This document shows positions 1-64,000 of a stretch of 64,000 bases of DNA, one piece after another. The notes beneath the pieces are model-generated. The model saw only the letters and a program-made list of their open reading frames with translations. It was not told the origin of the DNA and ran no database searches. Within the stretch, counting starts at the first letter, position 1; each line of letters begins with the position of its first letter. A program made the translations under genes and the position numbers. Source of the DNA: Candidatus Poribacteria bacterium (GTDB taxonomy: Bacteria > Poribacteria > WGA-4E > WGA-3G); the NCBI GenBank assembly GCA_021295715.1, contig JAGWBV010000030.1, forward strand, positions 31,204-95,203, written 5' to 3'.

Positions 1-196
1 CGTTGGCTGAGAAAATGGCGTTGTAACCGTCATCTGATTCAGGTTCACCATCGTCTTCTGGGTCGGTTAGGTCTCCTCCAAGCAGTGAATCCGTTCCTTC
101 TCCCAAGACTTCCTCCGCCTGTGCCATGTCGCTCGTGCTGATAACACAAAAAGCTATCATCAACACAAATCCTGCTAATACTGACATAATTTTCAT
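1..196 (-). CDS. Secreted protein, 5' part only
   Basis: The gene runs off the left edge, so only the first 65 codons are visible. The ATG at 196-194 follows a TAGGAG ribosome site at about 212-207. The protein opens with a typical signal peptide (Lys at residue 2, then the hydrophobic run VLAGFVLMIAFCVIS, then an Ala/Gln cleavage region near 'MAQA'), followed by a very acidic stretch rich in Asp, Glu and Gly ('DPEDDGEPESDDG'). Such an acidic, low-complexity linker would fit an exported or surface protein. The mature domain lies outside the window, so no function can be given. Confidence 0.6.
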   Translation of the reverse strand, partial: MKIMSVLAGFVLMIAFCVISTSDMAQAEEVLGEGTDSLLGGDLTDPEDDGEPESDDGYNAIFSAN

Positions 197-692
197 GCTG
201 TTCAATCTCCTATAGAAATGAATCTCACTTTTACGTGAGTTTCCACTTCTCATATAACTCTAACGTGAATCTGATAATAAAATGCGAGTTCGCTTTAATC
301 ACTTTTCATCTGTAAAAAAGGTGGATTATTGTAGCATAAACTGTTAGTTTGTACCGTTTTTTGCCAAAACTGACTGAGGACGCTACGGGTATTTTTTTTA
401 AACTCACATTAACTCTAAAATACACTGATAGAATAACACATACACAACCCCATTTTCAAGGAAATGAACAGAATCTTTCAAGGCATCGCACACCAAACAC
501 CGTTGAACATAATCCATAACCAAAAGCGGGTGTGAAGTCTACTTATGACCCCGCCTACGTAGAGATATTACCAGAGAAGAAATTGTTTGAATGCATAGGG
601 AATCCTATTGTATACTAAGGAGTAGAGTCTACAGCGTATACAACTCAACCAAGAAAACCGCTTATTGCAAACATTTATTAAAAGGAGAATGA
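197..692. other. Intergenic region, divergent leaders
   Basis: About 500 bases between the divergent secreted-protein gene and the first PhyH gene. AT-rich. It holds one recognisable plus-strand promoter (587-616, listed separately) and a short CTCAC/GTGAG inverted repeat near 227-241. I see no coding potential and no repeat of the families found elsewhere in the window. Confidence 0.5.
587..616 (+). promoter_or_regulatory. Sigma70-type promoter for PhyH-1
   Basis: TTGAAT (587-592), 18-base spacer, TATACT (611-616). It lies about 75 bases before the first PhyH start codon and nothing else intervenes, so it probably drives the PhyH/pectate-lyase cluster. Confidence 0.5.
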
Positions 693-1544
693 ATGGATAC
701 AAATACGACTCCTGAAGAGCAGAATTTTGGACTGACGCCTGAAGAACGAACCTCTTGGGATGAGAACGGATACTTTATCCGTTACGACGTTTTTTCAAAA
801 GAAGAAAACGACCTTTTAACCCAAGTCGCTGATGACATTGCTCTCGGCAAAATCCCCTTCCCAGATCATCGTATCTTTCAAAACGCTTTAGTCAGAGATG
901 GGAAAGTTGAAGCATCGGGTGTCAACGCGATGCACAGTATCCATCAAATGAACCTTTATTCTCCTGAATTTCTCGCACGCACACGTGATCCGCGTCTCAC
1001 CGACCCCGTTGTGGACATACTCGGTCCAGATCTCCTCGGTCTCAACAGTCTTTATATTTGGAAACCACCAAAAATTGGTCTCGGTTTTCCATGGCATCAA
1101 GATAGATGGTATACTCGACCCCAGTTCAAAACCGAAACGACTGTCGGAACATGGACTGCGATTGATACGTCAGATACGGAAAACGGGTGTCTCTACGTTA
1201 TCCCGGGTAGCCACAAAACAGGCATTCTTGAGCATGATGACCTTGAAGGCTCACAACAACAGGAGTTTAAACAGGCACTCGGTGCCAAGGACGAAGATGG
1301 AGTCGCTGTTGAAATTCCACCCGGAAGTGTCATTTTTTTCGACAATCGAATCCTCCATAAGAGCACGGATAACAACACAGAACGTTTTCGACGAAGTAAC
1401 ATCGCGCATTATATCAGTGCCAAAGCAGAACGAGTTCCACATAAGAATTACATGCGTCCTCTTATGTGGGTTAGAGGTAAAATATACCCAACGCTGTCTG
1501 ATGGCATCTACTGTGACCCTTTACCGATTACAGAATCCGAGTAG
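693..1544 (+). CDS. PhyH-family Fe(II)/2-oxoglutarate dioxygenase, paralogue 1
   Basis: A 283-residue protein of the phytanoyl-CoA dioxygenase family: non-haem iron enzymes that use 2-oxoglutarate and O2 to hydroxylate a small substrate. The facial triad is visible as H135-x-D137 (in 'PWHQD') and distal H222 (in 'LHKS'). An Arg in 'RFRR' (231-234) is the likely 2-oxoglutarate contact, and 'NGCLYVIPGSHK' (164-175) is the usual strand before the second half of the jelly roll. No signal peptide, so cytoplasmic. AAAGGAG at 681-687 fixes the ATG at 693. It is the first of three close paralogues (also at 1612 and 3567). The substrate cannot be told from sequence. Confidence 0.9.
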   Translation: MDTNTTPEEQNFGLTPEERTSWDENGYFIRYDVFSKEENDLLTQVADDIALGKIPFPDHRIFQNALVRDGKVEASGVNAMHSIHQMNLYSPEFLARTRDPRLTDPVVDILGPDLLGLNSLYIWKPPKIGLGFPWHQDRWYTRPQFKTETTVGTWTAIDTSDTENGCLYVIPGSHKTGILEHDDLEGSQQQEFKQALGAKDEDGVAVEIPPGSVIFFDNRILHKSTDNNTERFRRSNIAHYISAKAERVPHKNYMRPLMWVRGKIYPTLSDGIYCDPLPITESE

Positions 1545-1611
1545 TATAGCATAGGGTGAATGGCTGAGAATCCAGAACCATACCGTATAGAATTCATCAA
1601 TAGGAGAATGA

Positions 1612-2460
1612 GTGAATACAAAAACAACATCCGAAGAACAGAAATTTAGACTGACGCCTGAAGAACGCTCCTCTTGGGAGGAAAACGGGTACTTTGTTCG
1701 TTACGACGTTTTTAAAAAAAAAGAAAACGACTCTTTAGCGCAAATCGCTGATGACATCGCTCTCGGAAAACGCTCCTTCCCAGACTATCATATCTTTGAA
1801 AACGCTTTAGTCAGAGACGGTAAAATCGAAGCACAAGGTGTCCACGCGATGCACAATATCCAATATGTGAGTTGTAATTGTCCAGAATTCCTCGCACGCA
1901 CGCGCGATTCCCGTCTCACCGACCCTGTTGTTGACATCCTCGGTCCAGATCTCCTCGGTCTCAACAATCTCTATATTTGGAAACCGCCAAAAATCGGTCT
2001 CGGTTTCCCGTGGCATCAAGATAAATGGTATTTTAACCATCAGTATAAAACCGGAACGACAGTCGCAACATGGAGCGCGATTGATGACGCAGATGAAGAC
2101 AACGGGTGTCTCTACGTTATCCCGGGTAGCCACAAGTATGGAGTTCGTGACCACGTTGAACTTGAAGGTTCACAACAAGGGGAGTTTAAACAGGCACAAG
2201 GGGCTCGTGATGAAGATGGTGTTGCGGTAGAAGTTCCTGCTGGGGCGGTCATCTGGTTTAACAGCCAAGTCCTCCATAAAAGTACGGATAACCACAGTGA
2301 ACGTTTCAGACGCGCAAACATCGCACACTATATCAGCGCAAAAGCGGAATGGACACGTCCGGAGGCTATAAATAAAAAACGCCCTCCTATGTGGATTCGG
2401 GGGGAAACCTATCCCGGTATGACGGATGAAGTTCAATGGGATGTAATATCAATTCTATAA
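1612..2460 (+). CDS. PhyH-family dioxygenase, paralogue 2
   Basis: 282 residues, aligning almost without gaps to its neighbours at 693 and 3567. The iron ligands fall at the same numbers (H135, D137, H222), so it should be an active Fe(II)/2-oxoglutarate oxygenase. Start codon: the site where its paralogues have ATG reads GTG here (1612), five bases after TAGGAG (1601-1606). An ATG at 1609 is out of frame. The variable stretch after 'HAM' (residues 81-91), where the copies differ most, may line the substrate pocket; that is a guess. It follows paralogue 1 by 67 bases in the same direction, so probably one transcript. Confidence 0.88.
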   Translation: MNTKTTSEEQKFRLTPEERSSWEENGYFVRYDVFKKKENDSLAQIADDIALGKRSFPDYHIFENALVRDGKIEAQGVHAMHNIQYVSCNCPEFLARTRDSRLTDPVVDILGPDLLGLNNLYIWKPPKIGLGFPWHQDKWYFNHQYKTGTTVATWSAIDDADEDNGCLYVIPGSHKYGVRDHVELEGSQQGEFKQAQGARDEDGVAVEVPAGAVIWFNSQVLHKSTDNHSERFRRANIAHYISAKAEWTRPEAINKKRPPMWIRGETYPGMTDEVQWDVISIL

Positions 2461-2491
2461 TCCGATTGGCTACTAACGGAAGAATACTCTC

Positions 2492-3541
2492 ATGAAACTA
2501 CGATTGACTACCATCTGGGTCTTGCTTCTTCTTTTATTTTTCTCATCTTCCGATGCAACCGTTCCTTCTAAATACGCCAAGCAATCCGTCGAATGGTTCC
2601 AGAGCGAGGAAGGTCGTCGTATTGCCGACAACGTCCTCACCTGGCAGACACCACACGGCGGTTGGCCCAAGAATAGAGACACGGCGTCTGAACCGTTTGA
2701 TGGGAAAAGTGAGGATCTGCACGCAACGTTCGACAACGGTGCGACCACTAACGAACTACGGTTTCTTGCCCGTGCGTTTCGTGCGACAAACGAGCCGCGC
2801 TACCAACACGCATTTCTCAAAGGTCTTTCGCATATCCTTGAAGCGCAATACCCGAATGGCGGGTGGCCACAGTTTTATCCGCTAAGCAAAGCTTACCCTC
2901 GTCACATCACGTTCAATGACAATGTTATGGTCCGCATTCTCGAACTTCTCCGAGATGTCTCTGAATCTTCCGACTATCGGTTCCTGAAAACAGAGGAGCG
3001 CACTAAGGCTGAAACTGCTGTAACCAAGGGCATTGACTGCATCCTGCGCACGCAAATCAAGCAGAATGGCAAACTCACCGTCTGGTGCGCGCAGCATGAC
3101 GAGAAAACGCTTGCGCCTGCGTGGGCACGTTCCTATGAGCCACCATCGCTCTCAGGTGCCGAAAGCGTCGGCGTCGTGCGATTCCTGATGTCAGTTGAAG
3201 AACCCACGCCAGCGATCATCGCCGCTGTTGAAGGATCCATCGAGTGGTTCAGGAGCGTCGCTATCCACGGCATGCGTCTTGACAAGTTCACCGACGCAGA
3301 GGGGCAGGACGATAAGCAAATCGTAGCGGATCCCGACGCAGGACCGCTCTGGGCGCGTTTCTACGAAATCGGCAGCAACCGTCCAATCTTTCTCGACCGC
3401 GACTCGGTGGTCCGCTACTCGTTTTCCGAGATTGGGCAGGAACGCCGCACCGGATACGCCTACTACGGGAGCTGGGCCGCCAGACTCCTCGCAGATGAAT
3501 ACCCACGGTGGAGAGAAAAGCACAAGTTCCCAGAGGAATGA
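2492..3541 (+). CDS. Secreted PL10-family pectate lyase
   Basis: 349 residues with an N-terminal signal peptide (residues 1-22, Leu/Phe-rich core ending in 'SSSDA'). The mature part matches polysaccharide lyase family 10 (PelA type), which cleaves polygalacturonate by beta-elimination in an alpha/alpha-toroid fold. Recognisable blocks are 'TPHGGWPKN', 'ATFDNGATTNELRFLAR', 'YPNGGWPQFYPL' and 'ITFNDNVMVRIL'. It probably acts in the periplasm or outside the cell on plant or algal acidic glycans. It starts 31 bases after the second PhyH gene and ends 25 bases before the third, so it interrupts the paralogue array. Its base composition is visibly more GC-rich than the PhyH genes, which could mean separate origin. 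Confidence 0.85.
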   Translation: MKLRLTTIWVLLLLLFFSSSDATVPSKYAKQSVEWFQSEEGRRIADNVLTWQTPHGGWPKNRDTASEPFDGKSEDLHATFDNGATTNELRFLARAFRATNEPRYQHAFLKGLSHILEAQYPNGGWPQFYPLSKAYPRHITFNDNVMVRILELLRDVSESSDYRFLKTEERTKAETAVTKGIDCILRTQIKQNGKLTVWCAQHDEKTLAPAWARSYEPPSLSGAESVGVVRFLMSVEEPTPAIIAAVEGSIEWFRSVAIHGMRLDKFTDAEGQDDKQIVADPDAGPLWARFYEIGSNRPIFLDRDSVVRYSFSEIGQERRTGYAYYGSWAARLLADEYPRWREKHKFPEE

Positions 3542-3566
3542 CCGAACCCTATCAATAGGAGAATTA

Positions 3567-4424
3567 ATGGACACGAATACAGCATCTGAGGAACAGAAGT
3601 TTAGACTGACACCTGAAGAACGAACTTCTTGGGACGAAAACGGGTATTTCATCCGTTACGACGTTTTCACCAAAGAAGAAAACGACGTGCTACGTCAAAT
3701 CGCTGATGACATTGCCGCAGGAAAACGCCCTTTCCCGACAGGGAATATTGATCAAAACGCATTGGTCAGAGACGGAAAAGTTGAAGCCTCCGGTATCCAC
3801 GCGATGCACAAGATCCATCATGTGAGTTGTTTTTGTCCCGAATTCCTCGCACGTGTCCGTGACCCGCGTCTCACGGATCCGATTGTTGATTTACTCGGTC
3901 CAGATCTCCTCGGTCTCAATAATCTGTATATCTGGAAAGCACCCAAGATTGGCTTAGGGTTCCCGTGGCACCAGGATAAATGGTATTTTAACCACCAGTA
4001 TAAAACTGAGATGACAGTTGGAACGTGGACTGCGATTGATGCAGCAGATGTAGATAATGGGTGTCTATATGTTATCCCGGGTAGCCACAAATATGGCATT
4101 CTTGAGCATAGGGACCTTGAAGGCTCACAACAGAATGAGTTTAAAATAGCACGCGATGCCAAGGACGAAGACGGTGTTGCAGTTGAAGTGCCACCTGGAG
4201 CGGTGGTTTGGTTCAACAATCAGCTCCTCCATAAGAGCACTGACAACCGTAGTCTTCGCTTTCGGCGTTGTAATGTTGCCCATTACATTAGGGCAAATGC
4301 AGAACGTGTCCCTTCTAAGAATGTAAAGACCGTGCGTCCAGTCATGTGGGTTCGGGGTGAGACATACTCAGAGAAGATGGAACCCGTCTATCGGGACGTT
4401 TTACCCATCCCAGAGTCCGATTGA
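3567..4424 (+). CDS. PhyH-family dioxygenase, paralogue 3
   Basis: 285 residues from the ATG at 3567, preceded by AATAGGAG (3555-3562). The reading frame is open 45 codons further upstream into the lyase gene, but the ribosome site and alignment with the two sister proteins fix this start. The HxD ('PWHQD') and distal His ('LHKSTDN') iron ligands are conserved, as is 'NGCLYVIPGSHKYG'. Its middle resembles paralogue 2 more than paralogue 1 ('DKWYFNHQYKT' is shared), suggesting that copies 2 and 3 separated last. Cytoplasmic; substrate unknown. Confidence 0.88.
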   Translation: MDTNTASEEQKFRLTPEERTSWDENGYFIRYDVFTKEENDVLRQIADDIAAGKRPFPTGNIDQNALVRDGKVEASGIHAMHKIHHVSCFCPEFLARVRDPRLTDPIVDLLGPDLLGLNNLYIWKAPKIGLGFPWHQDKWYFNHQYKTEMTVGTWTAIDAADVDNGCLYVIPGSHKYGILEHRDLEGSQQNEFKIARDAKDEDGVAVEVPPGAVVWFNNQLLHKSTDNRSLRFRRCNVAHYIRANAERVPSKNVKTVRPVMWVRGETYSEKMEPVYRDVLPIPESD

Positions 4425-4478
4425 TAGCGATAGTGTAAATAAATATTTCGGTAATTCTGTCCCAGAAAACCACTGTAG

Positions 4479-4499
4479 GGGCAGGTCTTGTGCCTGCCC
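4479..4499. repeat. Hairpin repeat, GGGCAGG/CCTGCCC arms
   Basis: Perfect 7-base arms GGGCAGG (4479-4485) and CCTGCCC (4493-4499) around TCTTGTG. It lies 3' of the PhyH cluster, just after AATATTTCGGTAATT (about 4443-4457), a word also present in the repeat block at 6725-6866. Member of the variable-arm hairpin family described in the findings. Confidence 0.55.
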
Positions 4500-4537
4500 G
4501 TATATTACTTCATTTAACCGCACCTAAACCCTGAAAT

Positions 4538-4566
4538 TTGACAAAAGATTTCCGCTGCGCTATACT
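4538..4566 (+). promoter_or_regulatory. Strong sigma70-type promoter
   Basis: TTGACA (4538-4543), exactly 17 bases, TATACT (4561-4566). Transcription would start near 4573, about 30 bases before the PhnY-like gene, whose ribosome site AAGGAAGAGG follows directly. This marks the beginning of the three-gene operon 4602-6701. Confidence 0.75.
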
Positions 4567-4601
4567 GACATACAATAGGATTATTCGTAAGGAAGAGGGT
4601 T

Positions 4602-5387
4602 ATGTCTTACCTTAGTTCCGAACGCCACCGAGATTGGAAAACCAACGGCTACTTGAAAATCCCCGGCTTTTTCTCCGCCGAAGAGGTAGACGATTTACAA
4701 GCATGGGTCTCTGAAATATCGGGATGGGAACCGACACTCGACAAGTGGATGCACCATTATGAATCCACGCCAGCCGGACCACGACTCTCTCGCTCAGAAA
4801 ATTTCGTGCCCTACCACACCGATATGAGAGCCACCGTGACAGATGGCAAAGTATTAGATGTTGTCTCCGGTGTGATGGAAGAACCGGCAGTTCTCTACAA
4901 AGAGAAAATCAACTACAAATATCCTGGCGGTGGTGGTTACGCGGCACATCAGGACGCACCCGCTTACGAATTTATTAACTACCATATCACCTGTCTAATT
5001 TCGGTGGATTCAGCGACTCCTGAAAGTGGATGTCTCTATTTCGCGCCGGGTAGGCACAACGAAGGATTCATCGCGTTGGACGAAAAGGGATGTGTCGCTC
5101 CTGAAACCGCTTCAGCGATGGAGTGGGTCGCTGTACCTACAGATCCGGGTGACATTCTTCTCTTCGGCTCTTACATCCCACATAAGAGTCCGAGCAACCG
5201 TGCAGATCGACCAAGACGCATTATCTATCTCACTTACAATGCCAGTTCCGAAGGCGATTGGCGCGAGCAGTATTACGCAGACAAGCGGCAGGCTTTCTCG
5301 CAATACGCAAAAGATGGCTCAAACCGAGACAAACAGATTAGCAAAATCGCACATTTTCAAGGGAAATCAGTAAACCATGACTTTTAA
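4602..5387 (+). CDS. PhyH-family dioxygenase, PhnY-like
   Basis: 261 residues, only distantly related to the three PhyH paralogues upstream. Iron ligands are H116-x-D118 ('AAHQDAPAY') and H194 ('IPHKSPSN'), with R205/R206 for 2-oxoglutarate. The segment 'LYKEKINYKYPGGGGYAAHQDA' in outline (residues 98-119) and the partner gene match PhnY, the 2-aminoethylphosphonate alpha-hydroxylase, as I remember that family. The stop codon overlaps the start of a PhnZ-like HD oxygenase by 11 bases, so the two are translationally coupled. PhnY hydroxylates the carbon next to phosphorus and PhnZ then splits the C-P bond. Whether a phosphonate is the substrate here is inference; other PhyH/HD pairs may use other compounds. 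Confidence 0.8.
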   Translation: MSYLSSERHRDWKTNGYLKIPGFFSAEEVDDLQAWVSEISGWEPTLDKWMHHYESTPAGPRLSRSENFVPYHTDMRATVTDGKVLDVVSGVMEEPAVLYKEKINYKYPGGGGYAAHQDAPAYEFINYHITCLISVDSATPESGCLYFAPGRHNEGFIALDEKGCVAPETASAMEWVAVPTDPGDILLFGSYIPHKSPSNRADRPRRIIYLTYNASSEGDWREQYYADKRQAFSQYAKDGSNRDKQISKIAHFQGKSVNHDF

Positions 5388-6012
5388 TAGCAAATCTCAG
5401 CTTTCAAGCGAGATTGAAAAGTACATTGATCCAAGTCTCGCACAGGAAATGAAAAACAGAACAGCAGAACAAAAGGTTGCCATACTGTTCAGTTATATGG
5501 AAAAACGTGGACAGTCGTTCTACGATGAAGTTGTGACGCAACTGGAGCATGCCCTCCAATGTGCCGCCCTCGCGCAACAGAACGGCGCAAGTGCCACGCT
5601 GATTACGGGCGCATTACTCCACGATGTCGGACATATCATCTTAGATGAACACAATGCCGATAGAGCGTTCCTTGATACGGATCTGACGCACGAAGAGGTC
5701 GGCGCGCAGTATATGGAACCGTTTTTCCCAGATGCAGTTACAACACCGATCCGGCTGCATGTTCCCGCAAAAAGGTATCTCTGTACAACCGATACCTCTT
5801 ACCATGACGGGTTATCTGAGGCATCGAAAAGGAGTCTTATCGTTCAGGGAGGCGTCATGTCGGACGAGGAGCGGGAGGCGTTTGAACAGATTCCGCATTT
5901 CCAAGAGGGGGTCACTCTACGGCGATGGGACGATCTCGCAAAAGTGAAAGGACTGGAGACTGCTGAATTAGAAACCTATCGAGACATCGTGCAACAGTGC
6001 TTAATTGACTAA
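5377..6012 (+). CDS. PhnZ-like HD-domain mixed-valence diiron oxygenase
   Basis: 211 residues of the HD superfamily. The metal ligands are in place: H58 ('VTQLEHALQ'), H82-D83 ('LLHDVGH'), H105 ('THEEVG'), H128 ('RLHVPAKRYL') and D185 ('RRWDD'). Seven residues before H58 is E51, where PhnZ has the Glu that occupies the iron in the resting enzyme, and aromatic residues F48/Y49 precede it as in PhnZ. 'AKRYL', 'LSEASK' and 'QGG' are further hallmarks of this oxygenase branch rather than of HD phosphohydrolases. The reaction in the family is O2-dependent C-P (or C-C) cleavage of an alpha-hydroxylated substrate. It overlaps the PhnY-like gene and is followed after 11 bases by a hydrolase. Confidence 0.82.
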   Translation: MTFNSKSQLSSEIEKYIDPSLAQEMKNRTAEQKVAILFSYMEKRGQSFYDEVVTQLEHALQCAALAQQNGASATLITGALLHDVGHIILDEHNADRAFLDTDLTHEEVGAQYMEPFFPDAVTTPIRLHVPAKRYLCTTDTSYHDGLSEASKRSLIVQGGVMSDEEREAFEQIPHFQEGVTLRRWDDLAKVKGLETAELETYRDIVQQCLID

Positions 6013-6023
6013 TGAGGTAAAAA

Positions 6024-6701
6024 ATGAGCTACGAAGCAATCGAATCAAAATTCATCGCAACACCAGAAAAAGGCGAGGTCTCCTCAATACTGATACGTCC
6101 AGACGACGCGAAGTGGCTGTTGGTACTCGGACACGGTGCCAGTACGACTATGAGACATTCAACGCTTCAAACGATCGCTGAACGGTTAGCAGATATCGGC
6201 ATCGCGACATTCCGTTATCAGTTTCCTTACATGGAACGCGGCGGGGGGGGTAGGGAATCACAAGCAGTGGCTCTGGCAACCGTGCGGTCCGCTGTCGCAG
6301 CTGCACATGAGGCTGCTGACGATGTATCAATTCTCGTTGGGGGGCATTCCTATAGCGGACGTATGTCGTCACTCACAGCAGCAGAAGCACCGATCGAACA
6401 TGTTCGAGGTCTCGTATTCTTCGCGTTCCCGCTGCACCCTTCTGGAAGAGAGGGAACAGAACGCGCGGAGCACCTTGATGATGTTACAGTGCCGATGCTA
6501 TTTTTATCTGGCACCCGCGACAAATTGGCAGTCCTCGACCTATTGGAACCAGTCTGCGAAAACCTCGGCGACACGGCGACCTTACATTTACTGGATACAG
6601 CCGACCATGGGTTCAAAGTGCTCAAGCGCCGTAAAACGGAAGAAGACGTTTTCGTAGAGATGGCGCGAGTTCTCAGTGAATGGATCGAAACACTGGATTA
6701 A
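6024..6701 (+). CDS. Alpha/beta hydrolase, KANL3/Tex30-like
   Basis: 225 residues. The oxyanion motif 'LGHGAS' (35-40) and the nucleophile elbow 'GGHSYSG' with Ser109 place it in the alpha/beta-hydrolase fold; the acid is probably the Asp in 'SGTRDKLA' and the base the His in 'TADHGF'. The closest family I recognise is the KANL3/Tex30 (COG3571) group, whose substrates are mostly unknown. Third gene of the operon, 11 bases after the PhnZ-like gene, with AGGT just upstream. It could hydrolyse an ester or thioester product of the oxygenase pair, but nothing in the sequence proves that. Confidence 0.75.
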   Translation: MSYEAIESKFIATPEKGEVSSILIRPDDAKWLLVLGHGASTTMRHSTLQTIAERLADIGIATFRYQFPYMERGGGGRESQAVALATVRSAVAAAHEAADDVSILVGGHSYSGRMSSLTAAEAPIEHVRGLVFFAFPLHPSGREGTERAEHLDDVTVPMLFLSGTRDKLAVLDLLEPVCENLGDTATLHLLDTADHGFKVLKRRKTEEDVFVEMARVLSEWIETLD

Positions 6702-6724
6702 TAAACCCACCCCAAACTATACTT

Positions 6725-6866
6725 CGGTAGGTGCGGTTTCATGAGGTTTCAGAATTTAATTCGGTAATATTTATTTTCCCTGGACCGGTAGGTGCGGTTT
6801 CCTAACCGCACCGGATATGTTACGGAATTACCGAAATATTTATTCAAACTTCATCTAACCGCACCG
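6725..6866. repeat. Nested palindromic repeat block
   Basis: The outer arms read CGGTAGGTGCGGTTTCATGA (6725 on) and, inverted, AAACTTCATCTAACCGCACC (6846-6865). Inside them TTCGGTAATATTTATT and its near-inverse ATTACCGAAATATTTATT face each other. At the centre is a perfect hairpin with arms GGTGCGGTT (6791-6799) and AACCGCACC (6804-6812) around TCCT. The whole block looks like a small non-coding mobile unit, perhaps one hairpin element inserted in another. Confidence 0.65.
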
Positions 6867-7232
6867 AATATCACAATCCGGTTACTTTTATCTCGGAAGT
6901 GCACTGATAGCATACCATAGAAGCGTTGCAATGCCGCCCTGTTGATGGTTTTTCGATTGTGAAGTTCTATAGTGAATGCTACCGTGCCGACGTCCCGTCG
7001 CATTGTAGAGTGCAGTTCTTCTTACACTTACCAGTTTTGCTACACTTTCCCTTGTCAACTTCGACATTTCAAACTCCTCTAAACGCTTCCAATTTATGGG
7101 AATTTAACGTAAAGAATGCTCGCTCGGTACAAATAATGAATCCTTAGACTGAATTCATAAGAAAATGAATCTACAATATAAGTAAACGAAATAATAAAAA
7201 ACAAAGTATCTGCAGCAAGGCTACGATTACTT

Positions 7233-7261
7233 TTGACAAACCGTTGAAAATAGCATATAAT
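7233..7261 (+). promoter_or_regulatory. Perfect-consensus sigma70 promoter
   Basis: TTGACA (7233-7238), 17 bases, TATAAT (7256-7261). The predicted start near 7268 leaves a leader of roughly 117-126 bases before the enolase-superfamily gene, long enough for post-transcriptional control, although I see no known riboswitch in it. Confidence 0.75.
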
Positions 7262-7384
7262 CAGAACCCAAAGCACTGCGGAAAATACATATACGTCAAC
7301 TCAAAATCAGCGTTTTGAGTAAATTACCTCATTAAGACGGAATCTAACAGAATTCGGTTAATTTTTTTTATTACCCGCGTTAGG

Positions 7385-8536
7385 ATGAAAACGATGCCTC
7401 CACATTCTTTTAAAATCATTGCCGTTGAAAGCGAGTTTTACGAGTGGGACAAGCCACCGATTTGGAACGGCATGCACGTCTACGATAAAGGTAGACTCCA
7501 TCTCGTTAAAGTTACCGCCCAAAATGGAAGCGACGCATTCGTTGGATACGGCTTCAATGGCGGAACCGCCGCGACCCGTCCCCTCCACCTTTTCCCAATG
7601 TATGTAGATCTATTCCGTCACATTTTGATCGGACGCGATGTAACGGATACCGCTAACGTCTCTCGGTTAGCCGAGAACTATAAAATCTACGGACCCGGCG
7701 GTTATCATACACAGGTTTTGGCAGCCATAAACCAAGCGTGTTGGGATATCCGCGGGAAGATAAAAGGAAAATCCGTTCACGCCTTACTCGGCGGCACACA
7801 AGAACGCATCCGCACATACATTGCCGGTGGCTATTACGGTCGCGGTAAGGGATTTGATGAACTTCGTGAGGAGATGGAACGCAACATAAACGAATTCAAT
7901 GCCACTGCAGTTAAGATGAAGGTTGGAGATCCAGCAGCTGGACTTGAGACGGACATCAAACGGATTGAGGCAGTCCGAGAAACCGTCGGTCCCGATACAA
8001 CCCTAATGGTGGACGCGAATTGTGCTTGGTCAGTTGAAAGGGCGTCCGAATGCCTTCCAGCACTTCAAGCAAACGGCATCTTCTGGTTTGAAGAGCCGAT
8101 CCACAGCCACGATTACAGAGGACACAAGGCATTGCGCGAAATAGCACAAGAGTATGGAATACAAATTGCCACCGGCGAAAATGGATACGGGTTACACTAT
8201 TTCCAAACGCTCATTGATTATGAAGGCGCGGATGTTTTCAATCTGGATGTCGCAATTCTTCCCGGTTATGAACCGGCATTGCAGGTAGTCGAAGAAGCAT
8301 TGGCAGCTGAAAAGTCAATCGCCCCGCACGGCGCACAAGAATTACAAATCCATATCGCTGCAAGCCGAGATAACGGTTTGATGTTAGAGTATTACCCACC
8401 CGCTGTTGATCCATTGCGAGGCGAAATGTTTCTCCCAACGATGGTTTTAGAATCCGATGGGCATGTTACAGTTCCAACTCGACCGGGTATCGGCTTTGTT
8501 CCTAACTGGGAGCTTCTAAAGCATCACCGTGTATAA
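7385..8536 (+). CDS. Mandelate racemase / muconate lactonizing enzyme family protein
   Basis: 383 residues of the enolase superfamily, whose members abstract a proton next to a carboxylate, often as sugar-acid dehydratases. Visible active-site elements: K177-x-K179 ('AVKMKVG'), metal ligands D210 ('MVDAN'), E236 ('WFEEP') and E265 ('TGEN'), and H315 ('APHGAQ') as the opposite-face base. The capping domain is residues 10-135. This set fits the mandelate-racemase subgroup; a galactonate- or related sugar-acid dehydratase role is plausible but not shown. Start: ATG 7385 sits directly on TTAGG, whereas ATG 7394 (residue 4) has that AGG at a normal distance, so translation may begin at 7394. Monocistronic behind a consensus promoter. 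Confidence 0.85.
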   Translation: MKTMPPHSFKIIAVESEFYEWDKPPIWNGMHVYDKGRLHLVKVTAQNGSDAFVGYGFNGGTAATRPLHLFPMYVDLFRHILIGRDVTDTANVSRLAENYKIYGPGGYHTQVLAAINQACWDIRGKIKGKSVHALLGGTQERIRTYIAGGYYGRGKGFDELREEMERNINEFNATAVKMKVGDPAAGLETDIKRIEAVRETVGPDTTLMVDANCAWSVERASECLPALQANGIFWFEEPIHSHDYRGHKALREIAQEYGIQIATGENGYGLHYFQTLIDYEGADVFNLDVAILPGYEPALQVVEEALAAEKSIAPHGAQELQIHIAASRDNGLMLEYYPPAVDPLRGEMFLPTMVLESDGHVTVPTRPGIGFVPNWELLKHHRV

Positions 8537-8874
8537 CCGTAAGTTGGTAGAAACTATTCGACTGTCTCCTGATCCCAAGATACAAACCCGTAATGAAATG
8601 GACAGCGATATAATGAAACTCGAAAATATGTGAATACATAGAATTGAGAACCTACCGCCTCGCTGGCGAGGTGTTTTGCTTGGGTATTTCTGCGGATTTC
8701 CCTCCTAACCTTGCCAAACTTTATTCTCCCGCAGGGAAAATTTAAAATATCTGTTACCGAATGCCCCATTCCTTCGTTACTTAATAACATAATAACATAT
8801 TAAAATTTGTGTGATTACACACGAAGGTACCTACGACTTGTAACGGAATGCATTCCCGAAAGGAGATCCATATA
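8537..8874. other. Intergenic region with repeat fragments
   Basis: Contains short pieces of the window's dispersed repeats: CCGTAATGAAATGGA near 8589-8603, a hairpin CCTCGC-tg-GCGAGG near 8656-8669 followed by GTTTTGCTTGGGTATTTCTGCG (inverse of the 33 kb copy), and a degenerate leader tail CCCGCAGGGAAAATTTAAAA at 8728-8747. No gene seen. Confidence 0.55.
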
Positions 8875-9405
8875 ATGGATAGGACAGCTGCAGACTATCA
8901 GAAAGATCTTCTCTGGCAGACAGCCCTTGAAACTTTCTATCGCGTCGCTTACACCGAAAGCCTCATGACCTCAGCATTGCAAATGTGGAAACCAGTAGAT
9001 GGCGTTATCAAAAGCATCGTGACGCTCACCACTATTACCTCAGTCATGGTCGGATGGATGGCATGGGGAACGCCAGCAGGAAAGGTGGCGTGGTTACTCA
9101 TCGCAGGAGGTGCTGCATTTTTAGCACTTCTGCATGTCATTCTTAAGATTTCGGACCGCGTCGCAGATTTGAGTCACAATGAGCAGTATTTCAAAAGTTT
9201 ACGCCTCAATATGGAGCGGTTTATCTATGAAATGGAAGCCAATCCTGACTTCCCATTAGAGCAATTCAAAATCACATTTGAACAGTATAGAGAGTGGTTG
9301 TTGGTGGGCTCGCAAATGCTAAAGGACGATTTTCTTTTGACGCGTAGACACCGCCAGAAGGTTCAAGAAAAGTTGAACCAACAGATGGGAGATATGATTG
9401 TATGA
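8875..9405 (+). CDS. Two-helix membrane protein with cytoplasmic tail, unknown function
   Basis: 176 residues from the ATG at 8875, which follows AAAGGAG (about 8859-8865); an upstream in-frame ATG at 8848 lacks a ribosome site. Residues 1-42 are an amphipathic, soluble start. Residues about 43-65 and 70-92 are two hydrophobic helices with a tight turn, and residues 95-176 are charged and helical. That order (short N-part, hairpin of two membrane helices, long helical tail) recalls SLATT-type two-TM proteins, a loose architectural similarity only. Its stop codon overlaps the start of the next small gene (ATGA), so the two products are probably made together. Confidence 0.6.
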   Translation: MDRTAADYQKDLLWQTALETFYRVAYTESLMTSALQMWKPVDGVIKSIVTLTTITSVMVGWMAWGTPAGKVAWLLIAGGAAFLALLHVILKISDRVADLSHNEQYFKSLRLNMERFIYEMEANPDFPLEQFKITFEQYREWLLVGSQMLKDDFLLTRRHRQKVQEKLNQQMGDMIV

Positions 9406-9629
9406 AAGAACAACCTATTGAAACCAGAGAACACGTAATTGGGCATTCAATAGGCCAACGCCCAATACATACGAGTTACGAACCACCGGGACCGCTGCCA
9501 CAGTTTCGGCCCCGTCCGAAATTAAGTCCGGTATCATCAAAACCACAACCCGTTCCGAAACGACTGCTACACGTGGCATCGGCTGTAAAAGCAACACAGA
9601 AGTCTGCACCAGAGGCAGCTTCTGAATAG
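9402..9629 (+). CDS. Small proline-rich protein
   Basis: 75 residues, overlapping the stop of the two-helix membrane gene by four bases (ATGA), the classic sign of translational coupling. It has no hydrophobic segment. The middle is Pro-rich and basic ('PPGPLPQFRPRPKLSP'), and the end is Ala/Ser/Glu-rich. Such a chain is probably disordered and could bind the cytoplasmic tail of its partner. I recognise no family. The chief evidence that it is real is the overlap and the absence of another gene in the space. Confidence 0.45.
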   Translation: MKEQPIETREHVIGHSIGQRPIHTSYEPPGPLPQFRPRPKLSPVSSKPQPVPKRLLHVASAVKATQKSAPEAASE

Positions 9630-9655
9630 GCAACCACACCGACCCAGAAAAGTAG

Positions 9656-9684
9656 TTGACTTAATTTATGATTTCTGCTAAAAT
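9656..9684 (+). promoter_or_regulatory. Promoter of LamG gene at 9720
   Basis: TTGACT (9656-9661), 17 bases, TAAAAT (9679-9684), with an extended TGC before the -10. The ribosome site GGGAGG (9705-9710) and GTG start follow within 40 bases. Confidence 0.7.
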
Positions 9685-9719
9685 CCTCTCAATATTAAAA
9701 TGATGGGAGGTAAAGAATT

Positions 9720-10514
9720 GTGAGACTGGTTTATCTGGTTTTGCTTATGAGTTTATTTGTTGTGAGTTCTGCGTTTGCTGGAATCCCTGACGATGGGGAT
9801 TTACTCATGTGGATCGGCGAGGGCAGTGGAAATAAAGTAGTTGATGGCACTGGAAACGGAAATGATGGCACTTTCCATGGTAATGCCAAATGGGTCGGTG
9901 ACGGCAAATATCAAGCCGGAATCTCCCTCAAAGGGGCAGAAACTTACATGGAAGTCCCCAATGTTATCACTGAGGCGGGGAGTCTGCTGTTCTGGTTCAA
10001 ACCCGATTGGAACGGCAAGGATGGCGCTGATTATCGCATTTTTGATGCCAGTTTTGGTCCCATCTACTTCTTCGTCTCGAAGGGCGCGAATCACGTTGAC
10101 ATCAACCCCGAAGACTTCGGTTTCTATTTTGAAGCAGCGGACGATGCCGATTGGCAAGATGTTGAATTTGACCCGGCAGGAGTCATAACAAAGGATAAAT
10201 GGTTTCATGTCGCCGCAACGTGGGATTTCGCTGGTGGAAACCCGTTCTTGTACATTGACGGTAAAGAAGCCGCAACCAGTGGTAAGAAAATCACTGGCGG
10301 TTTCCCCGCACTTCACGAAAAACCGAGATTCGGATGGGAAACTATTCCGTATATTCCGCTGCAAAACGGCGCAGAAGGCACTATTGATGAAATCTCTTTT
10401 TGGGAGCGCGCGCTTGAAGAAAAAGAGGTCCAAGAAATGATGGATGTCAGCTTGGATGTCGAAGCGGCAGGAAAACTCGCTGTTACATGGGGTGAACTGA
10501 AAGCGAGACAATGA
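9720..10514 (+). CDS. Secreted LamG/concanavalin-like protein with TWG tail
   Basis: 264 residues starting at GTG 9720 (GGGAGG at 9705-9710). Signal peptide at residues 1-20 ('YLVLLMSLFVVSSAFA'), then one LamG-type jelly roll: 'DLLMWIGEGSGNKVVDGTGNGNDGTFHG' in outline marks the start of the fold and 'GTIDEISFWERALEEKEVQEMM' its end. The last residues ('GKLAVTWGELKARQ') match the tail of the four other LamG proteins in this window. LamG domains bind glycans or proteins, so a surface or matrix binding role is likely; no enzymatic residues are seen. Own promoter, and a strong terminator at 10584-10623. Confidence 0.8.
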   Translation: MRLVYLVLLMSLFVVSSAFAGIPDDGDLLMWIGEGSGNKVVDGTGNGNDGTFHGNAKWVGDGKYQAGISLKGAETYMEVPNVITEAGSLLFWFKPDWNGKDGADYRIFDASFGPIYFFVSKGANHVDINPEDFGFYFEAADDADWQDVEFDPAGVITKDKWFHVAATWDFAGGNPFLYIDGKEAATSGKKITGGFPALHEKPRFGWETIPYIPLQNGAEGTIDEISFWERALEEKEVQEMMDVSLDVEAAGKLAVTWGELKARQ

Positions 10515-10583
10515 TAGTGCATCCGAATCAGCCTTACGCTTGAATATTCGGGTTCATATCTGTGGCATCAAAGGACATATATC

Positions 10584-10623
10584 AAATAAGTCTGGTGATT
10601 CTTTCACCAGGCTTATTTATTTT
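10584..10623 (+). terminator. Rho-independent terminator, probably two-way
   Basis: Arms AAATAAG-t-CTGGTGA (10584-10598) and TCACCAG-g-CTTATTT (10604-10618) form about 15 pairs including one G-U, with a five-base loop and a following TATTTT run. It ends the LamG transcript; the A-rich left flank makes it usable from the minus strand too, below the TRAP genes. Confidence 0.8.
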
Positions 10624-10681
10624 AACTCGCATATAAGACGGGGTTGGACGGCATTGAAATCTTGACAGATAAAGGATAAGT

Positions 10682-11968
10682 TCAGAAAAGGGGTTGCGGT
10701 GTTTTTCCAAGCGCGCGCGGGAGCCAGAGGCTCAACTCCGGGACATACGTCACCAACACAAGTGCTATTAGCAGCAACGCAATAAACAATAGCACAGAGC
10801 GGTAAAGCAGTAAGACAGATCGATCAAACTTCATGCTTGAGATGAATAGGTTCATTCCCACTGGTGGTGTCAAATAACCGATTTCAAGGTTTGTTAAGAC
10901 AATAATGCCGAGATGTGCCTTGTCAATTCCAAATTGTTCGGCGATAGGAAGCAGCAACGGCACAACAATAATTACCGCTGAGAAAATGTCCATCAGACAC
11001 CCAACAACCAGTAGGAATATATTAAGCCCAATAAGTGTGATGACACGGCTTTCTGTTGTTGACTGAATCCAGTCAAGGACAGTCATAGGCACATCAAGCG
11101 TGATGAGGTAGTTTGTCAATCCTAAAGCGACACCGAGAATAATGAGAATCGCGCCGACAAGCAACGTGCTTTCTTTGACAATGCGCGGCAAAACTCTCAA
11201 CGAAATAGAACGATGGATGCCAAACTCCACGATACACGCATAGATGGCTGTTAGCGCAGCCGCTTCGTCGAGCGTAACGATACCCGATAAGATGCCTCCT
11301 AATACAATAAACGGCAGCAGCATCTCCCACTTCGCGTCCCAGAGTGTTCGCAGAAAAACTCTCCAATCAAATGGAGTTGTCTCAGTCCGTTTGAAGAGAC
11401 TCCACCCACAACTATAGAAGCTTAGGATAGCCAGAATCAGGATCCCGGGGAGAATACCCGCAAGGAACATCCTGTCGATACGAACTTGGGCGATAATCGC
11501 ATAAAGAATAAGGGGGACACTCGGCGGAAACAACAGCCCGATACTCCCAGAAGCCGTCACCAAGCCAAGCGAAAACTTTTCGTTATACGTCTGCCGTAGA
11601 ATCGGATAGAGCAATCCACCGAGAGCAATAATCGTTATACCGGATGCACCTGTGAAAGTTGTAAAGAACGCACAGGTAAAGAGCACGACGACAGCAATAC
11701 CACCCGGCAACCAACCAACACTCGCACGTGCAAACGCCACCAATCGTTGTGGTGCTTTCCCTTCAGCAACTATATACCCCGCAAATGTAAAGAGCGGGAT
11801 AATCAGTATCGTCGAGTTCCGTGTGAGTCGGTTGAAATCGATTAGAATTGTTGAAATCGGTTCGCCTGCTGTAGCGTATCCAATAATTGAGGCACCACCA
11901 AGCAAGACGAAAAGTGCACCCCCGAAAAGCGCGAACCCCACCAACCCAATGCCGATTATTAATCCCAT
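10682..11968 (-). CDS. dctM: TRAP transporter large permease (DctM family)
   Basis: 428 residues, about twelve hydrophobic segments, with family signatures such as 'GLIIGIGLVGFALFGGALF' in outline at the N-terminus, 'SPSVPLILYAIIAQV'-type loops ('FPPSVPLILYA') and 'LTPPVGMNLF' near residue 360. It is the ion-coupled membrane subunit of a tripartite uptake system that brings in organic acids. Its ATG shares a base with the stop of the DctQ gene (TAATG), so they are co-translated. A DctP binding protein is not present in this window, so the substrate cannot be read from it. The adjacent LarA-like racemase suggests a hydroxy-acid. Confidence 0.9.
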   Translation of the reverse strand: MGLIIGIGLVGFALFGGALFVLLGGASIIGYATAGEPISTILIDFNRLTRNSTILIIPLFTFAGYIVAEGKAPQRLVAFARASVGWLPGGIAVVVLFTCAFFTTFTGASGITIIALGGLLYPILRQTYNEKFSLGLVTASGSIGLLFPPSVPLILYAIIAQVRIDRMFLAGILPGILILAILSFYSCGWSLFKRTETTPFDWRVFLRTLWDAKWEMLLPFIVLGGILSGIVTLDEAAALTAIYACIVEFGIHRSISLRVLPRIVKESTLLVGAILIILGVALGLTNYLITLDVPMTVLDWIQSTTESRVITLIGLNIFLLVVGCLMDIFSAVIIVVPLLLPIAEQFGIDKAHLGIIVLTNLEIGYLTPPVGMNLFISSMKFDRSVLLLYRSVLLFIALLLIALVLVTYVPELSLWLPRALGKTPQPLF

Positions 11969-12495
11969 TAATCCGATTCTCCTGCGACAATGTTTGGTGT
12001 CTGTTCACCACCCATTAAATGGATACCAATTTGGAGGAATAGATGGATGCCGATGAGAACAAAACCGTAGGGGATAATAGCCTTCGCCCACCATAGCGGA
12101 ACACTTCCGATTAACACAGCATCGCTTAATTGTTCATCATGGAGAAAAATAAAGCCGTAATGTGCCAGAATTCCAACGACGATCAAGGCGAGGCAATCAA
12201 CGACAAGGTTGCTCCAGCGCGTAATATTTTCGGGCAGGATTCGGCTGAGCACATCAATGCTGATGTGCCTTCTTTCGCAAGTAGCAAGTGCAGCGCCCAA
12301 CAGGCAGAGCCAAAGGGTGAGGTGCTGCAGCATTATATCGCTCCACAAGAGGCTTGCGCTGAACACGTAACGCATGACGATTTTGAGGATCGCGAGTCCT
12401 AACATCATTGCGATAATAAGACACAGCAAACCGGTTTCGATCTTACCTAAGGTGGTGTTAATGTTCTGGAAGAAAGTTTCTAATTTATGATTCAT
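11968..12495 (-). CDS. dctQ: TRAP transporter small permease (DctQ family)
   Basis: 175 residues with four membrane helices, the usual size for DctQ. I choose the ATG at 12495 ('MNHKLETFF'); the frame is open for 26 more codons upstream, but those lie inside the LarA-like gene and give a basic, non-helical extension. With this start it overlaps the end of that gene by 11 bases and then overlaps dctM by one base, giving a tightly coupled larA-like/dctQ/dctM unit. 'RYVFSASLLWSDIMLQHLTLW' is the conserved helix-2/3 region in outline. Role: links the DctP binding protein with the DctM pore. Confidence 0.88.
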   Translation of the reverse strand: MNHKLETFFQNINTTLGKIETGLLCLIIAMMLGLAILKIVMRYVFSASLLWSDIMLQHLTLWLCLLGAALATCERRHISIDVLSRILPENITRWSNLVVDCLALIVVGILAHYGFIFLHDEQLSDAVLIGSVPLWWAKAIIPYGFVLIGIHLFLQIGIHLMGGEQTPNIVAGESD

Positions 12496-13744
12496 TTGCG
12501 AGTACTTGGATTCCAGCCGCTGGCAGGACAGCGACCTTCGCTTGCGCCGGGAGGCTTTCTGCAAACAAAGCAATCAACTGCTCCAGATCTCGGAAAAGGA
12601 GCGCGCCGGGATGTTTCTTGTAAAAATCATCTACCAAGAAATGTTCTGACCAGACGTGCAACTGATCTTGAGTGCCGAGTTGTGGTGCTGGCAGTTCAGG
12701 TTGTGTCCGTTCCTCTTTCTGCTGTACGAAGCGAGCATAATCAATCTGTTCAAACAACCCGTGGTAGCAGATGCCATCGCTTGCCGGGTTGAGTGCCATC
12801 CTGTGTGCCTTCTCAAAATGCGATAGTGCCCACATTGCCTTGCCCGTTTGGATTGGGTCGCTATCAAGCGGATAGCAGTTAAGCACAACCAGATCGGTCT
12901 CTTTTTGGCTTGCCTCCGGTATCACTGTGCCGTAAGTGTCCAAAGCGAAGTACGCGCCCTTGCGGTGCGCCTGCACAAAATCGCCCACAAACAGCCCACA
13001 TATTTCCCGACGACTATTGAGCACAACATTAGCGATGACGTCAAGACCGAGGACACCTGCTACCGACTCGGAGAAATCGCGATGATCCGGTTCACTCCCT
13101 TTTCTTTCAATCACAGCGTGTCCGCGTCCCGGCGAAAAGGTGTGGAAATAGAACATCGTCGCGAAACCAGAAATTCCGGGTACAACTAATTTCGCACCAC
13201 CACCGAAACCGACAGAACCGTGTGGGTAGATACCCCCCAAACAAATCTTGAAATCCGAATCTGCAACCACACGATTCAGATAGATCGGCATACCGTTATC
13301 AAGGTTTCCCAAGGCACGTAGATCACCACTCATAAAGTCGTGGCTTGTCGCTTCATATTCAGACGCAATATCCGCGCCGATCTTTTTAGCGACCTCTTCA
13401 TCGGTGAGCGGACGGTGTGAACCACCACCAACAACAAATCGGATCTCGGATTTTGGGACACCCGCTGACGCTAACTCACGCAGAAGGAACGGAATAACGC
13501 TCGCAGCAGGTGTCGGACGGCTCAAGTCATCCACGATGATAGCGGCACTCTTTTTACCTTTCGCCAATTCCGAAATTCGGGGAGTGCCGATCGGTTCAGC
13601 AAATGCGCGTTCAATTTGGACATCAGAAAGCGCAGGCGCATCTTTCGGACCCAGCATTTCTACTTCCCAGCCGGTCGGAAAATTCAGCGTCAATTCCTCG
13701 TCTCCATACCAAGCCCGGGAGTGCACAGTAGCAGTGTTGTTCAT
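12485..13744 (-). CDS. LarA-family (DUF2088) nickel-pincer racemase homologue, intact copy
   Basis: 419 residues from the ATG at 13744, preceded by GGAGGG; an upstream in-frame ATG at 13768 has no ribosome site. Family landmarks are 'DDLSRPTP', 'GGGSHRPLT' (position of LarA His108), 'SHDFMSGD', and 'PHGSVGFGGGAKLVVPG', which carries the lysine that tethers the nickel-pincer cofactor in LarA. LarA itself interconverts lactate enantiomers; its homologues racemise or epimerise other 2-hydroxy acids. Next to a TRAP carrier for organic acids, a role in using an imported hydroxy-acid is reasonable. The cofactor genes larB, larC and larE are not in the window. A damaged duplicate lies immediately upstream. 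Confidence 0.8.
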   Translation of the reverse strand: MNNTATVHSRAWYGDEELTLNFPTGWEVEMLGPKDAPALSDVQIERAFAEPIGTPRISELAKGKKSAAIIVDDLSRPTPAASVIPFLLRELASAGVPKSEIRFVVGGGSHRPLTDEEVAKKIGADIASEYEATSHDFMSGDLRALGNLDNGMPIYLNRVVADSDFKICLGGIYPHGSVGFGGGAKLVVPGISGFATMFYFHTFSPGRGHAVIERKGSEPDHRDFSESVAGVLGLDVIANVVLNSRREICGLFVGDFVQAHRKGAYFALDTYGTVIPEASQKETDLVVLNCYPLDSDPIQTGKAMWALSHFEKAHRMALNPASDGICYHGLFEQIDYARFVQQKEERTQPELPAPQLGTQDQLHVWSEHFLVDDFYKKHPGALLFRDLEQLIALFAESLPAQAKVAVLPAAGIQVLANES

Positions 13745-13822
13745 AATTGCCCTCCATTTGTGGATCACAGAATGCGTAAAACAGAAGATGTGTCCCGCCC
13801 AGTTGCAGGAACATCCGTGCTC

Positions 13823-15072
13823 TTACGTCAGTACCTGTATTCCTCCTAAAGGTAAAATAGCGACTCTGGCGTGTGTCGGAAGTTTCTCCACGAACGATTG
13901 AATCAGCCCTTCAAGATTTCGGAAAAGCAGTGATGCCGGATACTCTTTGTAGAAGTCGTCCGCCAAAAAATACTCAGACCAAACATGGAGTTGTCCACGC
14001 CGTCCGATCTACTGCGGAGGGGCTTCCGGTGGCATCTGTTCGGTTCGTTGTCGAAGATAGCGTGCGTAATCAATTCGGTCATACAACCCGTGGTAGCAAC
14101 TGCTATCGCTCGCAGGATAGAGTGCTATCGTGTAAGCGTTTTCAAAATAGCTTAAAGCCGCTAATGCCTTATCAAGTTGAATCGCATCAGCATCAAGCGG
14201 ATAGCAATTAATCACCACCAGATCGGTCTCTTTTCGGATCGTTTCCGGTATTACTGTGCCATAAGTATCCATCGCGAAATGTGCCCCTTTACGATGTGCC
14301 TTAATAAAATCACCGACAAACAACCCACAGATTTCACGGCGGCTATTAAGGACAACGTTGGCGATCATATCAAGACCGAGAACACCTGCTGCGAGTTCGG
14401 CAGTGTCACGACGGTCAGGTTCACTACTTTGTCCCTCAATCACAGCCGGTCCGCGTCCCGGTGGGAAAGTATGGAAATAGTACATTGTGGTAAAGCCAGC
14501 GATGCCGGGCACAATGAGTTTCGCTCCGCCACTGAAGCCAACGGAACTGTGCGGATAGAGCCACCGAGACAAATCTTAAAATCCGCGTCCGCGACGATAC
14601 CGTTGAGATACACCGGTGTGCCATTCTCAAGGTTGCCAAACGCACGTAAGTCCCCACTCATAAAGTTATGATTGGTTACCTCGTACGCAGCAGCGATGTC
14701 TGCCCCAACTTTTTTCACAATATCTTCATCAGTGAGGGGTCGGTGGGCACCGATGCCAGCGACAAATCGGATCTCAGATTTCGGGATACCTGCCTCGGCC
14801 AACTCGCGCAGGATAAACGGAATAACTTGTGCAGCCGGTGTTGGACGACTCAGGTCATCCACAATAATAGCGGCACTTTTTTTACCTTTCGCTAACTCTG
14901 AGATTCGGGGTGTATCAATCGGCTCAGCGAACGCACGTTCAAGTTGGGAATCAGAAAGCGCAGGCGCATCTTTCGGACCCAATACCTCTACTTCCCAATC
15001 TGTAGGGAAATTCAGCGTCAATTCTTCATCGCCATACCAGGCACGGGTGCGCACTGTAGCAGCATTCTTCAT
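13823..15072 (-). pseudogene. Broken duplicate of the LarA-like gene
   Basis: Clearly a tandem copy of the gene at 12485-13744, with two independent lesions. First, after 'DFKICLGG' one base is missing between 14559 and 14560 (GGC-ATC-TAT has become GGC-TC-TAT), so the frame breaks before the 'YPHSSVGFSGGAK' motif. Second, restoring the frame leads to an in-frame TAG at 14011-14009 after 'PEAPPQ'. Beyond it another 61 codons still resemble the intact copy ('GQLHVWSEYFLADDFYKEYP...') down to a TAA at 13825-13823. The ATG (15072) overlaps the stop of pyrG. Two lesions make a single sequencing error unlikely, although errors cannot be excluded. The remaining halves cannot make an active enzyme. 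Confidence 0.85.
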
Positions 15073-16703
15073 GAATTTTTTTCCTCTTCCGGGTGATTAA
15101 CTTGGCATCGGCGGGAGAGGGCCGCCGCGATAAAATCTCGGAAAAGCGGATGCGGTGCAAGCGGTTTCGATTGAAATTCGGGGTGAAATTGAGAACCTAC
15201 CATCCACGGATGCTCGGTCACCTCAGCAATTTCGACAAGGCTCTCATCTGGAGACAGACCGCTAAAACAGAGCCCCGCCGATTCTAACTGGGATCGATAT
15301 TGATTATTCAATTCATAACGATGACGGTGTCGTTCTACGATAATAGGTTGTTGATAGGCGGTATAACTTTTGGTATTCTCTTTGAGGACGCACGGATAAT
15401 GTCCAAGTCGCATTGTGGCACCGAGGTCAGCGACCGCGCGCTGATCATGCATTAAATCTATAACTGGGTGCGGCGTTTCTTCATCTACTTCCGTGCTGTT
15501 TGCGTTTTTTAACTGCGCAGCGTGTCGAGCAAACTCGATCACCAGACACTGCATTCCAAGGCACAATCCCAAATACGGTATCTTATTTTCACGGGCGTAT
15601 CGTGCGGCAACCAACATCCCTTCAATCCCGCGATAGCCAAATCCGCCCGGAACCAGTATCCCGTCGGCGTTCTGGAAAACACTATCAAGGTCCGGATGTT
15701 CTGTGAGCGATTCCGCTTCTATCCACTCAATTTCAACGGCGGTTTCGTTGGCAATCCCACTATGCTTGAGTGCCTCTTGGACGCTAATATACGCGTCACT
15801 GCCAGTTGTGTATTTGCCAACAATCGCGACTCGAGTTTTCTGCTTCGGATTTTTGAGTTTTTCGACCATCGCGCTCCATTCAGCATCCATCGGTGGGCGC
15901 GCTTCAAGTCCGAGTCTCTTTAAAACGAGATGCCCCATGCCCTGTCTCTCAAAATTGAGCGGGATTTCATCTACGCATTTTGTGTCTAACCCTTCAAAGA
16001 TATATTGTTCATTAATGCCGCAGAGGAGCGCGATTTTCTGACGGAACGCATCATCCAGCGACTGGCTCGTGCGGCATAGCAACAGATCTGGTTGGACCCC
16101 CAACTCTTGGAGTTTTCGGATGCTATGCTGGGTCGGTTTGCTCTTGCTTTCGCCATTCGGTAAGGTGTAAATCAGGGAGACATGGAGGAACATTGTACTC
16201 TCGCGCCCGACTTCAACTGCCATCTGACGAATGGCTTCAACGAAAGGTGGCATCTCAAAGTCCCCAATCGTTCCGCCTATTTCTGTAATGACGATTTCGG
16301 CTTCGTTATCCTTCCCAATTTGATAAATACGACGTTTGATTTCGTCAGTAATATGTGGGATCAGTTGCACGGTTTGCCCGAGATAGTCCCCACGGCGTTC
16401 CTTCGCAATCACTTCACTATAGACAGATCCGGTAGTGAAGTTAGAATGCTTGTTCAAGTCGATGCCGAAAAACCGTTCATAGTTCCCTATATCCAGATCG
16501 GTTTCTGCGCCATCATGAGTGACGAACACCTCGCCATGTTGGAACGGATTCATCACACCTGCATCCACATTGAGATACGGATCAATCTTGACAACAATCA
16601 CTTTAAACCCTCGGTTGATAAGCAACCTACCAAGGGACGCGGTCGTGATGCCTTTACCAATACCTGAGATAACTCCGCCCGTCACGAAAATGTATTTTGT
16701 CAT
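15069..16703 (-). CDS. pyrG: CTP synthase
   Basis: 544 residues, the normal length. The N-terminal synthetase domain begins 'KYIFVTGGVISGIGKG' with the ATP loop; 'EIGGTIGDFE' near 141-150 is the UTP/Mg site. The C-terminal class I glutaminase has nucleophile C381 ('LGLCLGMQ') and the H507/E509 pair ('QFHPEF'). It makes CTP from UTP, glutamine and ATP in the cytoplasm. It starts 10 bases after kdsB, whose enzyme uses CTP to activate Kdo, so the operon couples CTP supply with lipopolysaccharide building. Its stop overlaps the start of the broken LarA-like gene. Confidence 0.97.
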   Translation of the reverse strand: MTKYIFVTGGVISGIGKGITTASLGRLLINRGFKVIVVKIDPYLNVDAGVMNPFQHGEVFVTHDGAETDLDIGNYERFFGIDLNKHSNFTTGSVYSEVIAKERRGDYLGQTVQLIPHITDEIKRRIYQIGKDNEAEIVITEIGGTIGDFEMPPFVEAIRQMAVEVGRESTMFLHVSLIYTLPNGESKSKPTQHSIRKLQELGVQPDLLLCRTSQSLDDAFRQKIALLCGINEQYIFEGLDTKCVDEIPLNFERQGMGHLVLKRLGLEARPPMDAEWSAMVEKLKNPKQKTRVAIVGKYTTGSDAYISVQEALKHSGIANETAVEIEWIEAESLTEHPDLDSVFQNADGILVPGGFGYRGIEGMLVAARYARENKIPYLGLCLGMQCLVIEFARHAAQLKNANSTEVDEETPHPVIDLMHDQRAVADLGATMRLGHYPCVLKENTKSYTAYQQPIIVERHRHRYELNNQYRSQLESAGLCFSGLSPDESLVEIAEVTEHPWMVGSQFHPEFQSKPLAPHPLFRDFIAAALSRRCQVNHPEEEKNS

Positions 16704-16713
16704 GAAAATTGTC

Positions 16714-17445
16714 TTATGAAGCCTCCAAAATTTGTTTCACCCGCTCCAGGTCGGCGGGAACATCAACCCCAATAAGTGGCGTATCCGTTTCAACGACATG
16801 GATGGGGACACCGTGTTCTAAAAAGCGCAATTGCTCTAACCCTTCTGCAAGTTCGTAAGGGGTACTGCCCCACCTCGTGAACGCTAGAAGCTGCTCTCGG
16901 CGGTAAGCGTACAACCCGACATGCCGATACACTGGGAACTTATGTAACTCTGTTTCGCTGGCGTTTCCAGGCAAAGAAGCACGCGAGAAATACAACGCAT
17001 CGCCCTGAAGATCTGTAACGACTTTAACGACGTTAACGTCCTGATAATCTGCAGCAGTTTCAACCCGCTGTTTTAACGTGCAAACTTGAACCTCTGGTCT
17101 GTCAATAAAGGGCTGCAGCATCATATCTATCTGCGCAGGTTCAAGCAACGGCTCGTCGCCCTGTATATTGGCAACAATATCACACGTTAAACGCTCCGCG
17201 ACGACGGCGACACGTTCGGTACCTGTAGCACATTGACCCGTCATCTGAACATTCCCACCGAAACGTGTCACGGCATCATAAATCCGTTGGTCATCTGTAG
17301 CGACAATAACTGCATCTAATGTTTTTGCGCGGCACGCACTTTCGTAAACATGCTGCACCATCGGCTTCCCGAGCAGATCCGCCAACGGCTTGCCTTTAAA
17401 ACGGCTTGAGGCATAGCGTGCTGGAATGATTCCTACACTTTGCAA
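16714..17445 (-). CDS. kdsB: CMP-Kdo synthetase (3-deoxy-manno-octulosonate cytidylyltransferase)
   Basis: 243 residues. The N-terminal 'IIPARYASSRFKGKPL' is the CTP-binding loop, and 'GTERVA' and 'NIQGDEPL' are family blocks; the Asp of 'GDEP' binds magnesium. The enzyme activates Kdo with CTP for the inner core of lipopolysaccharide, so the organism has an outer membrane. The start is TTG at 17445, set by GAGGGAG (about 17453-17459); no ATG fits. A divergent promoter pair (17507-17583) separates it from the LamG genes. First gene of the minus-strand run kdsB-pyrG-larA'-larA-dctQ-dctM. Confidence 0.95.
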   Translation of the reverse strand: MQSVGIIPARYASSRFKGKPLADLLGKPMVQHVYESACRAKTLDAVIVATDDQRIYDAVTRFGGNVQMTGQCATGTERVAVVAERLTCDIVANIQGDEPLLEPAQIDMMLQPFIDRPEVQVCTLKQRVETAADYQDVNVVKVVTDLQGDALYFSRASLPGNASETELHKFPVYRHVGLYAYRREQLLAFTRWGSTPYELAEGLEQLRFLEHGVPIHVVETDTPLIGVDVPADLERVKQILEAS

Positions 17446-17506
17446 CCGTACACTCCCTCATAACTTCCTGTTTTTTTACATTTTATTTTTATTCATTTCC
17501 TAAATC

Positions 17507-17535
17507 AGTTTAACGCAAAGCGGAGTTAAAATCAA
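17507..17535 (-). promoter_or_regulatory. Promoter of kdsB-pyrG operon
   Basis: On the minus strand: TTGATT (17535-17530), 17 bases, TAAACT (17512-17507). It lies about 60 bases ahead of the kdsB TTG codon and is back to back with a plus-strand promoter at 17554. Confidence 0.6.
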
Positions 17536-17553
17536 GATTTTTTTGGTTTTCGG

Positions 17554-17583
17554 TTGCAGACCCGAATCGAAAAGTGGTAAACT
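17554..17583 (+). promoter_or_regulatory. Promoter of tandem LamG genes
   Basis: TTGCAG (17554-17559), 18 bases, TAAACT (17578-17583), about 70 bases before the first tandem LamG gene. The -35 is imperfect, so confidence is moderate. Confidence 0.45.
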
Positions 17584-17652
17584 TTAACGTAAGTGAATTG
17601 TTTCGTAAAAAGGTGAAGGAATGGTTCATCTGCTTAAAGGAGGACTCAAAAG

Positions 17653-18489
17653 ATGAAACGGAACCCAATATTTACAATACTGACTTATAAACTCACGCTT
17701 TGTTTGGCGTGTTTACTTCTAATAGGCACCCTCTGTGTACCTACGGCAGAAGTTTTCTCAGCCGATGTTTTAGACCCGGACTTGGTGCTTTACTTCGATT
17801 ACGAAGATTTCGACGGTAACACCGTCGTTGAAAAATCTGGACGCGGTTACGACGGCGATATTAATGGAAAGGTCACACAATCCAATGATGGAAAATTCGG
17901 CAAAGCCGGCAATTTCGCAGCCGGTAGTTTTCTGGATTTAGATGGCCCCAATGTTAAGCCTGAAGACATCCCTACCGAAGGTATGAGTATCGTCGCGTGG
18001 ATTAACGTTGAAGCCATATCGGATATGGCGATCTTCAATGCCCGTGCCGGTGATAATACATGGCTTGTCCATCCGGAGGCACGCGGTGATGGAAATTATC
18101 GTTGGCTCAATCGAAGTCCGGGCGGCGCGACTATCTTTGACATTCGCGCTGGAGATAACAAGGCAAATCAATGGCAGCATTACGCTGGCACGTTCAGCCG
18201 CGCGGATGGGGTAGCCGTCCTTTACATCAATGGAAAAAACGTCGGTGAAGAAAAAGCCCGCGTCGGCACGCCTATCGCACCAGATTGGGGACAGGGCGCA
18301 CGGGTCGGCTTTAATATTGATAACAAACGTCCTTTTACCGGATTGATGGACGACCTCAACGTCTGGAAACGTGGATTGACAGAGGAAGAAGTCAATGGCA
18401 TTATGAACGATGGTGTCGACGCGTTTCTCGCTGTAGAAGCACAGGGCAAACTCGCGACGACTTGGGGAAAACTTAAGGCATCAAAGTAA
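17653..18489 (+). CDS. Secreted LamG protein, tandem copy A
   Basis: 278 residues. Signal peptide roughly 1-36 ('LTLCLACLLLIGTLCVPTAEVFSA'), then one LamG/pentraxin-like jelly roll starting 'DPDLVLYFDYEDFDGNTVVEKSGRG' in outline and ending 'FTGLMDDLNVWKRGLTEEEV'. The tail 'GKLATTWGKLKASK' is the motif shared with the other LamG proteins here. A copy about 80 percent alike follows 73 bases downstream, so the pair arose by duplication. Exported; probably a glycan- or matrix-binding surface protein. AAAGGAGG precedes the ATG. A short open frame (17621-17656, 11 codons, 'MVHLLKGG...') ends in a TGA overlapping this ATG and may couple translation. Confidence 0.8.
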   Translation: MKRNPIFTILTYKLTLCLACLLLIGTLCVPTAEVFSADVLDPDLVLYFDYEDFDGNTVVEKSGRGYDGDINGKVTQSNDGKFGKAGNFAAGSFLDLDGPNVKPEDIPTEGMSIVAWINVEAISDMAIFNARAGDNTWLVHPEARGDGNYRWLNRSPGGATIFDIRAGDNKANQWQHYAGTFSRADGVAVLYINGKNVGEEKARVGTPIAPDWGQGARVGFNIDNKRPFTGLMDDLNVWKRGLTEEEVNGIMNDGVDAFLAVEAQGKLATTWGKLKASK

Positions 18490-18562
18490 GCCAAAACCAG
18501 TGAAAGTGGCTACATAAAACGGGAAAAGAATGGTTCATCTACTTAGAGGAGGATCTCGAAAG

Positions 18563-19378
18563 ATGAAACGGGACCTTATACTAACTCCTTATTTGATGTG
18601 TTTATTTCTGATAGGCACGCTCTGTGTACCTGCGGCAGAAGTTTTTTCAGCCGATGCTTTAGATCCGGATTTGGTGCTTTACTTCGACTATGAAGACTTC
18701 GACGGAGATACCGTCGTTGAGAAATCCGGAAATGGTTACGACGGCAAGATCGATGGAGATATCACACAATCCGATGACGGGAAATTCGGGAAAGCCGGCA
18801 ATTTCGCATCCGGCAGCTTTCTCGATTTAGATGGATCCACTGTTGAGGCTGAGGACATTCCTACTGAAGGCATGAGTATTCTGGCATGGCTCAACGTTGA
18901 ATCCATCACAGATATGGCGATTTTCAACGCCCGCGCAGCTGATAATACATGGCTTGTACACCCCGAAGCACGCGGCGATGGAAATTATCGTTGGCTCAAT
19001 CGGAGTCCGGGAGGCACAACGATATTCGACATTCGCGGTGGCGAAAACAAAGCCAATGAATGGATACATTACGCAGGAACATTCAGCCGTGCTGAAGGAT
19101 TAGCTGTGCTTTATATCAATGGCGAAAATGTCGGTGAAGAAAAAGCTCGCGTCGGCACACCTATCGCAGGAGACTGGGGGCAGGGCGCACGTGTCGGTCG
19201 TAACATTGATGACAACCGTCCTTTCACCGGATTGATGGATGACCTTAACATTTGGAAACGTGGGTTGACAGAGGAAGAGGTCCATGATATTATGAATAAC
19301 GGTCTTGGAGCATCGCTCACAGCAGTAGAAGCACGCGGTAAACTCGCAACAGCTTGGGGTAAGCTTAAAGCAAACTAA
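18563..19378 (+). CDS. Secreted LamG protein, tandem copy B
   Basis: 271 residues from ATG 18563, set by AGGAGG at about 18546-18551 and by alignment with copy A; the frame is open 11 codons further up. Signal peptide ('LMCLFLIGTLCVPAAEVFSA'), single LamG domain with the 'WLVHPEARGDGNYRWLNRSPGG' stretch nearly identical to copy A, and tail 'GKLATAWGKLKAN'. Compared with copy A the protein differs mainly in the loop 'GDWGQGARVGRNIDDN'. The upstream open frame of copy A has lost its stop here and is fused in frame. Same proposed role: exported binding protein. Confidence 0.8.
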   Translation: MKRDLILTPYLMCLFLIGTLCVPAAEVFSADALDPDLVLYFDYEDFDGDTVVEKSGNGYDGKIDGDITQSDDGKFGKAGNFASGSFLDLDGSTVEAEDIPTEGMSILAWLNVESITDMAIFNARAADNTWLVHPEARGDGNYRWLNRSPGGTTIFDIRGGENKANEWIHYAGTFSRAEGLAVLYINGENVGEEKARVGTPIAGDWGQGARVGRNIDDNRPFTGLMDDLNIWKRGLTEEEVHDIMNNGLGASLTAVEARGKLATAWGKLKAN

Positions 19379-19409
19379 CGAAACCGATAAGGATTCAAAC
19401 CATTTTTCA

Positions 19410-19436
19410 GTAGGCGCGCTTCCTCAGCGCGTCTAC
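19410..19436. repeat. Hairpin repeat, GTAGGCGCGCT arms
   Basis: Arms GTAGGCGCGCT (19410-19420) and AGCGCGTCTAC (19426-19436) with loop TCCTC; one G-T pair, otherwise perfect. It lies between the LamG pair and the sulfatase gene. Variable-arm hairpin family; could also help end the LamG transcript, although there is no T-run. Confidence 0.55.
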
Positions 19437-19470
19437 CTAATTTGCGCAAGTCTCGAAGAGCGAAGAATGC

Positions 19471-20916
19471 ATGGAAAACCGACCGAATATACTCTGGATT
19501 TGTAGCGATCAGCAACGATACGATTCATTAGGGTGTTACGGAAATCCGTTTGTCCAAACACCGAATTTGAATAGATTGGCACAGGACGGTGTGCTTTTTG
19601 AACACGCTTACTCGCAAAGTCCCGTCTGTACACCGAGCCGAGCAAGTTTCCTCACCGGACGCTATCCACGGACAACACGCTGCAGGCAAAATGGTCAGGC
19701 AATTCCACCGGATGAATTACTCGTGACAAAGTGCCTCCACGATGCTGGATATGTCTGCGGTTTAGCGGGTAAACTACATCTCGCACCCTGCAATCCGAGC
19801 GTCTGCAAAGGTACAGAGCAACGCATTGATGACGGATATGACCAGTTTTTCTGGTCACACGACCCAAATGATGCTTGGTTCACACATGATTACACACAGT
19901 GGTTACGGGATAAAGGGCTCCACCGGAATAGCAAACCGTTCCAAGGATCGAAACACGTCCAAGTAATTCCATCAGAAGAACACAGTCAAACGACATGGTC
20001 CATCGAACGTACAATATCATTCATCGGAAGTGCTAAGCAGTTTAATCAACCGTGGCTTTTCTCTCTGAATATGTTTGACCCACACCACGCGTTTGATCCA
20101 CCCATAGCCGCATTAGAACGCTACCGACCTATGCTTGATGATATACCGTTGCCCAACTACGTTGAAGGCGAACTCGAAGATAAACCCATCTGGCAACGGA
20201 TTGATCACGCCGGGGCATACGGCAACAGAGCTGGATATCCGTACAAAGACATGAGCGATGCCGATCATCGGTGGATACGCGCCGCTTATTGGGCTATGAT
20301 TGATGTCATTGACGCGCAAGTTGGACGTTTACTGAATTTTTTGGAAGAGACTGGGCAGCGTGAGAACACAATCGTTATTTTTACATCCGACCATGGGGAA
20401 ATGCTTGGAGACCACGGTATTTACCTTAAGGGACCTTATTTTTATGAACCCGCTATTCGCGTTCCTCTGATTATCTCTGGACCGGGAATGCTGAACAACG
20501 GTGCGCGCTCAGACGCACTCGTAGAATTGGTGGATCTCGCACCAACCCTACTTCAGGCAAGCAATATGGAGCAGCCCGTAGGCATGCAGGGACAAAGCCT
20601 ACTACCCCTGCTCACAGGTGAAACAGAGCTGGATACACACCGAGATGATGTCTATTGTGAGTATTACAACGCGATGGGTTGGCATCGCGAACCTGCAGCG
20701 CACGCCACGATGGTACGGAGCAGACAGCATAAGATAGTCGTGGCACACGGAACAGGAAGCGGGGAACTCTACGATCTTGACTCTGATTCGATAGAAACCG
20801 ATAATCTCTGGAATTCTCCGGAGAGTACGCCTATTAAACTCGAGATGCAGGAACGAGTTATGGATCGGATGGCGTGGACGGTGGATCCTCTTCCGATGCG
20901 TCAGGCTCCGTGGTAG
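19471..20916 (+). CDS. Type I sulfatase
   Basis: 481 residues of the alkaline-phosphatase superfamily. The sulfatase signature 'SPVCTPSRASFLTGRYP' carries C53, which must be converted to formylglycine (C-x-P-S-R context). Calcium ligands are D13 and Q14 near the N-terminus ('CSDQQ') and 'TSDHGEM' near residue 308. No signal peptide is seen, so it may act in the cytoplasm on imported sulfated sugars, unlike many secreted sulfatases. The formylglycine-generating enzyme is not in the window. The 3' end overlaps the convergent HTH gene by 59 bases. Substrate unknown; sulfated algal or sponge glycans are plausible. Confidence 0.9.
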   Translation: MENRPNILWICSDQQRYDSLGCYGNPFVQTPNLNRLAQDGVLFEHAYSQSPVCTPSRASFLTGRYPRTTRCRQNGQAIPPDELLVTKCLHDAGYVCGLAGKLHLAPCNPSVCKGTEQRIDDGYDQFFWSHDPNDAWFTHDYTQWLRDKGLHRNSKPFQGSKHVQVIPSEEHSQTTWSIERTISFIGSAKQFNQPWLFSLNMFDPHHAFDPPIAALERYRPMLDDIPLPNYVEGELEDKPIWQRIDHAGAYGNRAGYPYKDMSDADHRWIRAAYWAMIDVIDAQVGRLLNFLEETGQRENTIVIFTSDHGEMLGDHGIYLKGPYFYEPAIRVPLIISGPGMLNNGARSDALVELVDLAPTLLQASNMEQPVGMQGQSLLPLLTGETELDTHRDDVYCEYYNAMGWHREPAAHATMVRSRQHKIVVAHGTGSGELYDLDSDSIETDNLWNSPESTPIKLEMQERVMDRMAWTVDPLPMRQAPW

Positions 20917-21148
20917 TCTCTGAAGATGAACACATGCTTAGCACTTGAGTAAGATAGTCCTCCTGCGAAAGCAAGTCTTTATTGGCACGAAGACTCGCCT
21001 CATGGAACCGATAATTACCGTCACCGAGTTGGTAGTAATACTGGAGGTGCCCAGTACTGACCGCCCGCTTGAGGTCTGCGGGTGAGATTCCGAGCATCCG
21101 TGCCGCCTCTTCAAGGTTGTATTCAACCACAGTATGGCGTATTCGCAT
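20858..21148 (-). CDS. Small helix-turn-helix DNA-binding protein
   Basis: 96 residues. Residues 10-55 ('LEEAARMLGISPADLKRAVSTGHLQYYYQLGDGNYRF' in outline) read as an excisionase/MerR-type winged HTH: helix, LGIS turn, recognition helix, then the two-strand wing. The C-terminal third is acidic and Ser/Pro/Thr-rich, probably disordered. GGAGAAAATAAG precedes the ATG at 21148. Its last 20 codons overlap the end of the sulfatase gene on the other strand. It could control the sulfatase or the LamG genes, but there is no direct evidence for any target. Confidence 0.6.
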   Translation of the reverse strand: MRIRHTVVEYNLEEAARMLGISPADLKRAVSTGHLQYYYQLGDGNYRFHEASLRANKDLLSQEDYLTQVLSMCSSSETTTEPDASEEDPPSTPSDP

Positions 21149-21236
21149 CTTATTTTCTCCATTTCGGTGTTGTAACGCGAACGTACGTGCTATTTAAAAT
21201 TACACGGATATAACACAATAGACGGGATCAAATTTC

Positions 21237-21857
21237 ATGACGCAGCATCGGAGTGCCAGTTACGCCTTAGTGAAATCTCTTAAATCGTCGCTTCTATGCA
21301 CATTGGTTTTCTGTACTATTATAGCAGGATCAAAAGCAAATGCCGAGAACTTTCTATCCAGATGGGATCAGACCCTCTTTGATCGTATCTATGATGCGCC
21401 ACCACACCAACAACCGACGTGGACAATGATGGAAGGGATAACAGAATTTGGGCATTATCGGGCAGTTATGGGACTTTCTATTCTTCTCATGGCTTACGGT
21501 GATGAAGCACATCAGGAAACTGGAAGGCTTTTGTCTTCGGCATTCCTCGGAACTGGGTTGGTAACGTTTGGTATGAAGAGATTGATTGGTCGGAAACGCC
21601 CGCTTGATGAGAGTTTGGGAAATCCGGCTTTTCCGTCTGGACATACATCCTTGGCGTTCAGTTCCGCAACGATTTTAGGATATCGGTATCCGAAATTACG
21701 GATCCCGCTCTACATTGGGGCAGGACTTGTCGGTTTTTCACGTATCTATCTCGGACGCCATTACACGTCAGATGTGATAGCGGGAGCAGCAATCGGTACA
21801 GCAATGGGAATGCTGGTCTGGCATCAGCGCGTCACCTTGTTGAAATGGGAATTTTAG
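21237..21857 (+). CDS. PAP2-family membrane phosphatase
   Basis: 206 residues with an N-terminal signal-like helix and several membrane helices. All three motifs of the PAP2/acid-phosphatase family are present: 'KRLIGRKRP' (K-x6-RP), 'FPSGHTS' (PSGH) and 'SRIYLGRHYTSD' (SR-x5-H-x3-D), the catalytic His being in the third. Members dephosphorylate undecaprenyl pyrophosphate, phosphatidic acid or lipid A on the periplasmic side. Which of these applies cannot be decided. It stands alone between the divergent HTH gene and a lipoprotein gene. Confidence 0.88.
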   Translation: MTQHRSASYALVKSLKSSLLCTLVFCTIIAGSKANAENFLSRWDQTLFDRIYDAPPHQQPTWTMMEGITEFGHYRAVMGLSILLMAYGDEAHQETGRLLSSAFLGTGLVTFGMKRLIGRKRPLDESLGNPAFPSGHTSLAFSSATILGYRYPKLRIPLYIGAGLVGFSRIYLGRHYTSDVIAGAAIGTAMGMLVWHQRVTLLKWEF

Positions 21858-21910
21858 GGGTTTCAAAACGCTGTTTAGCGTAACTGAACTATTACCAACA
21901 ATTAAAACCT

Positions 21911-21939
21911 TTGACAACAAAACGCATGCGACGTAAAAT
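21911..21939 (+). promoter_or_regulatory. Promoter of lipoprotein gene
   Basis: TTGACA (21911-21916), 17 bases, TAAAAT (21934-21939). A leader of only about 20 bases with ribosome site GGAGGG precedes the ATG at 21965. Confidence 0.75.
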
Positions 21940-21964
21940 ATAATAATATAGGAGGGTAAGACTG

Positions 21965-22738
21965 ATGAGCCATACCAAAGATCGCATACATTTCCGGTAT
22001 CAGATTATAGGCAAAATCGGTATGCTTCTCTTAATAGGAGTGTTATCAGCAGGATGTGCTGTCCCACCGCAACCTTCAGTTGATGTTTATATGGAACCCA
22101 TCGTAGGACGCTTTAACGCGCAAATTAACCCAGAGACAGGGGCAGCAACTGTTGAAAAAAAGGGGATTGCCGTTACTATTAAACCCTTTGATGAGGTTGA
22201 ACTGTTCGCACTCATCGAAGATCCGAGAGTGAATCCGTATCTCTTAGTTGGGAAGAACGGTGCCGTTGAGCCTATCTACACAGTGTTCGATATTACAGTC
22301 CATAACCGAGAGAACCGACGCGTTTTGGTTGACGATACAGCCATCCTTATTGATGGGAACGGCGGGCAATACGCTAATCTATCCAACGATTATTTCGACG
22401 CACTCTATGATAACGTAAATCTTTCGCAGCGTAACTCTTGGGAGGCGGGTTATCCTTACATGCCTACCGCCTACGGCTACTATCCCTACTACGGTCACTA
22501 TCAGTCTTACATAGATGCCGAAGCACTTGAGTTGGGACGGATTGTGATAGAGGATCATATCTTTGAAGGTGCGAAGTTGTTCTCTGGCGCGAAACGGAGT
22601 GGTTTCTTAATTTTTGATCGGCTTGAGAGTGCCGCCACAGATATTCGTATCGTTGTCCCTCAGGTTCGGATTGTCCATCCGAACGGTAAAGAGGACAAAT
22701 TGGAATTTAAAATTGACTTTAGACAGGTCCTGCCATAA
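21965..22738 (+). CDS. Lipoprotein of unknown function
   Basis: 257 residues. After a basic N-terminus, the hydrophobic run 'IGMLLLIGVLSAGC' ends in a lipobox with acylated Cys near residue 31, so the protein is anchored to a membrane facing the periplasm or surface. The rest is mostly beta, with a notable Tyr-rich patch ('YPYMPTAYGYYPYYGHYQSY') around residues 163-182. 'IYTVFDITVHNRENRRVLVDD' and 'VRIVHPNGKEDKLEFKIDF' suggest immunoglobulin-like strands. I do not recognise a named family. Strong promoter and ribosome site; monocistronic or followed by the Liv genes after 77 bases. Confidence 0.75.
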   Translation: MSHTKDRIHFRYQIIGKIGMLLLIGVLSAGCAVPPQPSVDVYMEPIVGRFNAQINPETGAATVEKKGIAVTIKPFDEVELFALIEDPRVNPYLLVGKNGAVEPIYTVFDITVHNRENRRVLVDDTAILIDGNGGQYANLSNDYFDALYDNVNLSQRNSWEAGYPYMPTAYGYYPYYGHYQSYIDAEALELGRIVIEDHIFEGAKLFSGAKRSGFLIFDRLESAATDIRIVVPQVRIVHPNGKEDKLEFKIDFRQVLP

Positions 22739-22815
22739 AATAACGATAACTGCAATGGCTTAATACAGGTTAACAACGCAAAACTTGCCATTGTAATGAA
22801 GGGAGTAATAATAAA

Positions 22816-24003
22816 ATGAGAGATTGCCTTATTATATTATTGATAGTGGGACTTATATCCGTTTACGGATGTCAACCCCCGAGTAAAGACCAACAGAAAG
22901 CCCAGAAAGAACTCAAAGTCGCTGTAGCAGCACCATTTACGGGGAATGCAGCAGCATTTGGGGAAATGATTAAGCGCGGGGCTGAGCTGCAAGAAAAAGA
23001 AATTAATGACGCTGGGGGCATCAACGGTATGAAGTTGACGCTGCTTTTTGAGGATGATGCCGGCAAAGGATCAGAAGCGAGTCTTGTGGCAGAACGTATC
23101 TCCAGTAATTTACAAATCCTTGCAGTCGTTGGACACTTTAACAGTACCTGCTCATTAGCGGGTAAACCAATTTACCGACGCGCCGGTATTGTCGAACTTT
23201 CTCCTGGCTCAACGGCTGTAACCGTTTGTGAAGGAAGCGATTGGACATTCCGCAACTTGTATCGTGACGATTTCCAAGGACAATTCATTGCCCGATACAT
23301 TGACGAGATCTTGACAGACCTCCAATCTGTCGCTGTCTTTTTTGATAATGATGATTATGGGCGCGGTTTAAGAAACGCATTCGTTACAGAAGCCGAGAGA
23401 ATAGGACTTAACCTCGTTGCTGATGAAGCGTATGAGAGAGACAATACTGATTTCAAGGCACAACTCACCAGCATTAAAGCCAGAAACCCAGACGCTATTT
23501 TTATCTCTGGACTCTACGCCGAAGCAGGTTTGATTGTTAAACAGGCACGTGAAACTGGAATCACCGCACAGTTTTTCGGAGCGGATGGCGTGGATTCACC
23601 TGATTTTCTCGTAATTGCAGGCTCTTCCGCAGAAGGGACGTATCTCACAACGCCTTTTACGTTCGGTGCAGCTGGAGAGGACGCACAACAGATGGCAGCC
23701 AATTTTGAAGCACTTCACGGGGTGGCACCCGATACATGGGCTGCATTGACGTATGATGCTGTTGGAATGATTGCGGAGGCACTTGAAAAAACCTATAACT
23801 CGGAAGCATCCGTTGTAGATAATCGGAAAGCGATCCGGGACCATTTGGCATCCTTGGATACACCTGAGGAAGGCTACAAAGGTGTTACAGGGTTAACCTA
23901 TTTTGATAGAAATGGGGATACGGTCAATAAACCCGCTTACGTGAAAATTGTGAAAGATGGACAAATGGTTGCAGCCCAACGACAACTACTTGAATTAGAT
24001 TGA
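22816..24003 (+). CDS. livK: Branched-chain amino-acid type ABC substrate-binding lipoprotein
   Basis: 395 residues with lipobox 'LISVYGC' (Cys about residue 19), then a type I periplasmic-binding fold of the LivJ/LivK family: 'AVAAPFTGNAAAFGEMIKRGAEL', 'NDAGGINGMKL', 'EDDAGKGSEA' in outline, and 'SPGSTAVTVCEGSDWTFRNLYRDDFQG'. In this family the protein delivers branched-chain or other amino acids, amides or urea to LivHM permeases, which follow directly. GAAGGGAG precedes the ATG. The substrate is not readable; the acidic/aromatic pocket residues would need modelling. Confidence 0.88.
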   Translation: MRDCLIILLIVGLISVYGCQPPSKDQQKAQKELKVAVAAPFTGNAAAFGEMIKRGAELQEKEINDAGGINGMKLTLLFEDDAGKGSEASLVAERISSNLQILAVVGHFNSTCSLAGKPIYRRAGIVELSPGSTAVTVCEGSDWTFRNLYRDDFQGQFIARYIDEILTDLQSVAVFFDNDDYGRGLRNAFVTEAERIGLNLVADEAYERDNTDFKAQLTSIKARNPDAIFISGLYAEAGLIVKQARETGITAQFFGADGVDSPDFLVIAGSSAEGTYLTTPFTFGAAGEDAQQMAANFEALHGVAPDTWAALTYDAVGMIAEALEKTYNSEASVVDNRKAIRDHLASLDTPEEGYKGVTGLTYFDRNGDTVNKPAYVKIVKDGQMVAAQRQLLELD

Positions 24004-24087
24004 TTTTAAAACGGGTTTCTCCTTACAGCAATATGCGGAGGGAGGCGCCAGAGGCTTCTATAGCATCAATACCTAAAGAAGAAAAAT

Positions 24088-24957
24088 ATGGCGCAATTTT
24101 TGGAACAAATTATTAACGGATTGGTGCTCGGTGGCATCTACGCACTTATCGCCGTCGGTTATACCATGGTTTACGGTATTATCCAACTGATTAACTTCGC
24201 ACATGGCGAAATTTTCATGTTTGGTGTTTTCGGTATACCGTTTTGGATAGCGTTGCCACTGAGTATGATTCTATGTGGAATATTGGGGATGCTGATGGAC
24301 TTGGTAGCGTATCGCCCCCTCCGGGACGCACCGCGTTTATCGGCGTTGATTACAGCAATAGGTATGTCCCTCGCGTTGCAAAACCTCGCGCGCATGATTT
24401 GGTCAGCCCGTCCGCGTCAATTTCCTACCGAAGCCCTACCGACTATCTTTCTCAGTCAAAATGCGATCCCACTCCCGGGGGGTGCAACCTTACCTTATCG
24501 GGACGTGTTTATCATCTTGTTGGCACTCGTTTTAATGATTGCCCTGAATAGGTTGATTCACCTGACCAAGATTGGTAAAGCGATGCGAGCCTGTGCCCAA
24601 AATCCGGTTGCAGCAAACCTGATGGGTATAAAGACGAACCAAGTTATTGCTATAACTTTTATTATCGGCTCTGCTTTAGGAGCGGTTGCGGGTGTGATGG
24701 TCGGTTTGCGCGAAGTAGTTACGCCAACAATGGGCTACTATAAAGGGGTCGCAGCTTTTGCCGCTGCTGTCCTCGGCGGTATAGGGAACATCACTGGCGC
24801 AATGCTCGGCGGCATCATCATCGGAATCGCCGAAGTCATTGGTGCCGGATATATATCTTCAGGATACCGATTAGCGATTGCCTATATTATCATGATCGCA
24901 GTGATTGTTATTCGTCCATCCGGACTGTTTGGAAAATCAACCGGACACCGAGCTTAA
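24088..24957 (+). CDS. livH: Branched-chain amino-acid type ABC permease, LivH
   Basis: 289 residues, about eight membrane helices. 'NGLVLGGIYALIAVGYTMVYGIIQLINFAHGE' in outline is the LivH signature, and the EAA-like loop is near 'MGIKTNQVIAITF'. It forms the inner-membrane channel with LivM, which starts one base after its stop. No livG/livF ATPase genes follow; the next genes are on the other strand. The transporter must therefore borrow ATPases encoded elsewhere. Confidence 0.92.
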   Translation: MAQFLEQIINGLVLGGIYALIAVGYTMVYGIIQLINFAHGEIFMFGVFGIPFWIALPLSMILCGILGMLMDLVAYRPLRDAPRLSALITAIGMSLALQNLARMIWSARPRQFPTEALPTIFLSQNAIPLPGGATLPYRDVFIILLALVLMIALNRLIHLTKIGKAMRACAQNPVAANLMGIKTNQVIAITFIIGSALGAVAGVMVGLREVVTPTMGYYKGVAAFAAAVLGGIGNITGAMLGGIIIGIAEVIGAGYISSGYRLAIAYIIMIAVIVIRPSGLFGKSTGHRA

Positions 24958-24958
24958 T

Positions 24959-25957
24959 ATGAAAAATAAACTAACACCGAAAAATATCATCTTTGGCTTA
25001 GTGGTCTGTTTTCTACCCGTGTTGATGTACGGTATAGATGCGATATCGCTCTACTTGTCGCAGTATGATATTTACCTGAATCTCCCAAGTGGCGATTACA
25101 TGCTGCGGATTATTGTCCGCGCATATCTCTATATGCTCCTCGCTATCGGACTGAACATTGTATGTGGGTTCACAGGTCTCCTGGATTTAGGCTATGTCGG
25201 TTTTTATCTTATCGGTGGTTACACCGCAGGGCTCTTGATGGCACGACTTGGGGTGACTTATTGGATTGCGTTGCCTCTCGCTATAATTAATGGCGCGTTG
25301 TGGGGACTGTTGCGTGGCGCACCCACTTTACGACTCACGGGGGACTATTTCGCGATTGTCACCTTTGGATTCGCCGAACTGCTTTTCCGTATCGTGAAAA
25401 ATGAACAGTGGTTGATTGGCGCACCGAACGGACAACTTCGTGATATTCCGTCTCCTACTCTTTTTGGAGTAGCGTTCAACCAGAATTGGCACAATTACTA
25501 CCATATTCTTATCCTGTTACTCCTTGTCGTTTTTGTCACCTATCGACTGCAGCATTCTCGCGTCGGTAGAGCATGGGTCGCGATTCGTGAAGATGAACAG
25601 GCAGCAGAAAGTATGGGCATCAATGTCGGTCGCTATAAATCATTGGCGTTTGCCGTGAGTGCGGCAATCGGAGGGTTAGGTGGTGGTTTCATCGCGCAAT
25701 TCCAGGTTAACATTAGTGCACCTTTCTTTGAATTTTGGGAATCAATCCTCATCCTCTGTATGGTCGTCCTCGGCGGGATGGGAAGTATAAGAGGAGCAAT
25801 AATAGGCGCAGCGATCCTTGGATCGTTGGGTGAGATTCTGAGGCCCGGTTTCATTATTCCATATCAATTTGGCAATGCCCGCTATCTTATTTTTGGAATT
25901 ATTCTTATCCTCTTAATGCGTTTCCGTCCAGGTGGATTAACGCTCAAAAAAGCTTAA
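24959..25957 (+). CDS. livM: Branched-chain amino-acid type ABC permease, LivM
   Basis: 332 residues from the ATG at 24959, one base after the livH stop; an open extension upstream overlaps livH and is not used. 'GLNIVCGFTGLLDLGYVGFYLIGGY' and 'TLRLTGDYFAIVTFGFAEL' are the family blocks, in outline. It pairs with LivH as the channel. Spacing indicates translational coupling. The gene is followed by a run of degenerate repeats rather than by livG/livF, which normally complete the operon. Confidence 0.92.
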   Translation: MKNKLTPKNIIFGLVVCFLPVLMYGIDAISLYLSQYDIYLNLPSGDYMLRIIVRAYLYMLLAIGLNIVCGFTGLLDLGYVGFYLIGGYTAGLLMARLGVTYWIALPLAIINGALWGLLRGAPTLRLTGDYFAIVTFGFAELLFRIVKNEQWLIGAPNGQLRDIPSPTLFGVAFNQNWHNYYHILILLLLVVFVTYRLQHSRVGRAWVAIREDEQAAESMGINVGRYKSLAFAVSAAIGGLGGGFIAQFQVNISAPFFEFWESILILCMVVLGGMGSIRGAIIGAAILGSLGEILRPGFIIPYQFGNARYLIFGIILILLMRFRPGGLTLKKA

Positions 25958-25962
25958 TAGTC

Positions 25963-26066
25963 GTCAGCTATCAGCTATCAGTTCCCATCGAAAATAGTTA
26001 TTCTACTCGTGAGGATTTAAACCGTTCACAGCGGAGCTTGAAAACTATAGCTATTCCTGCTGACCT
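25963..26066. repeat. Degenerate TCAGCTATCAG / GCTGACNG repeat tract
   Basis: Words such as GTCAGCTATCAGCTATCAG and CCGCTGACCGCCGGCTGCCGACTACTGACTGCC follow each other in the space between the convergent livM and vWA genes. The right part continues into the vWA gene and encodes its last residues. The same kind of tract recurs near 30150, 34020, 36515, 39070, 44330, 48075, 49290, 51130, 51330 and 52130. Confidence 0.55.
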
Positions 26067-27086
26067 CTATCCCGCTGACCGCCGGCTGCCGACTACTGAC
26101 TGCCATCTCTCACAAATAAGCAGGACCAACGCCACCACCACGAACAACTGGAAGCGTTCCTGATATTCACCATCCGATCGGATCCTGAATTTCTGTTTTT
26201 CGAGTCGTGCCAAGTCTGCCGTTAACTGGGCAATCCCTGTATTCACGTGATAGTAACGACCGTTTCCAGCTTCAGCAATTTCCCGCAGTTGATTTTCATC
26301 CAACGCTGTTAGGACGAGTTGTCCGTTGGCATCGCGCTTGTAAGGGGCAGTTGCCATGGCAGTGTCTTGCGGAAGTGGAATAGGTACAGGGCGGACAGCG
26401 TTGCCAATACCGACACAATAGATATGCACACCCTTCTGGGTCGCCGTTCTTGCTGCTTCAATAGCCTCCTCACCGTGATCCTCTCCATCTGTGAACAGAA
26501 TCAGGACCTTCTGTCCTCCGAAGTCGACATCTACTGTTGTATCGTTCTGATTTGAGCTGAGTCGAGTGGTTGCTGTTTCAATGGCATTGCCGATACGGGT
26601 CCCGCTGTGGGTAAGCGTTTCGGCAGTTATCGCTTCCAAGAACTCTCTGAGAGTCGCAGTATCACTCGTCAAAGGACATACCACGAAACTCGCTTCAGCA
26701 AAGTAGAGTAATCCGACTCGGTCGCCTTTCAGTTCCTCTAATAGTGAAAACATAACCTCCTTCGCATCAGTCAATCGTCGAAGGGATTCTTCATCTTCGG
26801 CGAGCATACTCGTCGAAATATCCAATGCGAGCATGACATCTAATCGTTCCGAAACCGGTTCAGGTTTGGCACCCCACTGCGGACGCGCGATTGCAAATAT
26901 TAGGAAGCAATAACTCAACAGCAACAATCCCGCTTGAATTCTATGTCGATGGAGATGCGCTGGATCCACATTGCTGTAGAATCGCAGCAGTGCTTTCCGT
27001 TTCTGTTGTAACCCAAAGAGAAGCAACAGTGCCAATAGTGGCACTACCCATAATAAGTGGAGAAATTCAGGATGGGCAAAACGCAT
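26067..27086 (-). CDS. BatA-like von Willebrand A domain membrane protein
   Basis: 339 residues. Two N-terminal membrane helices (about 9-24 and 52-68), a vWA domain with a complete MIDAS start D89-I-S-T-S93 and 'LFTDGEDHGEEA' later, then a C-terminal helix ('LFVVVALVLLICERW'). This layout is that of BatA/BatB proteins, periplasmic-facing or cytoplasmic scaffolds usually encoded next to a MoxR ATPase and a DUF58 protein. Neither partner is adjacent here. The last ten residues ('SVVGSRRSAG') are translated from the dispersed GCTGACNG-type repeat, so the natural stop has apparently been replaced. The start is preceded by AATTAAAA, like the tail of the leader element. Confidence 0.8.
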   Translation of the reverse strand: MRFAHPEFLHLLWVVPLLALLLLFGLQQKRKALLRFYSNVDPAHLHRHRIQAGLLLLSYCFLIFAIARPQWGAKPEPVSERLDVMLALDISTSMLAEDEESLRRLTDAKEVMFSLLEELKGDRVGLLYFAEASFVVCPLTSDTATLREFLEAITAETLTHSGTRIGNAIETATTRLSSNQNDTTVDVDFGGQKVLILFTDGEDHGEEAIEAARTATQKGVHIYCVGIGNAVRPVPIPLPQDTAMATAPYKRDANGQLVLTALDENQLREIAEAGNGRYYHVNTGIAQLTADLARLEKQKFRIRSDGEYQERFQLFVVVALVLLICERWQSVVGSRRSAG

Positions 27087-27221
27087 TTTTAATTATCCGC
27101 AAGGCGCGAAATGAGGTGCTTGGTTTGTTGACGTTTTTCTTTCATATCCGCTTGCGCCGTTGTTGCAAGCTGCCGTCTTAAGCTAATTTTCGTAACCGTA
27201 ATGCCAGTTTGAGAATAAATC

Positions 27222-27341
27222 TGTAGGTGTTTTTGCTTGGATATTTCTTCAGATAGATGGAATGCACGCAATCGTTCAAACGTCCTTTGCGCAAGCCTCT
27301 ATAGGAAACCTGCGGTACAATACCCGCAAGGAAAATTAAAA
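27222..27341 (-). repeat. Composite dispersed repeat 3' of the nuclease gene
   Basis: Contains GTAGGTGTTTTTGCTTGGAT, a piece of the CAAAAACAC/AGCCTGC repeat family, and then CCCGCAAGGAAAATTAAAA (27323-27341), a copy of the leader tail. The tail overlaps the 3' end of the nuclease gene and supplies its TAA stop. Confidence 0.5.
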
Positions 27342-28325
27342 TAGGATGGAGTTACGGACGCGTTCAAAAATCTCAATCGCATAGTCGAGATGTGCTTTAG
27401 AGGCAATGTTAAAAGAGACACCGAAATTCTTGACTGTTACATTGGGCAAATTAGCTCTGCACTCAACTATATGGAGCGGTGTGAAGTCACCGTGGACATC
27501 AACCCGGAAGTGGGTTGCCCTTCTCGACGGATACATATCAAGCCACCAGTGTCCCCCAAAAGTCATTCTCAGTTTCGCGATGCGAGGTCGAAGTGTTGCA
27601 CCGCACGCCTCGACGTATTCCACAAATTCATGGGCAATTTGCAAGAGTTCCTCGTTCTCCTGTAGCATCTCAAGGAACAATGCGAGTGTCATAAATTGCT
27701 GAGTGGTGTGTCCGTAACTTCGTTCTTCCTCCTTGACGACTGTCCCACCGAGAACGGTCTCGGTGGCGACCAAGATTTCATCAGGGGCATGGTAGGAAAA
27801 ATAAGAGATATAGGTGAGATCAAGTCCCAGAGCCCGTAGATATTCTGCGACCTCTAAGACGCGCGGGTCTACTCCCTCGGAAACAAGCACCAACCGCTGT
27901 TTTTGATTGAATGCCGATTTCCGAATATCGCCGGGTTCGTATCCAAAGAACTCACTATGTAGCGCAGTGAGGGAGGAGAATTCTTTGCCCTGTTGTCGGC
28001 ACCAGCGGTACGCGAGCGTCTCCAGCTCTGTAAAAGAAAGTTGAGAAACCCCGGCGGCATACTCTAAAATCTGTGTGATTGCGGTTCGAGAGGGCTTTCC
28101 GCGCTTGAGTTCAATAATCACACAATTGCCCTGTCGGTCGAGTGCCAGCAGATCAATTTTCTGTTTTGATGTACTCAGTGGCGGTTGCCGACTGATAACG
28201 CAAAGCGGTTCACCGAGGACCAGCGTTGCGTCCTTTTCGAGCAGATCTTCGAAGTCGCGTTCCTCACCAAAACGCAAAGGTTCAAGTTTTCCAAATTTCC
28301 GGTCTTCCCAACGATAAACTTCCAT
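27336..28325 (-). CDS. PD-(D/E)XK nuclease-like protein, NucS-related core
   Basis: 329 residues. The N-terminal third has the restriction-nuclease core: D58 ('QKIDLLALD'), E72-x-K74 ('VIIELKRG') and Q85 in the following helix ('TQILEYA'), the arrangement seen in NucS/DUF91 and related nucleases. Residues about 130-190 hold a second alpha/beta unit ('RLVLVSEGVDPRVLEVAEYLRALGLDLTYISY' in outline), and residues 210-329 an unknown C-terminal domain that looks like a DUF-type DNA- or protein-binding fold. It may cut or sense damaged or mismatched DNA. No restriction-modification or toxin partner is beside it. The TAA stop comes from a repeat copy. Confidence 0.7.
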   Translation of the reverse strand: MEVYRWEDRKFGKLEPLRFGEERDFEDLLEKDATLVLGEPLCVISRQPPLSTSKQKIDLLALDRQGNCVIIELKRGKPSRTAITQILEYAAGVSQLSFTELETLAYRWCRQQGKEFSSLTALHSEFFGYEPGDIRKSAFNQKQRLVLVSEGVDPRVLEVAEYLRALGLDLTYISYFSYHAPDEILVATETVLGGTVVKEEERSYGHTTQQFMTLALFLEMLQENEELLQIAHEFVEYVEACGATLRPRIAKLRMTFGGHWWLDMYPSRRATHFRVDVHGDFTPLHIVECRANLPNVTVKNFGVSFNIASKAHLDYAIEIFERVRNSILF

Positions 28326-28414
28326 TTTTAATCATTGTCCCGCAAGCCTATAGAGGCTTGCGCTATTGTGATTTATGTGATATCTTCATGGAAATGAAGA
28401 TATGTGTGGTTATT

Positions 28415-30097
28415 CTACACATTAAAATTTAACCAACGGATACGTTCCCGATAGGTCTCGACCTCTGCTGTGATTCGGGTATCATTCCAATTGTTTTTCT
28501 TGCCCAAAAATTGCGCAATTTGCGGTGCTATATCAACACCTTGACCCGGTGTCCAACCGATCCGTGTGCGTCGCCAGAGAACATCTTCGAGTGTGATCGC
28601 CATTTCACCCCAATAGGCATAGAGAAGTTCAGCTTTTATGAAGGGAAGGGAGGGTGTTACGGGTTCCGCAAGCGTCGCATCTTCGGTGATGAATTTTTGG
28701 ATCGTGCTATACCCTTCGCCATATCGTTTAACGAGACGCTCCGCATCAGCCCCCGATGCCGCTCCGATTGCATTTGGCAATGGATAAGTGGCAGTTTTAC
28801 AGGCGCGTGGGACCTTTAAAAATGCGGCAAGGTGGTTCACGGTCTCTTCCGCCATCTGACGGTGTGTCGTTAGTTTTCCACCATAGAGATACATTATCCC
28901 GCTTGGACTCTCTGTGATTAAATGTTCCCTTGAAACAAAACCGGTTTTTGCGAATCCGTGCGAGTGCCGGTTCGCGGCGATAAGAGGTCGAGTACCAGCA
29001 TACGCTGCGATGATAGAATCCTTATTGAACGTCTTTTCCGGGAAGATTCGCTGTGTTTCCGAGAGCAGATACGTCACCTCATTCGCTGATGGGCGGACGG
29101 ATGCCAATTCCTCTTCTGGTGTTGTTTCAGTGGTGCCGACAATGGAGGTGTTGTGGGCACCGGGTAAAATAAAAATGACTCGCGGATTCCGTCTCTGCTG
29201 CTTATCCACCTTCGTGAAAGTTATCAGACCGTAAGCACCATCCTTCTCTTTTCCGCAGCGCGGTAAGAGGAGATGGATCCCTTTCGCGTTTTCTATCAAC
29301 AAACGCGATGTGCCGTCGTAACTCGGATCTTTACACCATATATGGTCGCTCCAAGGTCCCGTTGCCGATACAATTTTCCGTGCCGAAATCTCAAAACGTT
29401 GTCCAGAGATAACATCTTCAGCCGCTATCTTGTACATCCCGTCCTCGACATTGGCAGTCTCCGGTTGTCCGACAAAATCAAGAAAACGTATGTAGTTTGC
29501 GACAATTGCCCCGTGTTGATGGGCGTTCTTGAGTGTCGCCAGCGTCAACCGTGCATCATCGACCATGCTATCCCATAACAAGACACATCCCTTTAAGGAA
29601 TTTGTGGCTATAGGTCCGACAAGATGCTGTATCTTTTGAACATCGCGAATCGCTATTGACTTCTCCGTTTCATCCGTTTTAGAGAGGCGATTGTAGTAAT
29701 GCGCAGCGAGTTGCATGCCTGTCAACGGATACGGATCGCCTTTGTAGCAAAGAAGTGCTAACGGGATAGGCTTCACCAGATTCGGCGCGATCCGGCGAAG
29801 GATTTCACGTTCCCTGCGTGAATTTTTGACGAGTTCGATGTCACGCTTAAGCAGATAGCGAAATCCGCCATGGACGAGTTGGGACGTAGCACTACTCGTC
29901 CCGTTTGCGAAATCGCCTTGCTCAATCAAGCCGGCTTTTATGCCACCGTTGAGTGCAAGATCTCGGATTAAACCCGCACCGACAATACCACCACCAATAA
30001 CTAATACGTCTAACAGTTCAGTCTTGAAAATTTCTATATTCTGGGCGCGAGTCCGAACTGAAAATTCCGCTTTTTTAATTACGGGGCCTCCTAACAT
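28415..30097 (-). CDS. glpD: FAD-dependent glycerol-3-phosphate dehydrogenase
   Basis: 560 residues. The Rossmann/FAD motif 'DVLVIGGGIVGAGLIRDLALNGG' in outline at about 31-52, 'TSSATSQLVHGGFRYL', and 'YAGTRPLI' near residue 370 are hallmarks of GlpD. It oxidises glycerol-3-phosphate to dihydroxyacetone phosphate at the membrane and passes electrons to quinone. The start is uncertain: ATG 30097 has no ribosome site before it, while a perfect TTAGGAGG lies just after it (30094-30087), seven bases ahead of an ATT codon. No other glycerol genes are nearby. Confidence 0.92.
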   Translation of the reverse strand: MLGGPVIKKAEFSVRTRAQNIEIFKTELLDVLVIGGGIVGAGLIRDLALNGGIKAGLIEQGDFANGTSSATSQLVHGGFRYLLKRDIELVKNSRREREILRRIAPNLVKPIPLALLCYKGDPYPLTGMQLAAHYYNRLSKTDETEKSIAIRDVQKIQHLVGPIATNSLKGCVLLWDSMVDDARLTLATLKNAHQHGAIVANYIRFLDFVGQPETANVEDGMYKIAAEDVISGQRFEISARKIVSATGPWSDHIWCKDPSYDGTSRLLIENAKGIHLLLPRCGKEKDGAYGLITFTKVDKQQRRNPRVIFILPGAHNTSIVGTTETTPEEELASVRPSANEVTYLLSETQRIFPEKTFNKDSIIAAYAGTRPLIAANRHSHGFAKTGFVSREHLITESPSGIMYLYGGKLTTHRQMAEETVNHLAAFLKVPRACKTATYPLPNAIGAASGADAERLVKRYGEGYSTIQKFITEDATLAEPVTPSLPFIKAELLYAYWGEMAITLEDVLWRRTRIGWTPGQGVDIAPQIAQFLGKKNNWNDTRITAEVETYRERIRWLNFNV

Positions 30098-30172
30098 CGT
30101 TCTACAGAGAGGTATCGGTTACCGGTTACATCAGTCCGGGGTTTATCACAACCTCTGACAACTGACAATCGA

Positions 30173-31594
30173 CTACCGACGACTATTTATCGAATGACTG
30201 TGTAAAGAGACTTTGCGGATAGCCTCCAAAATTCCTGACACGGCACCTGCTACGGGTTCTGTTAACAACGGTAAAAATATAAGCTGCGAACAGGTCCTTT
30301 CGGTCACAGGTAAATCCCCGGGAGCATAGGTTTCAAACGTTCCGCCCATATCACTGGTGCAGAGGGCACCGCGACCGCCCATGTACATATCGAGTCCGTG
30401 TGTAAAGAGCGGTAAGGTATGTAGAAGCGGATACGGATTGCTATTCGTCGGAAACCTGCTCCCTGAAAATACAGGCACACCATCGCCAACAACAAGCGGA
30501 TAAGGGTTATTGTTTGCCAAAACACCCTCTTTTCGGAGAGCATCGGCGAATACGGGTGCCGATAGACCATGCATTTCTTCCTCGTGATAGTGGATAGGAA
30601 ATCCAAAGAATCCGGCGGATTCAGCCCCTGGATATGTTTCAATAGGAGAGACTCCCGGAATTTCTCGCAACCCGTCGGAGATTTCTTGGATATAAGCACG
30701 GCGGTTTGCATTGAGTGTATCAAGTTTCTTCAGCTGCACGAATGCAATACCGATAGCGAGCGGATGTGCGCGAAATTTAACACCAAGTCCCATCGGTGGG
30801 AGATGTGTATAACGCAGTCCTTCCACTGTTTCTCCGACAACACCAGCCGGACGATTGACTTGCCCGAGCAGACAAGCCCTCTCAAAAACATTGACATCGT
30901 TGGTAGCAAGCATTCCACCTTCGCCGCCGCTAATGGGTTTACTGCCCTGCAAACTCCATGCCCCTGCGTGACCGATACTGCCGCACGGTATGCCTTTGTA
31001 AGAGGCACCGTGTGCATGAGAACAATCCTCTATGACCGGCACGCCTGTTTCTGCACTGAGTGCCATGAGTGCGTCCATGTCACACACATTACCCCACAGA
31101 TGCACCGCCACAATCGCCTTGGTTCGCGGTGTTATACGCCGGCGAACATCAGCGATGTCAATTAACAGCGTTCTCGGATCCACTTCACAAAAAACCGGCT
31201 TTGCCATCAACGTCAACGCTGGTGTAATTGAGCCCATCCACGTGTAGGTCGGACAGATAACCTCATCCCCCGGACCGACACCGAGTCCGAACATCGCGCT
31301 GTGTAGTGCGGCTGTGCCATTGGTAAGACTCAAGGCAAATCGGATCTGGTGGCGTTCTCGCCAAGTTCGCTCAAATTCTTGAACAGTCGCAGATACGCCG
31401 GAGAGTTCGTTCTGAAGCGTCATCTCGTAAACAACCTGAGCCTCTTCTTCTGTCACCTGGCTCCACTGCTCCAACTTCGGATAGGACGCATCAGGCGTTT
31501 TTTCAAAGACAGACACTCCACCCAAAACAGCAGGAAGATCGGTTTGGGTAGATTCATTTTCAAGATGAGATGACTTCGCTCTGTTTTTCTTCAT
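30173..31594 (-). CDS. DegT/DnrJ/EryC1/StrS family PLP aminotransferase
   Basis: 473 residues. PLP lysine K219 in 'GAWSLQGSKPISGGEGG', and D190 ('VIEDCSHAHGA') that holds the pyridine nitrogen. 'LSLTNGTAALHSAMFGLGVGPGDEVICPTYTW' in outline is the family N-terminal block. Members transaminate keto-sugars bound to nucleotides for lipopolysaccharide or antibiotic sugars, which fits the polysaccharide genes 3-10 kb away. It is about 70-90 residues longer than typical members, partly from an N-terminal extension (residues 1-45). The last residues ('HSHSINSRR') are encoded by the GCTGACNG-type repeat. Confidence 0.88.
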   Translation of the reverse strand: MKKNRAKSSHLENESTQTDLPAVLGGVSVFEKTPDASYPKLEQWSQVTEEEAQVVYEMTLQNELSGVSATVQEFERTWRERHQIRFALSLTNGTAALHSAMFGLGVGPGDEVICPTYTWMGSITPALTLMAKPVFCEVDPRTLLIDIADVRRRITPRTKAIVAVHLWGNVCDMDALMALSAETGVPVIEDCSHAHGASYKGIPCGSIGHAGAWSLQGSKPISGGEGGMLATNDVNVFERACLLGQVNRPAGVVGETVEGLRYTHLPPMGLGVKFRAHPLAIGIAFVQLKKLDTLNANRRAYIQEISDGLREIPGVSPIETYPGAESAGFFGFPIHYHEEEMHGLSAPVFADALRKEGVLANNNPYPLVVGDGVPVFSGSRFPTNSNPYPLLHTLPLFTHGLDMYMGGRGALCTSDMGGTFETYAPGDLPVTERTCSQLIFLPLLTEPVAGAVSGILEAIRKVSLHSHSINSRR

Positions 31595-31907
31595 GGGGAA
31601 TCATTGCTGCCTTTCCTTACAGGGCTATTCAGTTTTCCGTTTTTTTTTTCGCGTTTGGAGACCTCGGCCCGGTAGGTGCGGTTTTGCGGCGTACTCGCCC
31701 CGACGAGTGCCACACGCGCACTCGGCGTTGATTCATGCGATCTGTGGGAAGGGACACCGGATCCACCCAAAATCCCATAGTTGCTTAAAACTAAATGACC
31801 CTGCCTTCCTTAACCAATGCATTGTTTTAATCCGACACCTGTGTTATGCTAACAGGTATATTATAGGTAAACCTAATACCACGTATAATACCATGTTTTG
31901 AGGCTTT
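31595..31907. other. Divergent intergenic region
   Basis: Between the DegT gene and the BmpA-type permease. It contains a fragment of the variable-arm hairpin family (CCGGTAGGTGCGGTTTTGCGG at about 31670) without its right arm, and a TATAAT at 31884-31889 that could serve the permease although no good -35 lies before it. No gene recognised. Confidence 0.4.
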
Positions 31908-33035
31908 TTGTCAAATTTCAGCAGAGACATCAACAAAACCTTGAATATCCAAAAAGTGTTCGCGCCGCTGTTGCAGAACAGAGCATCCCAAGCCAAACAT
32001 CTGTTCGTTAACTTAATACCGTCCCTCCTTGCGCTTGCCGGGTTTTTTCTTTTGTGTGGGCTTGTGCTTCAGATACGCGGTCAGGATCCACTGGAATTCT
32101 ATAGCATTATCCTTGTGAGTGGATTTGCAAGTTTTGATGATTTCGGTTATGTCCTCTTTAACGCAACCCCACTTATATTTACAGGGCTTGCTGTCGCTAT
32201 CGGATACAAAAGCGGGCTGTTTAATATCGGTTGCGAAGGGCAGCTCTATATCGGAGCGTTCGCTGCCGCATGGATAGGCATACACCTGAATCTTCCTCCC
32301 TTTCTGCTGATCCCTTTCTGTATAGGTGGTGCAATGATTGCCGGTGCCGGGTGGGGCGCGATTCCGGGTCTCTTAAAGGCGAGATACGGCGCGCATGAAG
32401 TTATCAATACCATTATGATGAACTTCATTGCATTCGCCCTCATGAATTATCTTGTTACGTCCGTCTACCAAGAACCGGGTCAGATGATTCCGCAAACACA
32501 ACAGATTCACGAAGCGGCACGGCTCCCACGGTTGGCATCTTTCCTCCCCGTTCTCCCACACAGCAACCCGCTAAACGTGAGTTTCTTGCTCGCTTGCGCG
32601 TGTGCTGTATGCTGTTATATCTTCTTAACGTATACCCGTTGGGGATACGAACTCCGATTGGTAGGAAATGCAAGGGATGCTGCAGCTTACGGCGGCATAA
32701 ATCCCGGTGCTGTGACGATATGGGTGATGGCGTTGAGCGGTGCGATTGCAGGGTTAGCGGGTGTGGCTGAGGTCATGGGCTACCGCCATCGGTTTTTGGA
32801 TAATTTCTCATCAGGGTGGGGATTTACAGGGATCGCAGTTGCACTGTTAGGCAGAAACAATCCTTTCGGTATCTTGGTTGCTGCTATCCTGTTCGGATCG
32901 CTGAACAAGGTTGCCTTAGATATTGACATTCTGTTGGGAGTCCCGCGCGGTCTATTTCTTGCGGGTCAGGGCATGCTAATTATCTGGTTAGTTAGCATAG
33001 AAAGCATCTCGCGGAGAGGCACGAGAAAGTCCTAA
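31908..33035 (+). CDS. ABC permease, BmpA-dependent nucleoside/simple-sugar type (first)
   Basis: 375 residues with about nine membrane helices, of the BPD_transp_2 family that works with BmpA/Med lipoproteins (YufP type). 'FTGLAVAIGYKSGLFNIGCEGQLYIGAF', 'INTIMMNFIAFALMNYL' and 'GFTGIAVALLGRNNPFG' are family blocks, in outline. The start is TTG at 31908, the first codon after an in-frame stop, with AGG just ahead; a somewhat later start is possible. It forms the channel with the permease at 33182. Neither the ATPase nor the binding protein is adjacent. Confidence 0.85.
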   Translation: MSNFSRDINKTLNIQKVFAPLLQNRASQAKHLFVNLIPSLLALAGFFLLCGLVLQIRGQDPLEFYSIILVSGFASFDDFGYVLFNATPLIFTGLAVAIGYKSGLFNIGCEGQLYIGAFAAAWIGIHLNLPPFLLIPFCIGGAMIAGAGWGAIPGLLKARYGAHEVINTIMMNFIAFALMNYLVTSVYQEPGQMIPQTQQIHEAARLPRLASFLPVLPHSNPLNVSFLLACACAVCCYIFLTYTRWGYELRLVGNARDAAAYGGINPGAVTIWVMALSGAIAGLAGVAEVMGYRHRFLDNFSSGWGFTGIAVALLGRNNPFGILVAAILFGSLNKVALDIDILLGVPRGLFLAGQGMLIIWLVSIESISRRGTRKS

Positions 33036-33049
33036 CTCCCCTAACTGAA

Positions 33050-33181
33050 TCGCAAGGTAAATTTAAAAAGTAGCCTGCAACAATACGCAGAAATACCCAA
33101 GCAAAAACACGCAGGCGGGTCTACGGAAAGGCACTTCAGCCATCGAACCCACCTGATCGAACCGCAAGGTAAATTTAAAAA
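33050..33181 (+). repeat. Composite leader element before second permease
   Basis: Two copies of the tail CGCAAGGTAAATTTAAAAA (33051-33069 and 33163-33181) flank a hairpin unit: AGCCTGCAACAATACGCAG, AAATACCCAAGCAAAAACAC, then GCAGGCGGG, whose ends GCCTGC and GCAGGC pair. The second tail ends at the base before the permease ATG at 33182. Confidence 0.7.
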
Positions 33182-34012
33182 ATGATTCCAAGTACTATAC
33201 GAATGGCAACACCGTTGGGATTCGCCGCACTCGGCGGCATTTATTCGGAGCGCGCCGGGGTCATCAACCTCGCTCTTGAAGGTATGATGCTCATCGGGGC
33301 TTTCGGTTATGTTATCGGAACACAGGCTTCGGGTTCAGTATGGGTTGGACTGCTTGTGGGAACAGGCTTTGCGTTAGCATTGGCACTACTACACGCTGTC
33401 GCAACGGTTACTTTTCACGCGGAGCAGATTGTCACGGGAGTCGGTATCAACATCTTAGCATTAGGAATTACAGAGTACCTCTTACCGACGACTGAACAGG
33501 TAGGCGGTCTACCACACTGGGAGTTACCATTTATCGGTTCTTACAATTTCGTTGTCTATTTGTTACCGGTATTGATGGTAGCAAGTCACGTTCTTCTATT
33601 CAAAACCCCGTGGGGTTTGCGATTGCGCGCAGCAGGCGAATCAACAGAGGCACTTGCCGCACTCAGTCTGAGTCGGACGAAATGGCAGTATATCGGCGTT
33701 CTCCTAAGCGGCATCCTGGCAGGAACCGGCGGCTGTTTTTTAGCATCTGAAGTTCACTATTTCACAAAAGGGATGACAGCAGGACGTGGCTATCTCGCAC
33801 TCGCGGCTGTCATCTTCGGAAATTGGCGTCCTTTGAGCGGTATTGCAGCGTGCTTCCTTTTCGGATTCGCCACCGCTTTAGAACTCGCAAACCGATGGAA
33901 CATTCCCGGGCAATTGTTGAATAGTTTGCCGTATATCTTAACAATGGTTGTTCTGGCTGGGTGGGTAGGGACATCACGCCCACCTGCGAGTTTGGGGAAG
34001 ATGAAATCGTAG
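33182..34012 (+). CDS. ABC permease, BmpA-dependent nucleoside/simple-sugar type (second)
   Basis: 276 residues, about seven to eight helices, YufQ type. 'RMATPLGFAALGGIYSERAGVINLALEGMMLIGAF' in outline is the family start. It is the partner of the permease at 31908 and lies 146 bases after it, separated by the composite leader element whose last A-run touches this ATG. The element is thus the only visible source of a ribosome site (AAGG, 12 bases upstream). Confidence 0.87.
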   Translation: MIPSTIRMATPLGFAALGGIYSERAGVINLALEGMMLIGAFGYVIGTQASGSVWVGLLVGTGFALALALLHAVATVTFHAEQIVTGVGINILALGITEYLLPTTEQVGGLPHWELPFIGSYNFVVYLLPVLMVASHVLLFKTPWGLRLRAAGESTEALAALSLSRTKWQYIGVLLSGILAGTGGCFLASEVHYFTKGMTAGRGYLALAAVIFGNWRPLSGIAACFLFGFATALELANRWNIPGQLLNSLPYILTMVVLAGWVGTSRPPASLGKMKS

Positions 34013-34017
34013 AAGAG

Positions 34018-34110
34018 CGGTCATCAGTCAGCGATCAGCAAGAGGTTGGAAGGATGGAAGAAGGGAGGGACGGGCTTCCAACCTTCCAGTTTCCTTCCAA
34101 TCTTCCAGCC
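34018..34110. repeat. Degenerate repeat tract with GGTTGGAAG inverted arms
   Basis: Starts with GGTCATCAGTCAGCGATCAG, continues as GGAAGGATGGAAGAAGGGAGGG, and contains inverted arms GGTTGGAAG (34044-34052) and CTTCCAACC (34075-34083). Between convergent genes; could end transcription of the permease genes. Confidence 0.45.
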
Positions 34111-34144
34111 AAAGGCTAAAGGTTACTGAGAGCCAATAGCATTC

Positions 34145-36502
34145 TTAGGTCTCGTCTCCGTCATCCACAAGCCCATGGTAGCTGCCATGACGACTGTAAT
34201 ACCCATAGGATTTGGCGTGCTTCGGATTGATCATATTGCAAAGTACACCGATGCCTTTCATTGGGAAGGCTTCTGTCAAATGCCGAATTCCTGTAAGTAT
34301 ATCAAAACGCCGGGTCTTCGTGATGTCAAACACGTAGACAATGGCATCAACGATGTTTGCCAAGATCATCGGATCAGCAACAGCACGCACCGGCGGCGAA
34401 TCGATTACAATCACATCATATTCCGATTTTGCAAGTTCCAACCAATCGGTCATCATTTCCGAGTTCAGAAGTTCAATTGGGTTTGGTGGCACAGTACCAC
34501 TCGGCACAAGATGCAAATTAGGAATGTCGGTTTGCTTGACAGTTGTGTGGAGGATGTCGTCCCCGTTTTCTGAGTTTAAATGGATAAGGGCTTCGCTTAA
34601 TCCGGGTTTACGGGTGTCAACGCGCGCGATAGGAAAATCAGCATCAGATGCCGCTCCCGCATCTTCCGCCTGAGAAAGTTGTTCTGCCGGAAAAGTGTTG
34701 TGTTGAGAGGGACGGCGCATGTCAGCATCAATTAATAAAACTTTATTTCCCCTTTGCGCAAGCGCGACAGCAAGATTCGAGGAGATCGTGCTTTTCCCTT
34801 CGCCCCGAGTCGCACTCGTAACCAGAATTGTTCTCACGGGTGCTCCTGGATTCAGGAACGGCAGCTTCGCTTGTAGGACCCGAAACGCCTCAGCCGACCG
34901 TGATTGTGGAGCATCGTGAACAATTAGCGGAAGTCGATAAGCATTGCGCTTTTTGATGGAGGGGAGGACACCAAGAAAACTTGGTGATTCGGGTAAGGTA
35001 TCCAATTGACGCACCGCATCTTCTAAACGGAGATATGTATCGTCGAAGTAATTTTTCGCCACAGCAAATGTAAAACCGAGTAGCATCCCTGCCATTGCTC
35101 CTAAAGCGAGATTCAGCTTTAGGCGGGGTTTCAACGGTTCTTCGGAGGCTCGTGCCATATCTAAAGTTTTGATACTCTCTGTGCGTGCCTGTGCGAAAAT
35201 TTCCGCTTCCTGTAGTTTCGTTTCTAACCCCGTCGCTTGTAAGGTATGAATTTCAACATCCCGCTTAAGTCGATAAAACTGCAATTGCGTCGGGGACCAA
35301 CTCCCGAGTTTCTCAAGGTGCGCAGCGATTTTCGCAGCGACCTCTTCTTTCTGTCTTTTTAAACTGATAATAGCCGCTTCCGCCTCATTCACCTTCTCTG
35401 TGAGTGCCTGGTGGAGCGGATTGTAAGAAGAAGTTGTACTCTTTATTTCTTTCTCTTCTCTATCAAGTCGTGTTCGCGTCTCTCTTATTTTCTCATCAAT
35501 TGCCGTAACTTCAGGATGCGTTTCATCATATTTCCCCAGCAGTTCCGCCCGGTCGATTTCATATTGATGTAAACTATCTTGTAACTTGGAATGCGAAGGG
35601 TTCCGCCCAATTGTTTCTGAAACGAGATTCTCTGATAACTTCTCCAACTCTGCCTGATAGGTCCCCAGTCTAAATTCAGCACTCACCAAAAGATCTATCA
35701 ATTCATTTTCTTTCACTTGAAGTGTCAGGATTATCTGGGCCTGCGTTCCGCCTTCTGCGTTCAAGGTAATCTCCGGGTACTCTTGCTGAAATTTAAAGAA
35801 CGCCTCTTCAGCTTGTGTGAGGTTATCCCTTGTCTGATTCAACATCGTCTGTGGAATAGGTTTTTCCCACCACTGCATTCTTTCAGCCGCTTCCGCTTCA
35901 ACGACTGCCTGAAACACAGCCGCAATTCTGTTGGCTATATTCTGTGCCCGTTCCGGTGTCCGCTGCGTCACAGTAACAGCAATTACACTTCCATCCGGTG
36001 TTTCTTCAACCTTTAGCTCCTCGTCAATAAGGGTTTTGATGAAGAAGTCTTCCCACTCCGTGAGGGTGAGATCACCCTGTTCTGTCGCCTCCTGAGCAAG
36101 TGTAATATTCAACAAATCCGCAAGCCACACGACAAACCGTCCACGATGAACAGGCAATGGATCCAGGAGTCCCTCCTCTCTGAGTTGACGGATAGCCGGT
36201 GCAATCACGAGGTCTCGCGATTGTATCTGTGCGGCATAAGCCCCCAAAGAGGGACTGCCCAATAGTCCAGATATCGGTAATTGTGAAAGTAGTGAAGAAG
36301 TGGGTTGGCCGTCTAAGACGCGAAGCGTTGTTTCGGATTGATAAACCGGCGAAGTCAGGTCGGTTATAAGAAACGCCACAAAAACGGAGAGCAAAAAAAT
36401 AAGAAGAACACTCCATTTATGCCGAAAAAGGATCCAAAAATAGTCTGATAATCGAATTTCTCTGACTTCTTCAAAGTGCCTATTATCGGTTGTTTCTGAC
36501 AT
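34145..36502 (-). CDS. Polysaccharide co-polymerase with BY-type tyrosine kinase (Wzc-like)
   Basis: 785 residues. Order: first membrane helix (about 30-52), periplasmic Wzz domain with long coiled coils (about 60-450), second helix ('LALGAMAGMLLGFTFAVAK'), then a cytoplasmic kinase with Walker A 'TRGEGKST' (near residue 560), Walker A' 'LLIDADMRRPS' and Walker B 'VIVIDSPP'. The C-terminal Tyr cluster 'YGYYSRHGSY' is the autophosphorylation site expected of BY-kinases. It controls chain length and export of capsule or exopolysaccharide together with the Wza-like gene 100 bases upstream. A Gly/Asp-rich insertion between Walker A' and B (about residues 600-650) is unusual. Confidence 0.92.
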   Translation of the reverse strand: MSETTDNRHFEEVREIRLSDYFWILFRHKWSVLLIFLLSVFVAFLITDLTSPVYQSETTLRVLDGQPTSSLLSQLPISGLLGSPSLGAYAAQIQSRDLVIAPAIRQLREEGLLDPLPVHRGRFVVWLADLLNITLAQEATEQGDLTLTEWEDFFIKTLIDEELKVEETPDGSVIAVTVTQRTPERAQNIANRIAAVFQAVVEAEAAERMQWWEKPIPQTMLNQTRDNLTQAEEAFFKFQQEYPEITLNAEGGTQAQIILTLQVKENELIDLLVSAEFRLGTYQAELEKLSENLVSETIGRNPSHSKLQDSLHQYEIDRAELLGKYDETHPEVTAIDEKIRETRTRLDREEKEIKSTTSSYNPLHQALTEKVNEAEAAIISLKRQKEEVAAKIAAHLEKLGSWSPTQLQFYRLKRDVEIHTLQATGLETKLQEAEIFAQARTESIKTLDMARASEEPLKPRLKLNLALGAMAGMLLGFTFAVAKNYFDDTYLRLEDAVRQLDTLPESPSFLGVLPSIKKRNAYRLPLIVHDAPQSRSAEAFRVLQAKLPFLNPGAPVRTILVTSATRGEGKSTISSNLAVALAQRGNKVLLIDADMRRPSQHNTFPAEQLSQAEDAGAASDADFPIARVDTRKPGLSEALIHLNSENGDDILHTTVKQTDIPNLHLVPSGTVPPNPIELLNSEMMTDWLELAKSEYDVIVIDSPPVRAVADPMILANIVDAIVYVFDITKTRRFDILTGIRHLTEAFPMKGIGVLCNMINPKHAKSYGYYSRHGSYHGLVDDGDET

Positions 36503-36603
36503 CTCTAACCTCTTGAATGGCTGTCAGCTATCGGTTGTTAGTGAAGAGAGTGTTTGTTAAACGCAACCCTCTTTCTGATGGCTGACCGCTATCTTACGCT
36601 ATC

Positions 36604-37878
36604 TTAATTGTATCTCAGCAAGACTGTAACAAGCAAGTTCACAAAAGATGTCGCGAAGGTGATGACTCGCCAGTCTAAACGGGTTCTTTCACGGACTCTG
36701 AGCTGATCCTTCGGATTCAAGTAAACATCCGAATGCGTTTGATCGAAGTCCAGTTCTTCCTCTGTCCCATCTGCCCGCGTGATTAAGCATTTCTTCGGAT
36801 TTGCCCTCTCCTCGTTAAACCCACCTGCCATTGCAATGGCTTGACCGAGCGACACCGGTTCAGTAATCACATATTGTCCCGGTTTCTCGACAGCCCCCGT
36901 AACACTAATTTTCGCTTCCGCCAACGGGACATACAACGTATCTCCGGGTCCCATCATTACCTCAACATCCGCTGCGGCGAGATCGACTAAAATGCGTTCT
37001 TTGTTGGTGATGATTTCTGACTTGTGTAAATTCGCGAAATCCGTCCTCGATCCTCCCGCGATTTTCAATACCTGACTCGCCGGCACCTGCGGTGCTGTTA
37101 TAGGATAAACACCTGGAGCTACCACTGCTCCTATGACACGCACGGGTCGTTGCTGAAAGACCGACGGAATGAAGATTGTATCATGATCCTTCAAAGGAAT
37201 ATCGGGACCACCCGCATTGATGAGCTGAAGGTAATCAACTTTTTTATAGAGTTTTCCATCCCGCCAGATAGAAATGTCCGTAAGATCCGCAGCTTCATAG
37301 TTGATGCCAGAAGATGCGAGGGCTTGGAGGAGATACACCTGTCCGACTTCAAAGACATGGAGATTTCCGCGTGCCCGAAGTTCGACTGCCCCGAACACAA
37401 GAATCGTCCGCTTCGGGCGCATGAGCGTTACAAACACACGCGCTGTCGGGAGATGTTTGGAAAAAGCGGACTGCATCTCCGCTTCCAGTTCAGAAACGGT
37501 GAGATTCACCGCCTTGATAAGCCCAATCAACGGATACGAGACATAGCCGTCTTGTTGAACCGGCACAGGGACTCGCTCTTTGCTATATTCAGGATAGCCG
37601 TCCACCGTGACAACAAAACTGTCACCAACTTGCAATTTATACGTAGATAATTCCGACTGTGATTCTTGTGATTTAGGTTTTGGATCTTTCGACGCAATCT
37701 CTGTGTCGATGGTCGGATTTTCGGTGGGGGAATCCGCTGCAGAAATGAGTCCGGAAAGACTAAGTTGTAACACACTCAGCAAAAGTAATATGAATCTTTT
37801 AAGAGAAGGTTTTGGGCTGCTCATACATTTGGCGCAAACTCCACCAAAAAACTGATTTCGTAAAGCAGATATGTTCAT
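36604..37878 (-). CDS. Polysaccharide export outer-membrane protein (Wza-like)
   Basis: 424 residues: signal peptide, Poly_export domain ('YKLQVGDSFVVTVDGYPEYS' in outline, about 80-165), three SLBB domains, and a C-terminal helix ('VITFATSFVNLLVTVLL') in place of the amphipathic Wza helix. It forms the export channel for the polysaccharide made with the Wzc-like protein. Start: ATG 37878 lies directly after a leader-element tail (37879-37900). However, the signal peptide fits better from Met19 at 37824, and no lipobox Cys is obvious from either start. Together with kdsB it confirms an outer membrane. Confidence 0.88.
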   Translation of the reverse strand: MNISALRNQFFGGVCAKCMSSPKPSLKRFILLLLSVLQLSLSGLISAADSPTENPTIDTEIASKDPKPKSQESQSELSTYKLQVGDSFVVTVDGYPEYSKERVPVPVQQDGYVSYPLIGLIKAVNLTVSELEAEMQSAFSKHLPTARVFVTLMRPKRTILVFGAVELRARGNLHVFEVGQVYLLQALASSGINYEAADLTDISIWRDGKLYKKVDYLQLINAGGPDIPLKDHDTIFIPSVFQQRPVRVIGAVVAPGVYPITAPQVPASQVLKIAGGSRTDFANLHKSEIITNKERILVDLAAADVEVMMGPGDTLYVPLAEAKISVTGAVEKPGQYVITEPVSLGQAIAMAGGFNEERANPKKCLITRADGTEEELDFDQTHSDVYLNPKDQLRVRERTRLDWRVITFATSFVNLLVTVLLRYN

Positions 37879-38301
37879 GTTTTTAATTTTACCTTGCGGA
37901 GGAACAACGTGCGTTCAAATTTTGAAGCAATCTTCTCAAATCCGCCTTCCATTTCATTACAGGCTACAAGTTTTGAGGTTATTTTAAGAGAACCCTTTGT
38001 TAAACGCAGACCTCTTTACTGACAACCGACTGCTAATTCCTATTTTTTCTTGCGGTTCGGTGAGGTGTAAGAAAGTTTGATAGTGTGCTAAAGCGGTGAA
38101 AAATTTAAAAGTTGCGAAGTGGACTCAAGTTGTGAAGTTGCAAAGCAGTCTCTTCCAACTTCCGAACTTTACAGATTTCAGAACACTTTACTGACTTCCT
38201 TTTCGTCTATCCGACTGCGCCGTTATTGCAGGCTGCTGCTCGGTATTCATTTTTATATCGGTGAATATTCTAACAGACATTCGCTCAAAAGACAAGGGAA
38301 A
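37879..38301. other. Intergenic region with leader element
   Basis: Begins, on the minus strand, with a leader-element tail (TCCGCAAGGTAAAATTAAAA, 37879-37900) joined to the export-protein ATG. Further left-over pieces are CTTCCATTTCATTACAGGCTAC (about 37948-37970), TTGCGGTTCGGTGAGG (about 38051) and GCCGTTATTGCAGGCTGC (about 38218). Otherwise nothing recognised. Confidence 0.5.
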
Positions 38302-38836
38302 TCACAGGTTATTGGCAATACGAATCTCTTCTTCGCTAAAGGCTTCGTCATGCCATTCAGTTATACGCCATTCGTCATTTCTTTTTTCGAAGATAAAAAG
38401 GTTATCACCTTCAGCGTATACACCACTAAATCCACCCTCAAGTGAATGTCCATCGGTCCGCCTGATTCCCATCTTCGTTCATCGTAATTTCTGGTGGGAC
38501 AGAGAGTTCTATCTCAATATCCTGAAACTTCTCAAAGACGCGAGTAGCAGCGTCTCGTTCCTGTCGAATGTCATCAAACTCTAAATCGTCCGTTTTATCT
38601 CCATCTGTTCCCCAATCAGAGACATACAGGAAACCGTCTGCCCAGAAAGTGTTGATATAAGAGTTGACATCCTCGGTTTCATAACCTTGCCGCCACTGAT
38701 CTAAGACTTTATTGATTTGAAGGAGTTCTTCAGGCGGCACCTGACCTACCTTGTCAGCGTCCCCACACCCCATAAAACCTATGAGTAAAATGAGTACGCC
38801 GGTGATTTTTGCAAAAACTCTGAACATAATAATCAA
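38302..38836 (-). pseudogene. SnoaL/NTF2-like lipoprotein gene with a frameshift
   Basis: The 5' part (38836-38438, 132 codons) encodes a lipoprotein: lipobox 'IGFMGC', then a SnoaL/NTF2-like cone fold ('INKVLDQWRQGYETEDVNSYINTFWADGFLYVSDWG' in outline). It ends abruptly after 'WTFT'. In the next frame the fold clearly continues for 48 codons: 'HSLEGGFSGVYAEGDNLF', 'FEKRNDEWRITEWHDEAF', down to a TGA at 38304-38302. Removing one G in CAGGCGG (about 38457-38460) joins both parts as '...NEDGNQRTDGHSLEGG...'. So this is either a recent one-base insertion or a sequence error. Start is TTG 38836 or ATG 38827. Confidence 0.75.
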
Positions 38837-39165
38837 GTATCCTCTTTATTCAAATTGAATTTTGGACCATTTGGATAATATTCCGTTGATTTCTACTGAT
38901 TTTATTTGCACGTTAGTTGCAAGCCGATGAGGTCTCCTTCAAAAAAAATCCTGATTGTCAACCGTGTTAGGTTAAATCAAGTTGCTACGGACGAGGTTTT
39001 AGATATGCAGACCTCGTTTTTCATGGCGGTGGTTGATTATCCATTCTCCGCGCTCACGATCTGGCTGATTAATAACCGCTGATTGCTGACGTCTGACAAC
39101 TGAATGTCCGTTCTCTATAAGAATGTATATTGCTTTAACCTACAGGTTTATGCTAATATAATGTC
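38837..39165. other. Divergent intergenic region
   Basis: Contains a hairpin ACGAGGT (38991-38997) / ACCTCGT (39011-39017) followed by five T, terminator-like on the plus strand but with no plus gene before it. A degenerate GCTGATTGCTGACGTCTGACAACTGA tract lies at about 39075. A TATAAT at 39157-39162 lies only four bases before the heptose kinase start, compatible with a leaderless message. Confidence 0.45.
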
Positions 39166-40185
39166 GTGAACTTAAAAGCCGTTTTTGAACAACTTCAAGG
39201 CAAGCGGGTAGTGATTATCGGCGATGTCATCTTGGACGCATATATCTGGGGGGATGTGAAACGAATTTCGCCAGAAGCCCCTGTTCCAGTGTTTGAAACG
39301 ACGACAGAGAAGACCGGATGTGGTGGTGCAGCGAATGTCGCTCAAAACGTTGCAAGTTTAGGCGGCAACGCAACTCTGGTCGGGGTCATCGGTGAGGACA
39401 GGGAAGGCGAAAAGTTAGTCCAGATGCTAACCGAAATGAATCTCGTTACGACCGGGGTCTACACTGATCCGCAGCGACCGACAAGCACAAAAACACGCGT
39501 CATTGCTCGTGGTGCCACGACCTTTCCAGATCGGGAACGGGATTCGGACCATCATTTGCTCCGCATTGACAGGGAATCCAAACAGGAAATCTCTCAGCAG
39601 ATACGGGAACACCTACTGGACACTATCGTTTCTCAGTTGCCAACAAGTGATGCAATCATCTTCGCTGACTACGATAAAGGGGTCGTCACTGCCCAGTTTA
39701 TCAAAGGCGTTATGAAACATGCTAAGTCTTACGGTATCCCCATTATCGTCGATCCCAAGCAAAACAACTTCTGGCACTATGAAGGTGTAACCGCCGTTAC
39801 GCCGAACTACAAGGAAGCAAGTGCCGCTGTCCATGAAGAAATTATGGATGTGTCTGATCTCGTTACTGTTGGTGAGAAAATTCTGAATAGGTTATCCCTC
39901 AAAGCGTTGCTAATCACTCGCGATGCGAAGGGGATGTCTCTGTTTCACTGTCCGACAGATAGTACCGTAAAAGTAGAACACCTCCCACCACATTCAAACA
40001 TCGTGACGGATGTTACAGGCGCAGGGGACACAGTTGTTGCCGCTTTCACGCTCGCGCTCGCAGCGGGTGCTGAATTTCGTAGTGCGGCGGTGCTGTCTAA
40101 CCTCGCAGGCGGAATAGCCGTTGGTAAGATGGGGTGTGCGACCGTCACACAGAAGGAGTTGCTGCATGCTATTGAGACTTTTTAG
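39166..40185 (+). CDS. hldA: D-beta-D-heptose-7-phosphate kinase (HldE N-domain / RfaE type)
   Basis: 339 residues of the PfkB ribokinase family. 'KTGCGGAANVAQNVASLGG' in outline is PfkB signature 1, and 'DVTGAGDTVVAAFTLALAAG' in outline is signature 2 with the catalytic Asp in GAGD. It phosphorylates heptose-7-phosphate at C1 for ADP-heptose and the lipopolysaccharide core. Only the kinase half is present; the adenylyltransferase half of fused HldE is missing. GmhB, the next enzyme of the path, follows at 40535. Start is GTG 39166 with no ribosome site; -10-like TATAAT is four bases upstream. The TAG stop coincides with the edge of an inverted leader element. Confidence 0.9.
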   Translation: MNLKAVFEQLQGKRVVIIGDVILDAYIWGDVKRISPEAPVPVFETTTEKTGCGGAANVAQNVASLGGNATLVGVIGEDREGEKLVQMLTEMNLVTTGVYTDPQRPTSTKTRVIARGATTFPDRERDSDHHLLRIDRESKQEISQQIREHLLDTIVSQLPTSDAIIFADYDKGVVTAQFIKGVMKHAKSYGIPIIVDPKQNNFWHYEGVTAVTPNYKEASAAVHEEIMDVSDLVTVGEKILNRLSLKALLITRDAKGMSLFHCPTDSTVKVEHLPPHSNIVTDVTGAGDTVVAAFTLALAAGAEFRSAAVLSNLAGGIAVGKMGCATVTQKELLHAIETF

Positions 40186-40534
40186 TTTTACCTTGCGGTT
40201 CGGTCAAGTGGGTTCATAATTTCACGTGCCTTTGCGTATATCCGTCTACGTGTTTTTGCAAACGCTTACGGACGGGCGAGGGTGTGGCTCATTCCTTCGT
40301 CTGTGAGCAACACCGTTACCATCTGCCACTTCGTTGCAGATGTATTTCTGCGTATTGTTGCAGGCTGCCATCTTGGTTAAAATTAAGGGGTGTGGCATAA
40401 ACTTTAAGTTTTTGCATTCAAAGTCGTAGCCCGTAACGAAGTGGAGGGCGGATTTAAGGGATGTGCGCAAAGTTTCAAAACCGCGTTATTTCTCCGCAAG
40501 GTAAAATTAAAGATCCGCAAGGTAAAATTAAAAA
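40183..40534. repeat. Repeat-filled spacer hldA-gmhB, with double leader tail
   Basis: From left: an inverted leader tail (TTTTACCTTGCGGTTCGGTC from about 40187), inverted CAAAAACAC/AGCCTGC units to about 40380, then in plus orientation GTAGCCCGTAACGAAGTGGA (about 40426), and finally two direct copies of the tail (TCCGCAAGGTAAAATTAAAG at 40493-40512 and TCCGCAAGGTAAAATTAAAA at 40514-40533). The spacer thus carries elements facing both ways and nothing else. The last tail touches the gmhB ATG. Confidence 0.7.
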
Positions 40535-41116
40535 ATGAAGACGATCTTTCTGGATCGAGATGGTGTTATCAATCGGAATCCACCTAATAGAGGCTATGTC
40601 CGGAAATGGACAGAATTTACCTTCATTCCAAATTCCCGGAAAGCGATCCGGGAATTAACAGAAAATGGCTATCGAATCATTGTGATAACCAATCAATCAG
40701 GAATCGGGAGAGGTCTTTATTCCGAGGAAGATTTGGCGGATATCCACGCACGAATGGTCGCCGAAATTAACAAAGCAGGCGGGAAGATTGACGCAGTTTA
40801 TTACTGTCCACACCATCCCGAGGCAGGATGTGAGTGTCGAAAACCGAAGTCGGGTATGTTAATACGCGCTGCCCGTGAACACAATATTGAACTGTCAAGT
40901 GCCTATTTGATTGGTGATTGGACCACAGATATTGAAGCAGGACAGCGTGTCGGTGCCACAACATTTCTCGTTTTAACAGGACTTGGACAGGAGAGTTATT
41001 ACCACTACATCAATACGAAACCGTGTCGGCGTGCGGATAAGAACGGACACCGTCCCGAGAAAATCTTCACAAATCTTTACGCAGCAACGCGCTGGCTCAG
41101 GAAAATTAAAGGATAG
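40535..41116 (+). CDS. gmhB: D-glycero-D-manno-heptose 1,7-bisphosphate 7-phosphatase
   Basis: 193 residues, HAD superfamily. Nucleophile and acid D7-x-D9 in 'FLDRDGVINRN', the 'VITNQSGIGRG' motif II, and the zinc loop 'CPHHPEAGCECRKPKSGM' with Cys/His ligands typical of GmhB. It removes the 7-phosphate from heptose bisphosphate made by the kinase encoded upstream. The leader element ends directly before its ATG and is its only ribosome-site candidate. The C-terminus ('ATRWLRKIKG') runs into repeat sequence. Confidence 0.93.
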   Translation: MKTIFLDRDGVINRNPPNRGYVRKWTEFTFIPNSRKAIRELTENGYRIIVITNQSGIGRGLYSEEDLADIHARMVAEINKAGGKIDAVYYCPHHPEAGCECRKPKSGMLIRAAREHNIELSSAYLIGDWTTDIEAGQRVGATTFLVLTGLGQESYYHYINTKPCRRADKNGHRPEKIFTNLYAATRWLRKIKG

Positions 41117-41153
41117 CCTGCAACAACGACGCAGGCGGATTTGAGAAAGGCAC

Positions 41154-42518
41154 GTGAAAAATAAAACCCCCGTTGTTTCTCCGCAAGGTAAAATTAAAGA
41201 TCCGCAAGGTAAAATTAAAAAGATAGAAACTCGGACAGCTCGTGCGGGTGTTATCGGGCTTGGATATGTCGGGCTACCGCTTGCGGTTGCGATTGCAAAG
41301 GCGGGATTCCGAGTTACAGGCATCGATATCTGTTCAGAAAAAATAGAGCGGTTGAAACAGGGTATCTCCGACGTTCCTGATGTAACCAATGCAGTGCTTG
41401 CTCCCCTTATTGCGTCCGATCAAATTCAGGTAACAACAGACTTCTCTGTGCTACGAGAATTGGACACGGTTAATATCTGTGTGCCGACCCCTTTAGGTGA
41501 AAACCGAACCCCCAACATGCAGTTTATCATCGCTGCGGTTCAGCAAGTTGCGCAATACCTCCACCCCGAACAACTGATTATCCTCGAAAGCACCACCTAC
41601 CCCGGCACCACCGAAGAAGTCGTGTTACCGGAACTCGACACCCGGTCTCCCGGCACCCTAAAAGTAGGACGTGATTTCTATCTCGCCTACTCACCCGAAC
41701 GGATTGAACCAGGAAATAGCACTTACTTCGTGACAAACACCCCTAAAATTATCGGCGGTGTCACACCACAGTGCACCCACGTCGCGAAAACCTTCTACGC
41801 ACAGTTCATTAGTAAAACACACACCGTATCTTCACCTCGAACAGCAGAAATGGTCAAACTCTTAGAAAACACGTTTCGGAGTGTCAACATCGGCTTAATT
41901 AATGAAGTCGCGCTTATCTGTGACCGGATGGATCTGGATGTGTGGGAAATCATTGATGCCGCTGCGACAAAACCGTTCGGATTTATGCCGTTCTATCCAG
42001 GTCCTGGACTCGGCGGACATTGCATTCCTATTGACCCGCATTATCTTTCTTGGAAGGCACAGATGTATCAGTACCACGCTCGATTTATTGAGCTTGCTAC
42101 CGAAATTAACAGTGAGATGCCGAAATACGTGTTAGACAAAATCATCCACGCCCTGAATCTTCAACGTAAACCCTTGAATGGAGCGAAATTATTAATCTTA
42201 GGCATCGCTTATAAAAAGGACATCGGCGACATTCGAGAATCACCTGCCCTTGAAGTAATTCGTTTAATTCTTGACAAAAAAGCGGAATTCCTATATCATG
42301 ACCCCTATATAAAAAACGTGGCTCTTGATGACACAGAGACTTATCACTCAGAACCCCTAACAGTAAATCTCGTAGAAAGTGTTGATTGTGTTGTCATCCT
42401 AACTGACCATAGTGCTATAGATTACGACTGGCTTGTCGAGCATGCCCAGTTGATTGTTGACACACGCAATGCAACGCGCAGTGTGAAGAAAGGACAGGAA
42501 AAAATTATCAAAATTTAA
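41154..42518 (+). CDS. Nucleotide-sugar dehydrogenase (UDP-GlcNAc/ManNAc 6-dehydrogenase type)
   Basis: 454 residues from GTG 41154. The NAD loop 'GVIGLGYVGLPLAVAIAKAG' in outline starts at residue 32, and the catalytic Cys is in 'GLGGHCIPIDPHYLSWKA'. 'ESTTYPGTTEEV' and 'SPERIEPG' are typical of the WbpA/WecC branch rather than UDP-glucose dehydrogenase. It oxidises a UDP-HexNAc to the uronic acid for polysaccharide. Oddity: the two tandem leader-element tails (41178-41221) lie inside the reading frame and are translated as a repeated 'PQGKIK' (residues 10-15 and 17-22). No start codon follows them before the Rossmann fold, so the extension appears to be real protein. GAAAGG at 41145-41150 precedes the GTG. 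Confidence 0.88.
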   Translation: MKNKTPVVSPQGKIKDPQGKIKKIETRTARAGVIGLGYVGLPLAVAIAKAGFRVTGIDICSEKIERLKQGISDVPDVTNAVLAPLIASDQIQVTTDFSVLRELDTVNICVPTPLGENRTPNMQFIIAAVQQVAQYLHPEQLIILESTTYPGTTEEVVLPELDTRSPGTLKVGRDFYLAYSPERIEPGNSTYFVTNTPKIIGGVTPQCTHVAKTFYAQFISKTHTVSSPRTAEMVKLLENTFRSVNIGLINEVALICDRMDLDVWEIIDAAATKPFGFMPFYPGPGLGGHCIPIDPHYLSWKAQMYQYHARFIELATEINSEMPKYVLDKIIHALNLQRKPLNGAKLLILGIAYKKDIGDIRESPALEVIRLILDKKAEFLYHDPYIKNVALDDTETYHSEPLTVNLVESVDCVVILTDHSAIDYDWLVEHAQLIVDTRNATRSVKKGQEKIIKI

Positions 42519-42549
42519 CTTTTAATTTATGACCACTTGGACTGAGCTC

Positions 42550-42680
42550 TATTCCATTACGCGCTGATTCTTGATGTAATACAAAGCGCGTAGTCCGTAA
42601 CGAAGTGGAGGACGGTTCTACGGTGAGACGCGTTAAATACCTAACTCACCTCACCGAACCGCAAGGTAAAATTAAAAATC
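42550..42680 (+). repeat. Full-length leader element before NYN gene
   Basis: About 130 bases: CTCTATTCCATTACGCGCTG, then GTAGTCCGTAACGAAGTGGA with GGACGG, TTAAATACCTAACTCACC, and the tail CCGCAAGGTAAAATTAAAAA (42659-42678). It aligns over its whole length with the element at 45970-46104. Confidence 0.7.
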
Positions 42681-42691
42681 GGAGTATAATA

Positions 42692-44326
42692 ATGTCAAGT
42701 CCAAATCTAAAATTTCATATACAGCGGGACCAACTCACATGGTTTCTCGATCTACTTTTAGACGAAAGAGAGATCTTTCAATTGAGTGCCTCTACCGGCA
42801 TCGTACTCGATGTGGATCGGCTGTATGCCTTATCAAGGCGAGAATTACTCGTAAATTTAGCCGATGTGTTTTTAGATGTCGTTGGCACAACAATATCTGA
42901 ACTAAAAAATTCCGAAACTTCGCCGGAAGCACACCATCACGATGATCGGGATCGGATGACTTCCGAAGTCAATACATTAGTCAGCCAATTTCTTACCGAA
43001 AAGGCACAAGCTGCAATCTCCCGAGTCGGGTATATGGAAATCTCCGAAATCGAAACGTTTTTCAAAACGTCTGATGTCCTCATAGAGGGCGGCGATTTCG
43101 GCGAAGTCGTCTGGGCACTTCTCACCGACCAGCGAACCGCAGTCGTTGAACATGGCTATAAACTCCTCAACACAACATACGAATCTATAGAAGTGGCTCA
43201 TACAAATGGTAGCGGAAACGACCATGGTATGGATCAATTGGAAGGAATCGACGCTCAACCCATTTACAACACGGAAAGTGAACTGCAACACTCGGATACA
43301 CCTGACCAAGGCATTGAGCATCTTGAACAACAACTGGCAGACTCTAAAGCAGATTATACCTCGCTTGAGCAAAAACATAGCCGGTTAGATCAACAACGCG
43401 CGCTTCTATTGGAGGAAAACAAGGGATTAAAAACCAAAGCCGAGGAAATTTATGGAAACGAAAAACGATTGACGACTCTTGAACAGGAAAATCACATACT
43501 TCGTGAACAGGTTGCACAATATATTGAAGATACCGCCGGACTACAACAACTTGCCGACCAACATGAACGCCTCCTCGTTGAAAAAGAACAGATGGCAGAA
43601 CAACTAAGAGAGTATGAACAAATTAAGGCAGCCAAGGAGACCTTCACTACCGATCTCAAGTTGGTTGAGGAGGCAGTCTACAAAGGTCATCAAGGACTCG
43701 AAGACTTTCAAACAACGCTTGATAGCCACTTCGATATTCTGGAAAACTGCCATCAGGCGGCACGCAGCGCATTGAATCAGATTCGCCATACGCTTACTTA
43801 TCTGGATACGCAAGAAATCGTCGAGGGTCAAAATCCCTACGATCTAACGACAGAGCAACCCCGTGTCGGTGTGTTCGTTGATGTTCAAAATATGTTTTAT
43901 GCTGCCAAAGATCGTTTTGGACGCAGGGTTGACTATATCAAACTCCTTGATTTGATAGTTGGACCGCGGTACCTCATGGTAGCCTATGCTTATGTCGTCC
44001 AGATACCCGAAATTAACCAATCCAGTTTCCTGTCCCTTCTTGAGCACAACGGTTATACGATTAAGAGTAAAGACTTGCGTTTGCGAGGCGACGGATCTGC
44101 CAAGGGGGACTGGGATGTCGGTATCGCAGTGGATGTCGTTTCAATGCTCGGCTCATTGGATGTTGTCATTTTGGCAAGTGGTGATGGCGATTTTTGTCCG
44201 CTTGCCGAACTCATCAAACAGCAGAATAAGCGTGTGGAGGTAGTCGCTTTTGAGCATAATACCTCTATGGATCTACAACAAATCGCAGATCAGTTCTTTC
44301 CAATTGGAGACGAACTGCTCATCTGA
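42692..44326 (+). CDS. Coiled-coil protein with C-terminal NYN (LabA/DUF88) ribonuclease-like domain
   Basis: 544 residues from ATG 42692 (CGGAGT at about 42680). The frame is open 29 codons upstream, but those translate the repeat element. Residues about 1-190 are a mixed soluble region; about 215-340 is a long coiled coil rich in Glu, Gln and Leu. The last 150 residues are a NYN domain with acidic residues in 'VGVFVDVQN' (D near 397), 'KGDWDVGIAVD' and 'LASGDGDF', the PIN-like catalytic set. Such domains cleave RNA in a metal-dependent way. The fusion to a long coiled coil is not one I recognise; it suggests an oligomeric or tethered nuclease. The N-terminal part has no recognised homologue. 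Confidence 0.8.
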   Translation: MSSPNLKFHIQRDQLTWFLDLLLDEREIFQLSASTGIVLDVDRLYALSRRELLVNLADVFLDVVGTTISELKNSETSPEAHHHDDRDRMTSEVNTLVSQFLTEKAQAAISRVGYMEISEIETFFKTSDVLIEGGDFGEVVWALLTDQRTAVVEHGYKLLNTTYESIEVAHTNGSGNDHGMDQLEGIDAQPIYNTESELQHSDTPDQGIEHLEQQLADSKADYTSLEQKHSRLDQQRALLLEENKGLKTKAEEIYGNEKRLTTLEQENHILREQVAQYIEDTAGLQQLADQHERLLVEKEQMAEQLREYEQIKAAKETFTTDLKLVEEAVYKGHQGLEDFQTTLDSHFDILENCHQAARSALNQIRHTLTYLDTQEIVEGQNPYDLTTEQPRVGVFVDVQNMFYAAKDRFGRRVDYIKLLDLIVGPRYLMVAYAYVVQIPEINQSSFLSLLEHNGYTIKSKDLRLRGDGSAKGDWDVGIAVDVVSMLGSLDVVILASGDGDFCPLAELIKQQNKRVEVVAFEHNTSMDLQQIADQFFPIGDELLI

Positions 44327-44460
44327 AATGGCTGTCAGTCATCAGCAGTCAGTTAAAAACCATTCCTGACAGTTTGCCTAATTTGGAACGTTCCAAGTCA
44401 GGGAATTGTTACAGAGATCCGATTTTACTCACAACCGATAACCGACAACCATTCTAAAAA

Positions 44461-45945
44461 ATGAATTATCTTCTTCAGTCTATCTGTGATGCTGTCGGTC
44501 CGCTTTTGAACCCTCACTTTTTTCTGCGACTTGGAATGTGCCTCGCGCTTGTTATCCTCTTCCTGCCTGTTTTGATAGGTGTAACAGATGCGGAATGGTC
44601 CTCCGCAACGACAGAAAATCTTCCATTATGCACAGCACAGAACGAACAACACTTTCCTGTCCTCGTTACCGACGGGCAAGGTGGTGCTATCGTTGCATGG
44701 AGTGATGCCCGGCACGCGAATCGTGATATTTTCGCACAGCGAATCAGCGCAACCGGGAACGTTCAGTGGCAGGCAAATGGTATTCCAATCTGTGACCTAC
44801 CATCTTCGCAAAGTTGGCCCCTAATTGTCAGTGATAGCGAAGGTGGTGCTATCCTCGTTTGGGGAGATACCCGGCACGGTAATCAGGACAGTTACGCACA
44901 ACGCATCGACGCAAACGGAAACAAATTGTGGGATCCCGAAGGGACACCCGTCTGTACGCATCCAACGTTGCAAGATGATTTGAACGCGATCGCGGACGGT
45001 AAAGGTGGCGTAATCGTTGTGTGGGAGGATTGGCGGAACGGAAATCAAGATATCTACGCCCAAAGAATCGACAGTACTGGAAAGCCAGTATGGGAAACGA
45101 ACGGTGTGCCTGTCTATAGTGGCGATGGGGATCAGTATGACCCGGTTCTAATCGCCGACGGGCAAGGGGGTGCTATTTTCGCATGGTGGGACATCAGCAC
45201 TCCAGATTGGAACATTTTCGCGCAACGACTGTCAGCAGATGGACATCAGATGTGGAATTCCGCCGATGGTCCAATTTCCGTCTGTACCGCAACTGGCAAC
45301 CAAGGCGCGCCAGTTGCGGTCAACGATGCGAGTGGCGGTGTGTTCTTCGTCTGGTCGGACTATCGCAATGACCCAAATTTTTATACGACCGCGCAATTAT
45401 ACGCACAACACATAACTGCTGAAGGACATGCCTTATGGGAAAAGGACGGCATCCCAATCTGTGAACTGCCTGTCAATCAACAACAACCTTACTGTGTACC
45501 TGACGGGAGTGGTGGTTTCATCGCCGCATGGTGGGACGAACGGGATATTTTCGCTGACATCTATGCGCAACGTATCAACGAAAATGGCGAGGGATTATGG
45601 AACGACGAAAACGCGCAGTTCCAAAACGGAGGCGTGCCTGTTTGCACCGGCGCAGGGGTTCAACGTCTCCCTCAAATCGTGTCTACTGGTGAGGCAGGGG
45701 AATCCATCATCTATTGGCTGGATTATCGTGAAGATTTCGGGGATTCGACAGAGGATGCAATCTACGCGCAACAGCTCGATGCCGATGGGAAGCCACTTTG
45801 GGAAATCAACGGCATGCCTGTCTGTCACGCACCGAAAGAACAAATCTCCCCTCAAGCTGTATCCACAGGTGAGAGTGCGGCAATCGTCGTCTGGAGCGAT
45901 GCGCGCGGACGAGATTACGACATCTATATTCAGCGTGTTCCATAA
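44461..45945 (+). CDS. Secreted eight-repeat beta-propeller-like protein
   Basis: 494 residues. N-terminal signal or anchor helix (about residues 20-43), then eight tandem repeats of about 50-58 residues. Each has the pattern (I/V)P(I/V)C...P...DG.GG.I..W.D.R...DIYAQRI...G...W...G. The regular spacing, the closing Trp and the terminal half-repeat 'YDIYIQRVP' suggest an eight-bladed propeller. Many repeats carry one Cys in 'PVC', which could form disulphides between blades outside the cytoplasm. No enzymatic motif; most likely a binding or structural surface protein. Only a short A-run precedes the ATG, so initiation may be weak. Confidence 0.78.
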   Translation: MNYLLQSICDAVGPLLNPHFFLRLGMCLALVILFLPVLIGVTDAEWSSATTENLPLCTAQNEQHFPVLVTDGQGGAIVAWSDARHANRDIFAQRISATGNVQWQANGIPICDLPSSQSWPLIVSDSEGGAILVWGDTRHGNQDSYAQRIDANGNKLWDPEGTPVCTHPTLQDDLNAIADGKGGVIVVWEDWRNGNQDIYAQRIDSTGKPVWETNGVPVYSGDGDQYDPVLIADGQGGAIFAWWDISTPDWNIFAQRLSADGHQMWNSADGPISVCTATGNQGAPVAVNDASGGVFFVWSDYRNDPNFYTTAQLYAQHITAEGHALWEKDGIPICELPVNQQQPYCVPDGSGGFIAAWWDERDIFADIYAQRINENGEGLWNDENAQFQNGGVPVCTGAGVQRLPQIVSTGEAGESIIYWLDYREDFGDSTEDAIYAQQLDADGKPLWEINGMPVCHAPKEQISPQAVSTGESAAIVVWSDARGRDYDIYIQRVP

Positions 45946-45969
45946 CGAATGAGGTTTTTAATTCATTGC

Positions 45970-46104
45970 TTCAGCACCGCGCTCCATTCCATTATGATCG
46001 GGTTCTTGGTGAATTGTAACCCTAAGCGTAGCGGAGGGCGGATATACAGTAAGAAACGTTAGTATTCAAACCCACTTTACCGAACCGCAAGGAAAAATTA
46101 AAAA
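45970..46104 (+). repeat. Full-length leader element before phosphodiesterase gene
   Basis: Aligns with 42550-42680: GCTCCATTCCATTATGATCG, CCCTAAGCGTAGCGGAGGGC, TTCAAACCCACTTTACCG, and the tail CCGCAAGGAAAAATTAAAAA ending one base before ATG 46105. Differences in the GCCC/GGGC-type inner arms remain self-complementary (CCCT...AGGG here, GTCC...GGAC there). Confidence 0.7.
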
Positions 46105-48075
46105 ATGGCAAAACGCACTCAACATGCTCCCGCAAAACGTGCGATCATCATCGGGATGGATGGTGCAAGCATGGAACTGGTCAAGAACATGATTGACTGG
46201 GGACATACCCCAAACATGGCGACACTCCTTCAGAACGGTGTCTACCGACCGATGATCGGAGTATTCCCGACACTGACACCGCCCGGGTGGACAGCACTCT
46301 CTACCGGTTCATGGCCCGGCACACATAAGGTGATGGATTTTAACATCCGTGCTGTTGGAGAACGCCTCGATAAGACGGTCTGGGGTATTAATACCGGTTT
46401 GTGTCAATCTGAATATCTCTGGAACCTCGTAGAACGGGTAGGCGGAAAACCGATTCTGGTGAAATGGGAAATGTCTTGGCCCCCCACCGTCACAACAGGT
46501 ATTCAGGTCGAGGGAACGGGACCAGGTGTCTCCAATCACCATCAGGTTGCTGGGTATCATCTCTTTGTCGCAGGAAAATGGGCAGCGCGCCCTATCGGTG
46601 GACAGCGAGACCCTGAGACACTTGATCCGAGCGCATTACAAGGCGTTCAGCACATTGATCCGGTCACTATTGAACCGATTGAGGAGGGAGAATGGGATGC
46701 CTTGCCTGATTCCACAGCACCCGTAAGAGAGGTCGAACTCACCATTCAACCGTTGGCGCGCGGTAGAGAAGATGTGATGCCTTCAATCTATTCCAAAAGT
46801 GAGGTATCCTCTGACACTTCTGGTCAAAATGCTGGGCGCATTCCCAAACCGTTTTACGGGTTGATTTATGCCTCTGGCGATAACGGCTATGATCGGGTGC
46901 GGATCTGTCGGAGTCGGTCTGGAGACGATGCCGTTGCGGACCTGGGGGTTAGTGAATGGAGCGAGTGGTGGCTGGATACTTTTGAAATTGAAGCCGCTGA
47001 AGTGGAAGGTTACGTCCGAATGAAACTCGTGACGCTCACCCCAACAGCGGACGCTTTTGAACTCTTCGTCCCACAGATTTGGCCGAGAGAAGGGTACACC
47101 GTTCCTGATACAATTGCTACCACGATTGACACTGAAATCGGTTCATTCCTTCAAAATCCGGCTCGCGATGCGCTTGGGCAAATGGACGATGATACCTATT
47201 TCGAGGTGCTTGACTACCACCATCAGCGTCTCGCGGATGTCGCGACGCACCTCGCAACAAACAACGATTGGGATGTCCTAATGGTCGAAAGCCATGCCCC
47301 GGACTACGCCAGCCATTTCTTCCTCAGTCAAGCAGATGAAATCAGCGGTGCAGCGCCTGAGACAATTGATCGGTGTCGTGAGGGATTACGACGGACGTAT
47401 GAATCTGTGGACCGGATGATTGGGCGACTGATGGAACACGCCGATGAAGAGACCGTAGTTCTTGTCTGTTCCGACCACGGCGGCACCCCTAACCAATTCC
47501 GTGCTATAGATATCGAAGAGGTGCTCGAAGAAACCGGATTCATCGTTAAAGACGAAAACGGGGCGATAGACTGGACAAAGACACGAGCGGTCAATGTCGG
47601 ATTAGTACATATCTTCATCAACTTAGCTGGACGTGAACCGGATGGAATCGTGGCACCTGAGGACTACGAAGCAACGCAACGTGAACTCATCGCAGCATTG
47701 CATACCTATAAGGACGAGAAGACCGGCCGACATCCCTTTACATTGGCTGTGACACGAGCAGATGCGGAGATGTTTAACTTACACGGGGATTTAGTCGGTG
47801 ATGTTGTCTACGCGCTTCGACCAGAGTTCGATGGTGCGCACGGCAAACAGCTGCCCTCCGTGAGTTTCGGTATCGGCGGGCAGCACTCTACATTTATGCT
47901 ATCGGGGGCTGGGGTTCGACAAGGGGTAGCATTGCAGCGGCAGGTTCGTGTTGTTGATGTCACACCGACGCTCTGCTATCTACTGGGGCTGCCAATGCCT
48001 GACAATGTGGAGGGGGGTGTCGTTTACGAGGCGTTAGAGGATCCAAATTGGCATTTGACTCAACTTGCGGAATAG
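46105..48075 (+). CDS. Type I phosphodiesterase / nucleotide pyrophosphatase family protein
   Basis: 656 residues of the alkaline-phosphatase superfamily. Metal ligand D19 in 'IIIGMDGAS', the nucleophile Thr in 'FPTLTPPGWTALSTGSWPGTH' in outline (T56 or T58), and 'VVLVCSDHGGTPN' supplying further Asp/His ligands. Members hydrolyse phosphodiesters or phosphonates, including nucleotide sugars and GPI-type links. A middle insert (about residues 160-340) with beta-rich content is larger than in simple members. No signal peptide. The leader element directly before the ATG is the only ribosome site. Substrate unknown. Confidence 0.85.
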   Translation: MAKRTQHAPAKRAIIIGMDGASMELVKNMIDWGHTPNMATLLQNGVYRPMIGVFPTLTPPGWTALSTGSWPGTHKVMDFNIRAVGERLDKTVWGINTGLCQSEYLWNLVERVGGKPILVKWEMSWPPTVTTGIQVEGTGPGVSNHHQVAGYHLFVAGKWAARPIGGQRDPETLDPSALQGVQHIDPVTIEPIEEGEWDALPDSTAPVREVELTIQPLARGREDVMPSIYSKSEVSSDTSGQNAGRIPKPFYGLIYASGDNGYDRVRICRSRSGDDAVADLGVSEWSEWWLDTFEIEAAEVEGYVRMKLVTLTPTADAFELFVPQIWPREGYTVPDTIATTIDTEIGSFLQNPARDALGQMDDDTYFEVLDYHHQRLADVATHLATNNDWDVLMVESHAPDYASHFFLSQADEISGAAPETIDRCREGLRRTYESVDRMIGRLMEHADEETVVLVCSDHGGTPNQFRAIDIEEVLEETGFIVKDENGAIDWTKTRAVNVGLVHIFINLAGREPDGIVAPEDYEATQRELIAALHTYKDEKTGRHPFTLAVTRADAEMFNLHGDLVGDVVYALRPEFDGAHGKQLPSVSFGIGGQHSTFMLSGAGVRQGVALQRQVRVVDVTPTLCYLLGLPMPDNVEGGVVYEALEDPNWHLTQLAE

Positions 48076-48174
48076 CCATCAGCCGTCAGTAAAGAAGCGT
48101 ATGGTAGCGAAAATCGCTCGGTTACGCTTGTGTCTTCCACTGACAGTTGACTGCTTCTTTGCTGATAACTATTC

Positions 48175-50106
48175 TTAGCCGATATTACATTTCTCGTGTA
48201 ACTCTTCTAAGGTATATGTGTTGATGACTTCGTTCTTTGTCAACCACCCGCGACGTGCGACATTCAACCCAAATTGGCGGCGCGCGAATAGCCCGATGTC
48301 ATGTGCATCGGTGTTGACTGCTAAAAGCACCCCTGCTTTTTTTGCCATACGTACAAATTCAGGATCGAGGTCCAATCGGCTCGGCGAGCCGTTAATTTCC
48401 AAAACTGTTTGATGCTCCGCAGCAGCTTCTATAATCTCCTCAATATTCAGCGGATACATTGGTCTACGTCCGCGCAATCTCCCTGTTGGATGACCGATGA
48501 TGTTAACAAATGGATTTTCGATCGCACGGACGATGCGCTGTGTCATCTCTGCTTCGGAGAGTGTGAAATGACTGTGAACGCTTGCGACGACAATATCAAG
48601 CTGCGCTAAAACTTCATCAGGATAATCCAACTCACCGTACCGTCGAATATCTACCTCAGAACCTACGAGGAGTGTGATACCCTCAACCTCTGCATCCAAT
48701 TCGCGAACCCGCGCTACCTGTTCCAGAAGCCTCTCCCGATCTAAGCCGTTTGCAACGGTAGAGGAAACAGAATGGTCGGTGATAGCAAAGTACTCAAGCC
48801 CCTCCGCTTTCGCCGCAGCCACCATATCTTGGAGTGTATTTCGTCCGTCACTCCAATCGGTGTGTGCATGTAAGTCGCCTCGTAAATCCGTGAACTCAAC
48901 GAGTTTTGGCAAAGCACCCGCTTTCGCCGCAGCCACTGAGGCACCGTCCTGTCGAAGTTCCGCGGGAATATAGGCGAGCCCGAGTTTTTCGTATATTCTC
49001 TCTTCCGTCATATCACGCGCTTCATGCCAAAAACCGGTCAGCTCCAGAAAACCGTTATCAGAAAGCGCGTCAATGTGAGCGTCTGTCGCTGTTGTCAAGA
49101 AGAGCGTCGCTTCATAGGTAGCAGCAGTACACAGATAGACGGATACCGGAAAATCTCTGTCAATATAAAATTGAATCACAGGTAGCGTGTCACGAACGTC
49201 CCCCGTCAGTTCGCGCTGGCTTTCTTCAAAATGGCTGTCGGTTAAGAGGTTTTCTGGTGAAGGGGCATCCTCTTGCTGATTGCTGTCGACTGACGGCTGA
49301 TCGCTATTTTTGCTGTCATATCGGTACTGAATTTGGCTGTCCGTTTTGAAAACAATCGGGTTCTCCGGCGTTAGAATAGCGTTTAGTGGCTCAAGAAGTG
49401 CTTGTAGCGGCGCAGACACGATGCCACTTTCAAATTGAAACGTGCCTTCATCTTCATATTCAACAATCAACGCTATACTTTGACATACCTCTTCGTGCCG
49501 CCGTAAATCACCTGTCCATTGGTAACGTTTTATCCAACCATCATTTATCAATAGCGTCAGATGATCGGAAATGTTTTGGACAGTGGGTAAAATTTGCAAT
49601 AGCGGACGTTTGTTCCGTTGTTCTGTCTGAAACGCCAGACTCTCAGTTATCATCCGGAGCTTTTTCCGTCCGATACCCTTCACGCGCCTCATCTGTCCGT
49701 TTTCAATTAAGACTCGGAGGTCCTCGATATTCCTGATACCGAGTTCTTGATAAAATCTGCCAACGATTTTTACACCGACCCCTCGAAGATTGAGCAATTC
49801 AAGGATTTCTGTTCCCATTTCTGCGGTGAGTTCATCATAGAATTTGCAGCGTCCGGTTTCCAACATTTCAACGGTCTTGTCTTCAATGGCTTTCCCAATA
49901 CCGGGTGTTGCTCGGAGTCTTTTTACTGCCTCTCTATTGTATCCCGGTGTATTTTGTTGGGAATCTTTGGAAGCCAATTCATCGGGGAATTCTTCAATGA
50001 TATCGGCGGCTCGTTCATAAATCCGAGAGCGAAAAGCATTTTCACCGCGAATTTGTAGCAGGGATCCGATAGCTCGAAATATAGCACTGATCTCATGATT
50101 TGTCAT
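48175..50106 (-). CDS. polX: PolX/PHP protein with intact PHP domain but degenerate polymerase site
   Basis: 643 residues. N-terminal Pol X region with helix-hairpin-helix motifs ('TPGIGKAI' 67-74, 'LRGVGVKIV' 107-115, 'VKGIGRKKL' 142-150), then a palm whose catalytic carboxylates are gone: where the family has GS-x-RR...D-x-D, residues 199-212 read GDLRR...SIA, and the third Asp (VDL) is Tyr324 (VYL). The C-terminal PHP phosphoesterase is complete: H413, H415, H445, E484, H511, H513, H539, D600, H602. It therefore probably keeps the 3'-5' exonuclease or phosphatase but cannot polymerise. A hydrophilic insert (about 262-300) partly matches the GCTGACNG repeat. A leader element touches the ATG. 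Confidence 0.85.
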   Translation of the reverse strand: MTNHEISAIFRAIGSLLQIRGENAFRSRIYERAADIIEEFPDELASKDSQQNTPGYNREAVKRLRATPGIGKAIEDKTVEMLETGRCKFYDELTAEMGTEILELLNLRGVGVKIVGRFYQELGIRNIEDLRVLIENGQMRRVKGIGRKKLRMITESLAFQTEQRNKRPLLQILPTVQNISDHLTLLINDGWIKRYQWTGDLRRHEEVCQSIALIVEYEDEGTFQFESGIVSAPLQALLEPLNAILTPENPIVFKTDSQIQYRYDSKNSDQPSVDSNQQEDAPSPENLLTDSHFEESQRELTGDVRDTLPVIQFYIDRDFPVSVYLCTAATYEATLFLTTATDAHIDALSDNGFLELTGFWHEARDMTEERIYEKLGLAYIPAELRQDGASVAAAKAGALPKLVEFTDLRGDLHAHTDWSDGRNTLQDMVAAAKAEGLEYFAITDHSVSSTVANGLDRERLLEQVARVRELDAEVEGITLLVGSEVDIRRYGELDYPDEVLAQLDIVVASVHSHFTLSEAEMTQRIVRAIENPFVNIIGHPTGRLRGRRPMYPLNIEEIIEAAAEHQTVLEINGSPSRLDLDPEFVRMAKKAGVLLAVNTDAHDIGLFARRQFGLNVARRGWLTKNEVINTYTLEELHEKCNIG

Positions 50107-50236
50107 ATTTTTAATTTTCCTTGCGGTTCGGTCAGGTGGGTTTTATGCCTGAAGTGCCTCTCTGTATATCCGCCTGCGTGTTTTTGCTTGGGGTGTTTTG
50201 GCATGGATATTTCTGCGTATTGTTGCAGGCTATCAC
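50107..50236 (-). repeat. Leader element before polX gene
   Basis: On the minus strand: AGCCTGCAACAATACGCAGA, ATACCCAAGCAAAAACACGCA-type sequence with GCCTGC/GCAGGC arms, CCCACCTGACCGAA, then the tail CCGCAAGGAAAATTAAAAAT joined to ATG 50106. Same composite as at 33050-33181. Confidence 0.7.
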
Positions 50237-50268
50237 ATGTCTGCTGCTTACGTGATCGGTTTAGGCTG

Positions 50269-51126
50269 CTACACCAACTTCCGCTGCGCGACAAAACCGG
50301 CAAGGAACCCAATTACCATTTCTCCGATAACAATCAGAATAGATTGATAGATCGTAAGGAAATTGACTGTCCCTAATTGGGATTCGAAGATATAAAACAT
50401 TCCGTAAAAGCAGCCAAGTCCACACAATGCGCCAAGACCGCCAAGGAAAAATCCATGAATAACAAAAGGAACGAAGAGATAATGGCGGGACATGCCGAGA
50501 AGTTTCATGAGGGATATCTCTTCGGCACGAGCGATCGCTGTTTTGTTGATAACAGAACTGATAATGAACCAGATGACGACAACTGCTATTCCGATGGCGA
50601 TGAGAGTCGTACGCTCTGAATCGCGTAAACGATCCTTCAACTGCCCCTGCCCTGTCAAGAGCACATCCTCAATTTCGCTGTGGGCTTTAATATCCAACAC
50701 AATCTGCTCTAAAGTTTTACGCGTTATCAAGTCTTCGTCCACATAAATTTTGAGGGATGCCGGAAATGGATTTACGCCTCTGGTCTCTGCGAATGCCTCC
50801 TTAATGAGGATACCCAAATCTTGGAACTGGGTTTCACCACGGGCGAGGCTTTCTGCCTTTGAAGCGTAATTGACAGCGAGTACCCGTCCATTTTTTTCTA
50901 TCTGGCTCACCAAGGTGCGTCCGGTTGACTCATCAACACTGTCTTTTAGAAACGCGATAAGGGTAGGGGCATGGCTTTTAAACTCAGACTGCTGTAGTAT
51001 AAACGAATGGTTCAATAGTAAGGTAGCAAGTAAGACAGTGATGAAACCGATGCCAAAGAAACTCATCACACTTGCATTGCCAGCACGAGCTATATGGGAT
51101 ATGGCATTCTTAAGATGATAACGCAT
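50269..51126 (-). CDS. ftsX: Cell-division ABC permease FtsX
   Basis: 285 residues with the FtsX layout: cytoplasmic N-terminus, first helix (about 20-42), a periplasmic domain of about 120 residues ('TLIAFLKDSVDESTGRTLVSQIE' in outline), then three helices near the C-terminus. With FtsE it controls peptidoglycan hydrolases during division. It lies 229 bases downstream of ftsE in the same direction, a gap larger than usual because repeats fill it. The 'EISLMKLLGMSRHYLFVPFVIHGFFLG' in outline coupling region that touches FtsE is intact. Confidence 0.85.
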   Translation of the reverse strand: MRYHLKNAISHIARAGNASVMSFFGIGFITVLLATLLLNHSFILQQSEFKSHAPTLIAFLKDSVDESTGRTLVSQIEKNGRVLAVNYASKAESLARGETQFQDLGILIKEAFAETRGVNPFPASLKIYVDEDLITRKTLEQIVLDIKAHSEIEDVLLTGQGQLKDRLRDSERTTLIAIGIAVVVIWFIISSVINKTAIARAEEISLMKLLGMSRHYLFVPFVIHGFFLGGLGALCGLGCFYGMFYIFESQLGTVNFLTIYQSILIVIGEMVIGFLAGFVAQRKLV

Positions 51127-51261
51127 TTTTTGTAGTTATCGGTTGTCAGTTGTCGGTTGGAACAGCCACTTGATTAAACGTGAGTTTGGTTTATAATAAA
51201 TTGTCGGAAACCAAAATGTACGATTTCAAACAATATTCGCTCCGAAAACCGCCACATCGCT

Positions 51262-51283
51262 GGCGAGGTTTCCTAACCTCGCC
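51262..51283. repeat. Hairpin repeat, GGCGAGGTT/AACCTCGCC
   Basis: Perfect 9-base arms GGCGAGGTT (51262-51270) and AACCTCGCC (51275-51283) around TCCT, in the ftsE-ftsX spacer. Same loop and arm length as 6791-6812, with two arm bases changed on each side so that pairing is kept. Confidence 0.65.
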
Positions 51284-51355
51284 TATTATCAAACTTACGT
51301 TGATTAAACAAAGCACCTCTTAACTGAAAACCGATGACCGATGACCGATGACTAT

Positions 51356-52003
51356 TCAATGGATGCCGCCATCCCGTAGTTCAATAATCCGCTTATTACA
51401 TTTCTCAGCGAGTGTTCGGTCGCTCGTGGAGACGAAGATAGTCATCCCCTGGAAGTTAAGCGCATCAAGAAGTGCCATCACCTCAAGTGAAAGACGCAAA
51501 TCTAAGCCTTCCGTTGGAGCATCCGCAAGTAGTAACAAAGGATTGTTGATAATTGCTCTCGCTATAGCAAGACGACGTCGCTCGTTGCCAGATATTTCTG
51601 ATGGGAGGGCATTGTGATGGTGATAGAGTCCCATCTGGTTCAGGAGTTTATCGACATTTTCCGTAATCAGCTGCGTGGGGGTCCCTATCAACCGCTGTGG
51701 CAGTGCCAAATTTTCTCGAATTGTTTTGTTTTCTAAGAACTTGAAATCTTGGAAGACGATCCCTATCTTCTGCCGAAAGTAAGGGAGACTGACTTTGTCT
51801 AACCTCGCAAGTTGTTGTCCAACGACACTCAGATCACCGCCGACTGGGTCTAAATCCGCATATAACAGCCGCGATAGTGTGGTCTTGCCAGAACCGCTTG
51901 GACCAACGAGAAATACAAATTCGCCGCGCTCCACGCGTAGGCTCACCTTCTCAAGCACGCTAAGTTCGTTATAGCTGAAACTGACCTGGTGCAACTGTAT
52001 CAT
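51356..52003 (-). CDS. ftsE: FtsE-like ABC ATPase with altered catalytic motifs
   Basis: 215 residues, normal FtsE length. Walker A is standard ('GPSGSGKTT', 34-42) and the Q-loop is present ('IVFQDFKFL'). Other motifs deviate: the signature is 'ISGNERRR' (137-144) instead of LSGGEQQR; Walker B reads 'LLLLADAPTEGLD', so the catalytic Glu is Ala162; and the H-loop reads 'VSTSDR' with Ser194 where His is expected. It can probably bind ATP but hydrolyse it poorly or not at all. It pairs with ftsX downstream, so a regulatory role in division by nucleotide binding alone is possible. GCT at the Ala162 codon was checked in the DNA. Confidence 0.85.
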   Translation of the reverse strand: MIQLHQVSFSYNELSVLEKVSLRVERGEFVFLVGPSGSGKTTLSRLLYADLDPVGGDLSVVGQQLARLDKVSLPYFRQKIGIVFQDFKFLENKTIRENLALPQRLIGTPTQLITENVDKLLNQMGLYHHHNALPSEISGNERRRLAIARAIINNPLLLLADAPTEGLDLRLSLEVMALLDALNFQGMTIFVSTSDRTLAEKCNKRIIELRDGGIH

Positions 52004-52171
52004 TTTTTATAGTTTTCGGCTCGAACCCGCAACTCGTGCTTTGCTGTCTTGTATCGGAGTCGAGTTGAGGGTTCGGGTTTTCGGTTTCCATCAGTAAGAG
52101 TAATTATCGAAGCCATCGACTTTCGACTTTTGGCGTATTGGCTATCGGCTATTTCTGCCGACTGCCGATGG

Positions 52172-54457
52172 CTATTTTCTATAGTCACAATTTGCTGTGT
52201 GACAGATGAGACGCTTAGTTCCGGCTTCGCTATCTTTCGATTTTTCCGTCTTTTCAATGAGAAATGGCGCGTTGCATTTCGGACAAGGCTCTGGCACAGG
52301 TTTATCCCACGTCGAGAATTCGCATTTCGGATAGTTGCTGCAGCCATAAAAGACCTTTCCACGTCGGCTACGGCGTTCACCAAGGTAGCCCTCACACTCA
52401 GTCTCTGGGCAGTCAACTCCCATTGGAATCGGCTTTGCGTTTTTACATTTTGGGTATCCACTGCACGACAAGAATTTGGCACCCGCACGGCTTACTCTCA
52501 CAACCATCGGTTTATCACACTTGTCACAGGCAATGTCGGTCGGCTCCGGTTCCGCAGTAGGTGCGTCCTCCGCAGATGTTAAACGCTTGATATTCTGACA
52601 TTCCGGATAATTGGCACAGCCGAGAAAGCGTCCATATCTGCCCCACTTGATGATCATATTGCCCCCACACTTTTCACACTTCTCGTCCGATTGCTCTTCC
52701 ATCGCCTTTCGGGCTTCGTACATCTTATCGGGAGCTTCCTGCAGTGCCGTTTGGAAGTCAGGGTAAAACTGACCTAATGTCTCTACCCACTTAATTTTTC
52801 CATCAGCGATCACATCAAGTTGATCTTCCATTTTTGCTGTGAATTCAACGTCGACGATGTTGGGAAATCCATGTTTCAGGAGTTCGTTAACAAGCCTTCC
52901 AACATCTGTAGGCGTAAGCCGGCCACGTTCTTTGGAGACGTATCCTCTGTCCTGAATTGTTGATAGAATAGAGGCGTAGGTACTCGGACGTCCGATTTCC
53001 TTCGCTTCCAGCATTTTCACAAGCGTAGCTTCACTGTAACGAGCGGGGGGTTGCGTAAAATGCTGTTTCGGTTCTAATTTACGTAAGTCAAGTGTGTCCC
53101 CTTCTTTAACGTCGGGCAAGTTGATCGCCTCTTCATCCGATTCGCGTTCATCGGTAACAGGATCATCTTTACCTTCCATATAGACGCGCCTGAATCCTTG
53201 AAATTTCATCACTGAACCGGTGGCGCGGAACAGATAAGTGCCTGCTTGGATGTCAATTGTTGTGCCGTCGAAAATAACTGGATTCATCTGACACGCTATA
53301 AACCGCATCCAAATTAGTTCATAAAGTCGGTACTGATCTTTACTCAAATATGGCTTCAAGTCTGCCGGCGTTCGCAACGGTAGGGTCGGGCGAATCGCTT
53401 CGTGTGCATCTTGCGCACCTCTTTTGCTCCGGTAATTCACCGCACGATTGGGTAAATATTCTTCACCGTATGTTTCTTTGATGTATGCGCGTGCTGCCTG
53501 AAGTGCTTCCTGAGCAACCCGTGTCGAATCGGTACGCATGTAGGTAATGAGCCCGACGGATCCTTCGCTGCCAATCTCCAGTCCTTCGTAGAGTTGTTGC
53601 GCAATGAGCATCGTCTTTTTGGCAACAAAGCGGAGTTTCCGAGACGCTTCCTGTTGTAAGGTACTCGTGATAAACGGTGGGACAGGTCTCTGTCTTCGTT
53701 CACGTTTTTGGACTTTTTCAACGAGATATTTCTGGGGCTGTGCATCCGCCGCGAGTTCTTTGGCACGCGTTTCGTCTATACGGAACCCGTAATTATTGAT
53801 TTCGCCCTTCTTTTTCCCAATTTTGTGTAACTTCGCTGGGAAGAGATGCTGAACCTTGGTCGGTGTCAATGTAGCTGTGAGTGTCCAGTATTCTTCTGAT
53901 TTAAACGCCTCTATTTCTGCTTCGCGCTCGCAAATCAGGCGTACTGCAACGGATTGAACTCTCCCAGCACTGAGACCGGGTTTAACACTACGCCACAGGA
54001 TAGGGCTAATTTGGTATCCAACGAGCCTATCCAAGACGCGACGCGCCTGTTGCGCATCAACGAGTGCCATATCAATATCGCCAGGTTTTTGGATTGCTTC
54101 TAAAATTGCGTTTTTGGTGACTTCGTTGTAGGTGATCCGGTAGATGGGCTTCTTTGTTTTCTTGAGTTCCTCAGAAAGGTGCCAACAAATAGCTTCGCCT
54201 TCCCGATCTGGATCCGCGGCAAGATAGATATTATCGACCTTACGCGCTTCGCTTTGGAGGGATTTCACGACCTTCCCTTTTCCCCGAATCAAGACGTATT
54301 TCGGAGCAAAGGCGTTCTCAATATCAACACCGAGTTCCTTTGGAGGGAGATCCCGGATATGCCCAACAGAGGATTCAACGACGTAATCCCTTCCTAAGAT
54401 CTTTTTAATAGTCTTCGCTTTCGCCGGCGATTCAACAACGACGAGTGACTTTGGCAT
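52172..54457 (-). CDS. topA: DNA topoisomerase I
   Basis: 761 residues. TOPRIM domain at the N-terminus (E9 in 'VVESPAKAKTI', 'AADPDREGEAI' with D82/D84), catalytic Y306 in 'YMRTDSTR', then four C-terminal zinc-binding modules: 'CEKC...CANYPEC', 'CDKC...CSGYPKC', 'CPETEC...CSNYPKC' and 'CPKC...CHTANC'. It relaxes negative supercoils during replication and transcription. The length and domain order are normal for type IA enzymes with several zinc ribbons. A convincing promoter was not found; AGGAATGAACC precedes the ATG. Confidence 0.97.
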   Translation of the reverse strand: MPKSLVVVESPAKAKTIKKILGRDYVVESSVGHIRDLPPKELGVDIENAFAPKYVLIRGKGKVVKSLQSEARKVDNIYLAADPDREGEAICWHLSEELKKTKKPIYRITYNEVTKNAILEAIQKPGDIDMALVDAQQARRVLDRLVGYQISPILWRSVKPGLSAGRVQSVAVRLICEREAEIEAFKSEEYWTLTATLTPTKVQHLFPAKLHKIGKKKGEINNYGFRIDETRAKELAADAQPQKYLVEKVQKRERRQRPVPPFITSTLQQEASRKLRFVAKKTMLIAQQLYEGLEIGSEGSVGLITYMRTDSTRVAQEALQAARAYIKETYGEEYLPNRAVNYRSKRGAQDAHEAIRPTLPLRTPADLKPYLSKDQYRLYELIWMRFIACQMNPVIFDGTTIDIQAGTYLFRATGSVMKFQGFRRVYMEGKDDPVTDERESDEEAINLPDVKEGDTLDLRKLEPKQHFTQPPARYSEATLVKMLEAKEIGRPSTYASILSTIQDRGYVSKERGRLTPTDVGRLVNELLKHGFPNIVDVEFTAKMEDQLDVIADGKIKWVETLGQFYPDFQTALQEAPDKMYEARKAMEEQSDEKCEKCGGNMIIKWGRYGRFLGCANYPECQNIKRLTSAEDAPTAEPEPTDIACDKCDKPMVVRVSRAGAKFLSCSGYPKCKNAKPIPMGVDCPETECEGYLGERRSRRGKVFYGCSNYPKCEFSTWDKPVPEPCPKCNAPFLIEKTEKSKDSEAGTKRLICHTANCDYRK

Positions 54458-54746
54458 GGTTCATTCCTATGTGTATGTATATTTAAATTGCTAAGGGCAC
54501 CGATATAGTATACTCGGTTTTCAATGCCGTATTAGCGTTCTCGTCAAAAGCGAAATGTGTAAGGTGTAAGATGCGGTACACTGGAGCGGATTTTTTCTGT
54601 ACCCCGCACTGAAGTCATAATTACACATCTCTATTAACGTTCATAGTTATTAACGGTTTCATGTCCCGCTCATTCGTCCATTTGCGGTAGAAGGCACAAA
54701 TTTTATTTTTGGATGGGGAAAGAAGAGAGAAGACAGGTAACATACT

Positions 54747-55520
54747 TTAGGCGGCGAAGGCAATCAAATCTATAAGCATCTGACGCATATCCGCCCGGTG
54801 AACGATCGAATCGATGAATCCATGTTCCAGCAACGATTCTGCTTTTTGGAAGTTTTCTGGGAGTTCCTCACGGAGGCTGGCAACGGCTAACGGACCCGCG
54901 AAACCGATCCGAGCCCCCGGTTCAGCAACGATTACATCGCCGAGAGACGTGTAACTGGCAGTCGCACCACCAAACGTTGGATCGGTCACAACGGAGATAT
55001 AAAAGACTCCCGATTTGGCGTACGCTGCACAAGCGGCAGCGGTTTTTGCCATCTGCATCAAGGCAAGCGTGCCTTCTTGCATCCGCATCCCACCACTCAC
55101 CGAAACAATTACTAACGGCAACTGGTTTTCAAGGGCACGTTCAATACATCGGGTAACCTTTTCACCGATAACAGAACCACATGTGCCCCCTATAAATCCG
55201 ACATCGCCAATTGCAAGAGCAGTCGGATAACCACCAATATTGGCTATGCCAGAGAGCATCTCCGATCTGAGTCCCGTTTTTGCGACATCTCTTTCGAGTT
55301 TTTGCGGGTATTCTGGGAATTCCAGCGAATCAATAGAGTAAAGATTGGCATCGTATTCCTCAAAACTGTCCGCATCTATAATGAGGTTGAGTCGCTCGTG
55401 AGCACTCATATAGTGATGGTAATCGCAGTGGGGGCAGACCTTGAGATTGTTAGTGAATGCCTCTATCACGATCTGTGCATCGCAATTTCTGCATGGAATT
55501 GTTTTTGAAGTTTCAGACAT
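54747..55520 (-). CDS. accD: Acetyl-CoA carboxylase carboxyltransferase beta subunit
   Basis: 257 residues. Zinc ribbon C10, C13, C29, C32 at the N-terminus, then the crotonase-like carboxyltransferase core with 'GGTCGSVIGEKVTRCIERA', 'VSVSGGMRMQEGTLALMQMAKT' and 'TDPTFGGATASYTSLGDV' in outline. With AccA it transfers carboxyl from biotin to acetyl-CoA, the first step of fatty-acid synthesis. It is slightly shorter than typical (280-300). No accA or folC neighbours are present, so it stands alone. Confidence 0.95.
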   Translation of the reverse strand: MSETSKTIPCRNCDAQIVIEAFTNNLKVCPHCDYHHYMSAHERLNLIIDADSFEEYDANLYSIDSLEFPEYPQKLERDVAKTGLRSEMLSGIANIGGYPTALAIGDVGFIGGTCGSVIGEKVTRCIERALENQLPLVIVSVSGGMRMQEGTLALMQMAKTAAACAAYAKSGVFYISVVTDPTFGGATASYTSLGDVIVAEPGARIGFAGPLAVASLREELPENFQKAESLLEHGFIDSIVHRADMRQMLIDLIAFAA

Positions 55521-55572
55521 TTTTTATTCACACAGCGGGGTTAAAAATCCCCTACAGAAAAAAATGGAAATA

Positions 55573-55615
55573 GGCGAGGTGTTTTGCTTGGATGTTATTC
55601 CCAGAATACCTCGCC
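55573..55615. repeat. Dispersed repeat with GGCGAGGT/ACCTCGCC arms
   Basis: GGCGAGGT (55573-55580) pairs with ACCTCGCC (55608-55615). The loop starts GTTTTGCTTGGATGTTATTC, related to the inverse of the AAGCAAAAACAC repeat. It lies between accD and a LamG gene. Confidence 0.5.
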
Positions 55616-55644
55616 CAATGAAAAAATAAGTTGCGAATTTCAGT

Positions 55645-56421
55645 TTAACGTCCCGCTTTCAGGCTGCCCCAGGTTGTAGAGAGTTTTCCAATCGCTTCAA
55701 CAGCGAGCGCATCTACGCCCTGGTCCATGAACGTATTGATCTCATCCTCACTCAGTGCACGATTCCAGAGACGGACCTCGTCAATAATTCCAGCGAAGAC
55801 GTAGTTGAGACGCTCACAATCCTGTCCAATCCGCCACGGATCATCGTTGGCTGCAAGCTTGCCGGGGACATCCCCTTCAGCTTCTTCCTTGCCATCAATG
55901 TAGATTATGCCCTTCTTGGTATCGTTGGTGAAAGCAATATGGATAAATTTCTCGGTGTCAGGCAGACCGGTCGAAATATCGTTGCGACCTGCTTCGGTTT
56001 CAAAACGGAGTTTGAAGGTGCCACCTTCACTAAACAATCCGTATTGAACCCGACCGCCGCAACCGCCATGAACCGATTTACCGACAATCTGGCGCGTACC
56101 GTTCCAATGCTCGGCGTTAACCCACGCCATAAACGTCATTTCATCCACATTTAACTTCGGAGTGCTTTCAACAGTGACAAATACGTCGCTGCCTTCACCG
56201 CCAAATTCCAACGCCTTTCCGAATTTGCCATCAACCCACGTGGGGTTGTCAATTACACCGTGATGTTCGTTTCCGCTAAGATCTTCCGCTTCGTCCCCTT
56301 TGCCTTCGTCATAAGCGTGGTAAACCACCAATCCATCCAAAAATTCTGCTGGACCGATGGACATAGCGAAGGGGGCTACCATCAAGAGTAGTGTGATGGA
56401 TAAACAAATAGATAGTTTCAT
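55645..56421 (-). CDS. Secreted LamG protein with TWG tail
   Basis: 258 residues from ATG 56421, which follows GGGAGGAAAA; the frame is open much further up but without a start context. Signal peptide about 1-22 ('LSICLSITLLLMVAPFAMS'), one LamG domain beginning 'DGLVVYHAYDEGKGDEAEDLSGNEHHG' in outline, 'GFGGEGSDVFVTVESTPKLNVDEMTFMAWVN'-like strands, and end 'FAGIIDEVRLWNRALSEDEI'. Tail 'GKLSTTWGSLKAGR'. It resembles the gene at 59017 (both share 'QIVGKSVHGGCGGRVQYGLFSEGG'-like sequence), so these two form a sub-pair. Promoter at 56696-56724, giving a leader of about 270 bases. Confidence 0.8.
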   Translation of the reverse strand: MKLSICLSITLLLMVAPFAMSIGPAEFLDGLVVYHAYDEGKGDEAEDLSGNEHHGVIDNPTWVDGKFGKALEFGGEGSDVFVTVESTPKLNVDEMTFMAWVNAEHWNGTRQIVGKSVHGGCGGRVQYGLFSEGGTFKLRFETEAGRNDISTGLPDTEKFIHIAFTNDTKKGIIYIDGKEEAEGDVPGKLAANDDPWRIGQDCERLNYVFAGIIDEVRLWNRALSEDEINTFMDQGVDALAVEAIGKLSTTWGSLKAGR

Positions 56422-56797
56422 TGTTAGATTTTCCTCCCTATTAGGTGAAGATGAGGTGTTTTCAATGAGAATAGGGGCTACAGGTTTCCTAAAAACTTGT
56501 AGATAACGTGAGTTTGATAAAAGTGTCACGTAGGGTTTCGCTACCATTATTGACACAGAAAGTGCTTGAAAAACGCCCCGTCTCTCCGCATTCTGCGATT
56601 TTTTCGGCGTATTTACCGCTCTACCTAGGGGAAACACCCAAGCAAAAACACCTACAGATTTATTTTCAAACTGGCGTTAGATAACAAGTTGGGTTATTAT
56701 AACAAACAGAGAAACACCTGTCAAGAAAAAATGTTAGGAAGAAGAAGTCGGGATTCGGAGATCCCTCCTACAGCAGGAAATAGCGGAGAGATAGACA
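56422..56797. other. Long leader and intergenic region
   Basis: Mostly the untranslated leader of the LamG gene (from about 56689). It contains GGGGAAACACCCAAGCAAAA (about 56629), a piece of the CAAAAACAC repeat, and ends at the promoter 56696-56724. No gene seen. Confidence 0.5.
56696..56724 (-). promoter_or_regulatory. Perfect-consensus promoter of LamG gene
   Basis: Minus strand: TTGACA (56724-56719), 17 bases, TATAAT (56701-56696). The nearest downstream gene is the LamG gene starting at 56421, about 270 bases away. Confidence 0.75.
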
Positions 56798-58705
56798 TCA
56801 GATGTTCAAGCCGAGTTGACTGCTCAGTTCCATCAAGCGTTTATTAATTCCGGTCTTATCAATCCGATTGCCCTCTATAAATTCTTGGTATGGCGGTAAC
56901 AGTCCGTCTGGGATCATGATCCGGGAATTCGCCTCTCGTAACGCTAACAATCCCATGAAAAGCTGCATTTCCGGCGAGTAGTCGGGTATGAAGTCATCCA
57001 ACGCCTGACGGAGTTCGGCTTCGGTGAAGGGGTCGCGCCCGTCGAGTTTTGCGATGTTACTCGCGCGTTGGACAATCAAGAACAGGTCCCGCCACGTCAA
57101 TCCATCTGTTTCTGAATCTCCGACAAGTGCCCGGAAGTTAAGTTGATCGGTGGCTTGTCCTTGACAAAATATCTTTAAAATTTCCATCCTACCTTCAGCA
57201 GTTGGGGGTAGCATGATTAATTTGGTATCGAAGATACCATATCGTCGAAAGATCTGCGGCATCAAGTCGGGACGGCATGAGGTGCCGACCCATATCACTC
57301 TCCCGTGCAAAGATGGATCGCTAATAGCGTTTATGAGGTTCTGCGGAAATGTCTGCTGTTCTTCGGGATTCATTGGGGTATACGGTGGCACTTGTTCAAT
57401 CTCATCCATAAAGACAACCGTCGGTGAAATACCGCGGATGAAATTGATAGCGGCATTAAGATTCCGTTCGTAGGTGTTTCCATTCTCATTGATATTTATT
57501 GTTATCTCGCCGACCTGATTAGCATAGCGGAGTTGGACGAGGGTCATGTTCGTCTCACCAGCGAGTACCTTTGCAGCGTAAGCCTTGCTGGTCCCTGGCG
57601 GCCCGAGTAAAAGAATGCCTCGTGGCACGCGTCGCAAGTCCCGATGTCTCATACCATTCGCTATATCCCAAATTGCCCTCATGACGTACCAACCCTCGTC
57701 AGAAGGACCCCTTTCAGTTTCCACCAGTTCAAGGACTCCGTGGCTGAAAGTCTTAATGCTCTCACGTCGGTATCTCACAAGCGGTTCACCGCCCATCTTC
57801 TGTCGTGCAGACTCTGCCTGTTTCACAACATCGTGAATGCCGAAGAGGTTCAGTCCTACTGTCTCGCGGGCGAGGGACTCTCTGTCATGCTCGTTTCCAA
57901 GGCTTGCCCGCATTTGAGACGGCGGATCTGAGATGGTATGGAGATATTCAATGAAATGGAGACGTTGATCGTAGTCTGGAAATGGAACTTCTATCAGCGG
58001 AATCTCCGGATTTACAGTGAGATTTGAATGGATATCAAATGTGTTATGAGTGAGGAGCAGAATGATATGTTTGCGTCTGCGAATTTCTAAATCGGATGCC
58101 CAATTCTGCATCTGGTTGAAAAAGCGTTGTAAAACATCGTTAGAGGCACTGCTCAACGAAGGATCGTTTGGTGCAAGTTGCTCCAGAAAATTAATAACCA
58201 AGCCAATCCGCGCTCTGTCTTGCCGTAAAAGATGGTTCAATCTCTCTTGCAATTCCTCTGAGGGGGCGGGGTCTGTCTGCATGACCGGATCTTCATGAGG
58301 TTTATCGAATGCCAAAGTGGCATTAATTCTTCGGCGTGCGACCAGCGGATCTACCTCTTGCGCATCGAGATTTGCGTCTTCAACTTCCCGAAAACGCCGA
58401 AGCGTCTGAAGCCATGTTGCTATGCTCTGGAAATGAAAAGCACCGGTTTTCTCATATTTCGGGACAACCCCCAGCATTTTTTGGGTCGCTCGCCACCGCC
58501 CAATATTAGGTAAATGAATGCCTTGTGATGTGTTATATCCCATGACGAGTTCACAACCTAAAACGTTGAGCTGCTCCATGAGATATTCATGGGTAGGCAA
58601 GTAGCCGTAGACCTCATCATATAGCAGGTCCTGGACGTTAAAGTGGAGGAGAAATTGGTGTGCAGACCCAGCATCGCAGTGTCTTTTTATCTGTTCCCAA
58701 AACAT
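56798..58705 (-). CDS. Two-part AAA ATPase, Ycf46-like, with variant Walker A
   Basis: 635 residues. Residues about 1-310 form a degenerate first ATPase-like half ('RIGLVINFLEQLAP', 'HIILLLTHN'), and 340-560 a AAA module with Walker B 'TVVFMDEIEQV' (D434, E435) and candidate arginine fingers R487/R488. Walker A reads 'GPPGTSKA' (368-375), so the Ser/Thr after the lysine that holds magnesium is Ala375, confirmed in the DNA (AAG GCT). The sensor-1 position is Ser/Cys ('GTSCRPD') rather than Asn. The arrangement recalls Ycf46-like proteins. Function unknown; a remodelling or regulatory role is possible. The ATG touches a leader-element tail. Confidence 0.78.
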   Translation of the reverse strand: MFWEQIKRHCDAGSAHQFLLHFNVQDLLYDEVYGYLPTHEYLMEQLNVLGCELVMGYNTSQGIHLPNIGRWRATQKMLGVVPKYEKTGAFHFQSIATWLQTLRRFREVEDANLDAQEVDPLVARRRINATLAFDKPHEDPVMQTDPAPSEELQERLNHLLRQDRARIGLVINFLEQLAPNDPSLSSASNDVLQRFFNQMQNWASDLEIRRRKHIILLLTHNTFDIHSNLTVNPEIPLIEVPFPDYDQRLHFIEYLHTISDPPSQMRASLGNEHDRESLARETVGLNLFGIHDVVKQAESARQKMGGEPLVRYRRESIKTFSHGVLELVETERGPSDEGWYVMRAIWDIANGMRHRDLRRVPRGILLLGPPGTSKAYAAKVLAGETNMTLVQLRYANQVGEITININENGNTYERNLNAAINFIRGISPTVVFMDEIEQVPPYTPMNPEEQQTFPQNLINAISDPSLHGRVIWVGTSCRPDLMPQIFRRYGIFDTKLIMLPPTAEGRMEILKIFCQGQATDQLNFRALVGDSETDGLTWRDLFLIVQRASNIAKLDGRDPFTEAELRQALDDFIPDYSPEMQLFMGLLALREANSRIMIPDGLLPPYQEFIEGNRIDKTGINKRLMELSSQLGLNI

Positions 58706-59016
58706 TTTTTAATTTTACCTTGCGGAGAAATGATATGATTTTGAGCCTTTGATGCCCATTTCTTAAATCCGCCTGTGTCGTTGTTGCAGGCTACCTTTGA
58801 GTTTTCAGGATTTTTGATTTTACCTTGCAGGGAAATTGAGTGGGTTTCAAATTTGATAGTTTTTTCTTAAATCTAAAAAAATACCGGATATGGGCTGGGG
58901 ATAGACCATATCCATTCCTTGTATTACATTGCAAAAACCCCTCCACTTCGTTACGGGCTAAGGAGTTTTATCATCAAAAGAGGAAGGCGCGCGTGGGAGG
59001 CGCGCCTACGATGTTT
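58706..59016. repeat. Repeat-filled spacer with leader element
   Basis: On the minus strand the tail CCGCAAGGTAAAATTAAAAA ends directly at the AAA ATPase ATG (58705). Behind it are the TAGCCTGCAACAACGACACA unit (about 58772-58796), a second degenerate tail (about 58815-58835) and the inverse of CCGTAACGAAGTGGAGGGG (about 58944-58964). A hairpin lies at 58985-59007. No gene. Confidence 0.65.
58985..59007. repeat. Hairpin repeat, AGGCGCGC/GCGCGCCT
   Basis: Perfect 8-base arms AGGCGCGC (58985-58992) and GCGCGCCT (59000-59007) with loop GTGGGAG, just 3' of the LamG gene ending at 59017. Could reinforce transcript ending, but no T-run follows. Confidence 0.55.
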
Positions 59017-59805
59017 TTAGTGAGCAGTTTTGATGCCGCCCCAAGTGGTGGCTAATTTCGCGCGAGGATCAACAGACACATCTAAGTCTTGTGCACTAAG
59101 GATTTCGTCAGCACTCAAAGCACGGTTCCAGAGAGAGACCTCGTCTATGATGCCCGCGAAAACATAATTGAGACGTTCACAATCTTGTCCGATCCGCCAC
59201 GGATCGTCGTTAGCATTCAGTTCACCCGGCACTTCACCATCCACAACGGCTTCAGCGTTGATGTAGATTGTTGCTGTTTCGCCATCGTTGGTAAAAGCAA
59301 CGTGAACCCACTCGCCTGTCGGTGGAAGATCGGTTGTGATGTCGGCTCTACCGCTTCCGGTTTCAAAACGAAGTTTGAAAACCCCACCTTCGCTGAATAG
59401 ACCGTATTGCGTTCTACCCGCACACCCACCGTGAACGGATTTACCAACAATCTGACGCGTGCCATTCCAGTGGTCGGCGTTAATCCATGCTGCAAACGAA
59501 CACTCGTTCACGTTCAAGACATCCGTGCTTTCAACAGTAACGAACACGTCGCTGCCGTCGCCACCAAACTGAAGAGCCTTTCCACTGTATCCGTCTACCC
59601 AATCTGGGTTAGAAATTTCACCATCGTGTCCGTTACCGCTCGTGTCTCCAGCGAGTGTGCCTTCTCCTTCATCGTAAGAGTGATGTAGGACAAGCCCATC
59701 TGTGAGAGCTGCCGAGACGAATGGTGTGAATAGCATTGTCAGTGCTACCGAGAGAGACACAATCCCATAGAATGAGAATCTGCCAGTCAATATTGCGTTC
59801 TTCAT
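59017..59805 (-). CDS. Secreted LamG protein, divergent TWG tail
   Basis: 262 residues; GATAGGAGG precedes the ATG at 59805. Signal peptide about 1-32 ('YGIVSLSVALTMLFTPFVSA'), one LamG domain ('DGLVLHHSYDEGEGTLAGDTSGNGHDG' in outline, through 'FAGIIDEVSLWNRALSADEI'). The C-terminus 'RAKLATTWGGIKTAH' is the most divergent version of the shared tail but keeps the KLATTWG core. Closest to the LamG gene at 55645. It has a perfect-consensus promoter (59835-59863), so it is probably well expressed. Role: exported binding protein. Confidence 0.8.
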   Translation of the reverse strand: MKNAILTGRFSFYGIVSLSVALTMLFTPFVSAALTDGLVLHHSYDEGEGTLAGDTSGNGHDGEISNPDWVDGYSGKALQFGGDGSDVFVTVESTDVLNVNECSFAAWINADHWNGTRQIVGKSVHGGCAGRTQYGLFSEGGVFKLRFETGSGRADITTDLPPTGEWVHVAFTNDGETATIYINAEAVVDGEVPGELNANDDPWRIGQDCERLNYVFAGIIDEVSLWNRALSADEILSAQDLDVSVDPRAKLATTWGGIKTAH

Positions 59806-59834
59806 ATTTTGCCTCCTATCAAAAAATATAAGAC

Positions 59835-59863
59835 ATTATAACAGGTTTTCGTGATTCTGTCAA
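59835..59863 (-). promoter_or_regulatory. Perfect-consensus promoter of LamG gene
   Basis: Minus strand: TTGACA (59863-59858), 17 bases, TATAAT (59840-59835), about 30 bases ahead of the ATG at 59805. Confidence 0.8.
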
Positions 59864-59892
59864 AGGAAAAAAATTGTGTGTCCGTTTTTGTC

Positions 59893-59921
59893 TTGACGAC
59901 CGAACGAAATCCTGCTAAAGT
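59893..59921 (+). promoter_or_regulatory. Promoter toward MATE gene
   Basis: TTGACG (59893-59898), 17 bases, TAAAGT (59916-59921) with a TGC extension. It points at the MATE gene 170 bases away and is divergent from the LamG promoter. Confidence 0.55.
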
Positions 59922-59989
59922 GAAGCGTAGGCAGTTATGGCGGTGGCTCTAATTATAATTCAGATTCCTTTGGCGAACCTTCTTAAACA

Positions 59990-60091
59990 TAAGCCAAATC
60001 GCATAGCCCGTAATGAAATGGAGGGCGGATACTGACGAAGGAACGTCAAGTACCCATCTCACGTTGTTTAACCGCAAGGTAAATTAAGAAT
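59990..60091 (+). repeat. Leader element before MATE gene
   Basis: ATAGCCCGTAATGAAATGGA with GGGCGG, CAAGTACCCATCTCACG, then CCGCAAGGTAAATTAAGAAT ending directly before ATG 60092. Same type as 42550-42680 but with a shortened tail. Confidence 0.7.
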
Positions 60092-61465
60092 ATGAGAAAA
60101 ACACGGGGCGATTTAACCCGAGGGAGTCTCCTAAGACACCTGCTACGGCTGTCAGGACCGATCATACTCAGCTACATGCTGCAAGAGGCATTCAACATCG
60201 TCGACATGATCTTCGTTGGAAGGCTCGGTGCTGGCGCGATAGCGGCTGTCGGGGTGAGCGGAAACTTAATCCGATTAATCGGGGTTTTCTCGCTTGGCAT
60301 TTCAACAGGAACCGGGATTATGGTGGCGCAGTATCTCGGAGCGAGGAACCTCGCACAAGCTGAACACATCGCCCTGCAGTCAATCCTGTTAGCTGTGTTT
60401 TTTTCTATCGGTGTCACCTTCGTCGGTTACCCCTTAGCTGAGCAAGGGTTACTCGCCGTCAGAATGGTAGATCCAGAGGTGCTCAGGCTCGGCACCACTT
60501 ACATGCATATCATTCTCGCCGGTATTAGTACAATGTTCGTGTCGATGACGCTCGGTTCCATCTTTCGCGCCGGTGGCGACACAATCACCCCGATGGTGGT
60601 GCTGATTTTCGCAACACTGATTAACATTGTGCTTGATCCGTTACTGATCTTCGGTTTATGGGGATTTCCAAAACTCGGAGTCGCAGGTTCGGCGTATGCG
60701 ACGCTTATCGGGCGCGGCGCGAGCGTATTTATCCTACTTTATCTCTGTTGGAGTGGACGCGCCCCTGTTTCATTTCGGAGTGTTCGGTATCAGGTAGATT
60801 TCGTGGAGATGCTTGACATTTTAAGACTCGGCGTTTACAGTTCTATGCAAGGGTTTTGGCGGCATATTTCGCGACTCGGTTTCCTGTGGGTCATCGGACC
60901 TTACGGAAAGACCGTCGTTGCGGCATATACGATTTGTATGCGGCTTCGGATCCTCGTAATGAATCCCGGCTTCGGCATTGCAAACGCTGTTGTTCCCTTA
61001 GTCGGACAGAATTTAGGGGCGAATCAGATAGAACGCGCTGAGAGCTCAACACGAGTAGCGAACCTTTTAGGTGCTGCAATCATGGCAGTCATCGGTGCTG
61101 TTTTCTTCCTTTTCCCAGAGACATTCATCCGGATTTTCACACCGGAAACGGGTGTTATTGAGATCGGTATCACTTATCTACGATTTCTGTCTCCGACGTT
61201 CGGATTCATCGCCTTTTCGCTCATCTTAGGAAGAGCACTCAACGGTGCCGGAGATACGTTCTCTCCGATGGTGATTACGCTCGCCGCACAGGTCGTCATC
61301 GGTTTGGGACTCGTGATTCTACTTTCACACTTCATCGGTCTTAATGGCGTTTGGTCAGGCATCGCCCTCTCAAACGTTGTGCAAGGCATCGCAATGTGGT
61401 TTTGGTACAGTACCGGAAGATGGAAGGGAATAAAAATTGTTAAAAAGAAACCAAAAGTAGCGTAG
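60092..61465 (+). CDS. MATE-family efflux transporter
   Basis: 457 residues, twelve membrane helices in two homologous halves, with 'DMIFVGRLGAGAIAAVGVSGN' in outline after helix 1 and the matching 'GALNGAGDTFSPM'-type loop ('RALNGAGDTFSPMV') in the second half. MATE proteins export drugs, dyes or metabolites using sodium or proton gradients; a few move lipid-linked sugars. The C-terminal 'KKKPKVA' is a basic cytoplasmic tail. It precedes the rhodanese gene by 43 bases, perhaps one transcript. Translation starts from the leader element. Confidence 0.9.
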   Translation: MRKTRGDLTRGSLLRHLLRLSGPIILSYMLQEAFNIVDMIFVGRLGAGAIAAVGVSGNLIRLIGVFSLGISTGTGIMVAQYLGARNLAQAEHIALQSILLAVFFSIGVTFVGYPLAEQGLLAVRMVDPEVLRLGTTYMHIILAGISTMFVSMTLGSIFRAGGDTITPMVVLIFATLINIVLDPLLIFGLWGFPKLGVAGSAYATLIGRGASVFILLYLCWSGRAPVSFRSVRYQVDFVEMLDILRLGVYSSMQGFWRHISRLGFLWVIGPYGKTVVAAYTICMRLRILVMNPGFGIANAVVPLVGQNLGANQIERAESSTRVANLLGAAIMAVIGAVFFLFPETFIRIFTPETGVIEIGITYLRFLSPTFGFIAFSLILGRALNGAGDTFSPMVITLAAQVVIGLGLVILLSHFIGLNGVWSGIALSNVVQGIAMWFWYSTGRWKGIKIVKKKPKVA

Positions 61466-61508
61466 GACAGTAAATATATCCTACAAAAAATTCAGGAGGA
61501 GTTGGCGA

Positions 61509-62348
61509 ATGATGGACACCTATAAGGGTTACGTAAATCCACAATTGGTTATCTCTGCTGAGGAATTGAAAGGCACACTCGGCGATCAAATATTTTGCAT
61601 CGTTGATACACGACCGACGTATGAATACATCCGCGGACACATCCCGGGGGCACTTCATTTGGATTTGTTCGGTTTAAGCCTTATTGATACTCGGAAAGAG
61701 ACGTTCGATGCCTTTATGTGGATGATAGCATACCTCTTTCAGCAACGCGGTCTTGATCCGAGTAAACCGATTGTATGGTATGAAGACATATCGGGAACGC
61801 GCGCCTCGCGCGGGTTCTGGTTCTGCGAATACTTAGGGCATCCCGAAACCCGTCTGTTAGATGGTGGTTTCAAGGCGTGGCTGTCAGCAGATGGACCTAT
61901 TAGTACAGCAGGGGCTGAACCCCCCGAGGTCCCACCTTTTCCGATAAATGCGCAACACGATATACACATGGATGCTGATGTGATCCGTGTCCTGTTAAAC
62001 CGGAGCGACTTTGTTCCGCTTGATACACGCACTGACGATGAACACTACGGTAGGGTTGCCCGTGCAGAACGTGCAGGTGCTATTCCGGGTTCTATCCACA
62101 TTGAATGGCTCAATAATCTTGACGAAGCGGGGGCATTCAAATCTGCTGATGAACTCAGAGAGATGTATGAAGCCGTCGGTATTACACCGGAAAAACAGGT
62201 TATGTGCTACTGACAGGGAGGCTACCGCTCTTCCCAAGCCTATTTGGCATTGCGGCTCTTGGGGTATCCAAAAGTCAGCAACTATATAGGCTCATGGAAA
62301 GAGTGGGGTGACCGGCTGGATCTGCCGGTCGAAATTCCTCAAGCTTAG
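61509..62348 (+). CDS. Tandem-domain rhodanese, candidate selenoprotein (UGA = Sec235)
   Basis: 279 residues if the in-frame TGA at 62211-62213 (codon 235) is read as selenocysteine. Before it are a non-catalytic rhodanese domain ('[19 protein letters not shown]', pseudo-loop '[13 protein letters not shown]') and most of a second domain ('[11 protein letters not shown]', '[11 protein letters not shown]'). The TGA falls exactly on the catalytic Cys of the loop Y-C-Q-G-G-x-R-S: here VMCY-[UGA]-QGGYRSS. After it, 44 codons keep the family pattern ('[16 protein letters not shown]', '[14 protein letters not shown]') to TAG 62346-62348, giving the normal length near 280. The convergent gene begins four bases later, leaving no spare space. 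AGGAGGAG precedes the ATG. A recent TGC/TGT to TGA nonsense change is the alternative. Confidence 0.75.
62214..62264 (+). promoter_or_regulatory. Candidate bacterial SECIS region (weak)
   Basis: Just after the UGA, CCCAAG (62233-62238) can pair with CTTGGG (62258-62263) around a 19-base apical part; within it GCC (62238-62240) can pair with GGC (62246-62248). The apical part lies 25-44 bases from the UGA, roughly where bacterial SECIS loops sit. A competing stem GGGA (62216-62219) / TCCC (62232-62235) exists. The match to the loop rule (G among its first bases) is not clear by eye. Confidence 0.3.
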
Positions 62349-62351
62349 TGT

Positions 62352-63074
62352 TTACAACGCGCGGCGCGTGTTTATCACTTTAGCGACTTCAACCGGGCAT
62401 TCATGCGGTAGATAATGCCCGGCGCTGGGTATCCATACCCACTGAATATTCGGATTGGACGGAATGCACAACTTCTGCTCAGTTAAATCATTTCGTCCCA
62501 GACTCCCAAAAACTTCACAGATAGGGATGCGTGCCTGCTCCAGGTAGGCGTAGGCATCGGAATTTTTGACAGATTCCCAAAAACCGTGCCAAATTTCAGA
62601 TTTAAAGCGATTTCGCGTCTCTTTTGCTTTCTCCTGAATCTCGGCAATAGTGGACTGAGACAGTGAACCGTAAAACCGTCCGGTATCGAAAGCACTCCCT
62701 GCAGCTGAAAGGCGCGTCCATCCCTCCAGCAGCACAAGTCCAACAACACACGATGAGCGTCTGGCGACTTCCATTGCTACCATACCCCCCAGACTGTGAC
62801 CAACGATCATCCATTCTTGAATTCCCAAATGGTCTACAAGGTCCAACACATCATTAGCAAGACAGCCTAATGTAAACGGTTTTGTTGGCACAGAACTCCG
62901 TCCATGTCCACGAAAATCGAGAGCGATGCAACGCTGCTCACACGGTAATTTTTTAATCACCCGTGTCCAATCCGATGCGTCACATCCAGTCCCGTGTAAG
63001 AAGAGCAGTGGCTGTCCCAATCCTCCTGAATCAAAGTAAGCCATCTCTCCCCAACAGGTTGCAATTGTTGCCAT
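62352..63074 (-). CDS. Alpha/beta hydrolase
   Basis: 240 residues. 'LFLHGTGCDASDW' gives the oxyanion region and 'VGHSLGGM' the nucleophile Ser94; 'ALDFRGHGRS' is the usual strand before helix A, and the His is in 'PSAGHYLPHECP' near the C-terminus. A typical small esterase/lactonase-like member of the family; the cap region (about 120-170) is short. It ends four bases from the convergent rhodanese stop. Upstream, 36 bases away, is the amidohydrolase gene in the same direction, so they are probably co-transcribed, perhaps acting on successive ester or lactone bonds. Confidence 0.85.
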   Translation of the reverse strand: MATIATCWGEMAYFDSGGLGQPLLFLHGTGCDASDWTRVIKKLPCEQRCIALDFRGHGRSSVPTKPFTLGCLANDVLDLVDHLGIQEWMIVGHSLGGMVAMEVARRSSCVVGLVLLEGWTRLSAAGSAFDTGRFYGSLSQSTIAEIQEKAKETRNRFKSEIWHGFWESVKNSDAYAYLEQARIPICEVFGSLGRNDLTEQKLCIPSNPNIQWVWIPSAGHYLPHECPVEVAKVINTRRAL

Positions 63075-63110
63075 AGCAGTGTGTCCTGACGAAGGATGGT
63101 ACTTACTGTT

Positions 63111-63956
63111 CTACGTCGTTAAATTCCAAATCCGCGCAGCTGTTCCGCCGAGAATCTCATCTTTATTATTATCTGTCAAGGATGGAAGTCCTTCGCGAAT
63201 GAGTTGGAGTTCCTGCGCTAAAGAGGGCCAGTTGTGTTTTTGTCTGTGATGACCGGGATAGCCTGTCCCCCACACCGTCCGCTCTGCACCGAAAACCGAT
63301 AGCAACTTCTCAATAAACGGATGCACGTCTGCATAAGGAAACGCTTGCTGCGAACGTCCAGCGACATCCGATAGTTTCAAGTGGACGTTGTCGTAACGTG
63401 CCAGTTCCACGATGGGTTGAAACGCCGCTTCCTCGGCATCTATCTGTGGGTACCCCATGTGATCAAGAATAAGTTTCAGATGGGGATATCGTTGTGCAAT
63501 AACGGCGACCTGATCAGCGAACTCAGCGCGTAGATGAAATTGGATGATGGCATCCAACGCTGCGATCTCTTCCCACATCGGTCCATTCTGTTCAGTTAGC
63601 AAAATCTTTTCGTCGGGGTAGTACATCGGATGGAAACGGAAACCTACCAAACCCCGTTCTTTTATCCAGTAGCGAACTTGTTCGGCATTGTTCGGGTCTT
63701 GTGGATCGATTAAGCCGTGTCCAATAAACCGATCAGGAAAACGCGCTACCGAATCCGCAATGTAGCCATTATCCCAAGTGGACCAACTCGTCTGCACAAG
63801 GACTGTCCAATCTACGTCGTGCGCGTCCATCTCTGCTAAGAGTTCGTCGGCAGTACCAGGTTCATCTGGATAAGAATTCCAAGTCGGCGCAGTGGGACCG
63901 ACAGGATACTTCGGTGGATCGATTTCCCAGATATGGACATGGGTATCTACAATCAT
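63111..63956 (-). CDS. Amidohydrolase_2 family (COG3618-like) metal-dependent hydrolase
   Basis: 281 residues, TIM-barrel. N-terminal H-x-H at 6 and 8 ('VDTHVHIWE'), a mid His in 'LILDHMGYPQ', and the last-strand motif 'VWGTGYPGHHRQKHNWP'. Where amidohydrolases usually have an Asp ('G-S-D-x-P') this one has Gly, so the metal site or mechanism may differ; the same GTGYPGHHR wording seems to be a subfamily trait, as far as I remember. The family hydrolyses lactones and amides such as pyrone dicarboxylates. AAGGAG precedes the ATG. First gene of a pair with the alpha/beta hydrolase. Confidence 0.85.
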   Translation of the reverse strand: MIVDTHVHIWEIDPPKYPVGPTAPTWNSYPDEPGTADELLAEMDAHDVDWTVLVQTSWSTWDNGYIADSVARFPDRFIGHGLIDPQDPNNAEQVRYWIKERGLVGFRFHPMYYPDEKILLTEQNGPMWEEIAALDAIIQFHLRAEFADQVAVIAQRYPHLKLILDHMGYPQIDAEEAAFQPIVELARYDNVHLKLSDVAGRSQQAFPYADVHPFIEKLLSVFGAERTVWGTGYPGHHRQKHNWPSLAQELQLIREGLPSLTDNNKDEILGGTAARIWNLTT

Positions 63957-64000
63957 GGGAGACTCCTTAACGTACTCCGTTTAGAATAGAAACTGAGCGT

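Follow-up and report, generated by a model that had tools for sequence, protein, structure and literature searches.

A probable selenocysteine-containing rhodanese from Candidatus Poribacteria with a candidate bipartite, long-range SECIS element

A gene from a sponge-associated bacterium (Candidatus Poribacteria) is probably a true selenoprotein gene. Its product would be a two-domain rhodanese with a selenocysteine (Sec235) decoded through a bipartite SECIS element made of a long-range helix (P1) and a hairpin that follows it (P2); we put the probability of this reading at roughly 0.8. The gene lies in the 64,000-nt stretch of MAG-derived DNA that we analyzed (the window). The prediction of selenoproteins in bacteria assumes, as does the textbook model, a hairpin directly behind the UGA. 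According to reviews, the consensus does not cover every selenoprotein gene of bacteria, and the exceptions may contain SECIS of other classes (PMC13188914, PMC12013277). What this gene offers is a concrete candidate SECIS class with covariation, in which a helix would be folded out and the hairpin would come to lie at the usual effective distance.

The rhodanese gene (61509-62348, + strand) is preceded by a Shine-Dalgarno-like AGGAGG (61495-61500), and its frame is open to a TAG terminator (62346-62348) save for one TGA at 62211-62213 (codon 235), giving a protein of 279 amino acids with U235. The product is a tandem-domain, COG2897/SseA-like sulfurtransferase: the Pfam Rhodanese family matched it twice (E 2e-35), phmmer against solved structures returned 1e0c (E 2e-39) and 1uar (E 2e-37), and the same two structures were the best Foldseek matches to its AlphaFold2 model (mean pLDDT 85.8). 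In that model, residue 235 sits between a strand (230-234) and a helix (236-250), which is the rhodanese active-site loop. An earlier note on this DNA had placed the TGA at the residue of a tandem rhodanese that carries the sulfane sulfur, and the alignment bears this out: U235 matches the catalytic Cys in the CQTHHR loop of Azotobacter RhdA (1e0c) and in the other solved tandem rhodaneses. The N-terminal domain has no Cys at the equivalent loop, as in RhdA; the protein has the two domains, the catalytic residue in the second domain and the six-residue loop (UQGGYR) of a tandem rhodanese. Four NCBIfam equivalogs scored below their curated cut-offs: PRK11493 (3-mercaptopyruvate sulfurtransferase; 97.7 vs 250 bits), rhodanese_LYCAU (32.8 vs 115 bits), ExtH (52.2 vs 200) and TsoB (20.9 vs 805). 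Rhodaneses carry sulfane sulfur as a persulfide on the loop Cys. Sec235, in the C-terminal domain, would be the sole catalytic residue here, taking sulfane sulfur from donors that are presumably thiosulfate or persulfides to form an R-Se-S- intermediate and passing it to a nucleophilic acceptor; this intermediate would be expected to be formed and released more quickly and to resist over-oxidation.

Upstream of the rhodanese gene, at a distance of 43 bp, lies a gene for a MATE-type transporter (60092-61465, + strand), which is also the neighbor in the near relatives sampled and overlaps the rhodanese gene by 4 nt in some of them (L105, L113, L114), an arrangement that suggests translational coupling of the two genes. 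Downstream, the earlier note had the next gene starting four bases after the TAG; this gene (62352-63074), alpha/beta-hydrolase-like by its sequence, is on the minus strand, so that it is the end of the gene that lies there. It is convergent with the rhodanese gene and is not part of the Sec-rhodanese system. We found no operon that is conserved across families, the MATE neighbor being confined to near relatives. Elsewhere, one gene of family f4 and one Latescibacterota Cys gene adjoin a gene for a PLP enzyme that is cystathionine-synthase-like, and a molybdenum-hydroxylase-like gene precedes the rhodanese gene of the Nitrospinota MAG (families again assigned from sequence). Farther upstream in the window, two similar secreted LamG/concanavalin-like proteins (55645-56637 and 59017-59805) are encoded around an AAA-type ATPase gene (56798-58705).

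The TGA is conserved well beyond this genome. In a search of 60 relatives, the same TGA was present in every full-length homologue of the genus and in homologues from two other families of the order, with none in family f3; a scan of GTDB species genomes added TGA forms from Latescibacterota, "Gemmatimonadota" and Nitrospinota MAGs. As the earlier note had proposed, we aligned homologues at codon 235, and relatives carry either TGA or Cys codons there (39 TGA, 2 TGC and 1 TGT among 42 aligned loci). Every full-length UGA homologue has exactly one internal stop, always TGA; the scattered downstream stops that would have spoken for decay are thus missing from these genes. The earlier note had also described 44 codons past the TGA that continue the family pattern to the TAG, and indeed frame and length are kept and purifying selection downstream is strong (dN 0.01-0.03 and dS 0.26-0.67 within the genus; dN 0.03-0.10 between families). 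We considered a pseudogene or sequencing error, in which the TGA would be a chance nonsense mutation in this one MAG. The MAG origin of the region is the one point in its favor, and it is not specific to this locus, while the same TGA occurs throughout the genus and in several phyla, including relatives with single-contig genomes (G005, G010, G022, G029), and dN/dS past the TGA is far below 1. We consider this explanation negligible; with TGA at this codon in 39 of 42 loci, chance is excluded, in agreement with the earlier note, which had argued that a random nonsense mutation would rarely hit this codon.

Genome-wide reassignment of TGA was also ruled out. TGA is the terminator of 10 other window ORFs of at least 150 aa, and several f4 rhodanese genes use TGA both as Sec codon and as stop within one gene; thus, the standard code applies.

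Eight Cys homologues were found, in f3 Poribacteria, one Latescibacterota, Deltaproteobacteria, a Syntrophobacter and an unplaced bacterium. One Cys form (L146:2501-3316, bacterium JZ-2.bins.100) keeps P1 and a UGGAUCU loop with one mismatch in P2, which suggests that it reverted from Sec to Cys recently and retains a remnant of the element. Several MAGs titled Gemmatimonadota or Gemmatimonadetes (L133, L139, L141, L145, L151, L152) encode rhodaneses nearly identical to those of Latescibacterota; these titles are probably outdated or wrong, with several of the MAGs falling in one phylum with Latescibacterota. A plasmid collection yielded no match.

The earlier note had suggested searching the genome for the Sec machinery, and the outcome was mixed for this MAG (96% complete, 175 contigs) and clear for its sisters. 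The MAG has a full selB (C54:29721-31616) and a selD with its own UGA (C29:59245-60168), and we did not find selA in the assembly. The surroundings of selA form one block in G010, G008 and G033, and contig C150 of our MAG starts 2.6 kb past the expected position of selA, with the remaining block missing; since the block breaks off at this contig start, the absence of selA is most simply read as a gap in the assembly. The tRNA-Sec gene, 3' of selB (L045:11680-11753, contig C54), breaks off within the contig after 74 of its 90 nt, about 190 bp are absent between it and lipA, and the assembly holds no second copy. In relatives, tRNA-Sec is complete with anticodon UCA, and nearly all sister genomes have selA, selB, tRNA-Sec and selD. 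Moreover, selA occurs in 15 of 16 further genomes with relatives of the gene from outside the genus, UGA and Cys forms alike, so the Cys forms did not simply arise from loss of Sec decoding.

If the tRNA-Sec truncation is real, the strain of the window no longer decodes Sec. In that case, this species alone would have lost Sec decoding recently, such that a selenoprotein gene of its relatives is truncated here, and both the cut tRNA-Sec within a contig and the lack of selA fit such a loss. Against it, the stretch that would hold selA is missing up to the start of a contig, the selD and rhodanese frames are undamaged in a MAG of this completeness, and G025 is likewise broken within its tRNA-Sec gene at contig ends, which makes assembly trouble at this locus plausible. 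We regard a recent loss as distinctly unlikely. Copies of tRNA-Sec lie at two contig ends in G002, and G054 has two copies; the tRNA-Sec locus may therefore be a site of integration or one that is prone to misassembly. In G027, C50:153489-155384 and 157864-158679 hold a full selB and, about 2.5 kb from it, a second selB-like fragment. Given the conserved TGA, the selection past it, selB and selD in the MAG itself and intact selA and tRNA-Sec in its sisters, residue 235 is almost certainly Sec, and the product would be expected to contain selenium.

The UGA is followed by an RNA element with two parts (numbered with the U of UGA as nt 0). After an 11-nt spacer (62214-62224), the 5' strand of P1 (CCGCUCUUCC, 62225-62234) pairs with a 3' strand (GG-A-AAGAGUGG, 62296-62306) that has one bulged A; both strands were defined by consensus folds and covariation. 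P1 is thus a long-range helix of 8-10 bp that starts exactly 11 nt past the UGA and closes about 80 nt further on (pairs 14-95, 15-94, 16-93, 17-92, 18-91, 19-90, 20-89 and 21-88, then the bulged A, then 22-86 and 23-85). A GGN linker of 3 nt (62307-62309) leads to P2 (62310-62330; GACCGGC-UGGAUCU-GCCGGUC), the candidate SelB recognition hairpin, with a 7-bp stem (pairs 99-119 to 105-113), a 7-nt loop (106-112; UGGANYU) and GG in the loop. The distance from UGA to the P2 loop is 103 nt in linear sequence and 21 nt (11 + 3 + 7) with P1 folded out. The 61-nt interior of P1 (62235-62295) forms an irregular stem of weakly conserved structure in the window RNA; a long irregular stem is seen in distant UGA genes as well, with some inner pairs near-invariant and weak covariation.

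Several tests support this structure. Consensus folding was based on 79 distinct UGA genes and a region of 126 nt. Without constraints, RNAalifold returned P1 and P2 and nothing else, with a consensus energy of -21.6 kcal/mol, compared to -7.8 (sd 3.0) in 300 codon-column shuffles (z -4.6; 0 of 300 as good). The shuffles moved whole codon columns, keeping protein and relatedness, so that the structure is not accounted for by protein constraint. The window RNA itself folds at -55.2 kcal/mol (z -4.2). When all possible 8-bp helices in the 126 nt were considered, P1 and P2 alone could form in over half of the sequences. With the partner columns slid by 1-3 positions, pairing was 35-49%, compared to 97.4% in register, and both-sided changes fell to 0-3 cells, compared to 24. 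Synonymous diversity among the UGA genes is lowered in two stretches near the UGA (codons -2 to +16 and +29 to +44), which are the strands of the long-range helix and the following hairpin. Four Latescibacterota UGA sequences outside the definition of the model retain 9/9 pairs of P1 and 7/7 of P2, a modest check, since the four are close kin of known sequences.

Although most positions of P1 and P2 are invariant, and thus uninformative for or against pairing, the variable ones covary. In the 79 genes, pair 17/92 of P1 is C-G in 58, U-A in 17 and U-G in 4, and pair 20/89 is U-A in 71 and C-G in 8; each of these four nucleotides is a synonymous third position, in codons for Arg, Glu, Ser and Lys. 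Parsimony on a tree of the upstream protein places joint changes on about 5 branches for 17/92 and about 3 for 20/89. Compensatory changes in P2 affect pairs 101/117 (C-G to U-A) and 102/116 (C-G to A-U). Of the 574 third-position column pairs in the gene that set a pyrimidine against a purine, these two P1 pairs take the top two places (phi 1.00 and 0.87, compared to a mean of 0.02 with sd 0.20), and U-A at 17/92 occurs together with C-G at 20/89 in five GC-rich genes. This ranking and these mixed pairs rule out drift in GC content as the source of the P1 covariation.

The element is tied to the UGA. In a contrast that rests on eight Cys homologues, P1 was intact in 78/79 UGA genes and 1/8 Cys homologues (L146), the inner 6 bp of P2 were intact in 77/79 and 0/8, and mean pairing probabilities for P1 and P2 were 0.85 and 0.89 in UGA genes, compared to 0.01 and 0.00 in Cys homologues. 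Part of the invariant UGGA in the P2 loop falls on third codon positions (Leu and Asp), which protein constraint alone need not fix. No Rfam family scored over its gathering threshold for the element, and a covariance model of the element run against the relatives matched this gene, its Cys orthologues and, weakly, rhodanese paralogues only. We rejected a transcription terminator as the identity of P2, since there is no U-tract and the hairpin lies within the ORF, is kept despite differing downstream neighbors and is absent from Cys homologues. Thus, conservation of P1 and P2 with covariation, and their association with UGA, are established at the level of sequence, and we consider it highly likely that together they make up a functional UGA-linked RNA element. 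With the alternation of TGA and Cys codons, the selection past the TGA and the Sec machinery of the lineage, this element strengthens the Sec235 sulfurtransferase reading of the earlier note.

A helix 3' of a leaky UGA could also stimulate readthrough in which an ordinary amino acid is inserted, a mechanism found in some plant viruses. The long-range position of P1 and the lack of an intact tRNA-Sec and selA in this MAG would fit programmed readthrough, but the UGA is confined to the catalytic Cys position, where it alternates with Cys codons, the Sec machinery including tRNA-Sec is found across the lineage, and selD in the same genomes has a UGA with its own proximal hairpin. We judge readthrough of this kind to be very improbable.

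To compare the element with known bacterial SECIS, we took the rules, including those on spacing, from reviews: a loop of 3-9 nt with G in its first two positions and a stem of 4-16 bp, with 16-37 nt from UGA to apical loop (PMC13188914, PMC10778597), and an MFE of <= -7.5 kcal/mol (PMC13188914 Fig. 2). The loop and stem of P2 conform to these rules, and its mean MFE of -12.1 kcal/mol (range -13.1 to -6.9) is within the threshold; its 103 nt of linear sequence from UGA to loop fall outside the canonical spacing. A conventional alternative is that a proximal hairpin (nt 4-20, AGGGCGG-AUA-CCGCUCU) is the signal, and that P1 and P2 are unrelated mRNA structure. RNAalifold finds this hairpin if limited to the first 36-48 nt, and SECIS-like proximal hairpins were drawn earlier for the rhodanese family (PMC1088965, Figure 3 legend). 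However, its 3-nt loop lacks the expected G and lies about 8 nt past the UGA, short of the usual 16-37 nt (PMC13188914); P1 needs the strand CCGCUCU of this hairpin; it shows mismatches at nt 8/16 and 4/20 with no compensatory changes, all seven pairs being possible in 59/79 genes only; and it leaves the conservation of P2, the invariant UGGA loop and the loss in Cys homologues unexplained. No proximal conventional SECIS is supported in this gene, and we consider this alternative unlikely.

Returning to the bipartite element, we propose that SelB with Sec-tRNA-Sec would decode the UGA, that SelB would bind P2 about 100 nt 3' of it, and that P1 would fold out 82 nt of coding sequence and so place P2 at the mRNA entry of the ribosome. 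That P2 serves as the SelB site and P1 as the device that sets the distance seems somewhat probable, because P2 follows the loop and stem rules, the folded path is 21 nt and the UGGA is invariant. The likely explanation for such a long-range design is that the near-invariant peptide YUQGGYRSS, at the active site, leaves no space for a canonical proximal hairpin. The earlier note had proposed bSECISearch on 62205-62270; this would probably miss or mis-draw the signal, since the supported element spans 62225-62330. It is reasonably probable that the element represents a separate bacterial SECIS class, common to Poribacteria, Latescibacterota and Nitrospinota, with a hairpin about 100 nt away and an obligatory helix. 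If so, searches for selenoproteins would change, the occurrence of Sec in highly constrained catalytic loops, freed from encoding a hairpin, would be accounted for, and there would be a route to recombinant Sec insertion that leaves neighboring residues unaltered.

The protein itself is a member of an already catalogued family, here in Poribacteria. Consistent with the earlier note, which mentioned rhodanese-like selenoproteins from marine metagenomes, Sec-containing COG2897 rhodaneses have been catalogued since the 2005 Sargasso Sea survey (PMC1088965), Sec forms of COG2897/SseA were reported in GOS in 2008 (PMC2398784) and in PMC9312934, and PMC13188914 lists a 'Rhodanese-like form 4' with the motif UxxG. 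Our literature search, outside which most subscription papers lie, turned up nothing that pairs Poribacteria with a selenoprotein and no counterpart to P1/P2. The catalogued proteins resemble ours in their two domains, COG2897 membership, catalytic Sec and U-x-x-G motif (here UQGG), with Cys homologues widespread; compared by description only, they have a proximal SECIS-like hairpin, whereas the element here is long-range and bipartite. Azotobacter RhdA (1e0c) and the Thermus rhodanese (1uar) share with our protein the fold, an inactive N-terminal domain and a six-residue catalytic loop ending in Arg, but carry Cys in place of Sec, at about 30% identity.

Within the same genomes, selD has an active-site UGA, a lineage-wide spread and the same SelB, but by inspection its hairpin is an ordinary proximal one (loops CGGG or AGUU, about 17-18 nt past the UGA), which argues for a SelB of the usual kind and for a long-range form that is peculiar to the rhodanese. 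The selD genes of relatives (L046, L157-L176) differ by lineage in this hairpin (GCUC-CGGGU-GAGC, GAUC-CGGGU-GAUC, AGUCC-AGUU-GGACU), which suggests covariation in a conventional SECIS; the hairpins were read by eye, as the lineages are too divergent for a consensus fold, which gave no structure.

Compared to the canonical SECIS of E. coli fdhF, whose minimal hairpin starts 11 nt from the UGA (PMC8659212), and to the bSECISearch consensus, the element likewise starts 11 nt past the UGA, and P2 is alike in its 7-bp stem, 7-nt loop, G at loop position 2 followed by another G, and stability; the canonical loop lies 16-37 nt away, whereas the P2 loop is 103 nt away, a distance that the helix closes by folding out 82 nt. 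Remoteness of the recognition element from the UGA is also a feature of archaeal and eukaryotic SECIS. In contrast to those elements, which sit in the 3' UTR and have other motifs, the element described here lies inside the reading frame and would reach the canonical distance through base pairing.
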